Shown here: piece by piece, positions 1 to 57,551 of the stretch | How the letters are laid out: every line of letters begins with the position of its first letter | Position numbering within the stretch: the first letter of the stretch is position 1 | Assembly (NCBI GenBank): GCA_026398695.1 | Contig: JAPLSJ010000099.1 | Location: 1-57,551 of the forward strand | Length of the DNA stretch: 57,551 bases | Direction of reading: 5' to 3' | DNA from: Arenimonas sp. | Lineage (GTDB): Bacteria > Pseudomonadota > Gammaproteobacteria > Xanthomonadales > Xanthomonadaceae | Made by a program: the position numbers and the translations under genes | The notes under the pieces: model-generated | What the model saw: the letters and a program-made list of their open reading frames with translations, nothing else | Databases searched by the model: none | Told to the model about the DNA's origin: nothing

Positions 1-1211
1 ACTGGTACGAGGCGCCGGCGTCGCTCTGGGCGCGGAAGGCTTCCACTTCGCGCACTTCGTAGTCGGCCTTGGGGAAGACGTCGAAGAGCTTGGGCAGCAG
101 CGGGCCGATCTTCTTCTGCACGTCGCGGTAGGCCTGCAGGGCCTCTTCGGGCGTCTTGAAGTAGAACTGCTCGTCGGTCTTGAGGAACTCGAAGAAGGCC
201 GGCAGGTCGCCCTTGAAGCCGACCTGTTCGCGCACGGCGTTCATTTCGCCCAGGATGCGCGCCACTTCGTCCAGGCCGTACTGGTGGATGGCTTCGGGGC
301 TCAGGTCGGTGGTGGTGTTGGAGCGCACCATCAGCGCGTACCAGGCGCGGCCGTCGGGCAGGTCGCTCATGCCGACCGTTTCGCGCGAAGCGGGCAGGTA
401 CTCGTCGCGCAGGAAGTCACGCATTTTGGTGTAGCCCGGCACCAGCACGTCGGTGATGGCGGCACGGTAGGCGGCGGTGAGGCGCTCGCGCTCGGCCGGC
501 GGGAAGTCGGCCGGCATGTCCTTGATCGGGCCCCAGAACACGCTTTCCTCGGGCGTGGCGACGATGTGCGCGGCGAACTGCGGCACGATCTTCTCCACCA
601 CCGGCCGCGGCTGGGTGACGCCGGCGGCCATGCCCTTGCGCAGGTTGGCGATGACGCCGTCGTTGAGCACGGGGAAGCGGGCGATGCGGGCCAGGAAGTC
701 GTCGTAGTGCTTGACCTCGCGGAACGGCTGGATGCCCTTGCCCGAGCCGAGCTGGGCGAAGAAGTTGCCGTGGTTGCCGAACTGGCTCACGGCCAGCATC
801 CAGCCCGGGAAGCGGTTGGACTCGAGCGAGAGCTCGCGGTCGCTGACGAAGACGTCGCGGCTCAGGCGGTGCTGGCCCGACAGCGCGTCGCGGTCGAGCG
901 CCTGCACGCGCGCCAGGAAATCGCGCTCGCGCGCTTCGTTCTCGGCGCGGAAGGCTTCACTGGTGAAGTCGGGCAGCTGGTCGTTGTAGCGAAGGTCGCC
1001 CAGCGCGGTGGCGAAGATCGGGTTGGCCTTGAGTTCGGCCTCGTGCCACTCCGCCAGCAGGGCGTCGAGCTGCGCGGCCACGGCGGCGGGATCGGCGGCG
1101 GGCGCGGTGGCGGCGCTTTCCGCGGCGGGTGCCGAGGGCGCGGCGGTGGGTTCCTTGCTGCAGCCGGACACGGCGAGCAGGCAGGGCAGGATCAGTACCA
1201 GGACGCGCATC
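1..1211 (-). CDS. DUF885 family lipoprotein (3' end outside window)
   Basis: The frame starts at an ATG at 1211 and stays open to the window edge, giving about 403 residues. It begins with a lipoprotein signal: MRVLVLILPCLLAVSGC has a lipobox ending in Cys17, followed by an Ala/Pro-rich linker to about residue 45. The rest matches the DUF885 family as I know it: an early stretch on low-activity peptidase-like folds (ANPIFATALGD), then a helical domain with SRETVGMSDLPDG and the AWYALMVR segment near residue 280. DUF885 proteins are predicted metallopeptidase-like enzymes, mostly without proven substrates; the C-terminal HExxH-type region of the family would lie outside the window. It is divergent from the ggt gene, with only 68 bases between the two starts. 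Confidence 0.8.
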
Positions 1212-1279
1212 ACGGTTCCTTCGCTTTCGGCAGGGTGGCTTTGCGCTATCTTCGCGCAGTCGACGCCCGGAGCCTACCG

Positions 1280-2964
<1,685 letters not shown>

Positions 2965-2970
2965 AGAAAT

Positions 2971-3021
2971 CGTACCAGGTACATTTTCAGTCTCATTGAG
3001 ACTGAAAATGTACCTGGTACG
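2971..3021. repeat. Perfect 25-bp inverted repeat between convergent genes
   Basis: Arms 2971-2995 and 2997-3021 are perfect reverse complements around a single central T. The outer sequence is CGTACCAGGTACA and the inner stem is rich in A/T (TTTTCAGTCTCA). It fills the gap between the ggt stop (2964) and the kinase stop (3022), so it probably works as a bidirectional terminator. No clean T-run follows on either strand, so it is not a textbook intrinsic terminator. The outer ten bases recur in the hairpin at 22628-22710. Confidence 0.85.
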
Positions 3022-5883
3022 TTATCCCTGGCGGGGGTAGTGGTCGTTGACGTGCAGGCGCAGGCGTTCGGCGGCGGTTTCGACGTCGGCGCAGTGCGGC
3101 AGCACCTGCGCCCAGTCGCCGGCCTTGGCGGCGGTTTCCACTTCGGCGGCGGCTTCGCCCAGCTGCTGGGCGCCGACCAGGCGCGCGGCGCCCTTCACCT
3201 TGTGCGCCTGGCGAGCCACCTGGGCCAGGTCGCCGGCGGCGCGCGCGGCCTGCATGCCCTGCAGGTCGGCGACGGTGGCTTCCAGGAAATCGTCCATCAG
3301 CGCGCGGCATTCCTGCGGGTCGCCGCCGGTGAGGGTGTCGAGCACCGAGGTGTCCAGCGGCAGCGGGTCGGTGCGCACCTGCGGCAGCGGCGCGCTGGCG
3401 ATCATGTCGCCGGCCAGGGGCGCGGTGTGCGGCAGCCAGCGGCGCAGGCAGGCCACCAGCTCGGGGATGCTCACCGGTTTGGAGAGGAACTCGTCCATGC
3501 CGGCCGCCAGGCAGCGCTCGGCCTCGCCTTTCAGCGCCGCCGCGGTGAGCGCGATCACCGGCGTGCGCGGCTTGCCGCTGCGCGCCTCTTCGGTGCGCAG
3601 CGCACGCGTCATTTCGTAGCCGTCCATCTCGGGCATGTGCACGTCCGACAGCACCAGCGCGTAGCGGCCGGTGCGCCAGGCCTCCAGGCCCTTCACGCCG
3701 TCCTCGGCGGACTCGCTGGCGTAGCCCGCCAGCGACAGCTGGCGCGCCACCACCAGGCGGTTGGTGGGATGGTCGTCCACGATCAGCACCAGGCTGCGCT
3801 CGGCCATGGCCTGCGACACCGACGGCAGCGGCCTGGCCAGGAAGCCCTGGCCGGGTGCGGGCAGGGTGTCGGGCTCCAGCTCCGCCACGTCGCCGCGCGG
3901 CACCACCAGCGTGAGCCGCAGGGTGGTGCCGGCGCCGGGCGTGCTGTCCATTTCCACCGTGCCACCCATCAGTTCGGCCAGGCGGCGGGAAATCACCAGG
4001 CCCAGGCCGGTGCCGCCGAAGCGCCGCGTCGTGCTGCCCTCGGCCTGCTGGAACGGCTGGAACAGCCGCGCCTGCTGCTCGGGCGTCACGCCGATGCCGG
4101 TATCGGTGATGCGGAAGCACACGCGGTCGTCCTCGCCCTCGCGGCCGCGCCATTCCAGCGCCGCCTCCACCATGCCGGCCTCGGTGAACTTGATGGCGTT
4201 CGACAGGAAATTGCCCAGCACCTGCCGCAGCCGCAGCCCGTCGGCCACGTGCGCGGGGCCGATGCGGTCGTCCACCGTGCAGGTGAGCACCAGGCCCTTG
4301 CTGGACGCCGAGCCGGTGAAGTTCGCCACGGTTGACTGCAGCAGCTTGGGCAGCGAGATCGTGCTGGGCGACAGCTCCAGCCGGCCGGCCTCGACCTTCG
4401 AGAAGTCCAGGATGTCGCCGATGATCTGCAGCAGCGACCGCGCCGACTGCTGGATCACCTGCACCGTGCGCCGCTGGTCATCGTCGAGGCTGCTGTGCGA
4501 GAGCACCTCGAGCATGCCGGTGACGCCGATCATGGGCGTGCGGATTTCGTGGCTCATCGCCGCCACGAAGCTGGACTTGGCCTCGCTGGCCTCGCGGGCG
4601 CGCGTCTCGCTCTTGCGAAGGCGCTGTTCGAGCTGCTTGATCTGGGTGAGGTCGGTGCCCACCGCCAGGTAGCCCACGGTCTTGCCGCTGCCGTCGCGCA
4701 TGGCCGACGTGGCCAGCAGCACCGGCACGTGGCTGCCGTCCTTGCGCACGAAGCTCCATTCCAGCGGCGGCGTGCCCTGCTCGATCAGCACCGGGATCAG
4801 GCGCGCGTCGGCCGGCACGCGTTCGTCGCGGGCGGCGGTGAGGTCGGCCGCCAGGCGCTCCACCTCGTCCTGCACCATCAGCCGCTCCATGCTGCGCTTG
4901 CCGATCATTTCCTCGGCGCGATAGCCGGTGAGTCGTTCGGCGTGCGGATTGAAGCTGGTGAAGCGGCCGTCCAGGTCGATGGACATGATGGCCACCCGCG
5001 CCGCCGCGAACAGCGAGCGCTGGAACACCTCGCGCTCCTGCAGCGCCGCACGCACCTGTTCGTTCCGGGCGAGCTGCTGGTTGAGTTCGGCCTCGAACTT
5101 GCGCACGTCGTCGCGCATGCCCAGGAAGGCGTCCAGCACTTCCTCCAGCTCGCCGGTCGGGCGGAACCGCGGCACCGCCTGGTAGTCGTGCCGCCGCATC
5201 TGCTGGGCCAGCGCCGTCAGGCCCTCCACGCCCTTGTAGATGTTGCGCACCAGCTTCTGGCCGACCACGCCCACCACCACCAGCGTGAAAAGGCTGAGCA
5301 GGGTGCGGATCCAGGCGGCCCTCTGCGCGCGCTGCGCCTGCTGGCGGACCTCGGCCTCGGCCTCGATCATCTCCAGGTCGCTCAGGTGCTTCATGCGCGT
5401 GGTCACCGGGTCGATGGCCGGGTACAGCTCGGTATCGGCGAAACGACCCAGGGCCACGACGTCTTTCTGCGCCAGGAGGCCGCGCAGCGTCTGCGCGGCG
5501 GTGTCGGCGCGGATGCGGGCGCGCGCGATCTGGTCGAACAGCTTGCGCTGCTGCGGGGTGTGCGGCATGGCCTCTAGCGCCGTCCAGTGCTCGCGGATGC
5601 GCAGGCGCGCGTTGTCCACCACCTGTTCGCCCTCTTCCCAGGCAATCAGGCCATTGCGCACGCGGAAGGTGGTGTCGACGATGTCCAGCCCGTAGGCGTC
5701 CGACACCGCCTTGATGCGGCGCAGCCCCGCCAGCGATTCGTCCTTGAGCTGCTCCAGCGCCAGCTGGTTGCGCTGGCGCTCGAACTCGTCCAGCGCCAGC
5801 ACCGCCGCACCCGTGAACATCAGCAGGCCGAACAGGCCCAGCAGCTGCAGGCGGATGCCGAACTTGGGCCCGGGGCGCGGCAT
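3022..5883 (-). CDS. Hybrid sensor histidine kinase with REC and Hpt domains
   Basis: This 953-residue inner-membrane phosphorelay kinase has TM1 near 13-31, a periplasmic sensor of about 160 residues, TM2 near 190-212, a HAMP-like linker, and a PAS domain near 290-410. A HisKA domain follows with the phospho-accepting His of SHEIRTPM near 444, then an ATPase domain near 545-670 (DTGIGV and GGTGLGL boxes). It ends with a receiver domain (VLIVDDHPTNR; phospho-Asp in LSDVHMPEMDG near 744) and an Hpt domain with His in AHKVKGAA near 893. All phosphorelay residues are present, so it should be active. Its start lies 7 nt after the stop of the REC-EAL gene, so the two are almost certainly one operon, with the EAL protein as the likely phosphorelay partner. 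Confidence 0.93.
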   Translation of the reverse strand: MPRPGPKFGIRLQLLGLFGLLMFTGAAVLALDEFERQRNQLALEQLKDESLAGLRRIKAVSDAYGLDIVDTTFRVRNGLIAWEEGEQVVDNARLRIREHWTALEAMPHTPQQRKLFDQIARARIRADTAAQTLRGLLAQKDVVALGRFADTELYPAIDPVTTRMKHLSDLEMIEAEAEVRQQAQRAQRAAWIRTLLSLFTLVVVGVVGQKLVRNIYKGVEGLTALAQQMRRHDYQAVPRFRPTGELEEVLDAFLGMRDDVRKFEAELNQQLARNEQVRAALQEREVFQRSLFAAARVAIMSIDLDGRFTSFNPHAERLTGYRAEEMIGKRSMERLMVQDEVERLAADLTAARDERVPADARLIPVLIEQGTPPLEWSFVRKDGSHVPVLLATSAMRDGSGKTVGYLAVGTDLTQIKQLEQRLRKSETRAREASEAKSSFVAAMSHEIRTPMIGVTGMLEVLSHSSLDDDQRRTVQVIQQSARSLLQIIGDILDFSKVEAGRLELSPSTISLPKLLQSTVANFTGSASSKGLVLTCTVDDRIGPAHVADGLRLRQVLGNFLSNAIKFTEAGMVEAALEWRGREGEDDRVCFRITDTGIGVTPEQQARLFQPFQQAEGSTTRRFGGTGLGLVISRRLAELMGGTVEMDSTPGAGTTLRLTLVVPRGDVAELEPDTLPAPGQGFLARPLPSVSQAMAERSLVLIVDDHPTNRLVVARQLSLAGYASESAEDGVKGLEAWRTGRYALVLSDVHMPEMDGYEMTRALRTEEARSGKPRTPVIALTAAALKGEAERCLAAGMDEFLSKPVSIPELVACLRRWLPHTAPLAGDMIASAPLPQVRTDPLPLDTSVLDTLTGGDPQECRALMDDFLEATVADLQGMQAARAAGDLAQVARQAHKVKGAARLVGAQQLGEAAAEVETAAKAGDWAQVLPHCADVETAAERLRLHVNDHYPRQG

Positions 5884-5890
5884 GGCCGGC

Positions 5891-7087
5891 CTAGTGGTGG
5901 GTCTGGCGCCAGCGCAGGATCGCGTCGGGGAGCTGTTCGCCGGGCACCGCCGCCGAAATCAGGTAGCCCTGGGCGTAGTCGCAGCCCAGGCCGGCCAGCA
6001 GCTGCCATTCCTCCACCGTTTCCACGCCTTCGGCCACGACCTTGAGGTCGAGCTTGCGGGCCAGGTCCAGGCTGGTTTCGATCATGGCGCGCTTGCGCGG
6101 CTGGGTCGGCGCACCGCTGACGAAGCCGCGGTCGATCTTGAGCGCAGAGAAGGGAATCTGCGAAAGCTGCGACAGCGACGAATAGCCGGTGCCGAAATCG
6201 TCCACGCTCAGGCCGAAGCCCTTGAGCCTCAGGCGCGCCAGCATGCCCAGGCCGCGCGCGGTGTCGCTCATCACCGAGCTTTCGGTGATCTCCAGCACCA
6301 CCTGGTCGGGCGCCAAGCCGTGCTCGCGCAGCACGGCCTCGTAGCGGTCGGCCACTTCGGGGCCCGTCAGGTTCTGTGCCGAGACGTTCACCGAGATCTT
6401 CAGGTCCAGGCCCTTGGCCTGCCAGCGCTTCCACCACGCGCAGGACTGCACCAGCATCAGGTTGGTGAGTTCGTCGATCAGGCCGCCGGCTTCCATCAGC
6501 GGCACGAACACCGTCGGCGGCACCATGCGGCCGTCGGGCAGGCGCCAGCGCGCCAGCGCCTCGACGCCGACGATCTTGCCGTTGCCGAATTCGGCCTGCG
6601 GCTGGAAATACGGCACGATCTCGCCGCGCGACAGCGCCTCGCGCGCCTGCTCCAGCGTCACTTCGACGTCCAGCGCGACCACGCCTTCGCCCGCGTCGGT
6701 TTCGTACACCGACAGCACGGCGGCGAGCTTGCCCGGGGTCAGCGGCTTTTCGACGCAGCCCAGCACGCGCAGGCCCGAGGCCTTGGCCATCACCTGCACG
6801 GTGTGCAGCAGCGCCGGCTCCATCGCGCTGACCACGGCGATGGAGTGCGCCAGGCGCTCCTGGGCCACGATGCCGATGAATTCGATGCCGTCCATGCCGG
6901 GCATGTCCAGGTCCACCAGCACCACGTCGGGCGGTGCCGGCATGGCGCGCAGCAGGTCGAGCGCCTGGAAGCCGTCGGAGGCTTCGTGCAGCCGGGTGAT
7001 GCCCAGGTCGGACAGCAGCCGCAGGCCCAGGCGGCGCTGGAAGCCATGGTCTTCGACCAGAAGGATGCAAAGACCCGCCAGACCCAT
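5891..7087 (-). CDS. REC-EAL response regulator, c-di-GMP phosphodiesterase
   Basis: The 398-residue protein has a receiver domain (about 6-125: LLVEDH acidic pair, phospho-Asp in LVDLDMPGMDG, late Lys in CVEKP) and an EAL domain (about 150-395). The EAL catalytic set is intact: VEALARW, NVSAQNLTG, ITESS, SVDDFGTGYSSL, LKIDRGF, VAEGVET. It should therefore hydrolyse cyclic di-GMP to pGpG, controlled by phosphorylation. I chose the ATG at 7087 because AGGGGAT precedes it and the receiver fold starts at once; an upstream extension of the frame has no family support. The domain order matches RocR of Pseudomonas, and the downstream hybrid kinase with an Hpt domain resembles RocS. Confidence 0.93.
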   Translation of the reverse strand: MGLAGLCILLVEDHGFQRRLGLRLLSDLGITRLHEASDGFQALDLLRAMPAPPDVVLVDLDMPGMDGIEFIGIVAQERLAHSIAVVSAMEPALLHTVQVMAKASGLRVLGCVEKPLTPGKLAAVLSVYETDAGEGVVALDVEVTLEQAREALSRGEIVPYFQPQAEFGNGKIVGVEALARWRLPDGRMVPPTVFVPLMEAGGLIDELTNLMLVQSCAWWKRWQAKGLDLKISVNVSAQNLTGPEVADRYEAVLREHGLAPDQVVLEITESSVMSDTARGLGMLARLRLKGFGLSVDDFGTGYSSLSQLSQIPFSALKIDRGFVSGAPTQPRKRAMIETSLDLARKLDLKVVAEGVETVEEWQLLAGLGCDYAQGYLISAAVPGEQLPDAILRWRQTHH

Positions 7088-7434
7088 GCCGTCTACATCC
7101 CCTGTTGATGTCGCTTCGAGTCTAACCCGCGTTTCGTTCAGCTTGGAAGTTGCCGCGCGGCACACCTTCCGGCTTGTTGGACAACGGCCCGGGCGCGGCA
7201 TTCCGGCCGTCCCTGCGCGCCCCTGGCCGGACCCGGCGTGAAGACCGCCCGGCTCAAAACTGTGCTGCACCGCACATTGCTATCGGTTCGAACCATACGC
7301 TAGCGTCCGGGCAGCGGTGGCAAGGGGGACGGTTCCGGGACCCGGGACGTCGACGCCGCAGAAAGGTTTCGTCGCTTCATTTCGGACGCCCGCGCGGGTC
7401 CATGGCGTACACCAATTCCAAGGGGAGAGAACCA
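7088..7434. other. Intergenic region between divergent genes
   Basis: This 347-nt stretch separates the REC-EAL start from the secreted hydrolase start and must hold both promoters. I see no convincing open frame. A perfect 10-nt palindrome, GGTTCGAACC, lies at 7285-7294 and could be a regulator site. AGGGGAGAG at 7420-7429 is the ribosome binding site of the hydrolase. I could not assign clear -35/-10 pairs. Confidence 0.5.
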
Positions 7435-8523
7435 ATGACAACTCGACACCGCAGCAATGCGGGCCGGTGGCTTCCGGCCGTGGCACTGCTGGCCCTCGCG
7501 GGCCCGGCCGTGGCCAACACGCTGAACCAGAACGTTTCCTGGACCATCGACCGGGCCGGCACCACTGCCAAGTACCGCGTCGTGGCCTACGGCGACTCGA
7601 TCTACGCCGGCTACAACGGCTCGGTCAGCAATGCCGGCAAGTACTCCGCGCCCACCGTGGACGCCGAATACCTGGCCGCCCAGTGGGGCGCGGACATCGA
7701 AAGCATCCGGCGCACCAAGTCCGGTGCCGTGGCCAAGGACGTCTACGACAACAAGATCGTGGCCGAGCGGTCCTACATGCAGGCCGCGTCCACCCGCGTG
7801 GTGACCTTCGAGATGTGCGGCAACGACGGCCTGCAGGCGCGCACCAGCTTCAAGGGCCAGACCGGCACCTGCAACTACACCGTGCTCGACAATGCCGTGA
7901 ACTCCTGCCGCACCTACGTGGCCGCGGGCATGGACTTCATCAACGCCAACGCCCACCCGAGCACCAAGCTCAAGGTCATCGCCAACCTGTACTACCCCGG
8001 CTACAACGCCGACAACGTGCAGAGCTCGTGCCGCGACGCCACCACGGGCCAGACGGTGAACTTGCGTGACCGCTTCCTGCCGGCCATCGCCAAGATGAAC
8101 TGGAGCATGTGCAACTCGGCCCGCCTCAAGGGCTTCCAGTGCGCCGACAGCTTCGCCCAGTACATGGGCGCGGACTACGACAGCAACGGCGATGGCCAGG
8201 TGGACTCGGATGCGCTGCGCTACGTGGCCGGCGAAACCGAAGCCGCGTACCTCACGCGCATCACCTCCACCCTTCGCTCGACCCTGCGCGATGCCAACAC
8301 CCACTTCGCCACGGCCTCGAGCAGCTTCGACTACATCCAGTCCGACGACACCCACCCGACCTACACCGGCGGCACCGTGTCGGCCGGCCTCTGGGGCGGC
8401 ACCACCGGCACCGGCGCGGCGCGCTACACCAGCTTCACCGGTGGCAAGAGCCCGATCTGGAACGCCTTCGGCCACGAGCGCATGGGCTGGTCCCTGTCGG
8501 TCTACAGCCCGGCGGCGCCGTAA
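7435..8523 (+). CDS. Secreted SGNH/GDSL-type hydrolase
   Basis: The 362-residue protein has an N-terminal signal peptide (Arg/His-rich start, hydrophobic run, cleavage near AVA-NT, residue 28). Block I of the SGNH fold is visible as AYGDSIYAGY near residue 58, a Gly/Asn block as FEMCGNDGL near 125, and the Asp-His pair as SDDTHPTYTG near 308. These are the nucleophile, oxyanion and base positions of GDSL esterases. It also carries a DxDxNGDGxxD calcium loop (DYDSNGDGQVDSD, near 248). Several paired cysteines fit an exported, disulfide-bonded enzyme. The substrate is not predictable from sequence. A strong ribosome binding site (GGGGAGAG) sits 7 nt before the ATG. Confidence 0.8.
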   Translation: MTTRHRSNAGRWLPAVALLALAGPAVANTLNQNVSWTIDRAGTTAKYRVVAYGDSIYAGYNGSVSNAGKYSAPTVDAEYLAAQWGADIESIRRTKSGAVAKDVYDNKIVAERSYMQAASTRVVTFEMCGNDGLQARTSFKGQTGTCNYTVLDNAVNSCRTYVAAGMDFINANAHPSTKLKVIANLYYPGYNADNVQSSCRDATTGQTVNLRDRFLPAIAKMNWSMCNSARLKGFQCADSFAQYMGADYDSNGDGQVDSDALRYVAGETEAAYLTRITSTLRSTLRDANTHFATASSSFDYIQSDDTHPTYTGGTVSAGLWGGTTGTGAARYTSFTGGKSPIWNAFGHERMGWSLSVYSPAAP

Positions 8524-8537
8524 GCGGTCGCTGGTAG

Positions 8538-9182
8538 ATGGTTGATCGCAACAGCCCGGCCACCCCGCCGTCCTCCCCGGACGGCGACGGTGTGCGGGTG
8601 ATTGAAAAGGCGCGGACCGGTCGCCGGTCCGCGCTTTCCTGGTTCTACCTGCTGCTGGCCGTGATCACGGCCGTCGTGGCCTGGCGCCTGCTGGCGCCCA
8701 CGCCCGTTGCGCCCCCCGTGGCGCGGTCGGAATCCGCACCGGCCCTGCCGGCCGCCCCCGCGTCGCGCCCTGCCGTGGCCGTGCCCACGCAGGCCGCCGA
8801 ACTGCCCAACGGCGACCCCAACGACCTGGCCAACTACTTCCGGCCCGGCGACCCCGAACCCACCGGCGCCGAATTGATCGGCGCCCTGAACGACGTCGGC
8901 ATCCGCACCGGCATCGGTGCCTTCAACCCGCCGGGCACCAGCCCGCCGCTGGAAGGCTTGGCCGTGCCCGAGGACTACGAACTGCCCGAAGGCTACGTCC
9001 GCCACTACCAGTCCACCGACGAGGGCGTGGCGATCGAACCGATTTTGATGTTCGCGCCCGACTTCACCCTTTACGACGCCAGCGGCCGGCCCATCGCCAT
9101 GCCCGACAACCGCGTCGTGCCGCCCGAACTGGCGCCGCCGGGACTGCCGCCGCGCCGCGTGCGCATACCGCCGCCGACCTGA
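8538..9182 (+). CDS. Membrane-anchored protein of unknown function
   Basis: I do not recognise this 214-residue protein. It has a short charged cytoplasmic N-terminus, one membrane segment near 34-54 (WFYLLLAVITAVVAW), and an exported part that starts with a Pro/Ala linker and then a Pro-rich region with many acidic residues. The C-terminal third contains DFTLYDASGRPI and ends in PPRRVRIPPPT. It starts 14 nt after the hydrolase stop and ends 24 nt before the acyltransferase-like gene, so the three could be cotranscribed. Confidence 0.65.
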   Translation: MVDRNSPATPPSSPDGDGVRVIEKARTGRRSALSWFYLLLAVITAVVAWRLLAPTPVAPPVARSESAPALPAAPASRPAVAVPTQAAELPNGDPNDLANYFRPGDPEPTGAELIGALNDVGIRTGIGAFNPPGTSPPLEGLAVPEDYELPEGYVRHYQSTDEGVAIEPILMFAPDFTLYDASGRPIAMPDNRVVPPELAPPGLPPRRVRIPPPT

Positions 9183-9206
9183 CCACGTTTTACGGAGTTC
9201 CCTGAC

Positions 9207-11669
9207 TTGACCATGGATCGGTTGCCGCTTTCGCGCTGGCGCCTTGCGGCCGGCGCCCTTGCCACCGCGCTGTTGATCGGCCTGTACGCCCGCGGCGGTG
9301 CCGCGTGGATGCTGGGCGCGGTGATGCTGGTGCCCTGGCTGCTGGCGCTGGGTGCCACGCGCACGCTCACCGGGACGCTCGCCAGCGCGCTGCTGCTGTG
9401 CGTGGCCTTCGTGGCGACCACCTTCCATTGGTTCGGTGCCGCCATCGGTGGCTTCACCGGCATCGGCGCAGTGCCGGGCACCGCGCTGCTGCTGGTGCTG
9501 GCGCCGGTGATGCAGCCGCAGGTGCTGGCGTTCGCGCTGGCGCGGCACCTGGCCGGGCGGCGCCACGGCCCGCTGCTGCGCGCGCTGGCCGGCGCCAGCG
9601 CCTGGGTGGCGTGCGAGGCGCTGGTGCCCAAGCTGCTGGGCGACACGCTGGGGCACGGGCTGTTCCCGTCGGCGCTGCTGCGGCAGGCGGCGGACCTGGG
9701 CGGTGCGGCGGGGCTTACGTTCCTCCTGATACTGGTGAATGAAGGCATCGCGCTGGCCATTGCGCGACGCGGCCGCGGCCTGCGCGCCATGCGGCTGCCG
9801 CTGGCCGGCGCCATCGCGATAGTTCTGGCCATGGCCGGCTACGGCGCCATGCGCCTGCCCGGGCTGCTGGCGCCGCCGCCGGCCGACGCGCCCAGGCTGC
9901 GCGTGGCGATGGTGCAAGCCAGCATCACCGACTACGAGCGCCTGCGGCAGGAGATCGGCGCCTACGGCGTGGTGCGAAAAGTGCTCGACACCCACTACGC
10001 CCTTTCGCAGTCGGCCGTGCGCGACCACGGCGCCGACGTGCTGCTGTGGTCGGAAACCGTCTACCCGACGACGTTCGGGCAGGCGCGCAGCGAGGACGGC
10101 GCGGCGCTCGATGCCGAGATCCAGGGCTTCGTCGAAGCGATGGGCGTGCCGCTGGTGTTCGGCACCTACGACATCGACGGCATCGGTGAATACAACGCCG
10201 CCGCGTTCGTCGAGCCGCGCACCGGCCTGATGGGTTTCTACCGCAAGACCTACCCCTTCCCGCTCACCGAACACGTGCCGGCCTGGCTGGACGGCCCGGG
10301 GCTGCGGCGCCTGCTGCCGTGGACCGGCGGCTGGCAGGCGGGCTCGGGCGCGCGCGTGCTGCCGCTGCGCGCCGCCGACGGCCGCGAAGTGAACGTGCTG
10401 CCGCTGATCTGCCTGGACGACGTGCACACCGGCCTGGCCATCGACGGCGCGCGGCTGGGCGCGCAGGCGATCCTGGGCATGTCGAACGATTCGTGGTTCA
10501 CCGATTACCCCGTGGGCGCGCGGCTGCACCTGGCGGTGGCGGCGTTCCGCAGCATCGAAACCCGGCTGCCGCAGGTGCGCGTCACCACCAATGGCCTGAG
10601 CGCGGTCATCGACGCCACCGGCGAAGTGCTGGCCAGCACCGACATCGGCGTGCAGGCGGTGCTGACCGCGGAACTGTCCGCTTACGATCCGGCGCCCACG
10701 CTGATGGTGCGCTGGGGTGACTGGGTGGGCCGGGCGGGGCTGGTCTTCCTGCTGGCGCTGGCGGCAACGGCGATTTGGCACCGGCTGCGGGTCGGCGCTC
10801 GCGCCGCCGATGGCGCGACCTTCGCCGCCGACGCCGCGCTGCTGTCGCCCGCGTGGCGCGTGGCCGCGGGCGCGCTGCGCCTGTGCGCCGTCGCCGGCCT
10901 GGCCTGGCTGGCGCTGGACATGCTGCTGCGCATCGGGATGCAGGTGCAGTCGCTGTCGCAGCTCAAGCTGTTCGGATTGGCGGTGGTGCTGCCGGCGCTG
11001 GCTGCATGGGCCATCGAGCGCGGGTTCGCGGCGAAGCTGCGGATCGAAGCGGGTGCGCTGGTGCTGGACCAGCGCGGCCAGCGCATCGAGATCCCGCTGG
11101 CGTCCATCGCTGCGCTGCACCCGTGGCGCCTGCCGCTGCCTCGCGCCGGCGTGCAACTGCAGCTGGCCTCGGGCCAGCGCTGGTCACGGGGCCTGGTGCT
11201 GGCCGATCCGCTGGCGCTGCAGCGCGCGCTGGCCGATGCCGGCTCGCCGGCACGCATCGACGGCGGGCTGTCCATGCGCCTGGCGAACCTGGCGCAGGTG
11301 CGCGCAGCCACGACCCACCGCTGGCTGGACCACGGCGGCGTGAAGTTCGCGCTGTTCCCGCTGCTACCGGCGGCCGTGGCGTTCCGCCTGCACCAGGTGA
11401 TCGCCTTCGGCGGGCCGTTCGGCGAGTACTACACCTACGGCCTGAAGGCCTGGCTCACCGGCGCGCTGATCTGGTGGGCGTCGTGGTCGCTGGGGCTGAT
11501 GCTGTTCGCGGCGGCGCTGCGGGTATTCATCGAAGCCGCGACGCTGCTGGCGCTGCCGCTGTCCCCCGCCAGGGCGACGACGTCACGCGACGCGATGCTG
11601 TGGCTGGCCCGCGCCGCGTTCTACCTCGGCGTGCCGGCGTGGCTGGCATTCCGGCTGCTGTCGGGCTGA
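9207..11669 (+). CDS. Apolipoprotein N-acyltransferase-like protein with long C-terminal membrane extension
   Basis: The first 525 or so residues resemble Lnt: several membrane helices followed by a periplasmic nitrilase domain. The Glu-Lys-Cys triad is visible in LLWSETVYPT (E), FYRKTYPFPLTE (K) and LICLDDVH (C). Lnt adds the third acyl chain to lipoproteins. Unlike Lnt (about 500-540 residues), this 820-residue protein continues for nearly 300 residues with about five further membrane segments and a small soluble insert near 610-690 (ALVLDQRGQRIEIPL) that looks like a bacterial PH-type fold. TTG at 9207 fits the ACGGAG ribosome site at 9192-9197; ATG at 9213 is the alternative. Whether it is the housekeeping Lnt or a specialised paralogue cannot be told here. 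Confidence 0.75.
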   Translation: MTMDRLPLSRWRLAAGALATALLIGLYARGGAAWMLGAVMLVPWLLALGATRTLTGTLASALLLCVAFVATTFHWFGAAIGGFTGIGAVPGTALLLVLAPVMQPQVLAFALARHLAGRRHGPLLRALAGASAWVACEALVPKLLGDTLGHGLFPSALLRQAADLGGAAGLTFLLILVNEGIALAIARRGRGLRAMRLPLAGAIAIVLAMAGYGAMRLPGLLAPPPADAPRLRVAMVQASITDYERLRQEIGAYGVVRKVLDTHYALSQSAVRDHGADVLLWSETVYPTTFGQARSEDGAALDAEIQGFVEAMGVPLVFGTYDIDGIGEYNAAAFVEPRTGLMGFYRKTYPFPLTEHVPAWLDGPGLRRLLPWTGGWQAGSGARVLPLRAADGREVNVLPLICLDDVHTGLAIDGARLGAQAILGMSNDSWFTDYPVGARLHLAVAAFRSIETRLPQVRVTTNGLSAVIDATGEVLASTDIGVQAVLTAELSAYDPAPTLMVRWGDWVGRAGLVFLLALAATAIWHRLRVGARAADGATFAADAALLSPAWRVAAGALRLCAVAGLAWLALDMLLRIGMQVQSLSQLKLFGLAVVLPALAAWAIERGFAAKLRIEAGALVLDQRGQRIEIPLASIAALHPWRLPLPRAGVQLQLASGQRWSRGLVLADPLALQRALADAGSPARIDGGLSMRLANLAQVRAATTHRWLDHGGVKFALFPLLPAAVAFRLHQVIAFGGPFGEYYTYGLKAWLTGALIWWASWSLGLMLFAAALRVFIEAATLLALPLSPARATTSRDAMLWLARAAFYLGVPAWLAFRLLSG

Positions 11670-11771
11670 GGGGCAGGGGTCGCCAACGCCTGGGGCCGGC
11701 GATATCCGCTGCGCGACGGCAGGAACGGATACGCTTCACAGGCCCCGCCAGACGCCCCACGGATCGACCGC

Positions 11772-12485
11772 ATGCGCGAGTCACAGCCCGCTGACAAGAA
11801 GAAGTCCTGGGCACGCCATTTCCTGGGCCTGCTGCAGGAAAGCTATCCCGACTACACCCTCAACACCCGCGCCCGCGGTACGCGGGCCGAGTGCCTGCGG
11901 CAGGCGGACGACGGGTTGTTCCACTCGCAGAACACGATCTGCCGGCGTGGCAGGTATAGCCACGGCTTCGCCGTGCTGCTGTCGCCCGAGTTCACCAAGG
12001 GGCCGTTCCTGACCAATCCGTTCCAGGCTGGCGGGCGGTTCGACTCCAACTACAGCGTCTCCCATGCTTTCTTCCGTGACCTGGTCGTGTCGCGGGGTGA
12101 CGACTCGCTGCCGCGCGCTCCGCATTGCAGCCATAGCTGGCGCATCGGCACTGATGACATCGTGCGCAAGTGCACGTCCGCCGCCGAGGAGCATCTCCCG
12201 GCGCTCTACCGCAGCTGGTTCCGCGCGGCTGCGCCGGAGTTGCTTGCGCTGCTGGAAACCACCGCCGCGTTGGCGCCCGGGCTGGCACAGATGTCCGGCC
12301 TTGCCGCCCCGCGTTTCCTGGACGTCTCGCTGCTCGACCTCGCCAGTCGCCGCTCCGCCTGGCACGACCAGCCCAAGGCAACGCGCTACGCTTCGCTGGT
12401 GCACAGCAAGCCCGAACTGTTCGCCGCCCAGCTGCCGCACCTGGACGCCATGGCGTCCAGGCTCGACGCTCTCCTGCGGGCCTGA
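11772..12485 (+). CDS. Hypothetical protein
   Basis: This 237-residue soluble protein is not recognised. It has a Lys-rich start (ADKKKSWARHF), a central region with a short beta-like pattern (SHGFAVLLSPEF), and a helical C-terminus ending in LDALLRA. No signal peptide or membrane segment is present. Codon use is less extreme in GC than the neighbours by eye. The frame, the close downstream genes and the moderate start context support it as real. The size and orphan character would suit an immunity or DUF4304-like protein, but that is only a guess. Confidence 0.6.
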   Translation: MRESQPADKKKSWARHFLGLLQESYPDYTLNTRARGTRAECLRQADDGLFHSQNTICRRGRYSHGFAVLLSPEFTKGPFLTNPFQAGGRFDSNYSVSHAFFRDLVVSRGDDSLPRAPHCSHSWRIGTDDIVRKCTSAAEEHLPALYRSWFRAAAPELLALLETTAALAPGLAQMSGLAAPRFLDVSLLDLASRRSAWHDQPKATRYASLVHSKPELFAAQLPHLDAMASRLDALLRA

Positions 12486-12520
12486 GCCGGATACACCACA
12501 AGGAATTTGGGCAGATCCCC

Positions 12521-13000
12521 ATGGACTTCCATCTTGACCTCACCACCAGTTGGACCGTGAAGTTCGCCGCCGCGACCGCCGGCGGCTGGACTTTCGACCG
12601 GGCGAAGGGCGTGTGCTGGCTCGACGTCAACCGCATCGAGCAACTCATCCGGCGGGATCTCGCGGCCACGAACGTGGGTGGCGCGGTGGGCACCTACCGG
12701 TTCGGCCTTGATATCACCGACGCGCCGGCCGGCTTCGATGCCGACGAACTGCGTGATTACGTCAGCCATCGCCGCTCGATCAAGACGCTGATCTCCGTGG
12801 GCCAGCTGCCTTGGCCCGAGATCCGCCACCTCGACGCCAAAGCCCAGTTCACGATGTTCCAGGCCTGCGCGCTGGGCGCCGTTGAGCGCGTCGTCGCGAT
12901 GAAGCGGCGCCCGCGCGATTTCGACGCCGCTGCCTTCCGGAGGGCGGTGAGCGAAAGCGTGCTGGGCCTGGCGTGCGAACATTGCACCGTGCCTGCCTAG
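12521..13000 (+). CDS. Hypothetical protein
   Basis: This 159-residue soluble protein is not recognised. It starts with MDFHLDLTTSWTVKF at an ATG 36 nt past the previous stop, with AAGGA at 12500-12504, a rather long spacing. Visible segments are a Trp/Asp stretch (GGWTFDRAKGVCWLDV), a probable beta segment (TYRFGLDI) and a helical C-terminal half. It ends with a Cys-rich tail (LACEHCTVP). It lies between two other unrecognised genes in the same direction and is probably in one operon with them. Confidence 0.6.
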   Translation: MDFHLDLTTSWTVKFAAATAGGWTFDRAKGVCWLDVNRIEQLIRRDLAATNVGGAVGTYRFGLDITDAPAGFDADELRDYVSHRRSIKTLISVGQLPWPEIRHLDAKAQFTMFQACALGAVERVVAMKRRPRDFDAAAFRRAVSESVLGLACEHCTVPA

Positions 13001-13028
13001 CGGCCCGTCTTCCGGAGAAGCCACCGAC

Positions 13029-13358
13029 ATGACCACGATCAATGGCCCGCTGGAAATCGTCGTCCGGCTGGACCCGGCCACGGGCGAACTGGAAACAAGG
13101 TTCGAATCGCCCGAGTGTTCGCTGCTGACGCCCGGCATGCTGTGGTGGGAAAGAGATACCCGCCATTACGTGGTCTACCAGCCCGAAGACTTCCACGACA
13201 TCCGCCTCAAGCAGCGGCTGGACACCGGCAACATGCTTTCCCCGCGGGATCCCCACGTGAGGCTGGTGCACGTGGGCGCGGTGTACGGCCCCGGACCCTG
13301 CCCACCCGGCTGGATCGAGCTGTCGCGCGGCAGGGCGGGGACGACGCCCCCGGGCTGA
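13029..13358 (+). CDS. Hypothetical protein
   Basis: This 109-residue protein is not recognised. It begins MTTINGPLEIVVRLDP, with a ribosome site (GGAGAAG) 10 nt upstream, and is predicted mostly beta with a WWERDTRHYVVYQ segment and a Pro-rich end. It follows the previous gene by 28 nt. Together with the two genes before it, this forms a small unassigned cluster placed between an acyltransferase-like gene and a large metabolic gene that has its own promoter. Confidence 0.6.
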   Translation: MTTINGPLEIVVRLDPATGELETRFESPECSLLTPGMLWWERDTRHYVVYQPEDFHDIRLKQRLDTGNMLSPRDPHVRLVHVGAVYGPGPCPPGWIELSRGRAGTTPPG

Positions 13359-13422
13359 CCCTTGGCAATGGCCGCGGGACGGCTTCACACACCGGCCTCC
13401 CGGCGGGGGGCGGCGGGCCGGG

Positions 13423-13428
13423 TATAAT
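13423..13428 (+). promoter_or_regulatory. Consensus -10 box TATAAT before the oxidoreductase
   Basis: A perfect TATAAT lies 34 nt before the ATG at 13463, in a very GC-rich gap, so it stands out. No good TTGACA-like -35 is found at the expected distance. This suggests the large oxidoreductase gene is transcribed separately from the small genes before it. Confidence 0.55.
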
Positions 13429-13462
13429 TCCGAGTCTTTGCTCCAGGCCCCGGAAACCGCCC

Positions 13463-16400
13463 ATGTCCGTCCCCACCCTGCCCGCCTCCCCCGCGCTCGA
13501 CCGCGAGTACGACCTCCAGTCCAAGTACACCCGCGAAGAGGGCCGTATCTACCTCTCCGGCGTGCAGGCACTGGTGCGCCTGCCGCTGATGCAGCAGATG
13601 CGCGACCGCGCCGCCGGGGCAAACACGGCCGGCTTCATCTCCGGCTACCGCGGCTCGCCGCTGGGCGGCTTCGACCTGGAGCTGTGGAAGGCCAAGAAGC
13701 ACCTGGCCGCGTCGGGCATCGAATTCACGCCGGGCCTCAACGAAGACCTCGGCGCGACGATGGTGTGGGGCAGCCAGCAGACCAACCTGTTCCCGGGCGC
13801 CAAGTACGACGGCGTGTTTTCCATGTGGTACGGCAAGGGCCCGGGCGTGGACCGCTGCGGCGACGTGTTCAAGCACGGCAATGCCGCCGGCACCTCGCGC
13901 ATGGGCGGCGTGCTGGCGCTGGCCGCCGACGACCACGCCTGCCGCTCGTCCACGCTGCCGCACGGCTCCGAGGGTGAATTCGAGTCGGCGATGATGCCGG
14001 TGCTCAACCCGGCCGGCGTGCAGGACATCCTGGACATGGGCCTGCTGGGCTGGGCCATGAGCCGCTACACCGGCCGCTGGATCGGCTTCAAGACGATCGC
14101 GGAAACGGTGGAATCGTCGGCGTCGGTGAACGTGAACCCGCACCAGCTCGACATCATCCTGCCGGGTGATTTCGACATGCCGCAGGGCGGCCTCAACATC
14201 CGCTGGCCGGACCCGCCGCTGAACCAGGAAATGCGCCTGCACCAGTACGCGGTGAAGGCCGCGCAGGCCTTCGCCCGCGCCAACCACATCGACAAGGTGG
14301 TGTTCGATTCGCCCAAGGCGCGCCTGGGCATCGTCACCACCGGCAAGAGCTACCTGGACGTGCTGCAGGCGCTGGAATACCTCGGCATCGACCGCAAGAT
14401 GGCCGAGGACATCGGCATCCGCGTCTACAAGGTCGGCATGACCTGGCCGCTGGAGCCGCTGGGCATCCGCGAGTTCGCGCGCGGCCTGCAGGACATCATC
14501 GTGGTCGAGGAGAAGCGCAGCTTCATCGAACGCCAGATGAAGGAATACATGTACAACTGGGAGCATCGCCCCAGCATCATCGGCAAGTACGATGAACTCG
14601 AGAACTGGGTGCTTCCGAGCACCAACGAGCTGACCCCGGCCACCATCGCCGGCGTCATCGGCCGCCGTATCCAGAAGTTCCACGACACCGAGCACATCCG
14701 CGGCGTGCTGCAGTGGATGCACGACAAGGAAAGCGAGCTGGCCCAGCCGCGCGCCAACTTCCCGCGCGTGCCGCACTACTGCGCCGGCTGCCCGCACAAC
14801 TCGTCCACCGTGGTGCCCGAGGGCTCGCGCGCGCTCGGCGGCATCGGCTGCCACTACATGGTCACGTGGATGGACCGCAAGACCGACACCTTCACCCACA
14901 TGGGCGGCGAAGGCGTCACCTGGTCGGGCCAGGCGCCGTTCACCGATGAAAAGCACGTCTTCCAGAACCTCGGCGACGGCACCTATTTCCACTCCGGCTC
15001 GCTGGCCATCCGCCAGTCGATCGCGGCCAAGGTGAACATCACCTACAAGATCCTTTACAACGACGCCGTGGCCATGACCGGCGGCCAGCCGGTGGACGGC
15101 ACGCTCACCGTGCCCGACATCGCGCACCAGGTGCGCAGCGAAGGCGTGAAGACCATCGTGGTGCTTTCCGACGACATCGAGAAGTGGAGCGACAAGTCCA
15201 TCTTCCCGTCGGGCGTGGAGTTCTTCGACCGCAACGAGCTCGACAGCCAGCAGAAGCGCCTGCGCGAAGTGCCGGGCACCACCGTCATCATCTTCGACCA
15301 GACCTGCGCGGCCGAGAAGCGCCGCCGCCGCAAGCGCGGCAAGGCCGTCGACCCCGCCAAGCGCATCGCCATCAACTCGCTGGTCTGCGAAGGCTGCGGC
15401 GACTGCGGCGTGAAGTCGAACTGCGTGGCCGTGCTGCCCAAGGAAACCGAGTTCGGCCGCAAGCGCGAGATCGACCAGAGCAACTGCAACAAGGACTTCA
15501 GCTGCGTGAAGGGCTTCTGCCCGAGCTTCGTCACCATCAAGGGCGGCGGGCTGCGCAAGCGCAAGGGCGTGGGCAACGCCGATCGCCTGGCCAACCTGCC
15601 GGCGCCGGAAATCCGCACCACCCTGGACCAGCCCTGGAACATCCTGATCACGGGCGTGGGCGGCACCGGCGTGGTGACCATCGGCGCGCTGCTGGGCATG
15701 GCCGCGCACCTGGAGAACCGCGGCGCCAGCGTGCTCGACCAGACCGGCCTGGCCCAGAAGGGCGGCGCCGTCACCACCCACGTGCGCATCGCGCGCACGC
15801 CGGCCGACATCCACGCGGTGCGCATCGCCGCCGGCGAAGCCGACCTGGTGCTGGGCTGCGACATGGTGGTGGTGAACGACTACTGGGCGCTGTCCAAGAT
15901 CCGCGCCGACCGCACCGAAGTGGTGATCAACGACTACCAGGCCATGCCGGGCCCGTTCACCCGCATGCCGGACATGCAGTTCCCGGCCGAAGGCATCGTC
16001 GACGCCATCCGCACCGCCATGGGCGGCCGCGAGCCGCTGCAGATCGCCGCCACCGAAATCGCCACGGCGCTGATGGGCGACGCCATCGCCACCAACCTGT
16101 TCATGCTGGGCGTGGCCTGGCAGCGCGGCCTGGTGCCGATCAGCTTCGAAGCCCTGGTGCGCGCGATCGAACTCAACGGCGCCGCGATCGAGATGAACAA
16201 GACCGCGTTCGCGTGGGGCCGCCTGGCCGCCATCGACCCGCAGGCCGTGCTGGAAGCCGCCGGCCTGGCCGAACCTGTGGGAGGGACTTCAGTCCCGACG
16301 CTCTCGACGCTCGACGACGAGATGCTGTCCACCACGCTGGACGAAACCATCGAACGCCGCATGGCCTTCCTCACCGACTACCAGGACAAGGCCTACGCCG

Positions 16401-16987
16401 GCCGCTACGTCGCCCTGGTGGACAAGGTGCGCCAGGCCGAGGCGCGCAAGGCGCCGGGCTCCACCGCACTCACCGAGGCCGTGGCCCGCTATTACTTCAA
16501 GCTCATGGCCTACAAGGACGAGTACGAAGTGGCGCGCCTGTACACCTCGGGCGAGTTCATGCAGCGCATCCAGAAGCAGTTCGACGGCGACTACAAGATC
16601 CACTTCAACCTCGCGCCGCCGATGTTCTCCAAGCGCGACGCCGACGGCCACCTGGTGAAGCAGGAGTTCGGGCCGTGGATCTTCACCGCGTTCAAGCTGA
16701 TCAAGCGCCTGAAGTTCCTGCGCGGCGGTGCCTTCGACCTGTTCGGCAAGACCGACGAGCGCCGCATGGAGCGCCAGCTGATCACCGACTACGCGCGCAC
16801 GGTGGAAGAACTGCTGGGCACGCTGGACGGCGGCAACGTCGAGCTGGCCGCGCAGATCGCCGCGGTGCCCGAGCACATCCGCGGCTACGGCCACGTCAAG
16901 GAAGCGCACTTCGCCAAGGCCAAGGCGCAGGAAGCGGAGCTGCTGGCCGCGTGGCGTGCGTCGTCCAAGGGCGTTTCCGCAGCCTGA
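13463..16987 (+). CDS. Indolepyruvate ferredoxin oxidoreductase family protein, fused subunits
   Basis: The 1174-residue protein joins the alpha (thiamine-diphosphate) and gamma parts of a 2-oxoacid:ferredoxin oxidoreductase, which decarboxylates aryl or branched 2-oxoacids to acyl-CoA. The N-terminal region has GYRGSPLGGFD and the pyrimidine-binding domain. A central CAGCPHNSS and GGIGCHYM mark the TPP region near 440-470. An iron-sulfur segment near 640-690 has CEGCGDCGVKSNC and a later CNKDFSC-CP set. The gamma domain starts near 720 with ITGVGGTGVVTIG. A REP-like palindrome is translated near residue 940 (EPVGGTSVPT). The TATAAT box upstream and ATG at 13463 fit the start. The length matches fused family members. 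Confidence 0.92.
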   Translation: MSVPTLPASPALDREYDLQSKYTREEGRIYLSGVQALVRLPLMQQMRDRAAGANTAGFISGYRGSPLGGFDLELWKAKKHLAASGIEFTPGLNEDLGATMVWGSQQTNLFPGAKYDGVFSMWYGKGPGVDRCGDVFKHGNAAGTSRMGGVLALAADDHACRSSTLPHGSEGEFESAMMPVLNPAGVQDILDMGLLGWAMSRYTGRWIGFKTIAETVESSASVNVNPHQLDIILPGDFDMPQGGLNIRWPDPPLNQEMRLHQYAVKAAQAFARANHIDKVVFDSPKARLGIVTTGKSYLDVLQALEYLGIDRKMAEDIGIRVYKVGMTWPLEPLGIREFARGLQDIIVVEEKRSFIERQMKEYMYNWEHRPSIIGKYDELENWVLPSTNELTPATIAGVIGRRIQKFHDTEHIRGVLQWMHDKESELAQPRANFPRVPHYCAGCPHNSSTVVPEGSRALGGIGCHYMVTWMDRKTDTFTHMGGEGVTWSGQAPFTDEKHVFQNLGDGTYFHSGSLAIRQSIAAKVNITYKILYNDAVAMTGGQPVDGTLTVPDIAHQVRSEGVKTIVVLSDDIEKWSDKSIFPSGVEFFDRNELDSQQKRLREVPGTTVIIFDQTCAAEKRRRRKRGKAVDPAKRIAINSLVCEGCGDCGVKSNCVAVLPKETEFGRKREIDQSNCNKDFSCVKGFCPSFVTIKGGGLRKRKGVGNADRLANLPAPEIRTTLDQPWNILITGVGGTGVVTIGALLGMAAHLENRGASVLDQTGLAQKGGAVTTHVRIARTPADIHAVRIAAGEADLVLGCDMVVVNDYWALSKIRADRTEVVINDYQAMPGPFTRMPDMQFPAEGIVDAIRTAMGGREPLQIAATEIATALMGDAIATNLFMLGVAWQRGLVPISFEALVRAIELNGAAIEMNKTAFAWGRLAAIDPQAVLEAAGLAEPVGGTSVPTLSTLDDEMLSTTLDETIERRMAFLTDYQDKAYAGRYVALVDKVRQAEARKAPGSTALTEAVARYYFKLMAYKDEYEVARLYTSGEFMQRIQKQFDGDYKIHFNLAPPMFSKRDADGHLVKQEFGPWIFTAFKLIKRLKFLRGGAFDLFGKTDERRMERQLITDYARTVEELLGTLDGGNVELAAQIAAVPEHIRGYGHVKEAHFAKAKAQEAELLAAWRASSKGVSAA
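16274..16299. repeat. REP-like palindrome inside a coding region
   Basis: The sequence CTGTGGGAGGGACTTCAGTCCC, within 16274-16299, is a GTGGGAG-headed stem (GGGAC-TTCA-GTCCC). This form is characteristic of extragenic REP elements in Pseudomonas and Xanthomonadaceae. Here it is read in frame as VGGTSVPT between the gamma domain and the C-terminal part of the oxidoreductase. No second copy was seen elsewhere in the window. Confidence 0.6.
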
Positions 16988-17093
16988 TGCGGCGCGTTGG
17001 CGCGCACCGGCCCCGGTGCGCGCTTGACGGTTTTCCCTGTCGGGTGGTCTTCTCGGGTTGAACCGGGGCGCGGCCCCTGCAGGGGACCCCGCC

Positions 17094-20000
17094 ATGACGC
17101 TTCGCTTCCGCCTCGCCAGCGCCGCCTGCTTCGGCCTAGCCTCGCTGGCGCTCGCTGCCGCCGAACCGCCGCGGATCACCGGCACCGACGGCGAGGACGA
17201 TCGGCTGGCGATCGAATTCGACCGGCCCATGCTCACATGGCGCGGCGAAAGCGACACGGCGGGCATCACGCTCTCGCCGCAGGTCGAATGTCGCTGGTTC
17301 TGGGAGCAGGACACGACCCTGGCCTGCCAGGTACCCGAGGGCAGCACCCGGCCCTTCCGGCAGGCCACGTCCTATCGCCTCGAGCTGCCCGGCGGCCTGT
17401 GGTCGCAGGCCGGCGCCGAACTCGCACCCACCACGCTCGACGTGGTGTCGTCGCGGCCCGAGCCGCGCGTGCAGATCAGCGACTGGAACGCGGGCCAGCC
17501 CGCGCTGCGGGTGGTGTCCCATGAAATGCCGCTGACCCTGCAGGACCTGGCGCAGGTGCTCGAACTTCGCCTCGACGACCAGCCGGTGGACTACACGCTG
17601 GCGCCGCTGTCGGCCAAACAGCTGGCTTCGATGTACCTGTCCGACGGCGGCAGCGCGTTCAACGTGCTGCCCACCCGCTGGCCCACGACCCGCGGCACGC
17701 TGGTGGTGTCGGTACGGGAAGGGTTGCGCAGCCCCGCCGGCCCCGTCCGCGGCGAAGCGCGCAGGCTGCTCACGACCCGCGTGAACGAACCACTGCGGCT
17801 GGTGGGCCTGGGCTGCGGCTGGTCGCGCATGCCGATGACGGCGGAGCAGGTCGAGAAGTGGGGCCGCGACGAATGCGCGCCAGACGCCGACGTGGCCCTG
17901 GTGTTCTCACGCCGCCTGGCCAAGGGTGAGGCCGAGCGCATTGCCGCGGGCCTGCCGGGCTTGGCCGTTTCGAAGGATTCCAACCACTGCCGTTGGGACT
18001 GCGGCGACAACGAAGCCCGTTTCCACGTCGGATTCACCGCCACGGCCGCCGGCGTCAGCCTGCCCATCGTGCTGCCGGCCGACCTGCGCGCCGACGACGG
18101 CAGCCTGATCGAAGCAGGCGCGGTGCCGGTGCTGGTGTTCCGCGACCATCCGGCGAGCGTGCGCAGCGAGCCGCCGGTGCGCCTGCTGCGCCCCGGCGGC
18201 GACGCCGCGCTGGCGCTGGAAGTGCGCAACCTGGACGCGCCGGCCACCGTGGCGGAGCTGGGCACCGGCCGGCGCACGCGGCTGCGCGAAAGTGCGCTGC
18301 CGGTAACGGGCATCACCAACCGCTTCGAGCCTTGGCGGGCCAAGGCGCCTCGCGGCGACGTGGCGCGCAGCGGCGGCCTCACGCTGGCCGGCGTGCGCGG
18401 TTCGCCCGCGCCCGGCCTTGCGGTGGCGGTGGCCCCGTTCAACGTCATCGCCGCTGCCGATGCTGGCCGGGTGATGGTGTGGGCCACCGATTGGGACACC
18501 GCCGCCGCCATCGCCGACGCCAGCATCGACCTGCTGCGGGTGACGGCCGAGGGCCGCGAACCGGTGCGGGCGCGCGGCCGCACCGGTGCCGACGGCGTGG
18601 GCTACGTGCCCGCGCCCAAGGAAGAGATCCAAGACGAGCGCACCCAGACGCGCCTGGTGCGCGTGCGCCACGACGGGCGCTGCTGTACCGGCCGGGCGAG
18701 ACGGTGCACTTCCGCGTCTGGTCGCGCGAGCGCGACGGCAATCGCCTGCGTCCGTTCGCGGGCAAGGCGGGCGACGACACGGCGCTGGTGCTGCGTGCAC
18801 AGGGCGAGCGCTCGGCGATGGACGCCTGGTCGGCACCGCGCGACGGCTGGGGCAGCGTGGCGGGCGAACGCGCCCTGTCGGCAAGCCTCGCGGACGGCAC
18901 CTACTGCATCACCCGCGCCGACGACAGCGACGGCAGCTACAGCCCCAGCGGCGCCTGCTTCGAGGTGGCGCGCTTCGACAGCCAGGCGGTCTGGGCCAGC
19001 AGCGCCTTCGACCGCAAGCTGGTGCGGGCCGGCGGCGAGCTCGCGCTCGACATCGAGGGTGGCTTCTATTCCGGCGGCGGTGCCGCCGGGGCGCAGGTCG
19101 AGACCAGGGCGTTCCTGGCGCCCACGCCGTTGGGATCAATCTATCCGGCGTTCGCACGGTTCACTTTCGCCAGTCCGCTGAGCGAAGACGGCGACGAATC
19201 GGACGTGGACCCGCTGGCCACGCTGCCGGGCGCCGCCGTGCTGGACGGCCGCGGCCGGGCGCGCTTCGCCGGCAGGCTGCCGCCGCGGTTCCTGCACGGC
19301 GAGCCCTCGGACACGGAGGCGGACGAGGAGGTGGCGATCGGCGAGATCCGCGTCAATGCCTACGTGACCATCCCCGGCGCGGCGTCCAGCGCCAGCCCCG
19401 TGGCCAGCGTGGTGTACGCCGCGCACGACCGCTACGTGGGCCTGCACAGCGAAGGCTGGTGGCTGTCGTCGAACGAGGACCCGCGGCTGGAGGCCATGGT
19501 GGCCACGGCCGAAGGCGAGGCGATCACCGCAGGCACGGTGCGCGTGCGCATCGAGCGCGACGGCGAAGGCGACGCGGTCGAGGTGCTGGCGCGCTGCGAG
19601 CTGGCAATCGGCGCGGTGGCGCCCTGCGGGTTCCGCGCGCCCGAGCCGGGCGAGTACCGCTTCGTGGCCGAAGCCGACGGGGCCGCGCCCGTCGCGTTCA
19701 GTCGCTATTTCTACGGCGGCAGCGCGCAGGTACGCCCCGGCGCGGCACCGTCTGCCGAACTGACGCTGGTGACGCCGCCCGCCGCCGGTGCCGACGCCGT
19801 GCTGCGCCTGCTGCAGCCGCATGCGCGGGCCAGCGCGCTGTTCGTGGTCGAGTACGAGGGCGTGCTGCGTCACTGGGTGCAGGAAGTGGGGCCCGACGCG
19901 CAGGTGCGCGTGGCGATGCCGCCCGAGTGGGCGCCCGGCGTGTCGGTGCGCGTGCTGCTGCGGCCCGTGTCGGACGCCCCGTCCAACGGCGCACTGGAGG

Positions 20001-22603
20001 CGAAGACGCTCAACGCCGTCGTGCGCGTGCCCGTCGCGCGGCCTGGCGCCGGCAAGGCCAGCGTCACGCTGGAGGCCGGTGCGCGCGCGCCGGGCGAAGA
20101 CCTCGTGATCCGGCTGGCCAACAGCGCCGCCACGCCGCGGCTGGTCACGCTGGCGATCGTGGACGATTCGGTGCACCAGCAGGCATCGGCGATGCACGGC
20201 GTCATCGATCCCAATGGGCGGCGCTTCATCGGCCTGCTGGAAGACTGGTCCGGCGCGAGCTGGCACGGCTTCGGCGCGTGGAGCCGGGTGCCGAACCTGT
20301 TCCAGGAGAAAAGGCCGACGGCCGCGAACGCGCCGCTGGCGGCGCCGGCACCCGCGGCTTCCGATGGCGTCTACAGCGACGCCTTGAGCCTGGATACGGT
20401 CCAGGTCACCGGCAGCCGCATCAAGCGCTCCGAGATCGTGGACAGCAAGGCCACCGGCAGTGCGCCGCCGCGTGAAGCCACGTCGGCGGAAGGTGCGCCG
20501 GCGGCGCGCGTGCGCAGCCGCTTCCCGGTGACCGCCTACTGGAACGCGGGCGAAGAACTCGCCCCGGGCGAAACCCGCGAGCTGCGCGTGCGCCTGCCCG
20601 ACAACCTCACGCGCTGGCGCCTGCTGTACTGGACCAGCGACGACGGCGACGGATTCACGCTCGGCGAAGACACCTTCGCGGCCACGCTGCCGCTGGAGAT
20701 CCGGGCGGGGCTGCCGTCGCGCATTTTCCAGGGCGACCAGGGCAGCGGCACGGTGCTTGCGCGAGTGAACGCCGAAGGCGGCGCCACGGTGACGCTGCAG
20801 GTGGACACCGAGGGCGCCGGCGCCGACGGCCAGGTCAAGGCACGGGGCAACGTGGCCCCGCAGGCTTCGCTGGCGCGGCGCGTGCCGCTGGTGCCCGATG
20901 CGCAGGGCCGCATCGCGCTGCTGGCGCGCGCGTCCACCGCCACCACGTCCGACGCGCTGTCGTCGGCGGTGGAGGTGCAGTCGCGCTTCGCCACGACGTC
21001 GATCACGCAGGCCGGCTGGCTCGAGGACGGGCCGCTGGCGCTGTCGCGACCCGACGTGCCGCGCGGCGCCATCAGCCCCGTGCTGTCCGTCACCGTGGCG
21101 CAGGGCACCGACCCCTGGCGCGACGGCTGGCTGCGCGACCTGCGCGACTACCCGCACCGCTGCTGGGAACAGACGCTCAGCCGCGGCATCGGCGCCGCGC
21201 TGGCGCTGCAGTCGCCCGACAGCGCGGCCGCGTGGCCGGACGCGGGCGACGTGGTGGCAACGACGCTGCGCGACGCGCCTTCGTTCGTGGACGACGAGGA
21301 GAACTACCGCTACTTCGCCGGCAACGCCAGCGAATACTCCGAGTTCGACCCGGTGCTGTCGGCGCACACGCTGCGCGGTTTCCAGGTGCTCGATTCGCTG
21401 GGCCACCCGGTGCCGATGGCCTGGCGCGAGACGCTGCGCCAGCAGCTGGGCCGCTTCGCCAGGCTGTCGCGCCACGATGAAGACGACGCCTGGGAAGCCG
21501 AGCGCGTCGCCATTGCCGCCGGTGCGCTGGCCACCGACGGGCAGGCCATCGGCGACGACGTGGTGCGCTGGCTGTGGCCGCTGCGCAAAAAGATGAGCTG
21601 GTTCGGCCGCAGCGAACTCGTGCGCGCCGCCGCCGCCAATCCGCAGCATGCGGTGCTGGCCGCGCAGGGCCTGCAGGAGCTGCGCGACGCGGGCAGGCAG
21701 CGCGGCGCGCGCCGCATCCTTGAAACCACCGGCGACTGGAGCCTGCTGATGGGCTCGCCGCTGCGCGACCAGTGTGCGGTCACGGCCACGCTGTTCACGC
21801 TCGACCGCAGCCCGGAACACCTGGGCACGCGCCAGCAGTGGCTGCGCGGACTGAACGACCTGTACGCGGGCGGCACCGGCAGCCTCGACACGCAGTCCAG
21901 CGTGCAGTGCCTGCTGGCGTTGCGGGCCGCGGGCGCGGCGCTCGACCTTTCCGGCACCGCGCGCGTGGGCGTCACCGCCGGCCTGCAGTCCACCGAGCTG
22001 GCGCTGGCCGCCGGGGAAAAATCCGCAAGCTGGGAAACGCCGCTGGCGCCCACCGCCGAACTCGCGCTCACGCCGCGCGGCGGCAGCGACGGCACGCTCA
22101 ACTACAGCGCACAGGTCAGCTACACGCTGGACCAGCGCAACGCCGTGGCGCAGGCCACCGGCCTGCAGCTGCAGCGCAGCTACCAGGTGATGCGCGGCGG
22201 CGAGTGGCGCGAACTGGGCAACGGTGCGGTCACCGAAGGCGAATGGCTGCGCACCACGCTGACCGTGGTGGTGCCGGCCATGCGCCACTTCGTCGCCATC
22301 ACCGACACGGTGCCCGGCGGCCTGGTGACGCGCGACGTGCGCCTGGGCGGCGTGGCGGGCGAAGACATCCAGCGCCTGGCCGACCCGGGCTCATGGTGGT
22401 TCGACACCCGCCAGACCGGCGCCAGCGAAGTGCGCTTCTATGCCCAGCAGCTGCCACCCGGCACGCACGACCTGCACTACTACACGCAGGCCACGCACGC
22501 CGGCCGCTACTTCGCACCGCCCGCGGTGGCCGAGCTGATGTACGGCCGCAACAGCCGCGCCAACACCGCCTCGCGCGACCTGCAGGTGAATCCGCGCCCC
22601 TGA
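17094..22603 (+). pseudogene. Alpha-2-macroglobulin family protein, frameshifted
   Basis: This large exported protein (about 1836 residues if repaired) would act as a protease trap in the periplasm. An ATG at 17094 starts a signal peptide (cleavage near LAAAEPP), followed by macroglobulin domains. The frame changes at 18675-18677: before it reads RLVRVRHDG, and the continuation ALLYRPGETVHFRVW is in another frame. Restoring one base in the GGG run joins them exactly. The thioester motif is kept as YPHRCWEQTLSRG near residue 1356 (CxEQ core). The C-terminal receptor-like domain ends at TGA 22601-22603. An odd stretch near 1100, LDTVQVTGSRIKRSEIV, resembles the plug linker of TonB-dependent receptors. 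As written the product stops early, so it is a pseudogene or a sequencing error. Confidence 0.88.
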
Positions 22604-22627
22604 ATCCCGCAAGGCTTGTGGGGAACA

Positions 22628-22710
22628 CGTACCAGGTTCAATTCTGAACGGGCCGTGGCGTCAGGCAAAAACCGTGGCGCCACGGCCCGTTCAGAATTGA
22701 ACCTGGTACG
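22628..22710. repeat. Perfect 33-bp inverted repeat between convergent genes
   Basis: Arms 22628-22660 and 22678-22710 are exact reverse complements, separated by a 17-nt loop. The loop contains a second palindrome, CCGTGGCGCCACGG (22672-22685), overlapping the right arm, so alternative hairpins are possible. The outer sequence CGTACCAGGT is the same as in the element at 2971-3021. It lies between the macroglobulin stop and the M56 stop, where a bidirectional terminator is expected. Confidence 0.85.
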
Positions 22711-22723
22711 AAATCTTTTCCCG

Positions 22724-25024
22724 TCAGTCGACGACGGCGAAGCGATCCAGGGCCTTCTCGGCCTGGCCACGCTCGTGGTCACCCAGTCCGCGGGCGGCGG
22801 CGCGGTAGCGGTTCACCAGCGCTTCGTCGGCGGGCATGCGCGAGGCCAGCGTGCGCAGCGCTTCGCCCGCTTCGAAGTCCGACGAGATGCCGGCCACGAC
22901 GTCCAGCACCGCGTTGGCCACGGCCAGGTCCACCGGACCCGCGTTGACCAGGGCCGAAAGCGCCTCGCGCGCCTCGAAGTCCGAGGACAGTTCGCGGCTG
23001 CGCGCGACGTACGCCGCCAGCACCGCCGGGTTGCCGCGGGTGTGGCGCGCGGCGCGCTCCAGCACGTTGCGCAGTTCGAAGTCGCTGCTGATGCCTTCGG
23101 CCGAGTCCAGCACCAGCTCCACCGTCGCCGGCGTCACGTCGCGCCGGGTGAGCATGGCCTCGAGCACGCGCCGGTGTTCGAAGTCGCTGGAGATGTTGGC
23201 GATCGCTGACTGCCAGGCCTCGCGCGCCACGCCCGTGGCGGGCAGGCGGCTGGCGACCGAGATCAGCAGTTCGGCCACTTCGAAATCCGAGCCGATTTCG
23301 CTGGCCAGGCCCAGCACGCGCGCCTGGTGGTCGGGCGAAAGCGTCTGCGAGTCCAGGGCCACCTGCAGCGCCTGGCGAAGTTCGAAGTCGCTGTCGATGC
23401 CCTTGGCCAGGTCGAGCGAGCGCGCCAGCTGGGCGTCGTCGAGCTTGGCGTTGGCGTAGAGCACGCCGAGGTAGCGCGACTTGGCGTAGTCGGCCTGGAT
23501 CAGGGCCATGTCGGCCAGCAGCGCGTCGGCGCCGCCCTTGGCGAGGATGCGCTTGCCGCGGGATTCGGCATTGATGGCGCTTTCGCGTATCAGCTCCGGC
23601 AGGGTGCGCGCGAGCCACGCGCGGCCGTCGGCGTCGAGCGGCATGGCCTTGCCGTCCACGCGGTAGGCGCGCTGGATGACGCCGTCCTTGCCGAACACTT
23701 CCAGCTCGCGCTCCACGCCCTCGCGCTCTTCCACCAGGTCCAGCCGCGCGCCCTTGCCCAGGCGCACCACGTCGGTCTCGCCGTCGTTGAACGTGATCTC
23801 GCCGCTGAGGCGAAGGTCGACCGACCGTTCCGGGCCGCGGCTGCGGTAGCTGAAATTCTCGCGGCCGTTGATATCGAGGCGCGTGAGGATGCGGTCGGCG
23901 AAGCCCTGGGAAGCGACGGTGGTGATGGCCACGCCCGGCAGGGCGACGATGGCGATGATGGCCAGCACCAGGGCGGTGCGGCGCACGCCGGGGGAAAGCG
24001 GGCGAAGGGTCATGGCGGTGTTCTCCAGTAGATTGCTGACGCGTCGGACCACGGCACCGGGTTCACCGGCCATGGCCACTGCGAGGGCGGGTTGGCCGGC
24101 GCGGGCGCCGGCGTGGGAAAGGCAGGTGGCCAGGCATTCGGCCAGCGGGCGGCCGCTGCCCAGCAGCTGCGCGGCGCGGGCGTCGCAGGCGTCTTCGGCC
24201 AGGGCGTCCAGGCGGCGCTGCGCGTGCCGGGCCAGGGGATGGAAAAACAGCGGCAGTGCGGCGATGCGCTGGGCGATCCGCCACGCCGGGTCACGGCGCT
24301 GCAGATGGCTCAGCTCGTGCGCCAGCATCGCGCGCTGCTGCGTCGGCGGCAGCGTCTGCGACCACGACGGCAGCAGCACGTTCGCGCCCGGCAGCACCAT
24401 CGGGCTTTGCAGCTGCGGCAGCAGGCGCAGGGTGGGCGGGGCGATGGCGAGTTCGTTGGCCAGCAGGCGTGCGGCGCCGGACAGGCCGGGGCCCGGGATG
24501 GCACCGTGCTGTTCCGCGGTACGGCCCAGGCGGCGCACGGCGATGGCCTGCGCCAGCAATCGGACCGCGCCCCACAGCAGGCCGGCCAACCAGCACGCGA
24601 GCAGCCCCCACGCCGCGGCGTCGGGTACTTCGACGTCGGTGGGAAGGCGCGCCCCGGAGGCAGGCAAGGGCATCGTTTCCCGCGCGATGAGCGTGGGTGG
24701 CGTGGAAGGCCGCGGCGCGGCGGCCGGGTCGCGGGTTCCGCTGTCGAATGCCGCCTGCGGCGCTTCGACCATCGCAGGCGCCGGCGTCGTAAGCGGTGCG
24801 AGCATCGCGGCGCGCGGCGACGGCGAAAGATCGCCCGGCGACGGCAGGAATTCGAGCGACGACGACAGCAGCGCGCCGAACAGCGCGATGCGCCAGGCCA
24901 GCTCGGCCCAGCCCGGATGCTTCAGCGCACCCGCGCGCTCCAGCAGCCACGCCGCGCCCAGCAGCACCGTGGCGTGCAGGGCCAGCGTCAGCAGGAAGGA
25001 GAAGAAAAGGTCGACCGCGCTCAC
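22724..25024 (-). CDS. M56 (BlaR1/MecR1-like) metallopeptidase with 34-residue repeats
   Basis: The 766-residue protein begins with membrane segments (residues 5-25, 38-55, 140-165) and an M56 zinc peptidase domain, with the HExxH motif in MLAHELSHLQRRD near residue 245. A further membrane helix follows near 345-365 (TALVLAIIAIVALPGVAI). After a beta-rich region comes an array of seven repeats, residues 511-748, each 34 residues and mostly carrying SDFE. M56 proteins sense a signal and cleave a BlaI-type repressor. The gene starts with GTG at 25024, overlapping the blaI stop by 4 nt (GTGA), so the two are translationally coupled. Unlike BlaR1 there is no penicillin-binding sensor; the repeats take its place. 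Confidence 0.9.
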   Translation of the reverse strand: MSAVDLFFSFLLTLALHATVLLGAAWLLERAGALKHPGWAELAWRIALFGALLSSSLEFLPSPGDLSPSPRAAMLAPLTTPAPAMVEAPQAAFDSGTRDPAAAPRPSTPPTLIARETMPLPASGARLPTDVEVPDAAAWGLLACWLAGLLWGAVRLLAQAIAVRRLGRTAEQHGAIPGPGLSGAARLLANELAIAPPTLRLLPQLQSPMVLPGANVLLPSWSQTLPPTQQRAMLAHELSHLQRRDPAWRIAQRIAALPLFFHPLARHAQRRLDALAEDACDARAAQLLGSGRPLAECLATCLSHAGARAGQPALAVAMAGEPGAVVRRVSNLLENTAMTLRPLSPGVRRTALVLAIIAIVALPGVAITTVASQGFADRILTRLDINGRENFSYRSRGPERSVDLRLSGEITFNDGETDVVRLGKGARLDLVEEREGVERELEVFGKDGVIQRAYRVDGKAMPLDADGRAWLARTLPELIRESAINAESRGKRILAKGGADALLADMALIQADYAKSRYLGVLYANAKLDDAQLARSLDLAKGIDSDFELRQALQVALDSQTLSPDHQARVLGLASEIGSDFEVAELLISVASRLPATGVAREAWQSAIANISSDFEHRRVLEAMLTRRDVTPATVELVLDSAEGISSDFELRNVLERAARHTRGNPAVLAAYVARSRELSSDFEAREALSALVNAGPVDLAVANAVLDVVAGISSDFEAGEALRTLASRMPADEALVNRYRAAARGLGDHERGQAEKALDRFAVVD
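22781..23494 (-). repeat. Seven-fold 34-codon repeat in the M56 protein
   Basis: Six copies of SDFE start at residues 545, 579, 613, 647, 681 and 715 of the M56 protein, every interval being exactly 34 residues (102 nt). A degenerate copy beginning ADYA fits at 511. The unit pattern is roughly (I/L)(S/G)SDFE, then a hydrophobic helix (xxALxxxL), then another helix, then xx(I/L)S. A 34-residue helical unit suggests an alpha-solenoid of TPR or HEAT type, exported side. Confidence 0.9.
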
Positions 25025-25419
25025 GGCTTGTCCGCCTTGGCACCGGCCAGCAGGGCGCGCACGCGTTCGAGGTCGCCCGGCGCGACCTCCTTTTCACTGA
25101 CCAGGTGCGCCAGCAGGGCGCCCGGGTCGCCGCGGAACAGGCTCTGGATCAGGTCGCCCACCATCGTGCGGCGCACCTGCGGCTCGGTGACCAGGGCGCG
25201 GTAGTACAGCACGCGGCCGTCGCGGCGCTGGGCCACGGCACCGCGCTTGGCCAGGCGGGTGAGCAGGGTGGCGACGGTGGTGTGGGCCAGGCCGCGTTCG
25301 CTGGCCAGGGCGGCGGCGACGTCGGCCACGCTGGCCTCGCCGCGCCAGAGCACGCGCATCACGTCCAGCTGCAGTTCGCTCAGCGCGATGTCGTCGGGGC
25401 TGGGGTCGGTCGGTGCCAT
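25021..25419 (-). CDS. BlaI/MecI/CopY family transcriptional repressor
   Basis: This 132-residue protein has a winged helix domain (LSELQLDVMRVLW, then SVADVAAALASERGLAHTTVATLLTRLAKRG) and a C-terminal dimerisation helix region (LLAHLVSEKEV). It should bind its own promoter as a dimer and be cleaved or released in response to the partner M56 protease. Residue 1 is the ATG at 25419. A 30-nt dyad lies only 9 nt upstream of the ATG, consistent with autoregulation of the two-gene operon. Confidence 0.93.
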   Translation of the reverse strand: MAPTDPSPDDIALSELQLDVMRVLWRGEASVADVAAALASERGLAHTTVATLLTRLAKRGAVAQRRDGRVLYYRALVTEPQVRRTMVGDLIQSLFRGDPGALLAHLVSEKEVAPGDLERVRALLAGAKADKP

Positions 25420-25427
25420 GGGTCTTC

Positions 25428-25457
25428 TTCTACAAGTGTCGTACTACACTTGTAGAA
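25428..25457. promoter_or_regulatory. Probable BlaI operator, 12-bp inverted repeat
   Basis: TTCTACAAGTGT (25428-25439) and ACACTTGTAGAA (25446-25457) form a perfect dyad with a 6-nt spacer. TACA/TGTA half-sites are typical of BlaI/MecI/CopY operators. It lies immediately before the repressor start and so overlaps or abuts the promoter and leader. Confidence 0.85.
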
Positions 25458-25517
25458 CAGACCGGAGGGCTTTGCAACAGGCCGAAAGTCAGGGGTGCCA
25501 GCACCCCCGCCCAGGTT

Positions 25518-26093
25518 TCAGGCCGCCTCGTTCTGGTTCTTGAGGATCAGCGCGGCCAGCCAGGGCTCGCCCTCGGCCATCAGCTCCAGCGGGGTCTGGG
25601 CCCAGCCGGTGAGCACCATGGCCTCGGCGATGGTGAATTCGAGCTGGGCCTTGGAGAACTTGCGCTCGCCGGCGATCACCGCCTCGAGCACGGCGCGGCT
25701 GGGCATGGGCGCGTCCATCTCGGCGGCACGGGCGGCGTCGGCCGCGCCGGGCGCGGAGGCACCGTGGGTGGCGAGGTGTTCGATGCGGCGCAGGGCGTCG
25801 CTCTGGGCGTCCTTGCCGGCGGACACTTCCGGCGCGGCGGCGGCCAGGCTCTTGTGCAGCGTGTTGAGCTGGCCGGCCACCTTCATGCGCTGCAGGTTGG
25901 CGGCGTCGCGGGCGTGTTCGGCGTCCTCGACGTCCTGGCGCAGGCGGTCAAGCTCCGGGCTGGGCCCGGCGCCGGCAGGCAGGGCCTGCAGCGCGGCGTC
26001 GATCAGGCCCAGCCAGTCGCCGCGCTCGGGCAGGGCCGGGGCGGCTTCGATGCGGGATCGGAGAGTCTGCAGGTGGGCGCGGGGGTCGCTCAT
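25518..26093 (-). CDS. Hypothetical helical protein
   Basis: This 191-residue protein is not recognised. It is Ala- and Leu-rich, with a likely coiled coil in the middle (LRQDVEDAEHARDAANLQRMK, roughly residues 45-85) and a second helical block ending in ELMAEGEPWLAALILKNQ. No signal peptide or membrane helix is apparent, so it is probably cytoplasmic. It reads in the same direction as blaI but lies 98 nt beyond the operator side, facing away from it. The gene downstream is folE. Confidence 0.6.
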   Translation of the reverse strand: MSDPRAHLQTLRSRIEAAPALPERGDWLGLIDAALQALPAGAGPSPELDRLRQDVEDAEHARDAANLQRMKVAGQLNTLHKSLAAAAPEVSAGKDAQSDALRRIEHLATHGASAPGAADAARAAEMDAPMPSRAVLEAVIAGERKFSKAQLEFTIAEAMVLTGWAQTPLELMAEGEPWLAALILKNQNEAA

Positions 26094-26151
26094 GGCGCGA
26101 GTATATGCCCGCGCCCGGTGACAATTCAGCCTGCCCGGGGCGCGGAGGCCC

Positions 26152-26736
26152 TCAGCCGCCCCGCTTCACCGCGATCACGTCCAGGAATTCGGCGCGGGTC
26201 ATCGGGTCGGTGCGGAAGCTGCCCAGCATCTTGCTGGTGACCATGCTCACGCCGGTCTTGTGCACGCCGCGGGTGGTCATGCACTGGTGCTTGGCCTCCA
26301 CCACCACGGCCACGCCGATCGGCTGCAGCACGTCCTGGATGCAGCGGGCGATCTGGGCGGTCATCTTTTCCTGCACCTGGAAGCGGCGGGCGTAGGTTTC
26401 CACCACGCGCGCCAGCTTGCTGATGCCCACGACCTTGCCGGCCGGCAGGTAGCCCACGTGGCAGCGGCCGATGATCGGCGCCATGTGGTGCTCGCAGTGC
26501 GATTCGAACTCGATGTCGCGCAGCACGATCATCTCGTCGTAGCCGGCCACTTCCTCGAAGGTGCGCTCCAGGAATTCGCGCGGGTCTTCCTGGTAGCCGC
26601 TGAACCAGTCGCCGTAGGCCTTGACCACGCGCTTGGGGGTGTCGAGCAGGCCCTCGCGGTTCGGGTCCTCGCCAGCCCAGCGCAGCAGGACGCGGATGGC
26701 ATCTTCTGCCTGGTCGCGGGTGACGGTGTCGGTCAT
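26152..26736 (-). CDS. folE: GTP cyclohydrolase I
   Basis: This 194-residue enzyme converts GTP to 7,8-dihydroneopterin triphosphate, the first step of tetrahydrofolate synthesis. Visible motifs are [13 protein letters not shown] near 40, the zinc ligands of [19 protein letters not shown] near 83-90, GISKLARVV, and [13 protein letters not shown] containing the late zinc Cys. ATG at 26736 was chosen over an upstream GTG because the family start fits there and AAGAGA precedes it. Confidence 0.97.
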
Positions 26737-26781
26737 GGCGGCGGTCTCTTGGAGTGAAGGCACATCGTAACGCCGCCGATG

Positions 26782-28014
26782 TCAGGCCCGCGTGGTGATG
26801 CGCCAGGCCAGCAGGCCGGCCAGCGTCACCAGCCCGGAAGCGAGCCAGAACGTGGCGCCCGCCAGCGGACCCTGCACCTGGTTCACCGCCACGGCGGCCA
26901 GCGTCTGGGTGAACAGCGTGGGGCCGAGGATGCCGGCGATGGAGTTGAGGCTGCCGATGGCGCCCTGCAGGCGGCCCTGTTCGCTGGCCGAAACACGCGA
27001 GGTCATGATGGCCTGGGCGGCCGGGCCGGCGATCGCCCACAGCGCCGCGATCGGCATGGCGGCCCAGAACCAGTACCCGGTGGGCGCCAGCGCATAGCCC
27101 GCGAAGCCCACCCCGCCGGCCGCAGCGCCCAGCAGCAGCGTGCGGCGGTTGCCCAGCGCGCGCGAGATGCGGCCGATCAGCCCGCCCTGCACGATGATCG
27201 TCAGCACGCCCACCAGCAGCAGCGTCCAGCCCACCATGTCCAGGCCCCAGCCGAAGCGGTAGTCGGCGTAAAGCACGAAGGTGGTGGGGTAGACCAGGTG
27301 CGCCATCGCCATCAGGAAGCTCACGCCGGCCAGGCCCAGCAGTTCGGGATGCGCGCGCAGCAGCTTGAGCGAAGCCAGCGGGTTGGCGCGGCGCCAGGAG
27401 AACGGCGTGCGCTGGTCCAGCGGCAGCGACTCGGGCAGCACGAACCAGCCGTAGCAGAAGTTGGCCGCGCACAGCCCCGCCGCCACCCAGAACGGCAGGT
27501 GCAGGTCGATCGTGCCCAGCCAGGCGCCCATCACCGGCGCCACCGTGAAGCCGATGCCGAACGCCATGCCCAGGCGGCCGAAGGCCGCGGCGCGTTTTTC
27601 CGGCGGCGTGACGTCGGCAACGTAGGCGTTGGCGGTGCTGAAGCTGGCCGAGGTGGCGCCCGACAGCAGCCGCGCGATGAACAGCAGCGGCAGCGTGTTG
27701 GCCATCGCCATGATCAGGAAATCCAGCGCCAGCCCCGCGTTCGACACCAGGATGACCGGGCGGCGGCCGAAGCGGTCCGACAGCGCGCCCTGGATCGGCG
27801 AGAAGATGAACTGCATCACCATGAAACCGGTGGCGAACAGCCCATGCCAGACGGTGGCGTCGGCCAGCAAGCCGCCGCTGATCTTCTTGAGCAGCTGCGG
27901 CAGCACCGGGATGATCAGCCCGAACGCCAGCACGTCCACCAGGATGGTGACGAAGATGAAGGCGAGCGCGGCGCGGCGCGCGGGCGGCGCGACGGCGGGT
28001 GTGGGTGTGTCCAA
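26782..28014 (-). CDS. MFS transporter, TetA-like
   Basis: The 410-residue protein has 12 predicted membrane helices and belongs to the major facilitator drug:proton antiporter group. The motif A loop is clear as GALSDRFGRRPVIL near residue 80, and a motif C-like GFTVAPVMGAWLG follows near 160. The sequence is close in style to TetA exporters, but drug specificity cannot be assigned. It appears to start with TTG at 28014, with GGGA a few bases upstream; no other start fits before the first helix. It is followed 45 nt later by folE. Confidence 0.85.
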   Translation of the reverse strand: MDTPTPAVAPPARRAALAFIFVTILVDVLAFGLIIPVLPQLLKKISGGLLADATVWHGLFATGFMVMQFIFSPIQGALSDRFGRRPVILVSNAGLALDFLIMAMANTLPLLFIARLLSGATSASFSTANAYVADVTPPEKRAAAFGRLGMAFGIGFTVAPVMGAWLGTIDLHLPFWVAAGLCAANFCYGWFVLPESLPLDQRTPFSWRRANPLASLKLLRAHPELLGLAGVSFLMAMAHLVYPTTFVLYADYRFGWGLDMVGWTLLLVGVLTIIVQGGLIGRISRALGNRRTLLLGAAAGGVGFAGYALAPTGYWFWAAMPIAALWAIAGPAAQAIMTSRVSASEQGRLQGAIGSLNSIAGILGPTLFTQTLAAVAVNQVQGPLAGATFWLASGLVTLAGLLAWRITTRA

Positions 28015-28072
28015 TCTGGGTCCCGGCAGCGGGGCGGAAGCAGGCGCGCAGTCTAGCCGAAGGCCGGCACCG

Positions 28073-28669
28073 CTACGGCGTCAGCCAGGTGGAATGCCAG
28101 CCGTCGCCGGCGCGCTCGAATCGCGCGCGGACGTGGCCGGTCGCCGACAGCGACAGCCAGTCCAGCGACGCCACGGTGATGCGTGCGAAGGCGAAATGCG
28201 CGCGCGCCAGGGCGAGGCCCGCGTCGTCCAGCGGCGGCGCGCCCAGGCCCGGCGGACCGCCTTCGCCCGGCTCGTGCACGGCGCTGCCCGGCGCATTGCG
28301 GCCGGCGTAGTTCTGCCGTGCCGAGCGCCGGCTGGCGGCCCAGGCCGCGTCCGCTTCGGCGTCGTCCAGGTGCAGCTGCACGGTGCCCGCCAGCCGCACC
28401 TGCTCGCCGTGGCCGAAGAAGCACCACGCCACGCGGGGGTCGGCGAGCAGCTGCGCGCACTTGGGGCTGCGGCGGTCGGTGTGGAAGGCGACGGTGCCGC
28501 CGCCGGGGTCCACCGCGCGAAGCACGGCGTAGCGCGCCTGCGGGCCTTCGCCGGCGGCATTGGCCAGCACGCCCTGGTGGAAGGGGTCGCCGCGGCCGCG
28601 CGCGCCGGCCAGCAGGCGCGCCCAGGCGTGGGTCCAGGTGGCGTCGAGGGAATCGGGCATGGGGGTCAT
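28073..28669 (-). CDS. Pyridoxamine 5'-phosphate oxidase-like FMN-binding protein
   Basis: The 198-residue protein has the split-barrel flavin fold of the PNPOx superfamily: AVLRAVDPGGGTVAFHTDRRSPK, VAWCFF and a final WLSLSATGHVRARFE-W-WLTP tail. That form is typical of the Alr4036-like oxidase branch rather than PdxH. It may bind FMN, but its substrate is unknown. The start ATG at 28669 lies 34 nt past the stop of the methyltransferase gene, so the two are probably in one transcript. Confidence 0.75.
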   Translation of the reverse strand: MTPMPDSLDATWTHAWARLLAGARGRGDPFHQGVLANAAGEGPQARYAVLRAVDPGGGTVAFHTDRRSPKCAQLLADPRVAWCFFGHGEQVRLAGTVQLHLDDAEADAAWAASRRSARQNYAGRNAPGSAVHEPGEGGPPGLGAPPLDDAGLALARAHFAFARITVASLDWLSLSATGHVRARFERAGDGWHSTWLTP

Positions 28670-28703
28670 TCGAGCAGCCTGCCCGTGTGCGCGACGGGAA
28701 GGC

Positions 28704-29876
28704 TCACTCGACCCGGCAGAACACGGCCTTGAGGTAGCGGCTTTCCTTCACGTGCGCCATGAACGGGTGGTCGGCGCCGGCGCCGGCCACCTTGAGCACC
28801 TGCACCGTGCGGCCGGCGTAGAACGCGGCGCGGCGGATCATGTCCAGGAATTCCTCTTCGCTCACCAGTCCGGTGCACGAACAGGTGAGCAGCACGCCGC
28901 CGGGCTTGATCACCTGCATGGCGAGCTTGTTCATGTCGTTGTACTTCTTGAGCGCGGCGATCACCTGCTCGCGGTCGCGGGTGAGCTTGGCCGGGTCCAG
29001 GATCACCACGTCGAACTGTTCGCCGCGCTGGTGGGCGTCGCGCAGGTAGTGGAACAGGTCGGCCTGGACGAACTTCACGGCGGCGTTGTTCAGGCGCGCG
29101 TTCTTTTCGGCGACTTCCAGGATTTCCTCGTCCAGGTCGATGCCGATCACTTCGTCGGCGCCGCCGCGGGCCTTGGCGTAGATGGCGAAACCGCCCGAAT
29201 TGCAGCAGATGTCGAGCACGCGCTTGCCGGCGGTGAAGCGGGTGAGGTACTCGCGGTTGTCGCGCTGGTCGGCGAAGAAGCCGGTCTTGTGGCCGCTGCC
29301 GGGGCTGGCGCGGAACTTCAGGCCATGCTCGGTGATGACGCTGGGCTCGGGCGGCGGCGGCGAGCGGAAGTCGAAGCTTTCCTGCTTCTGCACGTGTTCT
29401 TCCGAGAAGCTGTAGAAGCGGCAGCCCGGGAACTCCTTCGACAGCGCGGCATAGATCCACTCGCGGTAGCGGAACGGGCCGGCCGAGAAGAACTCCACCA
29501 CCAGCAGGTCGCCGTAGCGGTCCACCACCAGGCCCGAGATGCCGTCGCCCTCGGAGTGCACCACGCGCCAGGCGTCGGTGGTTTCGTCCAGGTGCATCAG
29601 GTCGCGGCGCAGGGCCACGGCGGCGCGGATCTTGCGGGCGAACCAGGCCTCGTCGATGGCCTCGTCGTGGTCCTCGGTCAGCACCCGCAGGGCGATGCGC
29701 GAGTGGCCGTTGTAGAAGCCGCGGCCGACCCAGTGGCCGGTGTTGTCCACGATGTCCACGATGGTGCCCGGCTTGGGCTTGGCCACGGGCTTGTCCACCA
29801 TTTTCTGGAAGATCCAGGGGTGGTTGGACCGGCGCTCGATCTTGAGCTGGATGACGGGCAGGGCGGCATTGTTCAT
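28704..29876 (-). CDS. RlmI-like SAM-dependent 23S rRNA methyltransferase
   Basis: The 390-residue protein has an N-terminal PUA domain (NHPWIFQKMV, GHWVGRGFYN) and a C-terminal Rossmann methyltransferase. The SAM-binding motif is VLDICCNSGGFAIYA near 225, with GIDLDEEIL after it. The catalytic region has LDPAKLTRDRE in place of the commoner DPPxF, and a TCSCTG motif with the methylating Cys. RlmI makes m5C1962 in 23S rRNA. ATG at 29876 gives the canonical start. Confidence 0.85.
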   Translation of the reverse strand: MNNAALPVIQLKIERRSNHPWIFQKMVDKPVAKPKPGTIVDIVDNTGHWVGRGFYNGHSRIALRVLTEDHDEAIDEAWFARKIRAAVALRRDLMHLDETTDAWRVVHSEGDGISGLVVDRYGDLLVVEFFSAGPFRYREWIYAALSKEFPGCRFYSFSEEHVQKQESFDFRSPPPPEPSVITEHGLKFRASPGSGHKTGFFADQRDNREYLTRFTAGKRVLDICCNSGGFAIYAKARGGADEVIGIDLDEEILEVAEKNARLNNAAVKFVQADLFHYLRDAHQRGEQFDVVILDPAKLTRDREQVIAALKKYNDMNKLAMQVIKPGGVLLTCSCTGLVSEEEFLDMIRRAAFYAGRTVQVLKVAGAGADHPFMAHVKESRYLKAVFCRVE

Positions 29877-29967
29877 GCCGCCATGATACCGGCCCGACGG
29901 GGGGAATCGGGCCCTGACCCCGGTTTTGCACGCCGGGTTCACCGGTTGTGGCACACTCTGCGCCGTA

Positions 29968-30084
29968 GAAGGGGAGTAGCTCCCGCTGCCGAGATCGTCA
30001 TCACGGACCCCACAAATGGGTCCCGGTCCGGCAGGCAGGTCCATCGGGCCTGCGAGCGAGACCTTCGCCCGCCAGCGGCGAAGG
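29968..30084 (+). promoter_or_regulatory. yybP-ykoY (Mn2+-sensing) riboswitch upstream of alx
   Basis: The RNA has the two hallmarks of the family: GGGGAGTAGC at 29971-29980 and GAGACCTT at 30058-30065, joined by CGCTGCCGAGATCGTCATCA-type and CCGGTCCGGCAGGCAGG stems. Downstream, CCTTCGCC (30062-30069) can pair with GGCGAAGG (30077-30084). That hairpin overlaps the 3' conserved strand, so it is a natural switch for the ligand-free state. The riboswitch precedes a TerC/Alx exporter, the classic target. Confidence 0.9.
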
Positions 30085-30146
30085 GCGTTCCGTTCCGGAA
30101 CCTCGTGCGCGCTCGCGGTTGCGAGGCATCGCCACCGGAGACGATC

Positions 30147-31106
30147 TTGGAAACCATTGCCACACCCCTGATGTGGGCCATCTTCACGGCCTTCGTCGTC
30201 GCCGCGCTGGTCGTTGACCTGCTGGTGCTGCGCCAGAACGGCCCGCACAAGGTGTCCACCCGCGAAGCGCTGATCTGGTCGGCCGCCTGGATAGGCCTGG
30301 CCCTGATCTTCAACGTCGGCCTGTGGTGGTACCTGCAGGACGCCATGCCGGCCGCCGAGGCCAAACGCATCGGCCTGGAATTCCTCACCGGCTACCTGGT
30401 GGAGAAGGCGCTGGCGGTCGACAACATCTTCGTCTTCCTGATGCTGTTCACCTACTTCGGCGTGCCGGCGCAGTCGCAGCAGCGGGTGCTCATCTTCGGC
30501 GTGCTGGGCGCGATCGTGCTGCGCGCGATCATGATCTTCGTGGGCGCGGCGCTGATCGCCCAGTTCCACTGGGTGCTCTACATCTTCGGTGCGTTCCTGC
30601 TGCTGACCGGCGCCAAGATGCTCTGGGCCGCGGGCCAGGAGCCGGACATGGACAAGAACCCGATCCTGCGCTGGATCACCGCCCACCTGCCGCTGGTGCG
30701 CCGCTACCACGGCGAGGCGCTGTGGATCGGCCAGGGCAAGCGCCGCAAGTACACGCCTCTGTTCGTGGTGCTGATCATGATCGCGGTCACCGACGTCATC
30801 TTCGCGGTGGACTCGATCCCGGCCATCTTCGCCATCACCACCGACCCGTTCATCGTGCTCACGTCCAACGTGTTCGCGGTGCTGGGCCTGCGCGCGCTGT
30901 ACTTCCTGCTGGCCGGCATGGCCGAGAAGTTCCACCTGCTGGCCTATGGCCTGGCCACGGTGCTGATCTTCATCGGCGCCAAGATGCTGATCGTGGACTT
31001 CTACAAGATCCCGGTGGTGGTGTCGCTGGGCGTAGTGGCGGCCACGCTGGCCGTGTCCATGCTGCTGAGCCTGGTGATCAAGCCCAAGCCGGCCCTGGCT
31101 GGCTGA
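30147..31106 (+). CDS. alx: TerC family Mn2+ exporter, Alx-like
   Basis: This 319-residue inner-membrane protein has eight or more hydrophobic helices. It begins METIATPLMWAIF, closely resembling the start of E. coli Alx. Acidic residues conserved in TerC proteins are seen in VEKALAVDNIFVF near 82 and TDVIFAVDSIPAIFAIT near 215. The start is TTG at 30147 with GGAG 6 nt before it; no in-frame ATG fits the family alignment. The riboswitch upstream points to control by Mn2+ (alx in E. coli is also pH-responsive). Confidence 0.93.
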   Translation: METIATPLMWAIFTAFVVAALVVDLLVLRQNGPHKVSTREALIWSAAWIGLALIFNVGLWWYLQDAMPAAEAKRIGLEFLTGYLVEKALAVDNIFVFLMLFTYFGVPAQSQQRVLIFGVLGAIVLRAIMIFVGAALIAQFHWVLYIFGAFLLLTGAKMLWAAGQEPDMDKNPILRWITAHLPLVRRYHGEALWIGQGKRRKYTPLFVVLIMIAVTDVIFAVDSIPAIFAITTDPFIVLTSNVFAVLGLRALYFLLAGMAEKFHLLAYGLATVLIFIGAKMLIVDFYKIPVVVSLGVVAATLAVSMLLSLVIKPKPALAG

Positions 31107-31114
31107 ACGCAGGC

Positions 31115-31146
31115 GTGGGGCTTGCGCCGGGAGGCGCCGGCCCCAC
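31115..31146 (+). terminator. GC-rich hairpin after alx
   Basis: GTGGGGC (31115-31121) pairs with GCCCCAC (31140-31146), and inside it GCGCC (31124-31128) pairs with GGCGC (31133-31137) around a GGGA loop. It lies 8 nt after the alx stop and 9 nt before the rhomboid start. There is no T-run, so it may slow rather than end transcription. Confidence 0.45.
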
Positions 31147-31155
31147 CTCTGTCGG

Positions 31156-31932
31156 ATGGACGCCTCTCCCCAGCAGCACGCCGACGCGGTCCGCGGCCGG
31201 TTTCAAAATGCCCTTCTTGCCAGCATGGCCTTCGTGGCGGTGCTGGGCGCCATCTTCTTCGCCGGCCCCTGGCTGGGCGACACCCGGGCGCTGAGCCTGG
31301 TGCCGCAGAGCTGGCCCGGCCTGGTGGGCGTGCTGACGGCACCGCTGCTGCACGGTTCGGCCGGCCACTGGCTGGCCAACAGCAGCGCGCTGCTGATCCT
31401 GGGCACGCTGGTGGGCACGGTTTACCCGCGGGCGGCGCTGCGGGCGCTGCCGCTGGTCTGGGTGCTGTCGGGCGTGGGCACCTGGCTGATCGGCCGGCCC
31501 TCGTTCCACATCGGCGCCAGCGGCGTGACCCACGGGCTGCTGTTCCTGCTGCTGTTCCTGGGGCTGCTCAGGCGCGACCGCGCGGCGATCGCGGCGGCGC
31601 TGATCGCGTTCTTCTTCTACGGCGGCATGCTGCTCACGGTGCTGCCGCGCGAGCCGGGCGTGTCGTGGGAATACCACCTCAGCGGCGCGGTGGCCGGCAT
31701 CTTCGCCGCTTTCATCTGGCGCCATGCCGATCCGCAGCCGCCGCGCCAGCGCTACAGCTGGGAAGACGAGGACGAGGCCGACGAGGCCCTGGACGACGCC
31801 GAGACCCTGGAGCCGCCGCGCCCGCACGACGTGCCCGTGCTGTGGCACCGGCAGGACCCGCCGACGGGCGTGGTGCTGCCGTTCCGGCCGCGGCCGACAC
31901 CCCCGCGGGACGAGGGCCCGACCCCGCCGTGA
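31156..31932 (+). CDS. Rhomboid family intramembrane serine protease
   Basis: The 258-residue protein has six membrane segments between residues 20 and 192. The rhomboid signature is complete: HGSAGHWLANSSALLILG (HxxxN) near 66-82, the catalytic Ser in HIGASGVTHGL near 121, and the catalytic His in EYHLSGAVAG near 173. It should cleave transmembrane substrates in the inner membrane. A hydrophilic acidic tail (YSWEDEDEADEALDDAE) and a Pro-rich end follow. It may be read through from alx, given the 49-nt gap. Confidence 0.9.
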   Translation: MDASPQQHADAVRGRFQNALLASMAFVAVLGAIFFAGPWLGDTRALSLVPQSWPGLVGVLTAPLLHGSAGHWLANSSALLILGTLVGTVYPRAALRALPLVWVLSGVGTWLIGRPSFHIGASGVTHGLLFLLLFLGLLRRDRAAIAAALIAFFFYGGMLLTVLPREPGVSWEYHLSGAVAGIFAAFIWRHADPQPPRQRYSWEDEDEADEALDDAETLEPPRPHDVPVLWHRQDPPTGVVLPFRPRPTPPRDEGPTPP

Positions 31933-32096
31933 CGGCGCGCGAACCCGGCCGGGCCGACCGCCGCCAGCGCGCCTTGGCCTGAGCCCCGGCTGCCGCGCGT
32001 TCATCCCGGGGACGGCCGGACCCCCCCGGCTTGCACCCGGGCCGTGGCAGTGAAAGGCTGGCGCCGGGCTCGCACCGCGCCCCGAGGCTCCGCTTG

Positions 32097-33296
32097 ATGG
32101 AATGGACGTTCGACATCCGCTCGGCCCTGCTGGTCGGCGCCATGCTCACGCTGATGATCGGCCTGGTGCTGCTGGTCGTCGGGCGGGCGCTGTCGGCGAC
32201 CTACCGCCCGAGCATCCGCTGGTGGGTGGGCGCGACGCTGCTGCAGCCGGCGGGCTTCGTGCTGCTCAGCCTTCGCGACACGCTGTCGCCTTACCTGAGC
32301 ATCCTGGTCGCGAACATCTTTGTCGTGCTGGGCATGGCGGCCTATGTGGTGGCGCTGCGGCACTTCTACCGGTTGCCGTCCGGGCGCGGGCCCCTGGCCC
32401 TGGCCGTGGGGCTGGTGGCCCTGGCGTCCTACTGGTGGGGGCTGCTGGACCCCAACCTGACGCAGCGACTGATCTGGATCTCGCTGGTGCTGGCGGCGGT
32501 GCTGGGCACCAGCGCGGCCATCATCTACCGCCACGGCGAGGGCCAGGTGCGCCACGTCGCGGGCGTGGCCTTCGCGGGCGCGGCGGCGATCATGGCCTAC
32601 CGGGCGGTGATCCTGGTGTTCGACCCGTCCCAGGTGAGCGCCGTGTTCCAGCTCACCCACGTGCAGCTGCTCACGTACGGGATGGGCAGCGTGCTGCCCG
32701 TGATCGGCACCATCGGTTTCCTGCTGCTGTGCACCGAGCGCAGCCAGCAGGCGCTGGAGCGCGCCGCGCGGGTGGACTACCTCACCGGCTGCTACAACCG
32801 GCGTGCCATCGAGGAACTGGCCACCCATAACATCGCCGCCGCGCGCCGGCACGGGCTGCCGCTGTCGGTGCTGGTGCTGGACATCGACCACTTCAAGCGC
32901 ATCAACGACGAACTGGGCCACGCCATCGGCGACCTGGCGCTGGTGGAGTCGGTGGCGCGCATCCGCACCCTGCTGCGCGCCGAGGACGTGCTGGGGCGGC
33001 TGGGCGGCGAGGAGTTCATCGTGCTGATGCCCAACGCCGACAGCGCCAGCGCGGTGAACGCCGGCGAGCGCATCCGCATGAGCTTCTCGGCGCAGCCGCT
33101 GGGCATGGACGGCCATCCGCGCACCGTGACCCTGTCGATCGGCGTGGCGACGCTGGCGCCGATGGACTTCGAGTTCTCGCAGCTGCTGCGGCGGGGCGAC
33201 CGCGCCATGTATGCGGCCAAGAACGCCGGCCGCGACCTGGTGATGCCCGACGCGATGACGGGCTGGGACCACCCGGCCGAACGCCAGCCCGCCTAG
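32097..33296 (+). CDS. Membrane diguanylate cyclase
   Basis: The 399-residue protein has six or seven membrane segments in its first 215 residues (no known sensor domain assigned), then a GGDEF domain near 225-390. The active-site loop is GGEEF near 304, and RAED five residues before it is a product-inhibition I-site (RxxD). Other family motifs are DYLTGCYNRRAI and DIDHFKRIND. It should make cyclic di-GMP. ATG at 32097 was chosen as the membrane protein start; the stop overlaps the neighbouring gene's stop. Confidence 0.9.
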   Translation: MEWTFDIRSALLVGAMLTLMIGLVLLVVGRALSATYRPSIRWWVGATLLQPAGFVLLSLRDTLSPYLSILVANIFVVLGMAAYVVALRHFYRLPSGRGPLALAVGLVALASYWWGLLDPNLTQRLIWISLVLAAVLGTSAAIIYRHGEGQVRHVAGVAFAGAAAIMAYRAVILVFDPSQVSAVFQLTHVQLLTYGMGSVLPVIGTIGFLLLCTERSQQALERAARVDYLTGCYNRRAIEELATHNIAAARRHGLPLSVLVLDIDHFKRINDELGHAIGDLALVESVARIRTLLRAEDVLGRLGGEEFIVLMPNADSASAVNAGERIRMSFSAQPLGMDGHPRTVTLSIGVATLAPMDFEFSQLLRRGDRAMYAAKNAGRDLVMPDAMTGWDHPAERQPA

Positions 33297-33922
33297 CGCA
33301 GGCCGAGCTGCCGGTCGTGGACGCGGGCCAGGCCGAGCTGCGCGACGACGGCGCCGCACAGGGCCAGGAACATGTCCCACTGGGTGTCCCAGACGTCGCC
33401 CTGGGTGGCCAGGAAGGCGTCGGCGTCACCGCCCCACACCAGCGCCGCCCACCATTCGATCAGCTCGAAGAAGGCGCTGAACGACAGCGCCGCGGCCACC
33501 ACCAGGTAGAACAGCCAGCCGCCGCGCACCAGCGGCGTGCGCCGCAGCAGCAGCTCGCGGGCCAGGATGGCCGGGACGAAGCCCTGGGCGAAATGGCCCA
33601 GGCGATCGTAGTGGTTGCGCGCCAGGTCCAGCGCCTCCGACACCCACAGGCCCAGCGGCGTCAGGGCATAGGTGTAGGCGCCGCCATAAATCAGGATCAG
33701 CGCGTGCACCACCAGCAGCCAGCTCAACAGCCGGCTCAGCGGGAAGCGGCCCCAGGCCCAGGCCACCAGCGGCAGGCCCACCACCACCCACACCACCTCG
33801 AGCAGCCAGGTCAGGCGGTCATGCGGGGCGATGCCCGACCAGGCCAGCGCACCCAGGACGATGGCCACCAGCAGCCAGCGTTCGGTGCGGGTGGGCGAGG
33901 TGACGGTTTCAACGTTGGCCAT
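33293..33922 (-). CDS. YjdF-like DUF2238 membrane protein
   Basis: The 209-residue protein has about six membrane helices and the family motif YDRLGHFAQGFVPAILAREL near 105. The tail has FELIEWWAAL and GDVWDTQWDMF, both typical of DUF2238/YjdF. Function is unknown. ATG at 33922 gives the expected length. Its stop overlaps the diguanylate cyclase stop by 4 nt as CTAG, the two genes converging. Confidence 0.85.
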   Translation of the reverse strand: MANVETVTSPTRTERWLLVAIVLGALAWSGIAPHDRLTWLLEVVWVVVGLPLVAWAWGRFPLSRLLSWLLVVHALILIYGGAYTYALTPLGLWVSEALDLARNHYDRLGHFAQGFVPAILARELLLRRTPLVRGGWLFYLVVAAALSFSAFFELIEWWAALVWGGDADAFLATQGDVWDTQWDMFLALCGAVVAQLGLARVHDRQLGLR

Positions 33923-34007
33923 GGGTGTCCCGGGGGATGTACACGCCGCCATCATTCCACGCGCGGGGCTGCGGTGTTAGTTTCGCCCGTCGCCTCCGGA
34001 GCCCGCC

Positions 34008-35672
34008 ATGACCCCGTCCACCAAGCTGCTGCTTGCCCCGCTTGCCCTGTGCCTGCTCGTCGCCTGCAGCCGCACCGCCAACGACGACGCGCCCGTGCCG
34101 GCCCCGGCCGCCGCCGCGGACGCCAGCGGCCCGCAGCGCATCGAAGCCGACGTGCGCTTCCTCGCCGACGACCTGCTGGAAGGGCGGGCCGCCGGCACGC
34201 GCGGCTATGACCTGGCGTCGCTTTACGTGGCCAACCGCTACCGCGCCATCGGCCTGGAGCCGGCCGGCGACGACGGCACCTACTTCCAGAACGTGCCGCT
34301 GCTGGAGGCGCGGCGCGTGCGCGAAGGCGCCGCCTTCACCGTGCAGCGCGACGACGGCGACCTGGCGTTCGCGTTCGAGCAGGAGTTCCTGCCGGGCATG
34401 AACTTCCACGCCACCAGCCACGCGGTGACCGCGCCGCTGGTGTTCGTGGGCCAGGCGGTGCACGCGCCCGACCTGGGCCACGACGACTTCAAGGACGTGG
34501 ACGTGCGCGGCAAGGTGGCGGTGTACTTCTCCGGCGCGCCTTCGACCTTCGGCAACACCCAGCGCGCCTTCCACGCGGCGGGCCGCGAGAAGATGGCGCA
34601 GCTGGCCGCGCGCGGCGCGATCGGCGCGATCGGCATCGGCAACCCGGTGGACGACGCGAAGTATCCCTGGGCGCGCGGCGCAAGGAACTGGCCGATGGCC
34701 GGAATGCGCCTGGTGGACGCCGACGGCAAGCCGCTGGAGGCCTGGCCCGAGCTCAAGGCCACCGCCACGCTGAGCGTGGACGGCGCACGCAAGCTGCTGG
34801 CGGGCGCGCCGATGCCGGCCGATGAAATCTTCGAGCGCCGCGAGAGCGGCAAGCTGCAGTCCTTCGACCTGCCGGGCCAGGTGACGCTGGCCGGCGCCAC
34901 CACGCTGCAGCGGGTGGACAGCCGCAACGTGGTGGGCAAGCTGCCCGGCTCCGACGCGGCGCTTGCGGCCGAGCACATCGCCTACAGCGCGCACCTGGAC
35001 CACATCGGCATCGGTGCCGAAGTGGAAGGCGACGGCATCTACAACGGCGCCTTCGACAACGCGCTGGGCATCGCCGTGATGCTGCAGGCGGCCACCGAAC
35101 TCAAGGCCGATGCCACCGCGCCGCGCCGCTCGCTGCTGTTCGTGGCGGTCACCGCCGAGGAGCGCGGGCTGCTCGGCGCCACCCACTTCGTCCAGTCTCC
35201 GACCGTGGCCAAGGCGTCGCTGGTCGCCAACATCAACATGGACATGCCGGTGTTCCTCACCGAGGTCACCGACGTGGTGCCGATCGGCGTCGAGCACAGC
35301 ACGCTGGAGGCCGACGTGCAGGCCGCCGCCGCCCAGCTGGGCGTGGGCCTGACCGCCGACCCCAAGCCCGAGGAAGTGGTGTTCGTGCGCTCGGACCAAT
35401 ACGCCTTCGTGCGCGAGGGCATCCCGGCGGTGTACCTCGACGCCGGCATCAAGGCCCGCAACCCCGACATCGACGCGCTGGCGCTTTACCAGGACTTCCT
35501 CACCGGCCACTACCACCAGCCGAGCGACGAAACCGACCTGACGATCAACTACGACAGCGCGGCCATGCTGTCGCGCCTCAACGCCGCCATCGGCCGCCGG
35601 GTCGGCAACGCCGACACCCGCCCCGCGTGGAAGGAAGGCGATTTCTTCGGCACGCGTTTCGGCAACAAATGA
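34008..35672 (+). CDS. M28 family metallopeptidase, lipoprotein
   Basis: The 554-residue protein has a lipoprotein signal (lipobox LLVAC, Cys22) and an M28 aminopeptidase-type core. The zinc-binding residues are visible as YSAHLDHIG (His, Asp), GAFDNALG (Asp), TAEERGLLG (Glu-Glu) and a late His in GHYHQPSDE. A PA-like domain is inserted near 130-300 (AHAVTAPLVFVGQAV-type stretch). It should cleave peptides in the periplasm or on the outer-membrane side. Confidence 0.9.
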   Translation: MTPSTKLLLAPLALCLLVACSRTANDDAPVPAPAAAADASGPQRIEADVRFLADDLLEGRAAGTRGYDLASLYVANRYRAIGLEPAGDDGTYFQNVPLLEARRVREGAAFTVQRDDGDLAFAFEQEFLPGMNFHATSHAVTAPLVFVGQAVHAPDLGHDDFKDVDVRGKVAVYFSGAPSTFGNTQRAFHAAGREKMAQLAARGAIGAIGIGNPVDDAKYPWARGARNWPMAGMRLVDADGKPLEAWPELKATATLSVDGARKLLAGAPMPADEIFERRESGKLQSFDLPGQVTLAGATTLQRVDSRNVVGKLPGSDAALAAEHIAYSAHLDHIGIGAEVEGDGIYNGAFDNALGIAVMLQAATELKADATAPRRSLLFVAVTAEERGLLGATHFVQSPTVAKASLVANINMDMPVFLTEVTDVVPIGVEHSTLEADVQAAAAQLGVGLTADPKPEEVVFVRSDQYAFVREGIPAVYLDAGIKARNPDIDALALYQDFLTGHYHQPSDETDLTINYDSAAMLSRLNAAIGRRVGNADTRPAWKEGDFFGTRFGNK

Positions 35673-35685
35673 ACCTGGCCCCGTT

Positions 35686-36168
35686 CTAGCTTGCGAGGTG
35701 GCCGAGGGGCAGGGCGCGGGACTGCTTGACGGTGCGCAGCACGAAGCTGGAGTTCACGTCGGCCACGCCGCTGGCGTTGAGCAGGTGGTCGAGCAGGAAA
35801 CGCGAGAAATGCTCGAGGTCCTGCACCGCCACGTGCAGCAGGTAGTCCATGTCGCCGGTCAGGGCGTGGCAGGCCACCACTTCGTCCCACGCCGCCACGC
35901 GTTCGGTGAACTCGGCGATGGCGGCGGCGTCGTGGCGCGACAGCTGCACGCGCACGAAGGCCTGCAGGCCCAGGCCGACACGGGCGGGGTCGATCAGCGC
36001 GGCGTAGCCGGCCAGCACGCCGTCCTGCTCCAGGCGCTGCACCCGGCGCAGGCAGGCCGATGCCGACAGGCTGACCCGCTCGGCGAGTTCGGCATTGCTG
36101 ATGCGGCCCTCGCGCTGCAGGATGGCCAGCAGGGCCAGGTCGGTGCGATCAAAGCGATTGCCGTCCAT
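35686..36168 (-). CDS. Lrp/AsnC family transcriptional regulator
   Basis: The 160-residue protein has an N-terminal helix-turn-helix (RTDLALLAILQREGRISNAELAERV, SASACLRRVQRLE) and the RAM ligand-binding domain (QAFVRVQL, ALTGDMDYLLHV). It is divergent from phhA and is the likely aromatic amino-acid-responsive regulator of it. ATG at 36168 is preferred over 36180 because GGAGGCAGGA precedes it. AsnC-like sites sit between the two genes. Confidence 0.9.
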   Translation of the reverse strand: MDGNRFDRTDLALLAILQREGRISNAELAERVSLSASACLRRVQRLEQDGVLAGYAALIDPARVGLGLQAFVRVQLSRHDAAAIAEFTERVAAWDEVVACHALTGDMDYLLHVAVQDLEHFSRFLLDHLLNASGVADVNSSFVLRTVKQSRALPLGHLAS

Positions 36169-36191
36169 TCCTGCCTCCATGGGGCGCTATG

Positions 36192-36238
36192 ACGCAATCA
36201 TATTGCGTTCAATGCCGCAGCTGACGCAATAACGCAAT
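36192..36238. promoter_or_regulatory. Repeated ACGCAAT sites between lrp and phhA
   Basis: ACGCAAT (36192-36198) and ATTGCGT (36202-36208) form an inverted repeat with a 3-nt spacer. Two more direct copies of ACGCAAT lie at 36224-36230 and 36232-36238. The cluster is in the divergent gap before the phenylalanine hydroxylase, in the position expected for Lrp/AsnC operators. Confidence 0.7.
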
Positions 36239-36290
36239 CCCCTTGCGCGCCCCCGACGCTAGACTATCCGCCACCCCGGAGGCCGTCCCG

Positions 36291-37178
36291 ATGAACCAGC
36301 CCAAGCGCGTCGAACACCAAATGACCGACAAGGGCTACGTGCCGGTCTACACCACCGACGTGGTCGAGCAGCCCTGGGCCAGCTACACCGACGAGGACCA
36401 CGCCGTCTGGGCGACGCTGTTCGAGCGCCAGCGCCAGATCCTCGTCGGCCGCGCCAGCGACGAGTTCCTGCACCAGCAGCAGGCCATGGGCATGACGCCC
36501 GACCGCATCCCGAAGTTCGACGACCTCAACCCGGTGCTGCGCAAGGCCACCGGCTGGGAGCTGGTCGGCGTCGAGGGCCTGCTGCCCGAGCTGACCTTCT
36601 TCGAGCACCTGGCCAACCGCCGCTTCCCGGTGACGTGGTGGATCCGCAAGCGCGACCAGCTTGATTACCTCGCCGAGCCCGACCTCTTCCACGACCTGTT
36701 CGGCCACGTGCCGCTGCTGATGAACCCGGTGTTCGCCGACTACATGGCCGCCTATGGCCGCGGCGGCGTCAAGGCGCACGCCATCGGCCCCGAGGCGCTG
36801 GTGAACCTCACGCGCCTGTACTGGTACACGGTGGAATTCGGCCTGATCCGCCAGGCCGATGGCCTGCGCATCTACGGCAGCGGCATCGTCTCGTCCAAGG
36901 GCGAATCCATCCACTGCCTGGAATCGGCCTCGCCCAACCGCATCGGCTTCGACCTCGAGCGCATCATGCGCACGCGCTACCGCATCGACAGCTACCAGAA
37001 GACCTACTTCGTCATCGACAGCTACGAGCAGTTGATGGACGCCACGCGCCCCGACTTCACGCCGATCTACGCGCGCCTGGCCGCGCAGGAAAGCGTGCCG
37101 GCCGGCTCGGTGCAGCCCGGCGACGCGGTCTACCAGCGCGGCACCGGCGAAGGCTGGCCCGAAGGCGCCGACGTCTAG
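36291..37178 (+). CDS. phhA: Phenylalanine 4-monooxygenase
   Basis: This 295-residue enzyme hydroxylates phenylalanine to tyrosine with tetrahydropterin and non-haem iron. The iron ligands are visible: two His in DLFHDLFGHVPLL near 140 and Glu in WYTVEFGL near 182. The length fits monomeric bacterial phenylalanine hydroxylases. A GGAGG ribosome site is 8 nt before the ATG. The Lrp-type regulator is divergent, with repeated binding sites between. Confidence 0.97.
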   Translation: MNQPKRVEHQMTDKGYVPVYTTDVVEQPWASYTDEDHAVWATLFERQRQILVGRASDEFLHQQQAMGMTPDRIPKFDDLNPVLRKATGWELVGVEGLLPELTFFEHLANRRFPVTWWIRKRDQLDYLAEPDLFHDLFGHVPLLMNPVFADYMAAYGRGGVKAHAIGPEALVNLTRLYWYTVEFGLIRQADGLRIYGSGIVSSKGESIHCLESASPNRIGFDLERIMRTRYRIDSYQKTYFVIDSYEQLMDATRPDFTPIYARLAAQESVPAGSVQPGDAVYQRGTGEGWPEGADV

Positions 37179-37882
37179 CCGGTCACCGCATTGCCCGGCG
37201 ACGCAGCGGCCTGGCGTTTGGGCAGGTACTTGCGAGTCAGGTAAACACCCGCCAGCGAAGCCACCACCAGCGGCGCCAGCCACGCCAGGTTGAGCAGGCT
37301 CGAACCCGCCAGGAACGGTAGCAGCTTGGGCAGCCCGATCTGCAGGAAGGCGATGTGGGTGGCGATACCGTTGCCGAGCATGGCGGCCAGGTGCTGGCGC
37401 AGCGGCCAGCGCGCATCGTCGGGCTCGCGGCGCGAGAACCGCCACATGTTCACCGCACCGATGATGCCGATGCTGGAAAAGGCCACGAAGATCACCTGCA
37501 TCTGGTTGGTGATGAACAGGCCCACGTAAGCGATCGCCAGGCCGCTCACCAGGTTGGCCAGCATCAGTGCGCGGTACACCGGGCCGGTGAACCGCGCCCA
37601 GTCGCGCTTGTCCTTCACCGCGCGCCAGCTGGTCCACACCGAGGTGGTGGTGATGATCACCAGGTACGCCAGGAAACCGCCCGCCACCGGATTGCGCGCG
37701 GCCAGCGCGGCGGTCAGCGGTATCGCCGCCAGCAGCAGGCCCGTCATGGATAGCAGGTAGAGCTTGCCCGAGGCGCGGTGCAACGGGCTGCCCTTGCGGC
37801 TAAGGCCCGAGGTCCAGAAGGTGGCCAGGGCCAGGGTGCCCAGGCCGACATGGACGAAGTAACTCAGGGTTTGCAGGGTCAT
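37175..37882 (-). CDS. Hypothetical multi-pass membrane protein
   Basis: This 235-residue protein has about seven hydrophobic helices (first near 5-25: LSYFVHVGLGTLALATFW; last near 202-220). I do not recognise a family. A GAGGAC ribosome site precedes ATG 37882. Its stop overlaps the phhA stop by 4 nt (CTAG), the genes converging. Confidence 0.7.
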   Translation of the reverse strand: MTLQTLSYFVHVGLGTLALATFWTSGLSRKGSPLHRASGKLYLLSMTGLLLAAIPLTAALAARNPVAGGFLAYLVIITTTSVWTSWRAVKDKRDWARFTGPVYRALMLANLVSGLAIAYVGLFITNQMQVIFVAFSSIGIIGAVNMWRFSRREPDDARWPLRQHLAAMLGNGIATHIAFLQIGLPKLLPFLAGSSLLNLAWLAPLVVASLAGVYLTRKYLPKRQAAASPGNAVTG

Positions 37883-38025
37883 GGCGGTGTCCTCGGGTGT
37901 GGCCACAGTGTTGCCCCGGGCGCGCCGGCCTGGCAGGTGCCGGCGGTCATCGGCGCGCGGTGCCGGAAGTCACCTTCTCGCGCCTTGGGCTTGAGTGCTT
38001 CGCGGGCTCGGCCCAAGCTGCGGGC

Positions 38026-39150
38026 ATGAACGAGCGACTCAAGACCCTGCTGTCCCCTCTGAACTTCGCCGGCTACCTGGCCTGGGGCGCGATCGGCTAC
38101 GAGATGCAGCTGTCGCACGATCCCGTCGAGACCGGCATTCCCCTGGCCGCCCTGGCCTCGCTTCACCTGTTGTTCCTGGCGCTGTTCATGGCCGTGACGT
38201 CGGGCCGGCAGGTCGGCCGCACCGCCAAGGCGATGGTGCTGGCCCAGATCGGCCTGGCATTCGCGCTGATGATGCTGGTGCGCTACTCGTCGCTGCCGAT
38301 CCTGCTCATCCTGTGCGTGGTGCAGCTGGTGCGCGTTTTCAGTCCGCGCATGTCCGTGCTCGTGATCGTCGCGCTGAACATCGCCGTCTATTTCACCTAC
38401 AGGGAGGTCTGGCAACTTCGGTCGCCGATGATTTCCACGATGATGCACATGAGCTTCCAGGGTTTCGCGGCGCTAACCGCCTGGTTCGCCTTCAACGCCG
38501 AGCGCACGCGCGACGAGCTCGCCGCCACCAACGCCGACCTGCTGGCCACCCGGTCGCTGCTGGCCGAAAGCGCGCGCGACTCCGAGCGCCTGCGGCTGTC
38601 GCGCGAGCTGCACGACGTGGCGGGCCACAAGCTCACCGCGCTCAAGATCAACCTGGCCACGCTGGTGCGCGACCCGCGCTTCACCGGCGACGAGCGCGTG
38701 GCGATGTGCGCCAGCCTGGCCGATGAACTGTTGGCCGACATCCGCGGCGTGGTGCAGCAGACGCGCATGGACGACGGGCTGGACCTGGCCGAAGCGATCA
38801 AGCTGCTCGCCCGCCCGTTCCCGCGGCCGCGCCTGGAGCTGGAGATCGCCGACGGCGCCCGCGTGGCCACCGTGGCCCAGGCCGAAGCGGTGCTGCGCGC
38901 GGTGCAGGAGGGCCTCACCAATGCGGTGAAACATTCGCAGGCGCACACCCTGTGGGTGGTGCTGCGGCGCGAAGGCGCCGCGCTGCGGCTCGACATCCGC
39001 GACGACGGCCGCGGCAGCGGCACGCTGCACGCGGGCAACGGCCTGAGCGGCATGCGCGAGCGGCTGGAGGCCATCGGCGGCGGGCTGGACATCCAGCGCA
39101 CCGAAACCGGCGGCGTGCACCTGCAGGCCTGGCTGCCGGTGGCGGCATGA
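38026..39150 (+). CDS. Sensor histidine kinase, NarL/DesK type
   Basis: The 374-residue protein has about five membrane helices in residues 1-155, then a HisKA_3 domain with the phospho-His in RELHDVAGHKLTALKI near 200. A HATPase domain near 270-370 has VQEGLTNAVKHS and DDGRGSG. The start ATG at 38026 sits in GGGCATG. Its stop overlaps the next gene's start (ATGA), so the pair is translationally coupled. Confidence 0.92.
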   Translation: MNERLKTLLSPLNFAGYLAWGAIGYEMQLSHDPVETGIPLAALASLHLLFLALFMAVTSGRQVGRTAKAMVLAQIGLAFALMMLVRYSSLPILLILCVVQLVRVFSPRMSVLVIVALNIAVYFTYREVWQLRSPMISTMMHMSFQGFAALTAWFAFNAERTRDELAATNADLLATRSLLAESARDSERLRLSRELHDVAGHKLTALKINLATLVRDPRFTGDERVAMCASLADELLADIRGVVQQTRMDDGLDLAEAIKLLARPFPRPRLELEIADGARVATVAQAEAVLRAVQEGLTNAVKHSQAHTLWVVLRREGAALRLDIRDDGRGSGTLHAGNGLSGMRERLEAIGGGLDIQRTETGGVHLQAWLPVAA

Positions 39151-39797
39151 GCGGCGCCGCGCGGGCGCCGCTGCGGCTGGCGCTGGCCGACGACCAGGCG
39201 CTGGTGCGCAGCGGCCTGAAGGCGCTGCTGGCGGGCTTCGACACGCTGCAGGTGGTGCTGGAGGCCAGCGACGGCCAGGCCCTGCTTGATGCGCTGCTGG
39301 TTTCGCCGGTGGACGTGGTGCTGTCCGACATCCGCATGCCCGGCCTGGACGGCCTGGGCCTGGTGCGCGCCCTGCGCGAGCGCGGCGACGCCACGCCGGT
39401 GGTGCTGCTGACCACGTTCGACGATGCGGCGCTGCCGCTGCGCGCCGCCGAGGCCGGGGCGCAGGGCTTCCTGCTCAAGGACGCCTCGCCCGAGGACCTG
39501 CTGGAAGCCATCACCCGCGTCGCCGCCGGCGAGACCCTGCTCGCGCCCGTGCCCACCGACCCCGTGCGGGCGCGCTACGCCTACCGCGACCAGTCGGCAC
39601 CCACCGACACCTTCAACGAGCGCGAGGTGTCGATCCTGCGGCTGCTGGCCGGCGGCTATTCCAACCGCGAGATCGCCAAGGCGGTGTTCCTGTCCGAGGG
39701 CACGGTGAAGAACTACGTGTCCGACATCCTCGACAAGCTGGGCACCCGCGACCGCACGCGCGCGGTGCTCAAGGCGATCACGCTGCGCATCATCTGA
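39147..39797 (+). CDS. LuxR/NarL-type response regulator
   Basis: This 216-residue protein has a receiver domain (LALADDQALVR, phospho-Asp in LSDIRMPGLDG near 53, LLKDASPEDL) and a C-terminal helix-turn-helix (FNEREVSILRLLAGGYSNREIAK, GTVKNYVSDILDKL). It is the DNA-binding partner of the kinase at 38026, whose stop overlaps this ATG by 4 nt. The regulon cannot be read from the window. Confidence 0.94.
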   Translation: MSGAARAPLRLALADDQALVRSGLKALLAGFDTLQVVLEASDGQALLDALLVSPVDVVLSDIRMPGLDGLGLVRALRERGDATPVVLLTTFDDAALPLRAAEAGAQGFLLKDASPEDLLEAITRVAAGETLLAPVPTDPVRARYAYRDQSAPTDTFNEREVSILRLLAGGYSNREIAKAVFLSEGTVKNYVSDILDKLGTRDRTRAVLKAITLRII

Positions 39798-39810
39798 GCG
39801 CGCGGTGGCC

Positions 39811-40347
39811 TCACTGCGCGTCGGCGTCCTGCGGCGGCATCGGCGGCGGGAAGACCTGCGGGTCGTAGTACCAGTCGTTGATGTCCAGCCCGTCGCGCAC
39901 CTCGCCGGCCGCCACCGTCACCAGCAGCGGCGCGTGGTCGTCGCAGCCGCTGGCACCGCTGGCCAGGCAGGCGCTGGCCGCGCTGAGCAGTCCCGGGTCG
40001 CCCGCGGTGCCGGTGTCCTGCGGCCAGGCCAGCAGCCACCAGGCGCCGGCGGGAACGTCCAGCAGGTACGTGGCCTGGCCAAGCGCCGTGCGGAAGCAGA
40101 CCGCAGTGCCCGGGTCGGTGCTGTCCACGGCGCACACGCGCATCACCGGCAGCTCTTCGGACGGGTAGGTGATGCGCCCGGTGAGGCGCGCGGGCAGCGG
40201 ACCGGTGACCTCCACGGGCGTGGGCGCCACGAGCCCGGCGGCCTCCGCCGGATCCTGCACCGGCGCGGGTTTGGCCTCGGCGGCCGGGGCCGGCGGTGGC
40301 GCCGGCGCGCAGCCGGCGAGCAGCAGCAAAAGCAGGGCGTGGCGCAT
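39811..40347 (-). CDS. Hypothetical lipoprotein
   Basis: This 178-residue protein starts with MRHALLLLLLAGCAP, a short lipobox signal with Cys13, followed by an Ala/Pro linker. The rest has four well-separated Cys (VCAVDST..., AVCFRT, ACLASGASGC) and a Pro-rich end. It resembles a carboxypeptidase-regulatory-like beta sandwich (LTGRITYPSEELPVMRVCAV, DVPAGAWWLLA), but I do not assign a function. It is 17 nt after the MgtC-like gene and in the same direction. Confidence 0.7.
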   Translation of the reverse strand: MRHALLLLLLAGCAPAPPPAPAAEAKPAPVQDPAEAAGLVAPTPVEVTGPLPARLTGRITYPSEELPVMRVCAVDSTDPGTAVCFRTALGQATYLLDVPAGAWWLLAWPQDTGTAGDPGLLSAASACLASGASGCDDHAPLLVTVAAGEVRDGLDINDWYYDPQVFPPPMPPQDADAQ

Positions 40348-40364
40348 TGTTCGCTCTCCGGAGT

Positions 40365-41600
40365 TCACAGCAAGGCCAGGACCGCGGCAGCGGCCAGTAC
40401 CGACGCGGCCAGCCCGGCGCCAACGCGCAGCGCATAGGCGCGGCCGCCGCTGACCCAGGCCACGACGGTCTTGGCCAGGCCGCTGGCCACCAGCAGGCCC
40501 ACCAGGCCCAGGCGCGCCTCGTCCGCCGACAGCACGCCGGTCTTGTAGAGATTGCCGACCGTGGCCACGGCGGCGTGCAGTTCGCCCAGCGCCGCCACCA
40601 GGGCCACCGCCATGGCGCCGCGCGGGCCCACCCAGGCATTGAGCGCCGCCGACAGGAACAGCACCGCGGCGATCACCACCGCGAACACCAGCGAATGGCG
40701 GAACTGGAACATCCTGGTTTCGGCGTTCGGCGGCGGCACGGAATCGGCGCCGTTGCCGCGCAGCCCCAGCAGGCCGCCGGCGGCGAGCACGGCCGCCACG
40801 GCGGCCAGCTCGGGCCACAGCTGCTCCAGCAGCTCCGGGGACACCGTCAGCAGGATCGGCACGAACAGGCTCAGCGAGGCCAGGTTGGCCAGCATCGCCG
40901 CGCCCACCGCGGGCCGCAGCAGCGCCGGTGTTTCGCGCACGCGCTGGCCGAAGCCGGCCACGGCGGCGGTGGACGACACATAGCCGGCGAAGAACCCGGC
41001 GATCGCCAGGCCGCGGCGGTTGCCCACCACGCGCAGCGCCACGTGGCCCAGGGCGCTGATGGCCATCACCAGCACCACCAGCGTCCACAGCACCGAGGGG
41101 TTGAAGACGTCGAACGGCCCCAGGGTCCGGTCGGGAACCAGCGGCAGCACCACCAGGGCCGAGGCCAACAGCACCAGGCCGTCGTGCACCTCGCGTTCGC
41201 TCATCAGTTCGCGGGTGAGCCGGTGCAGCGGCTTCTTGGCGTACAGCAGCACGGCCATCACCACGCCCAGGCCGGCGGCCAGCGGCGGGGACCGCATGGC
41301 CAGGCCGCCGAGCAGGCAGATCGCCACCAGGGCGATCTCGCTGGTCAGGCCCGGGTCGCTGTCCCGGGTCTGGCGGTAGCTGAGGGCCACGAACACGCCC
41401 ATCAGGGCCACGGTGACCGCGAACGCCAGGGGATCGATCCACAGCGACACCGCGCCGGCCATCGCCGCCAGGCCGTGGGTGCGCAGGCCGGCAACGATCA
41501 GGGCGTCGGCCTTGCGCCGCTCGCGAACGGCGCCCACCAGCAGGCCCACCCCGAGGGCGGTGGCGAGGGCTTTGGCGGTTTCCGGGTCGAACGCGGGCAT
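40365..41600 (-). CDS. MgtC/SapB family membrane protein (DUF4010)
   Basis: The 411-residue protein has about 11 membrane helices. The N-terminal MgtC/SapB motif is [14 protein letters not shown] near 17, and the DUF4010 half follows with [26 protein letters not shown] near 200 and [18 protein letters not shown] near 325. MgtC-type proteins are linked to Mg2+ stress, but the biochemical role is unknown. Confidence 0.85.
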
Positions 41601-41677
41601 ACCCCGATTCTGACACGCGCTTGCATGGGCGGCGCCAGCCCGGACAATGCCGGCTTCAGCCGCTGCCCGGTCCCGCC

Positions 41678-42715
41678 ATGAAGCCGATCTCGCTCACCCG
41701 CTACCTCATCCAGGAACAGCACGCCGGCCGCATCAACGCCGACCTGCGCCTGCTCATCGAGGTGGTCGCCCGCGCCTGCAAGACCATCTCCATCGCCGTC
41801 GGCAAGGGCGCCCTGGGCGGCGTGCTGGGCGACGCCGGCAGCCCCGGCCAGCAGAGCATGAACATCCAGGGCGAGGCGCAGAAGAAGCTCGACGTGCTGA
41901 GCAACGACATCCTGCTCGAAGCCAACGCCTGGGGCGGCCACCTCGCCGGCCTGGCGTCGGAGGAAATGGACCACAGCCAGCCGATTCCCGACGCGTTCCA
42001 GCGCGGCAACTACCTGCTGCTGTTCGACCCGCTGGACGGCAGCTCCAACATCGACGTGAACATCTCCGTGGGCACCATCTTCTCGGTGCTGCGCTGCCCC
42101 GACGGCGTGGTGTCGCCGGGCGACGAACACTTCCTGCAGCCCGGCACCACGCAGGTGTGCGCCGGCTACACCACCTACGGCCCGAGCACGATGCTGGTGC
42201 TGACCGTCGGCCACGGAACCCACGCCTTCACGCTCGACCGCGAGGTGGGCAGCTTCGTGATGACCGCGCGCGACATGCAGATCCCGGCGGACACCAAGGA
42301 GTTCGCCATCAACATGTCCAACCAGCGCCACTGGGAGCCGCCGATGCAGGCGTACGTGGGCGAGCTGCTGGCCGGCAAGGAAGGCCCGCGCGGCAAGGAC
42401 TTCAACATGCGCTGGGTGGCCAGCATGGTGGCCGACGTGCACCGCATCCTGACCCGCGGCGGCGTGTTCTTCTACCCGATGGACAGCAAGTGCCGGGCCC
42501 AGGGCGGCAAGCTGCGCCTGATGTACGAAGCCAACCCGATGAGCTTCATCGTCGAACAGGCCGGCGGCGCCGCCAGCACCGGCCGCCAGCGCATGCTTGA
42601 GGTCACGCCCACCGGCCTGCACCAGCGCGTGCCGGTGATGCTGGGCTCGCGCAATGAAGTGGCCGAGGCCGTGCGCCACCACGCGGCGTACTACGCCGCG
42701 GAAAACGCCGGGTGA
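41678..42715 (+). CDS. fbp: Class 1 fructose-1,6-bisphosphatase
   Basis: This 345-residue enzyme removes the 1-phosphate from fructose 1,6-bisphosphate in gluconeogenesis. Metal-binding and substrate motifs are intact: [43 protein letters not shown] near 120, and [15 protein letters not shown] near 285. Its stop overlaps the next gene's GTG start (GTGA), so the following oxygenase is coupled. Confidence 0.97.
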
Positions 42716-43407
42716 ACGACTTCATCGAGGTCTACGAAGGCGCGCTGTCGCGCGAGGCCTGCGCGCAGCTGGTGGCGGCCTTCGAGGCCAGCGGCGCCGC
42801 CGTGCCCGGCCGCGTCGGCGGTGGCGTGCTGCCCGAGCTCAAGGACAGCCGCGACATCCAGATCAGCGGGCAGCCCGAATGGCGCGACGCCGAGAACGCG
42901 CTCAACAACGCCGTCTTCAAGGGCCTGCTGGCCTACCTGCGCAAGTACCGCTACGCGCTGATCGCGCCGCTGATGCTGCAGGTCACCGACGCCGACGGCA
43001 AGCCGCGCCGCATCGCCGCCGAAGACTTCGACGCGATGGACGACGGCGCGCTGGCCAACCTCGTGCGTTCGGTGCTGCGCCCCGGCGGCATCAACCTGCA
43101 GCGCTACACCGCCGGCCAGGGCGGCTACCCGTACTGGCACTGCGAATTGTTCCCGCGCGACCCGACCGCCGAGACCCTGCACCGGCACGTGCTGTGGACG
43201 ATCTACCTCAACGACGGCTTCGAGGCCGGCGAAACCGAATTCCTCTACCAGGACCGCAAGGTCACGCCGCGAACGGGCAGCCTGCTGATCGCACCGGCCG
43301 CCTTCACCCACACCCACCGCGGCAACCGGCCCGAAGGCGGCGACAAGTACATCGCCACCAGCTGGATCCTGTTCCAGCGCGCCGAGACGCTGTTCGCCGC
43401 GCGCTGA
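42712..43407 (+). CDS. 2OG-Fe(II) dioxygenase family protein
   Basis: This 231-residue protein starts with GTG inside the fbp stop. The double-stranded beta-helix carries the iron ligands HCE ([11 protein letters not shown], near 142) and a distal His ([13 protein letters not shown], near 200), with a downstream basic residue for 2-oxoglutarate (Arg or Lys in the [12 protein letters not shown] region). Also seen are [14 protein letters not shown] and [10 protein letters not shown], as in 2OG hydroxylases. The substrate is unknown. Confidence 0.85.
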
Positions 43408-43491
43408 AGCAACCGCTCCGCGGCACCAGCATCCAATTGCGGCACAATCCCCGGTCACGCCCCGCGATCCGGGGCGGCCCACGGAGACGGC

Positions 43492-44907
43492 ATGTCCTTC
43501 ACCGAACTCTGGCCGCAGCTCAGGCCCGTCCTGCTGGGCGTGTGGATCGCCTACCTGGTGGTGCTGGCGGGCTGGATCGTGATGCAAAAGCGCGAGCCGA
43601 TCGCCACGCTGAGCTGGCTGCTGTCACTGGCGCTGCTGCCGGTGCTGGGGCTGGTGATCTACCACTTCCTCGGCCCGCAGCGGATCAAGCGACACCGGCT
43701 GCGGCGGTCGCGTTCCCGCGCGAGCCTGGACGACACGCTGCCGGCGGGGCTCAAGGCCAGCGACGATTGCACCACGGTCGCCCGGCTGGGCCGCTCCGCC
43801 ACCGGTTTCTCGCCCAGCACGGCCACGCGCATCGAGCTGCTGGTGGGCGGCGGCGCCACGTATGACGCCCTGCTGCTGGCCATCGCCGGGGCCAGCCACC
43901 ACCTGCACGTGGAGTACTACATCTTCGAACCCGACCGCACCGGCACGCGCGTGCGCGATGCCCTGGTGGCCGCGGCCCGGCGCGGCGTGAGGGTGCGGCT
44001 GCTGCTCGATGGGATCGGGTCGGGCCGGCTCAACCGGGCCTTCCTGGCGCCGCTGGAGGCGGCGGGCGTCGAAGTGGCGTGGTTCCATCCGGTGCGCCTG
44101 CGCTGGCTCTGGCGTCCGCGCATGAACCTGCGCAACCACCGAAAGGTGGTCGTGGTGGACGGCCTGGTCGGCTTCACGGGCGGCATCAACGTCACCGACG
44201 AAGAGGACGAGCGCCTGCGCAGCGACGCTTTCCACGACCTGCACCTGCGGCTGGAGGGCGAGGTGGTGCGCTGGCTTCAGCTGGCCTTCCTGGAAGACTG
44301 GCACTACGCCACGGGCGTCGCGCTGCGCGACCAGAAGCTCTGGCCCGAGATCGCGCCCGGCGACGTGCTGGCGCAGGTGCTGCCGGCGGGCCCGGATTCG
44401 CCCTGGGAGGCCATCCACCGGGTGATGGTCGAGGCGATCCACCAGGCCAACCGCCGCGTCTGGCTGGTGACGCCCTATTTCGTGCCCGGCGAAGCGGCGC
44501 ACATGGCGCTCACGTCGGCGGCGCTGCGCGGCCTGGACGTGCGGGTGATCGTGCCGGCCCAGTCGGATTCGCTCGTGGTGTCGGCCGCCGCTCGCTCTTA
44601 CTACGACGACCTGGTGGCGGCCGGCGTGCGGGTGTTCGAGTACGGGCCGCGCATGCTGCACAGCAAGGCGCTGCTGGTGGACGAGGACCTGTGCCTGATC
44701 GGCAGCGCCAACTTCGACCACCGCAGCTTCAGGCTCAACTTCGAGCTGAGCCTGCTGATGCACGGCCGCGAACTGGCGTCCACGCTGGAAGCCAGCCTGC
44801 TCGAGGACCTGGGCCACTGCCAGGAAGTGAAGGCCGACCGACCGGCGGCAGCGTTTCCCCGCCGGCTGGGCGAGGCCTGCGCCCGCCTGCTGTCGCCCCT
44901 GCTCTAG
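43492..44907 (+). CDS. cls: Cardiolipin synthase
   Basis: The 471-residue protein has two N-terminal membrane segments and two phospholipase D motifs: NHRKVVVVDGLVGFTGG near 218 and HSKALLVDEDLCLIGSANFDHRSF near 388. It joins phosphatidylglycerols or related lipids to cardiolipin at the inner membrane. The N-terminal WIAYLVVLAGWIVMQKREP segment is typical of this class. Confidence 0.95.
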   Translation: MSFTELWPQLRPVLLGVWIAYLVVLAGWIVMQKREPIATLSWLLSLALLPVLGLVIYHFLGPQRIKRHRLRRSRSRASLDDTLPAGLKASDDCTTVARLGRSATGFSPSTATRIELLVGGGATYDALLLAIAGASHHLHVEYYIFEPDRTGTRVRDALVAAARRGVRVRLLLDGIGSGRLNRAFLAPLEAAGVEVAWFHPVRLRWLWRPRMNLRNHRKVVVVDGLVGFTGGINVTDEEDERLRSDAFHDLHLRLEGEVVRWLQLAFLEDWHYATGVALRDQKLWPEIAPGDVLAQVLPAGPDSPWEAIHRVMVEAIHQANRRVWLVTPYFVPGEAAHMALTSAALRGLDVRVIVPAQSDSLVVSAAARSYYDDLVAAGVRVFEYGPRMLHSKALLVDEDLCLIGSANFDHRSFRLNFELSLLMHGRELASTLEASLLEDLGHCQEVKADRPAAAFPRRLGEACARLLSPLL

Positions 44908-44973
44908 GCTGTCGGGGCCCTGCCGCAGCCACGCCTGCTTGGGCTAAACTCCCGGCAAAACACGAGGTGTCCC

Positions 44974-45252
44974 ATGCACTGGATCTATCTGCTGGCGTCG
45001 CTGGCCTGCCTCGGCCTGGCCATGGTGCGCACCATGCCGACCTTCGGCGTGCTGATATTCCTGGCCGGCTCGGTCGGCTTCATGGTGGCGTGGATCCTGG
45101 GCTGGGTGTCGTCGCGCATCTCCAGCCAGTCGCGCGACGTGAGCTTCATCATGAGCGGCGAAGAACTCAAGCGCCTGCGCGAACAGGCCGAGGCGCGCAA
45201 GAACGCGCAGGCTGGCCAGGCCACGCCCGGCGACGATTCCAGCCAGGGCTGA
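44974..45252 (+). CDS. Small membrane protein, hypothetical
   Basis: This 92-residue protein has two membrane helices (about 3-18 and 27-45) and a cytoplasmic tail with a charged helix (SGEELKRLREQAEARKNAQ). A possible -10 box, TAAACT, lies at 44945-44950, and GAGGTG serves as a ribosome site. It is followed by a GlsB/YeaQ-type gene in the same direction. Function is not known. Confidence 0.7.
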   Translation: MHWIYLLASLACLGLAMVRTMPTFGVLIFLAGSVGFMVAWILGWVSSRISSQSRDVSFIMSGEELKRLREQAEARKNAQAGQATPGDDSSQG

Positions 45253-45314
45253 ATACCGCGCCGCGGACCGTCCGCGGCGTTGCATCCCACGCAACGCATG
45301 CCCCGGAGGGCGCC

Positions 45315-45557
45315 ATGAACCTGCTCATCTTCCTGATCATCGGTGCCCTCGCGGGTTGGCTCGCCGGCGTGGTGATCAAGGGCCGCGGCTTCGGCATCCT
45401 GGTGAACATGGTGGTCGGCGTGCTCGGCGCCTTCTTCGGCGGCTGGCTGCTGCCCAGGCTGGGCGTGGGTATCGGCGGCGACTTCGGCCTGTTCTTCACC
45501 GCCTTCATTGGCGCGGTGGTGCTGCTGGCGATCATCTCGCTGATCAAGCGCGCCTGA
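45315..45557 (+). CDS. GlsB/YeaQ/YmgE family stress-response membrane protein
   Basis: This 80-residue protein is almost entirely membrane helices, with the family pattern LIIGALAGWLAG, FGILVNMVVGVLGAFFGGWL and GLFFTAFIGAVVLLAII. Family members are transglycosylase-associated or stress-induced small membrane proteins without a proven biochemical activity. The start has GGAGGG 7 nt upstream. Confidence 0.9.
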   Translation: MNLLIFLIIGALAGWLAGVVIKGRGFGILVNMVVGVLGAFFGGWLLPRLGVGIGGDFGLFFTAFIGAVVLLAIISLIKRA

Positions 45558-45570
45558 GCGCGCGGCGCCC

Positions 45571-45712
45571 TCAGCGCGGCGTGCCGCGCCGGCAGGCGTC
45601 CGAGCAGTAGACCACCTGCGGCCAGTCGCGCTCCCACTTCTTTCGCCACTGGAAGTCGCGGCCGCACACGGGGCAGGTTTTCACAGGGCGCGGCGCGGCG
45701 GGGTTCCGTCGC

Positions 45713-45723
<11 letters not shown>
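45571..45723 (-). CDS. DUF2256 small zinc-binding-type protein
   Basis: This 50-residue frame starts at ATG 45723 and is too short to be picked up by ordinary ORF cutoffs. It contains [20 protein letters not shown] and YCSDACRRG, the CxxC and CxxxC pairs and WRKKWERDW core of DUF2256. It overlaps the last 11 nt of the upstream diguanylate cyclase gene, so it is probably coexpressed with it. Function is unknown; the Cys pattern suggests metal binding. Confidence 0.9.
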
Positions 45724-48598
<2,875 letters not shown>

Positions 48599-48668
48599 CA
48601 AAGCAAGGCGCAGGAAATGTGCGCCTGTCGGGGTTTTCGGGGCCGTCCGCACCCGGTACGCTGGCGGC

Positions 48669-49427
48669 ATGACCGTGCTCAGCGTCAACGTCAACAAGGT
48701 GGCCGTGCTGCGCAATTCCCGCGGCGGTTCCGAACCCAGCGTGGTGGCTGCCGCGGAGGCTGCGATCGCCGCGGGAGCCGGGGGCATCACCGTGCACCCC
48801 CGGCCCGACCAGCGCCACATCCGCCCCGACGACGTGCTGGCACTCGCCGGCGTCGTGGCCGGGCGGGTTGAATACAACCTAGAGGGCAATCCCTTCGCGC
48901 CGCCGCGGCCGGGTTACCCCGGCTTCCTGGCGCTGGTGGCGGCGGTTCGTCCCGACCAGGCCACGCTGGTGCCGGATGGCGACGGCCAGCTGACCTCCGA
49001 CCACGGGTTTGACCTGCATCGTGACGCCGAACGCCTGCGTCCACTCGTGGCGCAGCTCAAGGGCCTGGGGGTTCGCGTGTCGCTGTTCATGGACGCCGGG
49101 GCAAGCGGGCTTGAGCTGGCCGCAACGATGGGTGTGGACCGAATCGAGCTCTACACCGGCCCTTATGCCGAGGCGCACGCCGCGGGCGACGCCTCGGCGG
49201 CGCTGTCCCGGTGTGCCGCGTCGGCCCGCGAGGCTCAGGCGCTGGGCCTGGGCGTCAACGCCGGCCATGACCTGAGCCAGGCCAACCTGGGCGACTTCCT
49301 TCGCGGCGTTCCGGGTGTGCTGGAGGTTTCCATCGGCCATGCGCTCTTCAGCGAGGCGCTGCATGCCGGCCTGGCGCCGACCGTCCTCGCGTACCGGGCG
49401 ATCATCGCGGAGGCCACCGGCCGTTGA
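48669..49427 (+). CDS. pdxJ: Pyridoxine 5'-phosphate synthase
   Basis: This 252-residue enzyme condenses 1-deoxyxylulose 5-phosphate and 3-amino-1-hydroxyacetone phosphate to pyridoxine 5'-phosphate. Family motifs are [14 protein letters not shown] at the start, [24 protein letters not shown] and [12 protein letters not shown], with GVNAGHDL and EVSIGHAL near the end. The tonB/exb cluster converges on it, as in Xanthomonas. Confidence 0.96.
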
Positions 49428-49463
49428 GGCTGGACCGGCGGCCATCGCCGTCCGCGTGCGGGG

Positions 49464-49862
49464 TCAGGGTTCGACCAGGCCGATGTTCTCGATGCCCGCC
49501 CGCCGGGCGGTGGCCATTGCCGTGGCTGCGGACTGGTAGTCGGCGTCGGGGCTGACGGCCAGCTTCAACAAGCCGTCAGGCTCGGCCTGGCGCCAATCGG
49601 CCAGGGTTCGCTCCATCGCCGCCGGCGTCATCGCCACCCCGTCGAGGCGGAAGAGATCGCCGGGTTCGACGGTCAGCTCGCGCTCGAGGCGGGGCGGCGG
49701 GGGCAAGGGGTTGGTCCGGGAAAGGCCCATGCCGATCCTCAGGTCGGCCAGGGGCGCCGTGACCATGAAGATCACCAGCAGCACCAGCATCACGTCCACC
49801 AGCGGCGTGATGTTCATTTCCGACATCGTGTCCGAAGCGTCCCGCGTGGCGGTGAAGGCCAT
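49464..49862 (-). CDS. Third ExbD/TolR protein
   Basis: This 132-residue protein has an N-terminal helix with the ExbD Asp motif in [18 protein letters not shown] near 15-32, then a periplasmic domain ending in ENIGLVEP. It is shorter and more divergent than the two ExbD proteins upstream. The ATG at 49862 has AGGAG just before it. A terminator hairpin lies between it and the upstream exbD, so it may be a separate unit or only weakly read through. Confidence 0.85.
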   Translation of the reverse strand: MAFTATRDASDTMSEMNITPLVDVMLVLLVIFMVTAPLADLRIGMGLSRTNPLPPPPRLERELTVEPGDLFRLDGVAMTPAAMERTLADWRQAEPDGLLKLAVSPDADYQSAATAMATARRAGIENIGLVEP

Positions 49863-49925
49863 GGTGCGTCTCCTTTCGGTGAGGGGCACTTCCCTTCTAC
49901 GCCCGGCGTGCGGCGGCGCGCAAGC

Positions 49926-49951
49926 AAAAAAAACGCCGCCCGGAGGCGGCG
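49926..49951 (-). terminator. Intrinsic terminator after the second exbD
   Basis: On the minus strand CGCCGCC TCC GGGCGGCG forms a strong stem (49934-49951), followed at once by TTTTTTTT (49926-49933). It lies 27 nt after the stop of the second exbD and ends the tonB operon before the third exbD. Confidence 0.92.
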
Positions 49952-49978
49952 CTGCTGCAGGGTGCGGGAAACCGGGCC

Positions 49979-50392
49979 TTACTGGCCGGGATCCACGAAA
50001 GCGATCTTTTCCATGCCGGAGTTCTTGGCCCGCGAAAGCACCTTGGCCAGCATTTCGTACTGCGCGTCGGGATCGGTCTCGATCTCGAGCGTGGGCTGCT
50101 GGGCGCGCTGGGCTTCAACTTCCAGCGACGACTGCAGCACCGAAATCGGAATCGGCGAGTTGTTCCAGGTGACGGTGCCGGCCGCTTCGATCCGCAGGCG
50201 GATCGGCTCGGGCGGATCCTTCGGCTGCGGCGGCGGATTGGAGGTGCGCTGCGGCAGGTCGACCTGGATCTGGTAGGACAGGGCGGGGGCGGTGACCATG
50301 AAGATGATCAGAAGCACCAGCATGACGTCCACGAGGGGCGTCACGTTGATGTCGGCCATCGGGCCACTGCCGGAGTTGGAGGTGAACGACAT
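49979..50392 (-). CDS. exbD: ExbD/TolR biopolymer transport protein
   Basis: This 137-residue protein has the ExbD start motif [20 protein letters not shown] with the essential Asp near residue 21, and a periplasmic domain ending [12 protein letters not shown]. It is the second of two closely spaced exbD genes with a common MxFxSNSxGxGPMADIN-type start. It precedes the operon terminator. Confidence 0.93.
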
Positions 50393-50404
50393 GCGGGTTT
50401 CTCC

Positions 50405-50818
50405 TCAGCGCTCGGGCGTGGACACGAAGCCCACCTTGCGGATACCCGCCAGGCGAACCTTCTTCACCACGTCGGCGATGACCTGGTACCGGGTGATGTT
50501 GTCGGCGCGCACGTCCACCTGCCGCTGCGGGACGCCCTGGGCCAGGACGGCCAGGCGGGCATCGAGCATGTCAGGGTTCACCAGCTCGTCATTCCAGTAG
50601 ATCTTGCCGTCCGCGGTCACCGCGAGGGTGATCGGCGGCTGGTCGATCTCCGGCTTCTGGGCGAGGGTGGCCTGGGGCAGGTCGACCTTGACCTTATGGG
50701 ACATCAGTGGCGCCGTGATCATGAAGATGATCAGCAGCACCAGCATCACGTCCACGAGGGGCGTGACGTTGATGTCGGCCATCGGGCCACCACCGGACGA
50801 ATTGCTTGAAAAGGCCAT
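50405..50818 (-). CDS. exbD: ExbD/TolR biopolymer transport protein
   Basis: This 137-residue protein has the same start pattern (MAFSSNSSGGGPMADIN) and ExbD Asp motif as the next gene. The periplasmic domain includes VDLPQATLAQKPEID and ends GIRKVGFVSTPER. Together with ExbB it would form the proton-driven motor that powers TonB. Confidence 0.94.
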   Translation of the reverse strand: MAFSSNSSGGGPMADINVTPLVDVMLVLLIIFMITAPLMSHKVKVDLPQATLAQKPEIDQPPITLAVTADGKIYWNDELVNPDMLDARLAVLAQGVPQRQVDVRADNITRYQVIADVVKKVRLAGIRKVGFVSTPER

Positions 50819-50846
50819 GCCTGGACTCCTGGTTGGACTTCGTGAC

Positions 50847-51629
50847 TCAGCGCTTGGCCGGCATGTCGCCGACGCGCGAACCGGTCGCGAAGAAGTCGTG
50901 CAGGTCGTGCGCGAAGGTGTCGAACTTGGCGTAGGTGTTGCGGTTGGCGCGGTTGAACGCGTTGTACGCAAGCACGGCCGGGATCGCGACGAACAGGCCG
51001 AGGGCGGTCATGATCAGCGCCTCGCCGACCGGGCCGGCAACGGCGTCGATGGAAGCCTGGCCGGTGGCGCCGATGCGGATCAGGGCGCCGTAGATGCCCC
51101 AGACGGTGCCGAGCAGGCCGACGAAGGGCGCGGTGGCGCCGACGGTGGCCAGCCAGGTCATGCCGTTCTCGAGCTTGGCGCTCTCGCGGGTCACGGCCTG
51201 GCGCAGGGCGCGGTCGATGAACTCCGAGCGGTTCAGGGCGTCGACCAGGCGGCTGCCTTCATGGCGCTGGTGGTGCGCGGCGGCCTGGGCGCAGTCGAGC
51301 GCGATCTTGGAGAACGGCTCGTTGGCCGGCTGCTCTTCCATGAAGCGGATCGCGTCCTGCGCGTTCGGGGTTTCCCAGAACGTGCGCACGACGGTGTCGG
51401 CGCGCTTGGCGACGACGGCGTTCTTGATCGCGTTGACGACGGTGTACCACCAGGAGCCGAACGACATGATGACCAGCATCAGGAAGACGACCCACGAGAC
51501 GAAGAACTCGCCCGGCTGGGACAACATCTCATCCATCAGGTGGGAGAAGCCCATCTTCGACAGGGCGTCGGCGTTGTTGGCAGCGCCGCCAACAGCGGCC
51601 GCGGCGGTAAGGAGGATGTCCTGCAGCAT
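50847..51629 (-). CDS. exbB: ExbB/TolQ/MotA proton channel protein
   Basis: This 260-residue protein has three membrane helices (near 42-62, 155-178, 200-220). The family core includes GMTWLATVGATAPFVGLLGTVWGI and GEALIMTALGLFVAIPAVLAYN. It follows tonB and precedes exbD in the expected order. Confidence 0.96.
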   Translation of the reverse strand: MLQDILLTAAAAVGGAANNADALSKMGFSHLMDEMLSQPGEFFVSWVVFLMLVIMSFGSWWYTVVNAIKNAVVAKRADTVVRTFWETPNAQDAIRFMEEQPANEPFSKIALDCAQAAAHHQRHEGSRLVDALNRSEFIDRALRQAVTRESAKLENGMTWLATVGATAPFVGLLGTVWGIYGALIRIGATGQASIDAVAGPVGEALIMTALGLFVAIPAVLAYNAFNRANRNTYAKFDTFAHDLHDFFATGSRVGDMPAKR

Positions 51630-51683
51630 AAGAGTGCCTTTCTTTGTGATTAACCGTTACGGGAAATGTCGGCGGGTCAGGGA

Positions 51684-52340
51684 TTACGGGGGTGTGAACT
51701 TGACGGGGACGAGGACATCGCCACCCACCTTGACGCCATTGCGCAAGCCGGCGTTGAACTTCCAGCGGCGCGCGGCGTCCATGGCCGCACGGTCGAGGTT
51801 GCGGTTGCGGCTCGACTTGTCGACGACGACGTTGAGCACGTTGCCGGCAGCATCGATGGTGACGCGGAGCATCACGGTGCCGCCCACGCCTTCACGCAGT
51901 TCCTTGGACGGGTAGCGCGGCTGGTTCAGCGCGCGGCCACTGATGTCCTCGGAGGGCGCGAAGTCGGACGGCGGGGCCGGCGGCGACGGCGGAGCCGGCG
52001 GCGGGGCCTCGATGTCGATCGGGCTCGGGTCGTCGAACACCACCGGCGGCTCTTCCGGCGGCGGCGGGACCGGCGTCGGCTTGGGCTGCTCGATGATCTT
52101 CTGGACCACCTTGGGCGGTTCCGGCGGCGGCGGCGGCGGCGGCGGGGGCGGCGGCGGCGGTTCGATGAAGCTGACCTGGGTCACTTCGTCGTCCTTGTCC
52201 GGCGCATCCGGGGTGGCCACCGGCACCAGCATCAGCATGAAGGCGATCGCATGCAGGGCAATGGCAAAAGCATTGCCGCCGATGCGAGCCCAGCTGATGC
52301 CCTGGGGTGGGTTGTCGTAGTTGTAATTCTTGTCCGTCAT
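51684..52340 (-). CDS. tonB: TonB energy transducer
   Basis: This 218-residue protein has a short cytoplasmic start (MTDKNYNYDNPPQG), one membrane helix near 25-45, a long Pro-rich spacer with a run of 13 consecutive Pro, and a TonB C-terminal domain (QPRYPSKELREGVGGTVMLRVTID, DRAAMDAARRWKFN). It carries energy from ExbB/ExbD to outer-membrane receptors. The stop at 51684 is 55 nt before exbB. Confidence 0.96.
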   Translation of the reverse strand: MTDKNYNYDNPPQGISWARIGGNAFAIALHAIAFMLMLVPVATPDAPDKDDEVTQVSFIEPPPPPPPPPPPPPEPPKVVQKIIEQPKPTPVPPPPEEPPVVFDDPSPIDIEAPPPAPPSPPAPPSDFAPSEDISGRALNQPRYPSKELREGVGGTVMLRVTIDAAGNVLNVVVDKSSRNRNLDRAAMDAARRWKFNAGLRNGVKVGGDVLVPVKFTPP

Positions 52341-52385
52341 GCGGGTGGCGGCTCGAGCTCTCGGTCGGTCGGCATTCAGCCGTGA

Positions 52386-52441
52386 CCCGCCGGGGACCGG
52401 CGGGAACTTATTAGCTTATACGAAGGTGTCTGGTTTACCAA
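52386..52441 (-). promoter_or_regulatory. Possible tonB promoter and leader hairpin
   Basis: Read on the minus strand, TTGGTA (52441-52436) is followed by TATAAG (52420-52415; spacer 15) or TAAGCT (52418-52413; spacer 17). Downstream a stem CCCGCCGG/CCGGCGGG with a 3-nt loop lies at 52404-52386. It would sit in the tonB leader, or serve as a terminator for the TPR gene upstream. No Fur box was recognised. Confidence 0.45.
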
Positions 52442-52445
52442 CCGA

Positions 52446-53720
52446 TCAGCGTGAAATCTGTGCCAGGGCTTTCTGTGCCTCGGCCTTGGTGCTGGGGTCC
52501 TTGGCAGCTTCACGATACGCCGCCTGGGCAGCCGCGATGTTGTCAGAATAGTACTCGGCGCGGGCAATGGCCATCCAGGCGTTGCCGGGGTTCTTCAGGC
52601 CCTTGCCCAGCGCCTGCTGCGCCGCTGCCTTGGCCTCGGCGTTACGGTCCTCCTGGCCCAGGATCTGGGCGAGGAACAGTGCGGCCTCGCCGTCGGCGGC
52701 CAGGGGCGCCGCCTTCTGGGCCGCGGCTATGGCGGCCGGGATGTTGTCGCTGAAGTAGTGCGCCTGGGCCAGCAGGCTGTAGTTCTTGCCGTCGGCCGGC
52801 ATGATGCCCTTGGCCATGCCTTCCTCGAGGATCTCCGCGGCGTCCTTCTCCCGGTCCATGCCGTAGTACATGCTCACCAGGCGCTGGTAGTCGCTGGCTT
52901 CGGTCAGCATGCCGCGGCCGCGGGCGCTGTCGAGCAGGGCGGCGGCCTTTTCGGTCTGGTCGGCGTTGCTGTAGATGCCGGCCAGCATCATCAGGGCGCG
53001 CTTGTCGTCCGGCTTCTTGCGCTGCAGCTCCTCGCCCAGGGCGATGGCGGCGGCGTTGTCCTCGGTTTCGGCGTAGCAGGCCAGCAGCATCTGCAGCCAC
53101 TGGTCCTCGGGGGCGTCGGGCTTGAGCTCGATGGCGCGCTTGAGCGGCGCGATGGCCTCGGCGAACTTCTCGCTGTTGTAGAAGCTGGCGCCCTGCAGGC
53201 CGTAGACCTGCGGGTTGGTGGTCTTGGTCTCGGCGATCACGCGGGCAATCAGCGGATCGGCCTTGGCGTAGTCGCCGGCGTTGATGTACACCGACGCCAG
53301 GCTGAGCATGGCGGTGTAGTGGTTGTCGTTGGAAAGCGCATTGGCGTCGATGGCGCGGGTGAGCATCGAGATGGCGCGGGCATCGTCGTCGAGGTTGATC
53401 GCGGCGGTGCCGGCCAGCAGCGCGGCCATGGCGATGTCGAAGGGCTTGGCCTTGTCGTTGGCGAAGATCTCTTCCGCCGCGGCGATCACCTTCTCGTCCT
53501 CGCCGTCGGCCTCGTAGGCTTTCTGCAGGCGGGTGACCGGCTTGGCCAGGCGGGGCGAGAAGGTGCCCTTGGGGTCAACGCGGGTGGCGTCCGGGAACTG
53601 GGCCTCGGGCTCTTCCTTCTTTTCGCCGCGGCGATCGCGCTGCGCCTGCGCTTCCGGCGCGGCGACGCAAAACGCCAGCAGCATCAGCGAAGCGAGCTTG
53701 AGGGAGTGGGATGCGTTCAT
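52446..53720 (-). CDS. Exported tetratricopeptide-repeat protein
   Basis: This 424-residue protein has a signal peptide (cleavage near AQA-QRD) and then repeating helical pairs of the TPR type from about residue 60 (AAAEEIFANDKAKPFDIAMA, SIYINAGDYAKADPLIA-type units) to the C-terminus. It lies upstream of tonB in the same direction. TPR partners of TonB systems are known in other bacteria, so an accessory role is possible but not shown. Confidence 0.85.
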   Translation of the reverse strand: MNASHSLKLASLMLLAFCVAAPEAQAQRDRRGEKKEEPEAQFPDATRVDPKGTFSPRLAKPVTRLQKAYEADGEDEKVIAAAEEIFANDKAKPFDIAMAALLAGTAAINLDDDARAISMLTRAIDANALSNDNHYTAMLSLASVYINAGDYAKADPLIARVIAETKTTNPQVYGLQGASFYNSEKFAEAIAPLKRAIELKPDAPEDQWLQMLLACYAETEDNAAAIALGEELQRKKPDDKRALMMLAGIYSNADQTEKAAALLDSARGRGMLTEASDYQRLVSMYYGMDREKDAAEILEEGMAKGIMPADGKNYSLLAQAHYFSDNIPAAIAAAQKAAPLAADGEAALFLAQILGQEDRNAEAKAAAQQALGKGLKNPGNAWMAIARAEYYSDNIAAAQAAYREAAKDPSTKAEAQKALAQISR

Positions 53721-53782
53721 CTGGAAAACTCCTGGACGCCGCGCTTGCCGCGGCAGTGGGTCCGCAAGGGTAACGGGGAATG

Positions 53783-53794
53783 GAGCAATTGCTC
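53783..53794. promoter_or_regulatory. 12-nt palindrome before the TPR gene
   Basis: GAGCAATTGCTC at 53783-53794 is a perfect palindrome in the gap between the TPR gene and the ATP-grasp gene. On the minus strand TTGAGC followed after 17 nt by TTACCC resembles a weak promoter whose -35 overlaps the palindrome. The rest of the 182-nt gap holds a hairpin, CGCCGTT/AACGGCG, near 53870. Confidence 0.4.
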
Positions 53795-53902
53795 AAGTGA
53801 CTGGCCGCTTTCGCCGTTCGGCACCGTATCCATTCCCTTGGCCCCAGCTTGACGGGTTGCCGCCCCGCCGTTCTTAAAACGGCGTTAAGCGCGGGGCCGC
53901 AT

Positions 53903-54874
53903 TCAGCCCGTGGTGGGAAAATGCTCGATCGCGAAGGCCACGCGCTGCGCCGGATCCTTCGAAAGTTGACCGGCGTCACGCAATGCCTCGACCTTGTGAA
54001 GCCGGCCCTCCAGGCCGTTGCCATTGGCCATCTGGATGGCAAGCCCGGGGCGCGCGTTGAGCTCGAGGATCAGCGGGCCCTTGTCGCGGTCGAGCACGAA
54101 GTCCACGCCCACGTAGCCCAGGCCGGACAGTTCGTAGCAGCGCGACGCCATCTGCAGCAGTTCGGTCCAGTGCGGAATGGCCAGGCCGACGATGCTGTGC
54201 TCGGTATCCGGGTGCTCACGGATGATCTCGGTGCCCCACACGCCGCGCTTGGTCTTGCCCGAAGGGATGTCGATGCCGACGCCGATGGCGCCCTGGTGCA
54301 GGTTCGCCTTGCCGTCGGACAGCCGCGTGGGCAGGCGGATCATCGCCATCACCGGGTAGCCCAGGAAGACGATGATGCGGATGTCGGGCACGCCCTTGTA
54401 GCTGACGTTGTCGAAGATCGGGTCGAACTGCACGCAGTACTCGACGATCAGGTGGTCGGGCTGGCCGCCCAGCGAGAACAGTCCCGACAGCCCGTTGGAG
54501 AGGTGGTGTTCGAACTCCTCGCGGCTCATCAGCGAGCCGTTCGCGCGCCGGTACTTGTCGCCGCGGCGGCCGGAGATGACCAGGATGCCGTCGCCGCCGG
54601 AGCCGTGCGCGGGCTTCACGACGAAGCTCTCGCGGCACTTGAGGATCTCGTGCAGCTCGGCGATTTCGTGTTCCTCGCGCACCACCGCGTACAGGTCGGG
54701 CACGGGCAGGCCCACCTGCAGCGCCAGCTTCTTGGTCAGCAGCTTGTCGTCCACGCGCGGGTAGAACTTGCGCGGGTTGTGCATCAGCACGTAGTGGGCG
54801 TTGCGCTGGCCGATGCCCATCAGCCCGATCTGGCGCAGGCGCTTGGCGACGCGGAAGGGATTGAACCAGCCCAT
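53903..54874 (-). CDS. Alpha-L-glutamate ligase-like ATP-grasp protein
   Basis: This 323-residue protein has an ATP-grasp fold: ESFVVKPAHGSGGDGILVISGR near 88 (nucleotide loop), LIVEYCVQFD, PDIRIIVFLGYPVMAMIRLPT and a metal-binding LILELNARPGLAIQMAN near 272. It resembles RimK-related alpha-L-glutamate ligases. It starts 3 nt after the transglutaminase-like gene, so they form a unit. The acceptor substrate is unknown. Confidence 0.85.
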   Translation of the reverse strand: MGWFNPFRVAKRLRQIGLMGIGQRNAHYVLMHNPRKFYPRVDDKLLTKKLALQVGLPVPDLYAVVREEHEIAELHEILKCRESFVVKPAHGSGGDGILVISGRRGDKYRRANGSLMSREEFEHHLSNGLSGLFSLGGQPDHLIVEYCVQFDPIFDNVSYKGVPDIRIIVFLGYPVMAMIRLPTRLSDGKANLHQGAIGVGIDIPSGKTKRGVWGTEIIREHPDTEHSIVGLAIPHWTELLQMASRCYELSGLGYVGVDFVLDRDKGPLILELNARPGLAIQMANGNGLEGRLHKVEALRDAGQLSKDPAQRVAFAIEHFPTTG

Positions 54875-54877
54875 GGC

Positions 54878-56485
54878 TCAGGCCTTGGCCTGGCTGGCGG
54901 CGGTGTCGGTGGCGTCTTCCGCCGCGGGCGGCGGGACGATCGGGTCAGGTTCGCGCGCCAGCGCGCGGAAGCGCAGCAGTTCGTTGAGGCGGTAGCCGGA
55001 GTAGCGGCCCAGCAGCAGCGCCATCGCGAACAGCACCAGCAGCACTTCCGGGAACACGAACACCAGGTGCTCCAGCGGCTGCCAGCTCATCACCAGGTAC
55101 GCCAGCGCGGCCACCACCAGGGTGCCCACGCCTTCGCGGATGGCGGTGCCGGCGCCGCGCTCGTCCCAGGCCACGGACATGCGCTCGATGGTCATGGCCA
55201 TGATCACCATCGGGAACAGCGCCACGGACAGGCCGACCTCCAGGCCCAGGCGGTTCGACAGCACGCTCACCGCGGCCATCAGCAGCACCACCAGGATCAG
55301 GATGGCGGTCAGGCGCGGCACCAGCAGCAGCCGCAGCCGCTCCAGGTAGAAGCGCACCAGCAGGCCGAAGCCGACCACCAGAACGAACAGGGTGATGCCG
55401 GCCACCAGCGCGGTTTCGCGGAAGGCCAGCGCGATCAGCACCGGCATGAAGGTGCCGTAGGTCTTCACGCCCACGAGGTTGCGCAGCAGCAGCATGATGA
55501 AGGCGCCGATCGGCACCATCAGCAGGATGCGGTAGGTTTCCTGCGCCTGCAGCGGCAGGCTGAGCAGGGAATAGCGCACCAGGTTGGCGTCCTGCACTTC
55601 CAGGCGACGCTCGGCGGTGGCCATGGCGTCGGCGAGGTTGCTGCGCACGGTGAACATCAGCGCCGACGGCGGCACGCCGTCGATGGCCATCAGCGGCTTG
55701 CCGCTGCGGCTCCACTCGAACAGGTCGGACGGCTTGCCCTCGGCGGCCGTGCGCGGATCGATCATGGTCCAGCCCAGGCCGTTGTGCACGATCAGCCAGG
55801 TCTGCATGCGCGATTCCGGGTCGCGGTCGATCTCGGTGAGGCGGATGCCGTAGACCACGCGCGCCGGGATGTTGCGGCTGGCCAGCAGCTGCACGATGAA
55901 GTTGCTGCGGGCGACGTCGTCGTCGCGGAAGCGCTCGCGCAGCAGCGCCACTTCCTCGCTGGGCGATGCTTCGTTCAGGCGGCCCAGCAGCTCGCGGGCG
56001 AAGGTGATGGTGTTGGACGAGCGGTCGCGCACCTGGTCGAGCAGGGTTTGCGCGGCGGTGGCGTACGGTTCCTCCAGCACGGCCGGCTCGGGGATGACCG
56101 GGTCGAGTTCTTCCTCGGGCAGCGGCTGGTGGTCGTCGGCGCGCACGATGGTGGCGCGGTAGTAGAGGTCCTGCTCGCCAAGCGCGCGGCGGATGGCCCA
56201 CTGCACTTCACGGCCACCGTCGCCCGATTCCTCGAGCTTGGAATAGTTGCGCGCCACGAAGCGCTCGTCGAGCACCGTGAAGCCGGGCGCCTGCGCAGGC
56301 AGCTGCAGCGTGACGGTGTTGGCGCCGGTGCGCGGCTGGTACTCCACGTGCGCCTGCACGGTCCACACCTGCACCTGCGCATCGGGCTGGAGCGGGAACT
56401 TCAACACGCTCCACTTGTAGTACATCGCGGCCAAGGCCACCGCGATGATCGAGAAGGCCAGCAGGTAAAGGTGGCGTTTGCTCAT
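54878..56485 (-). CDS. Inactive transglutaminase-like protein with 7TM domain
   Basis: This 535-residue protein has an N-terminal membrane anchor (6-22), a periplasmic transglutaminase-like domain (residues 60-300) and about seven membrane segments in residues 330-505. The catalytic Cys is not seen where the fold would place it (RSNFIVQLLASRNIPARVVYGI keeps the surrounding motif), as in the inactive transglutaminase family. It starts a two-gene unit with the ATP-grasp protein, a pairing found in many Proteobacteria. Its role is unproven. Confidence 0.85.
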   Translation of the reverse strand: MSKRHLYLLAFSIIAVALAAMYYKWSVLKFPLQPDAQVQVWTVQAHVEYQPRTGANTVTLQLPAQAPGFTVLDERFVARNYSKLEESGDGGREVQWAIRRALGEQDLYYRATIVRADDHQPLPEEELDPVIPEPAVLEEPYATAAQTLLDQVRDRSSNTITFARELLGRLNEASPSEEVALLRERFRDDDVARSNFIVQLLASRNIPARVVYGIRLTEIDRDPESRMQTWLIVHNGLGWTMIDPRTAAEGKPSDLFEWSRSGKPLMAIDGVPPSALMFTVRSNLADAMATAERRLEVQDANLVRYSLLSLPLQAQETYRILLMVPIGAFIMLLLRNLVGVKTYGTFMPVLIALAFRETALVAGITLFVLVVGFGLLVRFYLERLRLLLVPRLTAILILVVLLMAAVSVLSNRLGLEVGLSVALFPMVIMAMTIERMSVAWDERGAGTAIREGVGTLVVAALAYLVMSWQPLEHLVFVFPEVLLVLFAMALLLGRYSGYRLNELLRFRALAREPDPIVPPPAAEDATDTAASQAKA

Positions 56486-56557
56486 GACTGTCCTGGTCGT
56501 GTTGCCGTTGTCGCCGCTCCGCTCCCCGGGCGGCGAGCGCCCAGTGTAACCCCGGAG

Positions 56558-57352
56558 TCAGGAGGCCGAATACGCCGCCAGCAGCAGGGCCGCGGCGTTG
56601 CAGGCGGCATGCGCCAGGAACGCGGCACGGAAACGGCCCGTGCGCAGGTAGACCAGGCCGAACCCGGCACCCATGGCGGTGTACATGGCCAGGCCGCCCA
56701 GCCATGCGGCGATGCCTGCGGAGGGCACCGGTTCGTGCAGCAGCGCGAATGCGACGGACGTAAGCAGCAGCCCGGCCAGGGCGTGGCCGGCCACCGCGAA
56801 GCGGCGCAGCAGCACGTGGCGCATCAGCAGCTCTTCCGCGAACGGGCCCACGACGACGATCAGGAGCCACGCCGCCCAGGGCGTGGCGCTCAGAAGCGCG
56901 GTGATCGGCTCGGCGTTGGTGGGTTCCGGTGCGGCGCCCGACTGCGCCAGAAGCCAGGCGAAACCCTGCGTGGCCAGCTGGATGGCGACGCCCGCCGCCA
57001 GGGCAAGGCCGTAGGCCGGCAGCGCCGGCATGCGCGGCATCGACCCCACCAGGGCCCGGCCGCGCAACCACCACGCCAGCACCGCGGTGAGCAGCATCGC
57101 GACGATGGCGGCGGCGGTGATGTCGGGCATCATCGCCGACAGGTCGGGTTCGCCGTTGGGCAGCGCGTCGCCTGGCGCCTGCGCCATCATTCCCAGGAAC
57201 ACGATCGGCGTGATCAGCAGCGTGGACAGGCCCACCAGCGCCACGCCGGCCAGCAGGCTGTCCACCACGAAGCCACGCCACGGCAGCGCGGCGCGCACGT
57301 GCGGCGCTTCGACGCTTTCGCCACCCGCGGGCGGCGAAGGTTCAGACGTCAA
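56558..57352 (-). CDS. CPBP family intramembrane glutamic endopeptidase
   Basis: This protein of about 264 residues has seven or eight membrane helices and the CPBP motifs EExxxR (FAEELLMRHVLLRR), FxxxH (FALLHEP) and HxxxN (FLAHAACN). It should be a membrane protease or prenyl-protein-processing relative. The start is uncertain: TTG at 57352 is my choice, which overlaps the remnant end of gyrB. Confidence 0.75.
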   Translation of the reverse strand: MTSEPSPPAGGESVEAPHVRAALPWRGFVVDSLLAGVALVGLSTLLITPIVFLGMMAQAPGDALPNGEPDLSAMMPDITAAAIVAMLLTAVLAWWLRGRALVGSMPRMPALPAYGLALAAGVAIQLATQGFAWLLAQSGAAPEPTNAEPITALLSATPWAAWLLIVVVGPFAEELLMRHVLLRRFAVAGHALAGLLLTSVAFALLHEPVPSAGIAAWLGGLAMYTAMGAGFGLVYLRTGRFRAAFLAHAACNAAALLLAAYSAS

Positions 57353-57398
57353 GGTTGGCGACCCGCAGTGCGTTCTCTTCGATGAACTCGCGGCGAGG

Positions 57399-57551
57399 CT
57401 AGACCAGATCACCCATCAGCTTGGTGAAGATGGCATCGGCCTCGACCATCTCGTCGATGTTCACGCGAAGCAGGTTGCGCTTCGTCGGATCCATCGTGGT
57501 CTCCCACAGCTGCTCCGCGTTCATCTCGCCGAGACCCTTGTACCGCTGGAT
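57399..57551 (-). CDS. gyrB: DNA gyrase subunit B, C-terminal end (5' part outside window)
   Basis: The last 50 residues of GyrB are present: [41 protein letters not shown], then TAG at 57401-57399. In known GyrB the sequence continues VEPRRxFIExNAL...N(L/I)D. Here the 18 codons after the TAG still encode PRREFIEENALRVANLDV in the same frame, followed by TGA at 57344-57342. A single G-to-T change of a GAG codon to TAG would produce this. Confidence 0.93.

Follow-up and report, generated by a model that had tools for sequence, protein, structure and literature searches.

The 766-residue protein encoded on the reverse strand at positions 22724 to 25024 of the window (the whole stretch of 57,551 nucleotides from Arenimonas sp. 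that was analysed, belonging to a 2.76 Mb assembly in 137 contigs that is 89% complete) is best explained as a transmembrane signalling receptor of the BlaR1 type, in which a beta domain and an eight-unit alpha-solenoid replace the penicillin-binding sensor and which operates in a circuit made up of its own operon. We hold this reading with moderate confidence. Its architectural component, that is, the repeats, the predicted fold, the HEXXH motif, the pairing with a blaI gene and the conserved operator, is well supported; we infer the periplasmic location of the tail, the class of ligand, the mode of activation, the cleavage of BlaI and the output. The literature cited here treats proteases of the BlaR1 type as beta-lactam receptors, and a conserved form whose input domain is different and uncatalogued would suggest that the protease-repressor pair is a more general device for envelope sensing, in the form of a two-gene system tractable for finding a new signal and a new response. 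Among the matches listed in a search of the open-licence literature, no description of a repeat-bearing M56 protein was found.

The assignment to the M56 family, put forward in the original prediction, is borne out by the sole Pfam match above cut-off in the protein, which starts at a GTG codon: PF05569 (Peptidase_M56), with 47.5 bits against a cut-off of 31. The same prediction had denied the protein a penicillin-binding domain, and neither this nor a beta-lactamase domain appears among its Pfam matches; the generic BlaR1 profile (NF000326, blaR1_generic) yields 18.9 bits against a cut-off of 400. In a full-length model of moderate confidence (mean pLDDT 76.2, pTM 0.50), long helices with hydrophobic stretches occupy residues 3-30, 37-57, 135-173 and 346-371, the last of them being a fourth predicted transmembrane helix (TM4; 23912..23989, reverse strand) that runs into the C-terminal domain. 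Comparison of this model with VIA-align ranks five cryo-EM entries of BlaR1 first (Z 14.9-17.2), all aligned within residues 7-322, the best of them (8exs, Z 17.2) with an rmsd of 4.2 over 240 residues; the following rank, at Z 13.0, aligns to the tail. The zinc-protease motif HELSH is found at residues 236-240 (24305..24319, reverse strand) and a candidate third ligand, E277, within LAEDACD, and both the H-E-x-x-H residues and this downstream glutamate are invariant in seven full-length sequences, window included.

HEXXH...E is the protease motif named for BlaR1, and the domain that follows the fourth helix of BlaR1 is extracytoplasmic (PMC9834060, in the parts drawn on here), a topology by analogy with which the tail of the window protein would lie outside the cytoplasm, in the periplasm. 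Like BlaR1 and MecR1 of Staphylococcus aureus (MEROPS M56), the protein presents four long helices in its N-terminal half, which matches 8exs and 8ext, with HEXXH...E between the third and the fourth, a C-terminal domain after the fourth and a BlaI partner. Unlike them, it carries a beta domain and a solenoid and has no class-D beta-lactamase-like sensor, and no second gene was found under its operator. A further difference concerns the EL1 loop, which in BlaR1 lies between helices 2 and 3 and has been modelled in the groove of the sensor (PMC9834060, same parts): the loop at the equivalent position here, spanning residues 60-132 between long helices 2 and 3 (24629..24847, reverse strand), is predicted with a pLDDT below 50, and none of its 73 columns is invariant in the seven full-length sequences, window included. 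This combination of low model confidence and lack of conservation makes transmission via this loop, the route proposed for BlaR1, less likely, and the signal would presumably pass along TM4 and, within the tail, along the beta domain and the conserved linker helices.

Modelled with AlphaFold2, the tail (residues 374-766) attains a mean pLDDT of 92.3 and a pTM of 0.84 and is predicted to fold into a beta domain and, after it, an alpha-solenoid, which agrees with the regular helical unit anticipated from the sequence. The array of repeats had been described as standing in place of a sensor domain, and it does follow TM4, but the two are separated by the beta domain, of nine predicted strands (residues 377-461; 23642..23896, reverse strand), and by two long linker helices (residues 465-506; 23507..23632, reverse strand; helices 92-109 and 113-133 in the numbering of the tail model) with the conserved pattern P-x3-R ... 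R-x2-R ... GG. The eight 34-residue units of the predicted solenoid then extend over residues 511-766 (22727..23494, reverse strand). The beta domain is the least conserved region of the tail, and conserved columns concentrate in the linker helices, the capping motif and the C-terminal end.

Under the receptor reading, TM4 would place the tail in the periplasm, where the solenoid, as its fold class suggests and as the original prediction had also proposed, would most likely bind an envelope protein or peptide. When the ligand binds or leaves, TM4 and the linker helices would shift, the zinc protease, facing the cytoplasm, would become active and cleave BlaI, and the blaI-M56 operon would be freed from its double-palindrome operator. 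The signal is probably something other than penicillin. Counting against this reading are the His-Leu pair at the cleavage position of BlaI, a conservation list in which no ligand site stood out, the moderate confidence of the full-length model, the use of other alpha-solenoids as scaffolds and the fact that no regulated effector was found.

The periodicity of the array is exact. SDFE occurs at residues 545, 579, 613, 647, 681 and 715 (23381-23392, 23279-23290, 23177-23188, 23075-23086, 22973-22984 and 22871-22882, reverse strand), and its five intervals all measure 34 residues, just as first noted. When residues 374-766 were shuffled 200,000 times, 1,120 of the shuffles contained a single SDFE and none contained two, which excludes chance. 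Self-identity over residues 500-766 peaks at lags of 34, 102 and 68 (0.26-0.27), against a background over lags 5-120 with a mean of 0.089 and a standard deviation of 0.035. The region originally delimited (22781-23494, residues 511-748) had been read as seven units, one of them degenerate; a degenerate copy does exist, but there are two, ADYA at residue 511 and GDHE at residue 748, flanking the SDFE series, and in the tail model a helix begins one residue past the first motif residue at all eight motifs. The array as modelled is therefore composed of eight units, the last one shortened by the C-terminus. At the DNA level the six exact units share a mean identity of 47% (40-55%) and use both AGC and TCG as serine codons, and Tandem Repeats Finder lists no array in the M56 gene; the repeat is detectable at the protein level only.

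The consensus of 72 units reads S(0.97)-D(0.96)-F/Y(0.57/0.40)-E(0.93)-x-R(0.72)-x-x-L(0.94), the frequencies and the unit profile being drawn from positions 2, 3, 4 and 6 of the array in 18 sequences each, window included, since the other positions contain an insertion column. S-x-x-E at the start of a helix is a textbook capping box. Given that SDFE begins helices and matches this box, its conservation can be explained by structure and is not necessarily the sign of a ligand site; none stood out when conserved positions were listed. The units of the window protein are 46% identical to those of its relatives at the same position of the array, as against 25% where the positions differ, and the identity between units of a single protein is 27% (18 of the 19 rows of the tail alignment, with L017 dropped; the alignment itself holds 19 of 21 distinct tails, leaving out L019 and L026, the latter for an ambiguous residue). 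Across 39 distinct loci encoding the repeat domain, the unit profile detects eight units in one, seven in 22, six in eight, five in four, four in three and three in one, counts that underestimate degenerate units: L084-L087 scored four or five, where a count by motif gives seven or eight, at intervals of about 34. Detected units are spaced 32-35 residues apart, or 67-71 or 103 where at least one unit is skipped; the exceptions are a spacing of 45 in L088 and one of 173 in L007, the latter probably due to a false first match. A recent expansion of the repeat was considered and rejected, for the units diverge in DNA and their similarity follows array position across relatives. The array is thus old, nearly constant in length and subject to position-specific constraint, and its regularity reflects structure and not recent expansion.

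The tail is found in 15 of 61 related genomes, window's included, and in 24 of 250 genomes of the order (a sixteenth match among the 61, in G029, was excluded as a TPR-like protein by eye). The phylum sample yields it in six of 398 genomes, three of them outside the class and in two families, and the class of the genome G360 in one of 240, G360 itself; a tblastn search of plasmids at 1e-5 gave no match. The search in relatives advised at the outset thus reveals an architecture that reaches well beyond the family of the window. M56 proteins exceed the family cut-off in 45 of the 61 genomes (55 at an E-value of 0.001, many of them weak), and against this background the tail marks a minority branch. 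HEXXH is present in the frame of 34 of the 39 repeat-domain loci. The other five comprise one cut by a contig end (L025), one fragment (L089) and three (L027, L029 and L052) whose frames begin with a hydrophobic stretch in the N-terminal part but encode no protease, which makes the tail a module that can be separated from it.

Several observations accompany this distribution. In L027 (2127-4055 and 3902-5176) the solenoid protein, which has no protease, is divergent from the frame of a PF00144 serine hydrolase that also gives a weak match to D-aminopeptidase, a single case. In-frame stops within the repeat-domain matches of L053, L080 and L083 may denote decaying genes or assembly errors. The protein of L025 is 77% identical to that of the window, and the record names of L025 (Ramlibacter sp.) and L019 (Rhizobium sp.) are probably wrong.

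A broader formulation would make these proteins an undescribed family of solenoid-gated periplasmic receptors of the BlaR1 type, each specific for an envelope protein or peptide and closed on its own operon, with the protease as the response and a solenoid that also works alone in other Pseudomonadota; we advance it as a tentative possibility. The probabilities we attach to the different readings add up to more than one, the alternatives being partly compatible.

Alpha-solenoids also act as scaffolds. The one encoded here might be a scaffold, a spacer, a dimerisation arm or a tether to the wall or outer membrane that reports tension, with the signal coming from another protein or from the membrane. 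The clustering of conserved columns noted above for the tail would suit such a role, as would a near-constant number of units across distant relatives and the conservation of units at the same position. On the other hand, the three loci that carry the module without an M56 domain in the same frame suggest that it probably has a function of its own, and the domain at the equivalent place of BlaR1 is a sensor (PMC9834060, in the sections used here). We regard the scaffold as possible, if unlikely.

The blaI gene (25021..25419, reverse strand) shares four bases with the start of the M56 gene, and its product matches both PF03965 (Penicillinase_R; 96.9 bits, cut-off 22.6) and the MecI structure 1sd6 (E-value 2.2e-11). 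Repressors of the BlaI/MecI type bind a dyad of the TACA-N2-TGTA type upstream of their own gene. Such a dyad is found directly upstream of blaI at 25430..25455 (reverse strand), where a putative double-dyad operator reads CTACAAGTGTAG-TA-CGACACTTGTAG, so that the adjacent repressor and operator of the original prediction are both recovered, the operator by its sequence. Searched with up to three mismatches, the 26-base pattern occurs in 13 of the 61 genomes, at one place each and always adjoining blaI on its upstream side, against two genomes (G045 and G060) for the reversed control. All 13 belong to the 15 that encode the repeat protein, and none of the other 46 has the operator. In the two genomes that encode the repeat protein and lack the operator (G019 and G058), the M56 frame reaches the end of a contig and the upstream region is missing. 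In G045 two contigs share these parts, the operator and blaI close to the end of one and the M56 frame at the beginning of the other, consistent with a single split locus.

Single sites are scarce. With up to one mismatch, CTACANNTGTAG occurs at four places in the window genome versus 58 for the reversed-pattern control, a motif that is rare and not enriched; two of these places are the operator halves, a third (56409) lies inside the frame 54878-56485 and the fourth is at position 10454 of contig C101. The strict pattern TACANNTGTA was found at 15 places in six genomes, at or below the reversed-pattern control in every one of them. Two are the operator itself (window genome and G047); those in G003 and G004 lie at a different blaI, closely followed by an M56 match; those in G012 and on contig C7 of G016 form part of a longer, different palindrome beside mutually homologous genes, which we would guess to be ferredoxin reductases; and two on contig C51 of G016, 25 bases apart, are located where an M56 frame starts. 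Five of the remaining seven lie inside open frames of coding-like composition, the other two (L061 and L068) being unassigned. None of the 13 places beyond the operator in these six genomes proved assignable to this BlaI as a target, and the pattern searches returned no further target gene that might account for the output of the circuit. The simplest reading of these sites is that blaI and the M56 gene make up a self-regulating two-gene circuit with autoregulation only. A palindrome of the TATACAGNTGTATA type near base 1501 of L055 and L057, in two genomes and beside homologous genes (54% identical), is probably the site of a different regulator.

The same data bear on a further alternative, partly compatible with the receptor reading, in which the output would be the protease itself, with a solenoid that captures or positions partners and a BlaI that serves only to keep the level of protease constant in a closed loop. 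A double operator that occurs once per genome in 13 of 13 cases, single TACANNTGTA sites that do not exceed their control in any of six genomes and 13 extra places without one that can be ascribed to this BlaI are what such an arrangement would predict. Against it, the regulon was searched by pattern only, a procedure that would miss weaker or half sites, the window genome is 89% complete, and the one-mismatch site on C101 (C101:10454) might be a further target. We deem this alternative unlikely. As to the repressor, BlaI has His-Leu where the aligned BlaI/MecI of S. aureus has its Asn-Phe cleavage site (Asn101-Phe102; PMC9834060, in the parts drawn on here).

The system might still respond indirectly to beta-lactams or wall damage, for instance by means of wall fragments that act on BlaI, a route put forward for Bacillus licheniformis. 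A peptidoglycan dipeptide has been described to bind BlaI/MecI and displace it from DNA (PMC3305447, in the portion drawn on here), and the BlaR1 homologue of Mycobacterium tuberculosis is, like the window protein, an M56 protease with no counterpart of the beta-lactam sensor domain (PMC9834060), a likeness drawn from description, and one for which the parts of that source used here mention no solenoid. The window protein, however, has neither a penicillin-binding nor a beta-lactamase domain, and the double-operator search disclosed no second operator from which a resistance gene might be controlled, which leads us to consider this explanation distinctly improbable.

At an E-value of 1 the tail of the window protein has no Pfam match, in a search whose HMMER filters discard most matches above 0.1, and a TPR profile (TPR_15) matches two of 19 tails (best E-value 2.8e-4), the window tail not among them; a search of PDB sequences gave no match below an E-value of 0.07. 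Foldseek against the PDB retrieves two chains at an E-value of 0.001 (TM 0.22-0.26). VIA-align lists importins, VPS35 and designed repeats, with HEAT/ARM proteins at the head (best Z 13.1) and its top 50 rows at Z 10.3-13.1 over 140-325 residues, values that sit inside the possible background the tool states for helical repeats. The tail as modelled resembles HEAT/ARM-type alpha-solenoids (importins, VPS35) and the designed protein DHR14 in being a superhelix of helical hairpins, and differs from them in belonging to no common sequence family, with 6-15% identity in those top 50 rows. Its best fold similarity is to uncharacterised proteins of mimiviruses and megaviruses: among viral models, the first match is a protein of Powai lake megavirus (E-value 1.4e-5, TM 0.49/0.53), which aligns with an rmsd of 4.5 over 272 columns and yet at 15% identity. 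Viral proteins named DUF4476 (PF14771) are weaker fold matches (ranks 19 and 22, E-values 0.04-0.05); DUF4476 is absent from the Pfam matches of the 19 tails at an E-value of 1, PF14771 matches none of 249 genomes of the phylum and no sequence link was found between the tail and the mimivirus and megavirus proteins. That the M56 protein merely bears an ordinary catalogued repeat of the TPR or HEAT/ARM kind is, despite the two TPR_15 matches and the HEAT/ARM proteins heading the fold list, very unlikely for a tail without a Pfam match and with fold scores inside the helical-repeat background.

No third gene was seen in the operon beside blaI and the M56 gene. An oxidoreductase-type gene lies 3' of the M56 gene on the opposite strand in eight of 11 loci (L019-L029), and a long same-strand frame at that place, entertained as a conserved neighbour, was discarded as the antisense of this gene. 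The alpha-2-macroglobulin gene adjoining the window locus has a counterpart beside one of the same 11 loci, L021, the locus by which the type strain Arenimonas donghaensis carries the system. This bacterial alpha-2-macroglobulin gene (17058-22603, forward strand) is seemingly split into overlapping frames at 17058-19181 and 17993-22603, and its sense switches frame near 18,560-18,620, through a frameshift or an assembly error. In a search for anti-phage defence with PADLOC the M56 protein had no match and BlaI had weak ones (best E-value 8e-4, to Csa3). The window genome encodes a second M56 protein, of 418 residues, on contig C40 (L002, 1177-2433, reverse strand), whose locus also contains a blaI match and whose C-terminus consists of charged 11-residue units (SQSAQGEYERL type) repeated in tandem, which probably form a coiled coil. 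Elsewhere in the window, positions 52122-52160 hold a run of some 13 CGG triplets, 94% matching.
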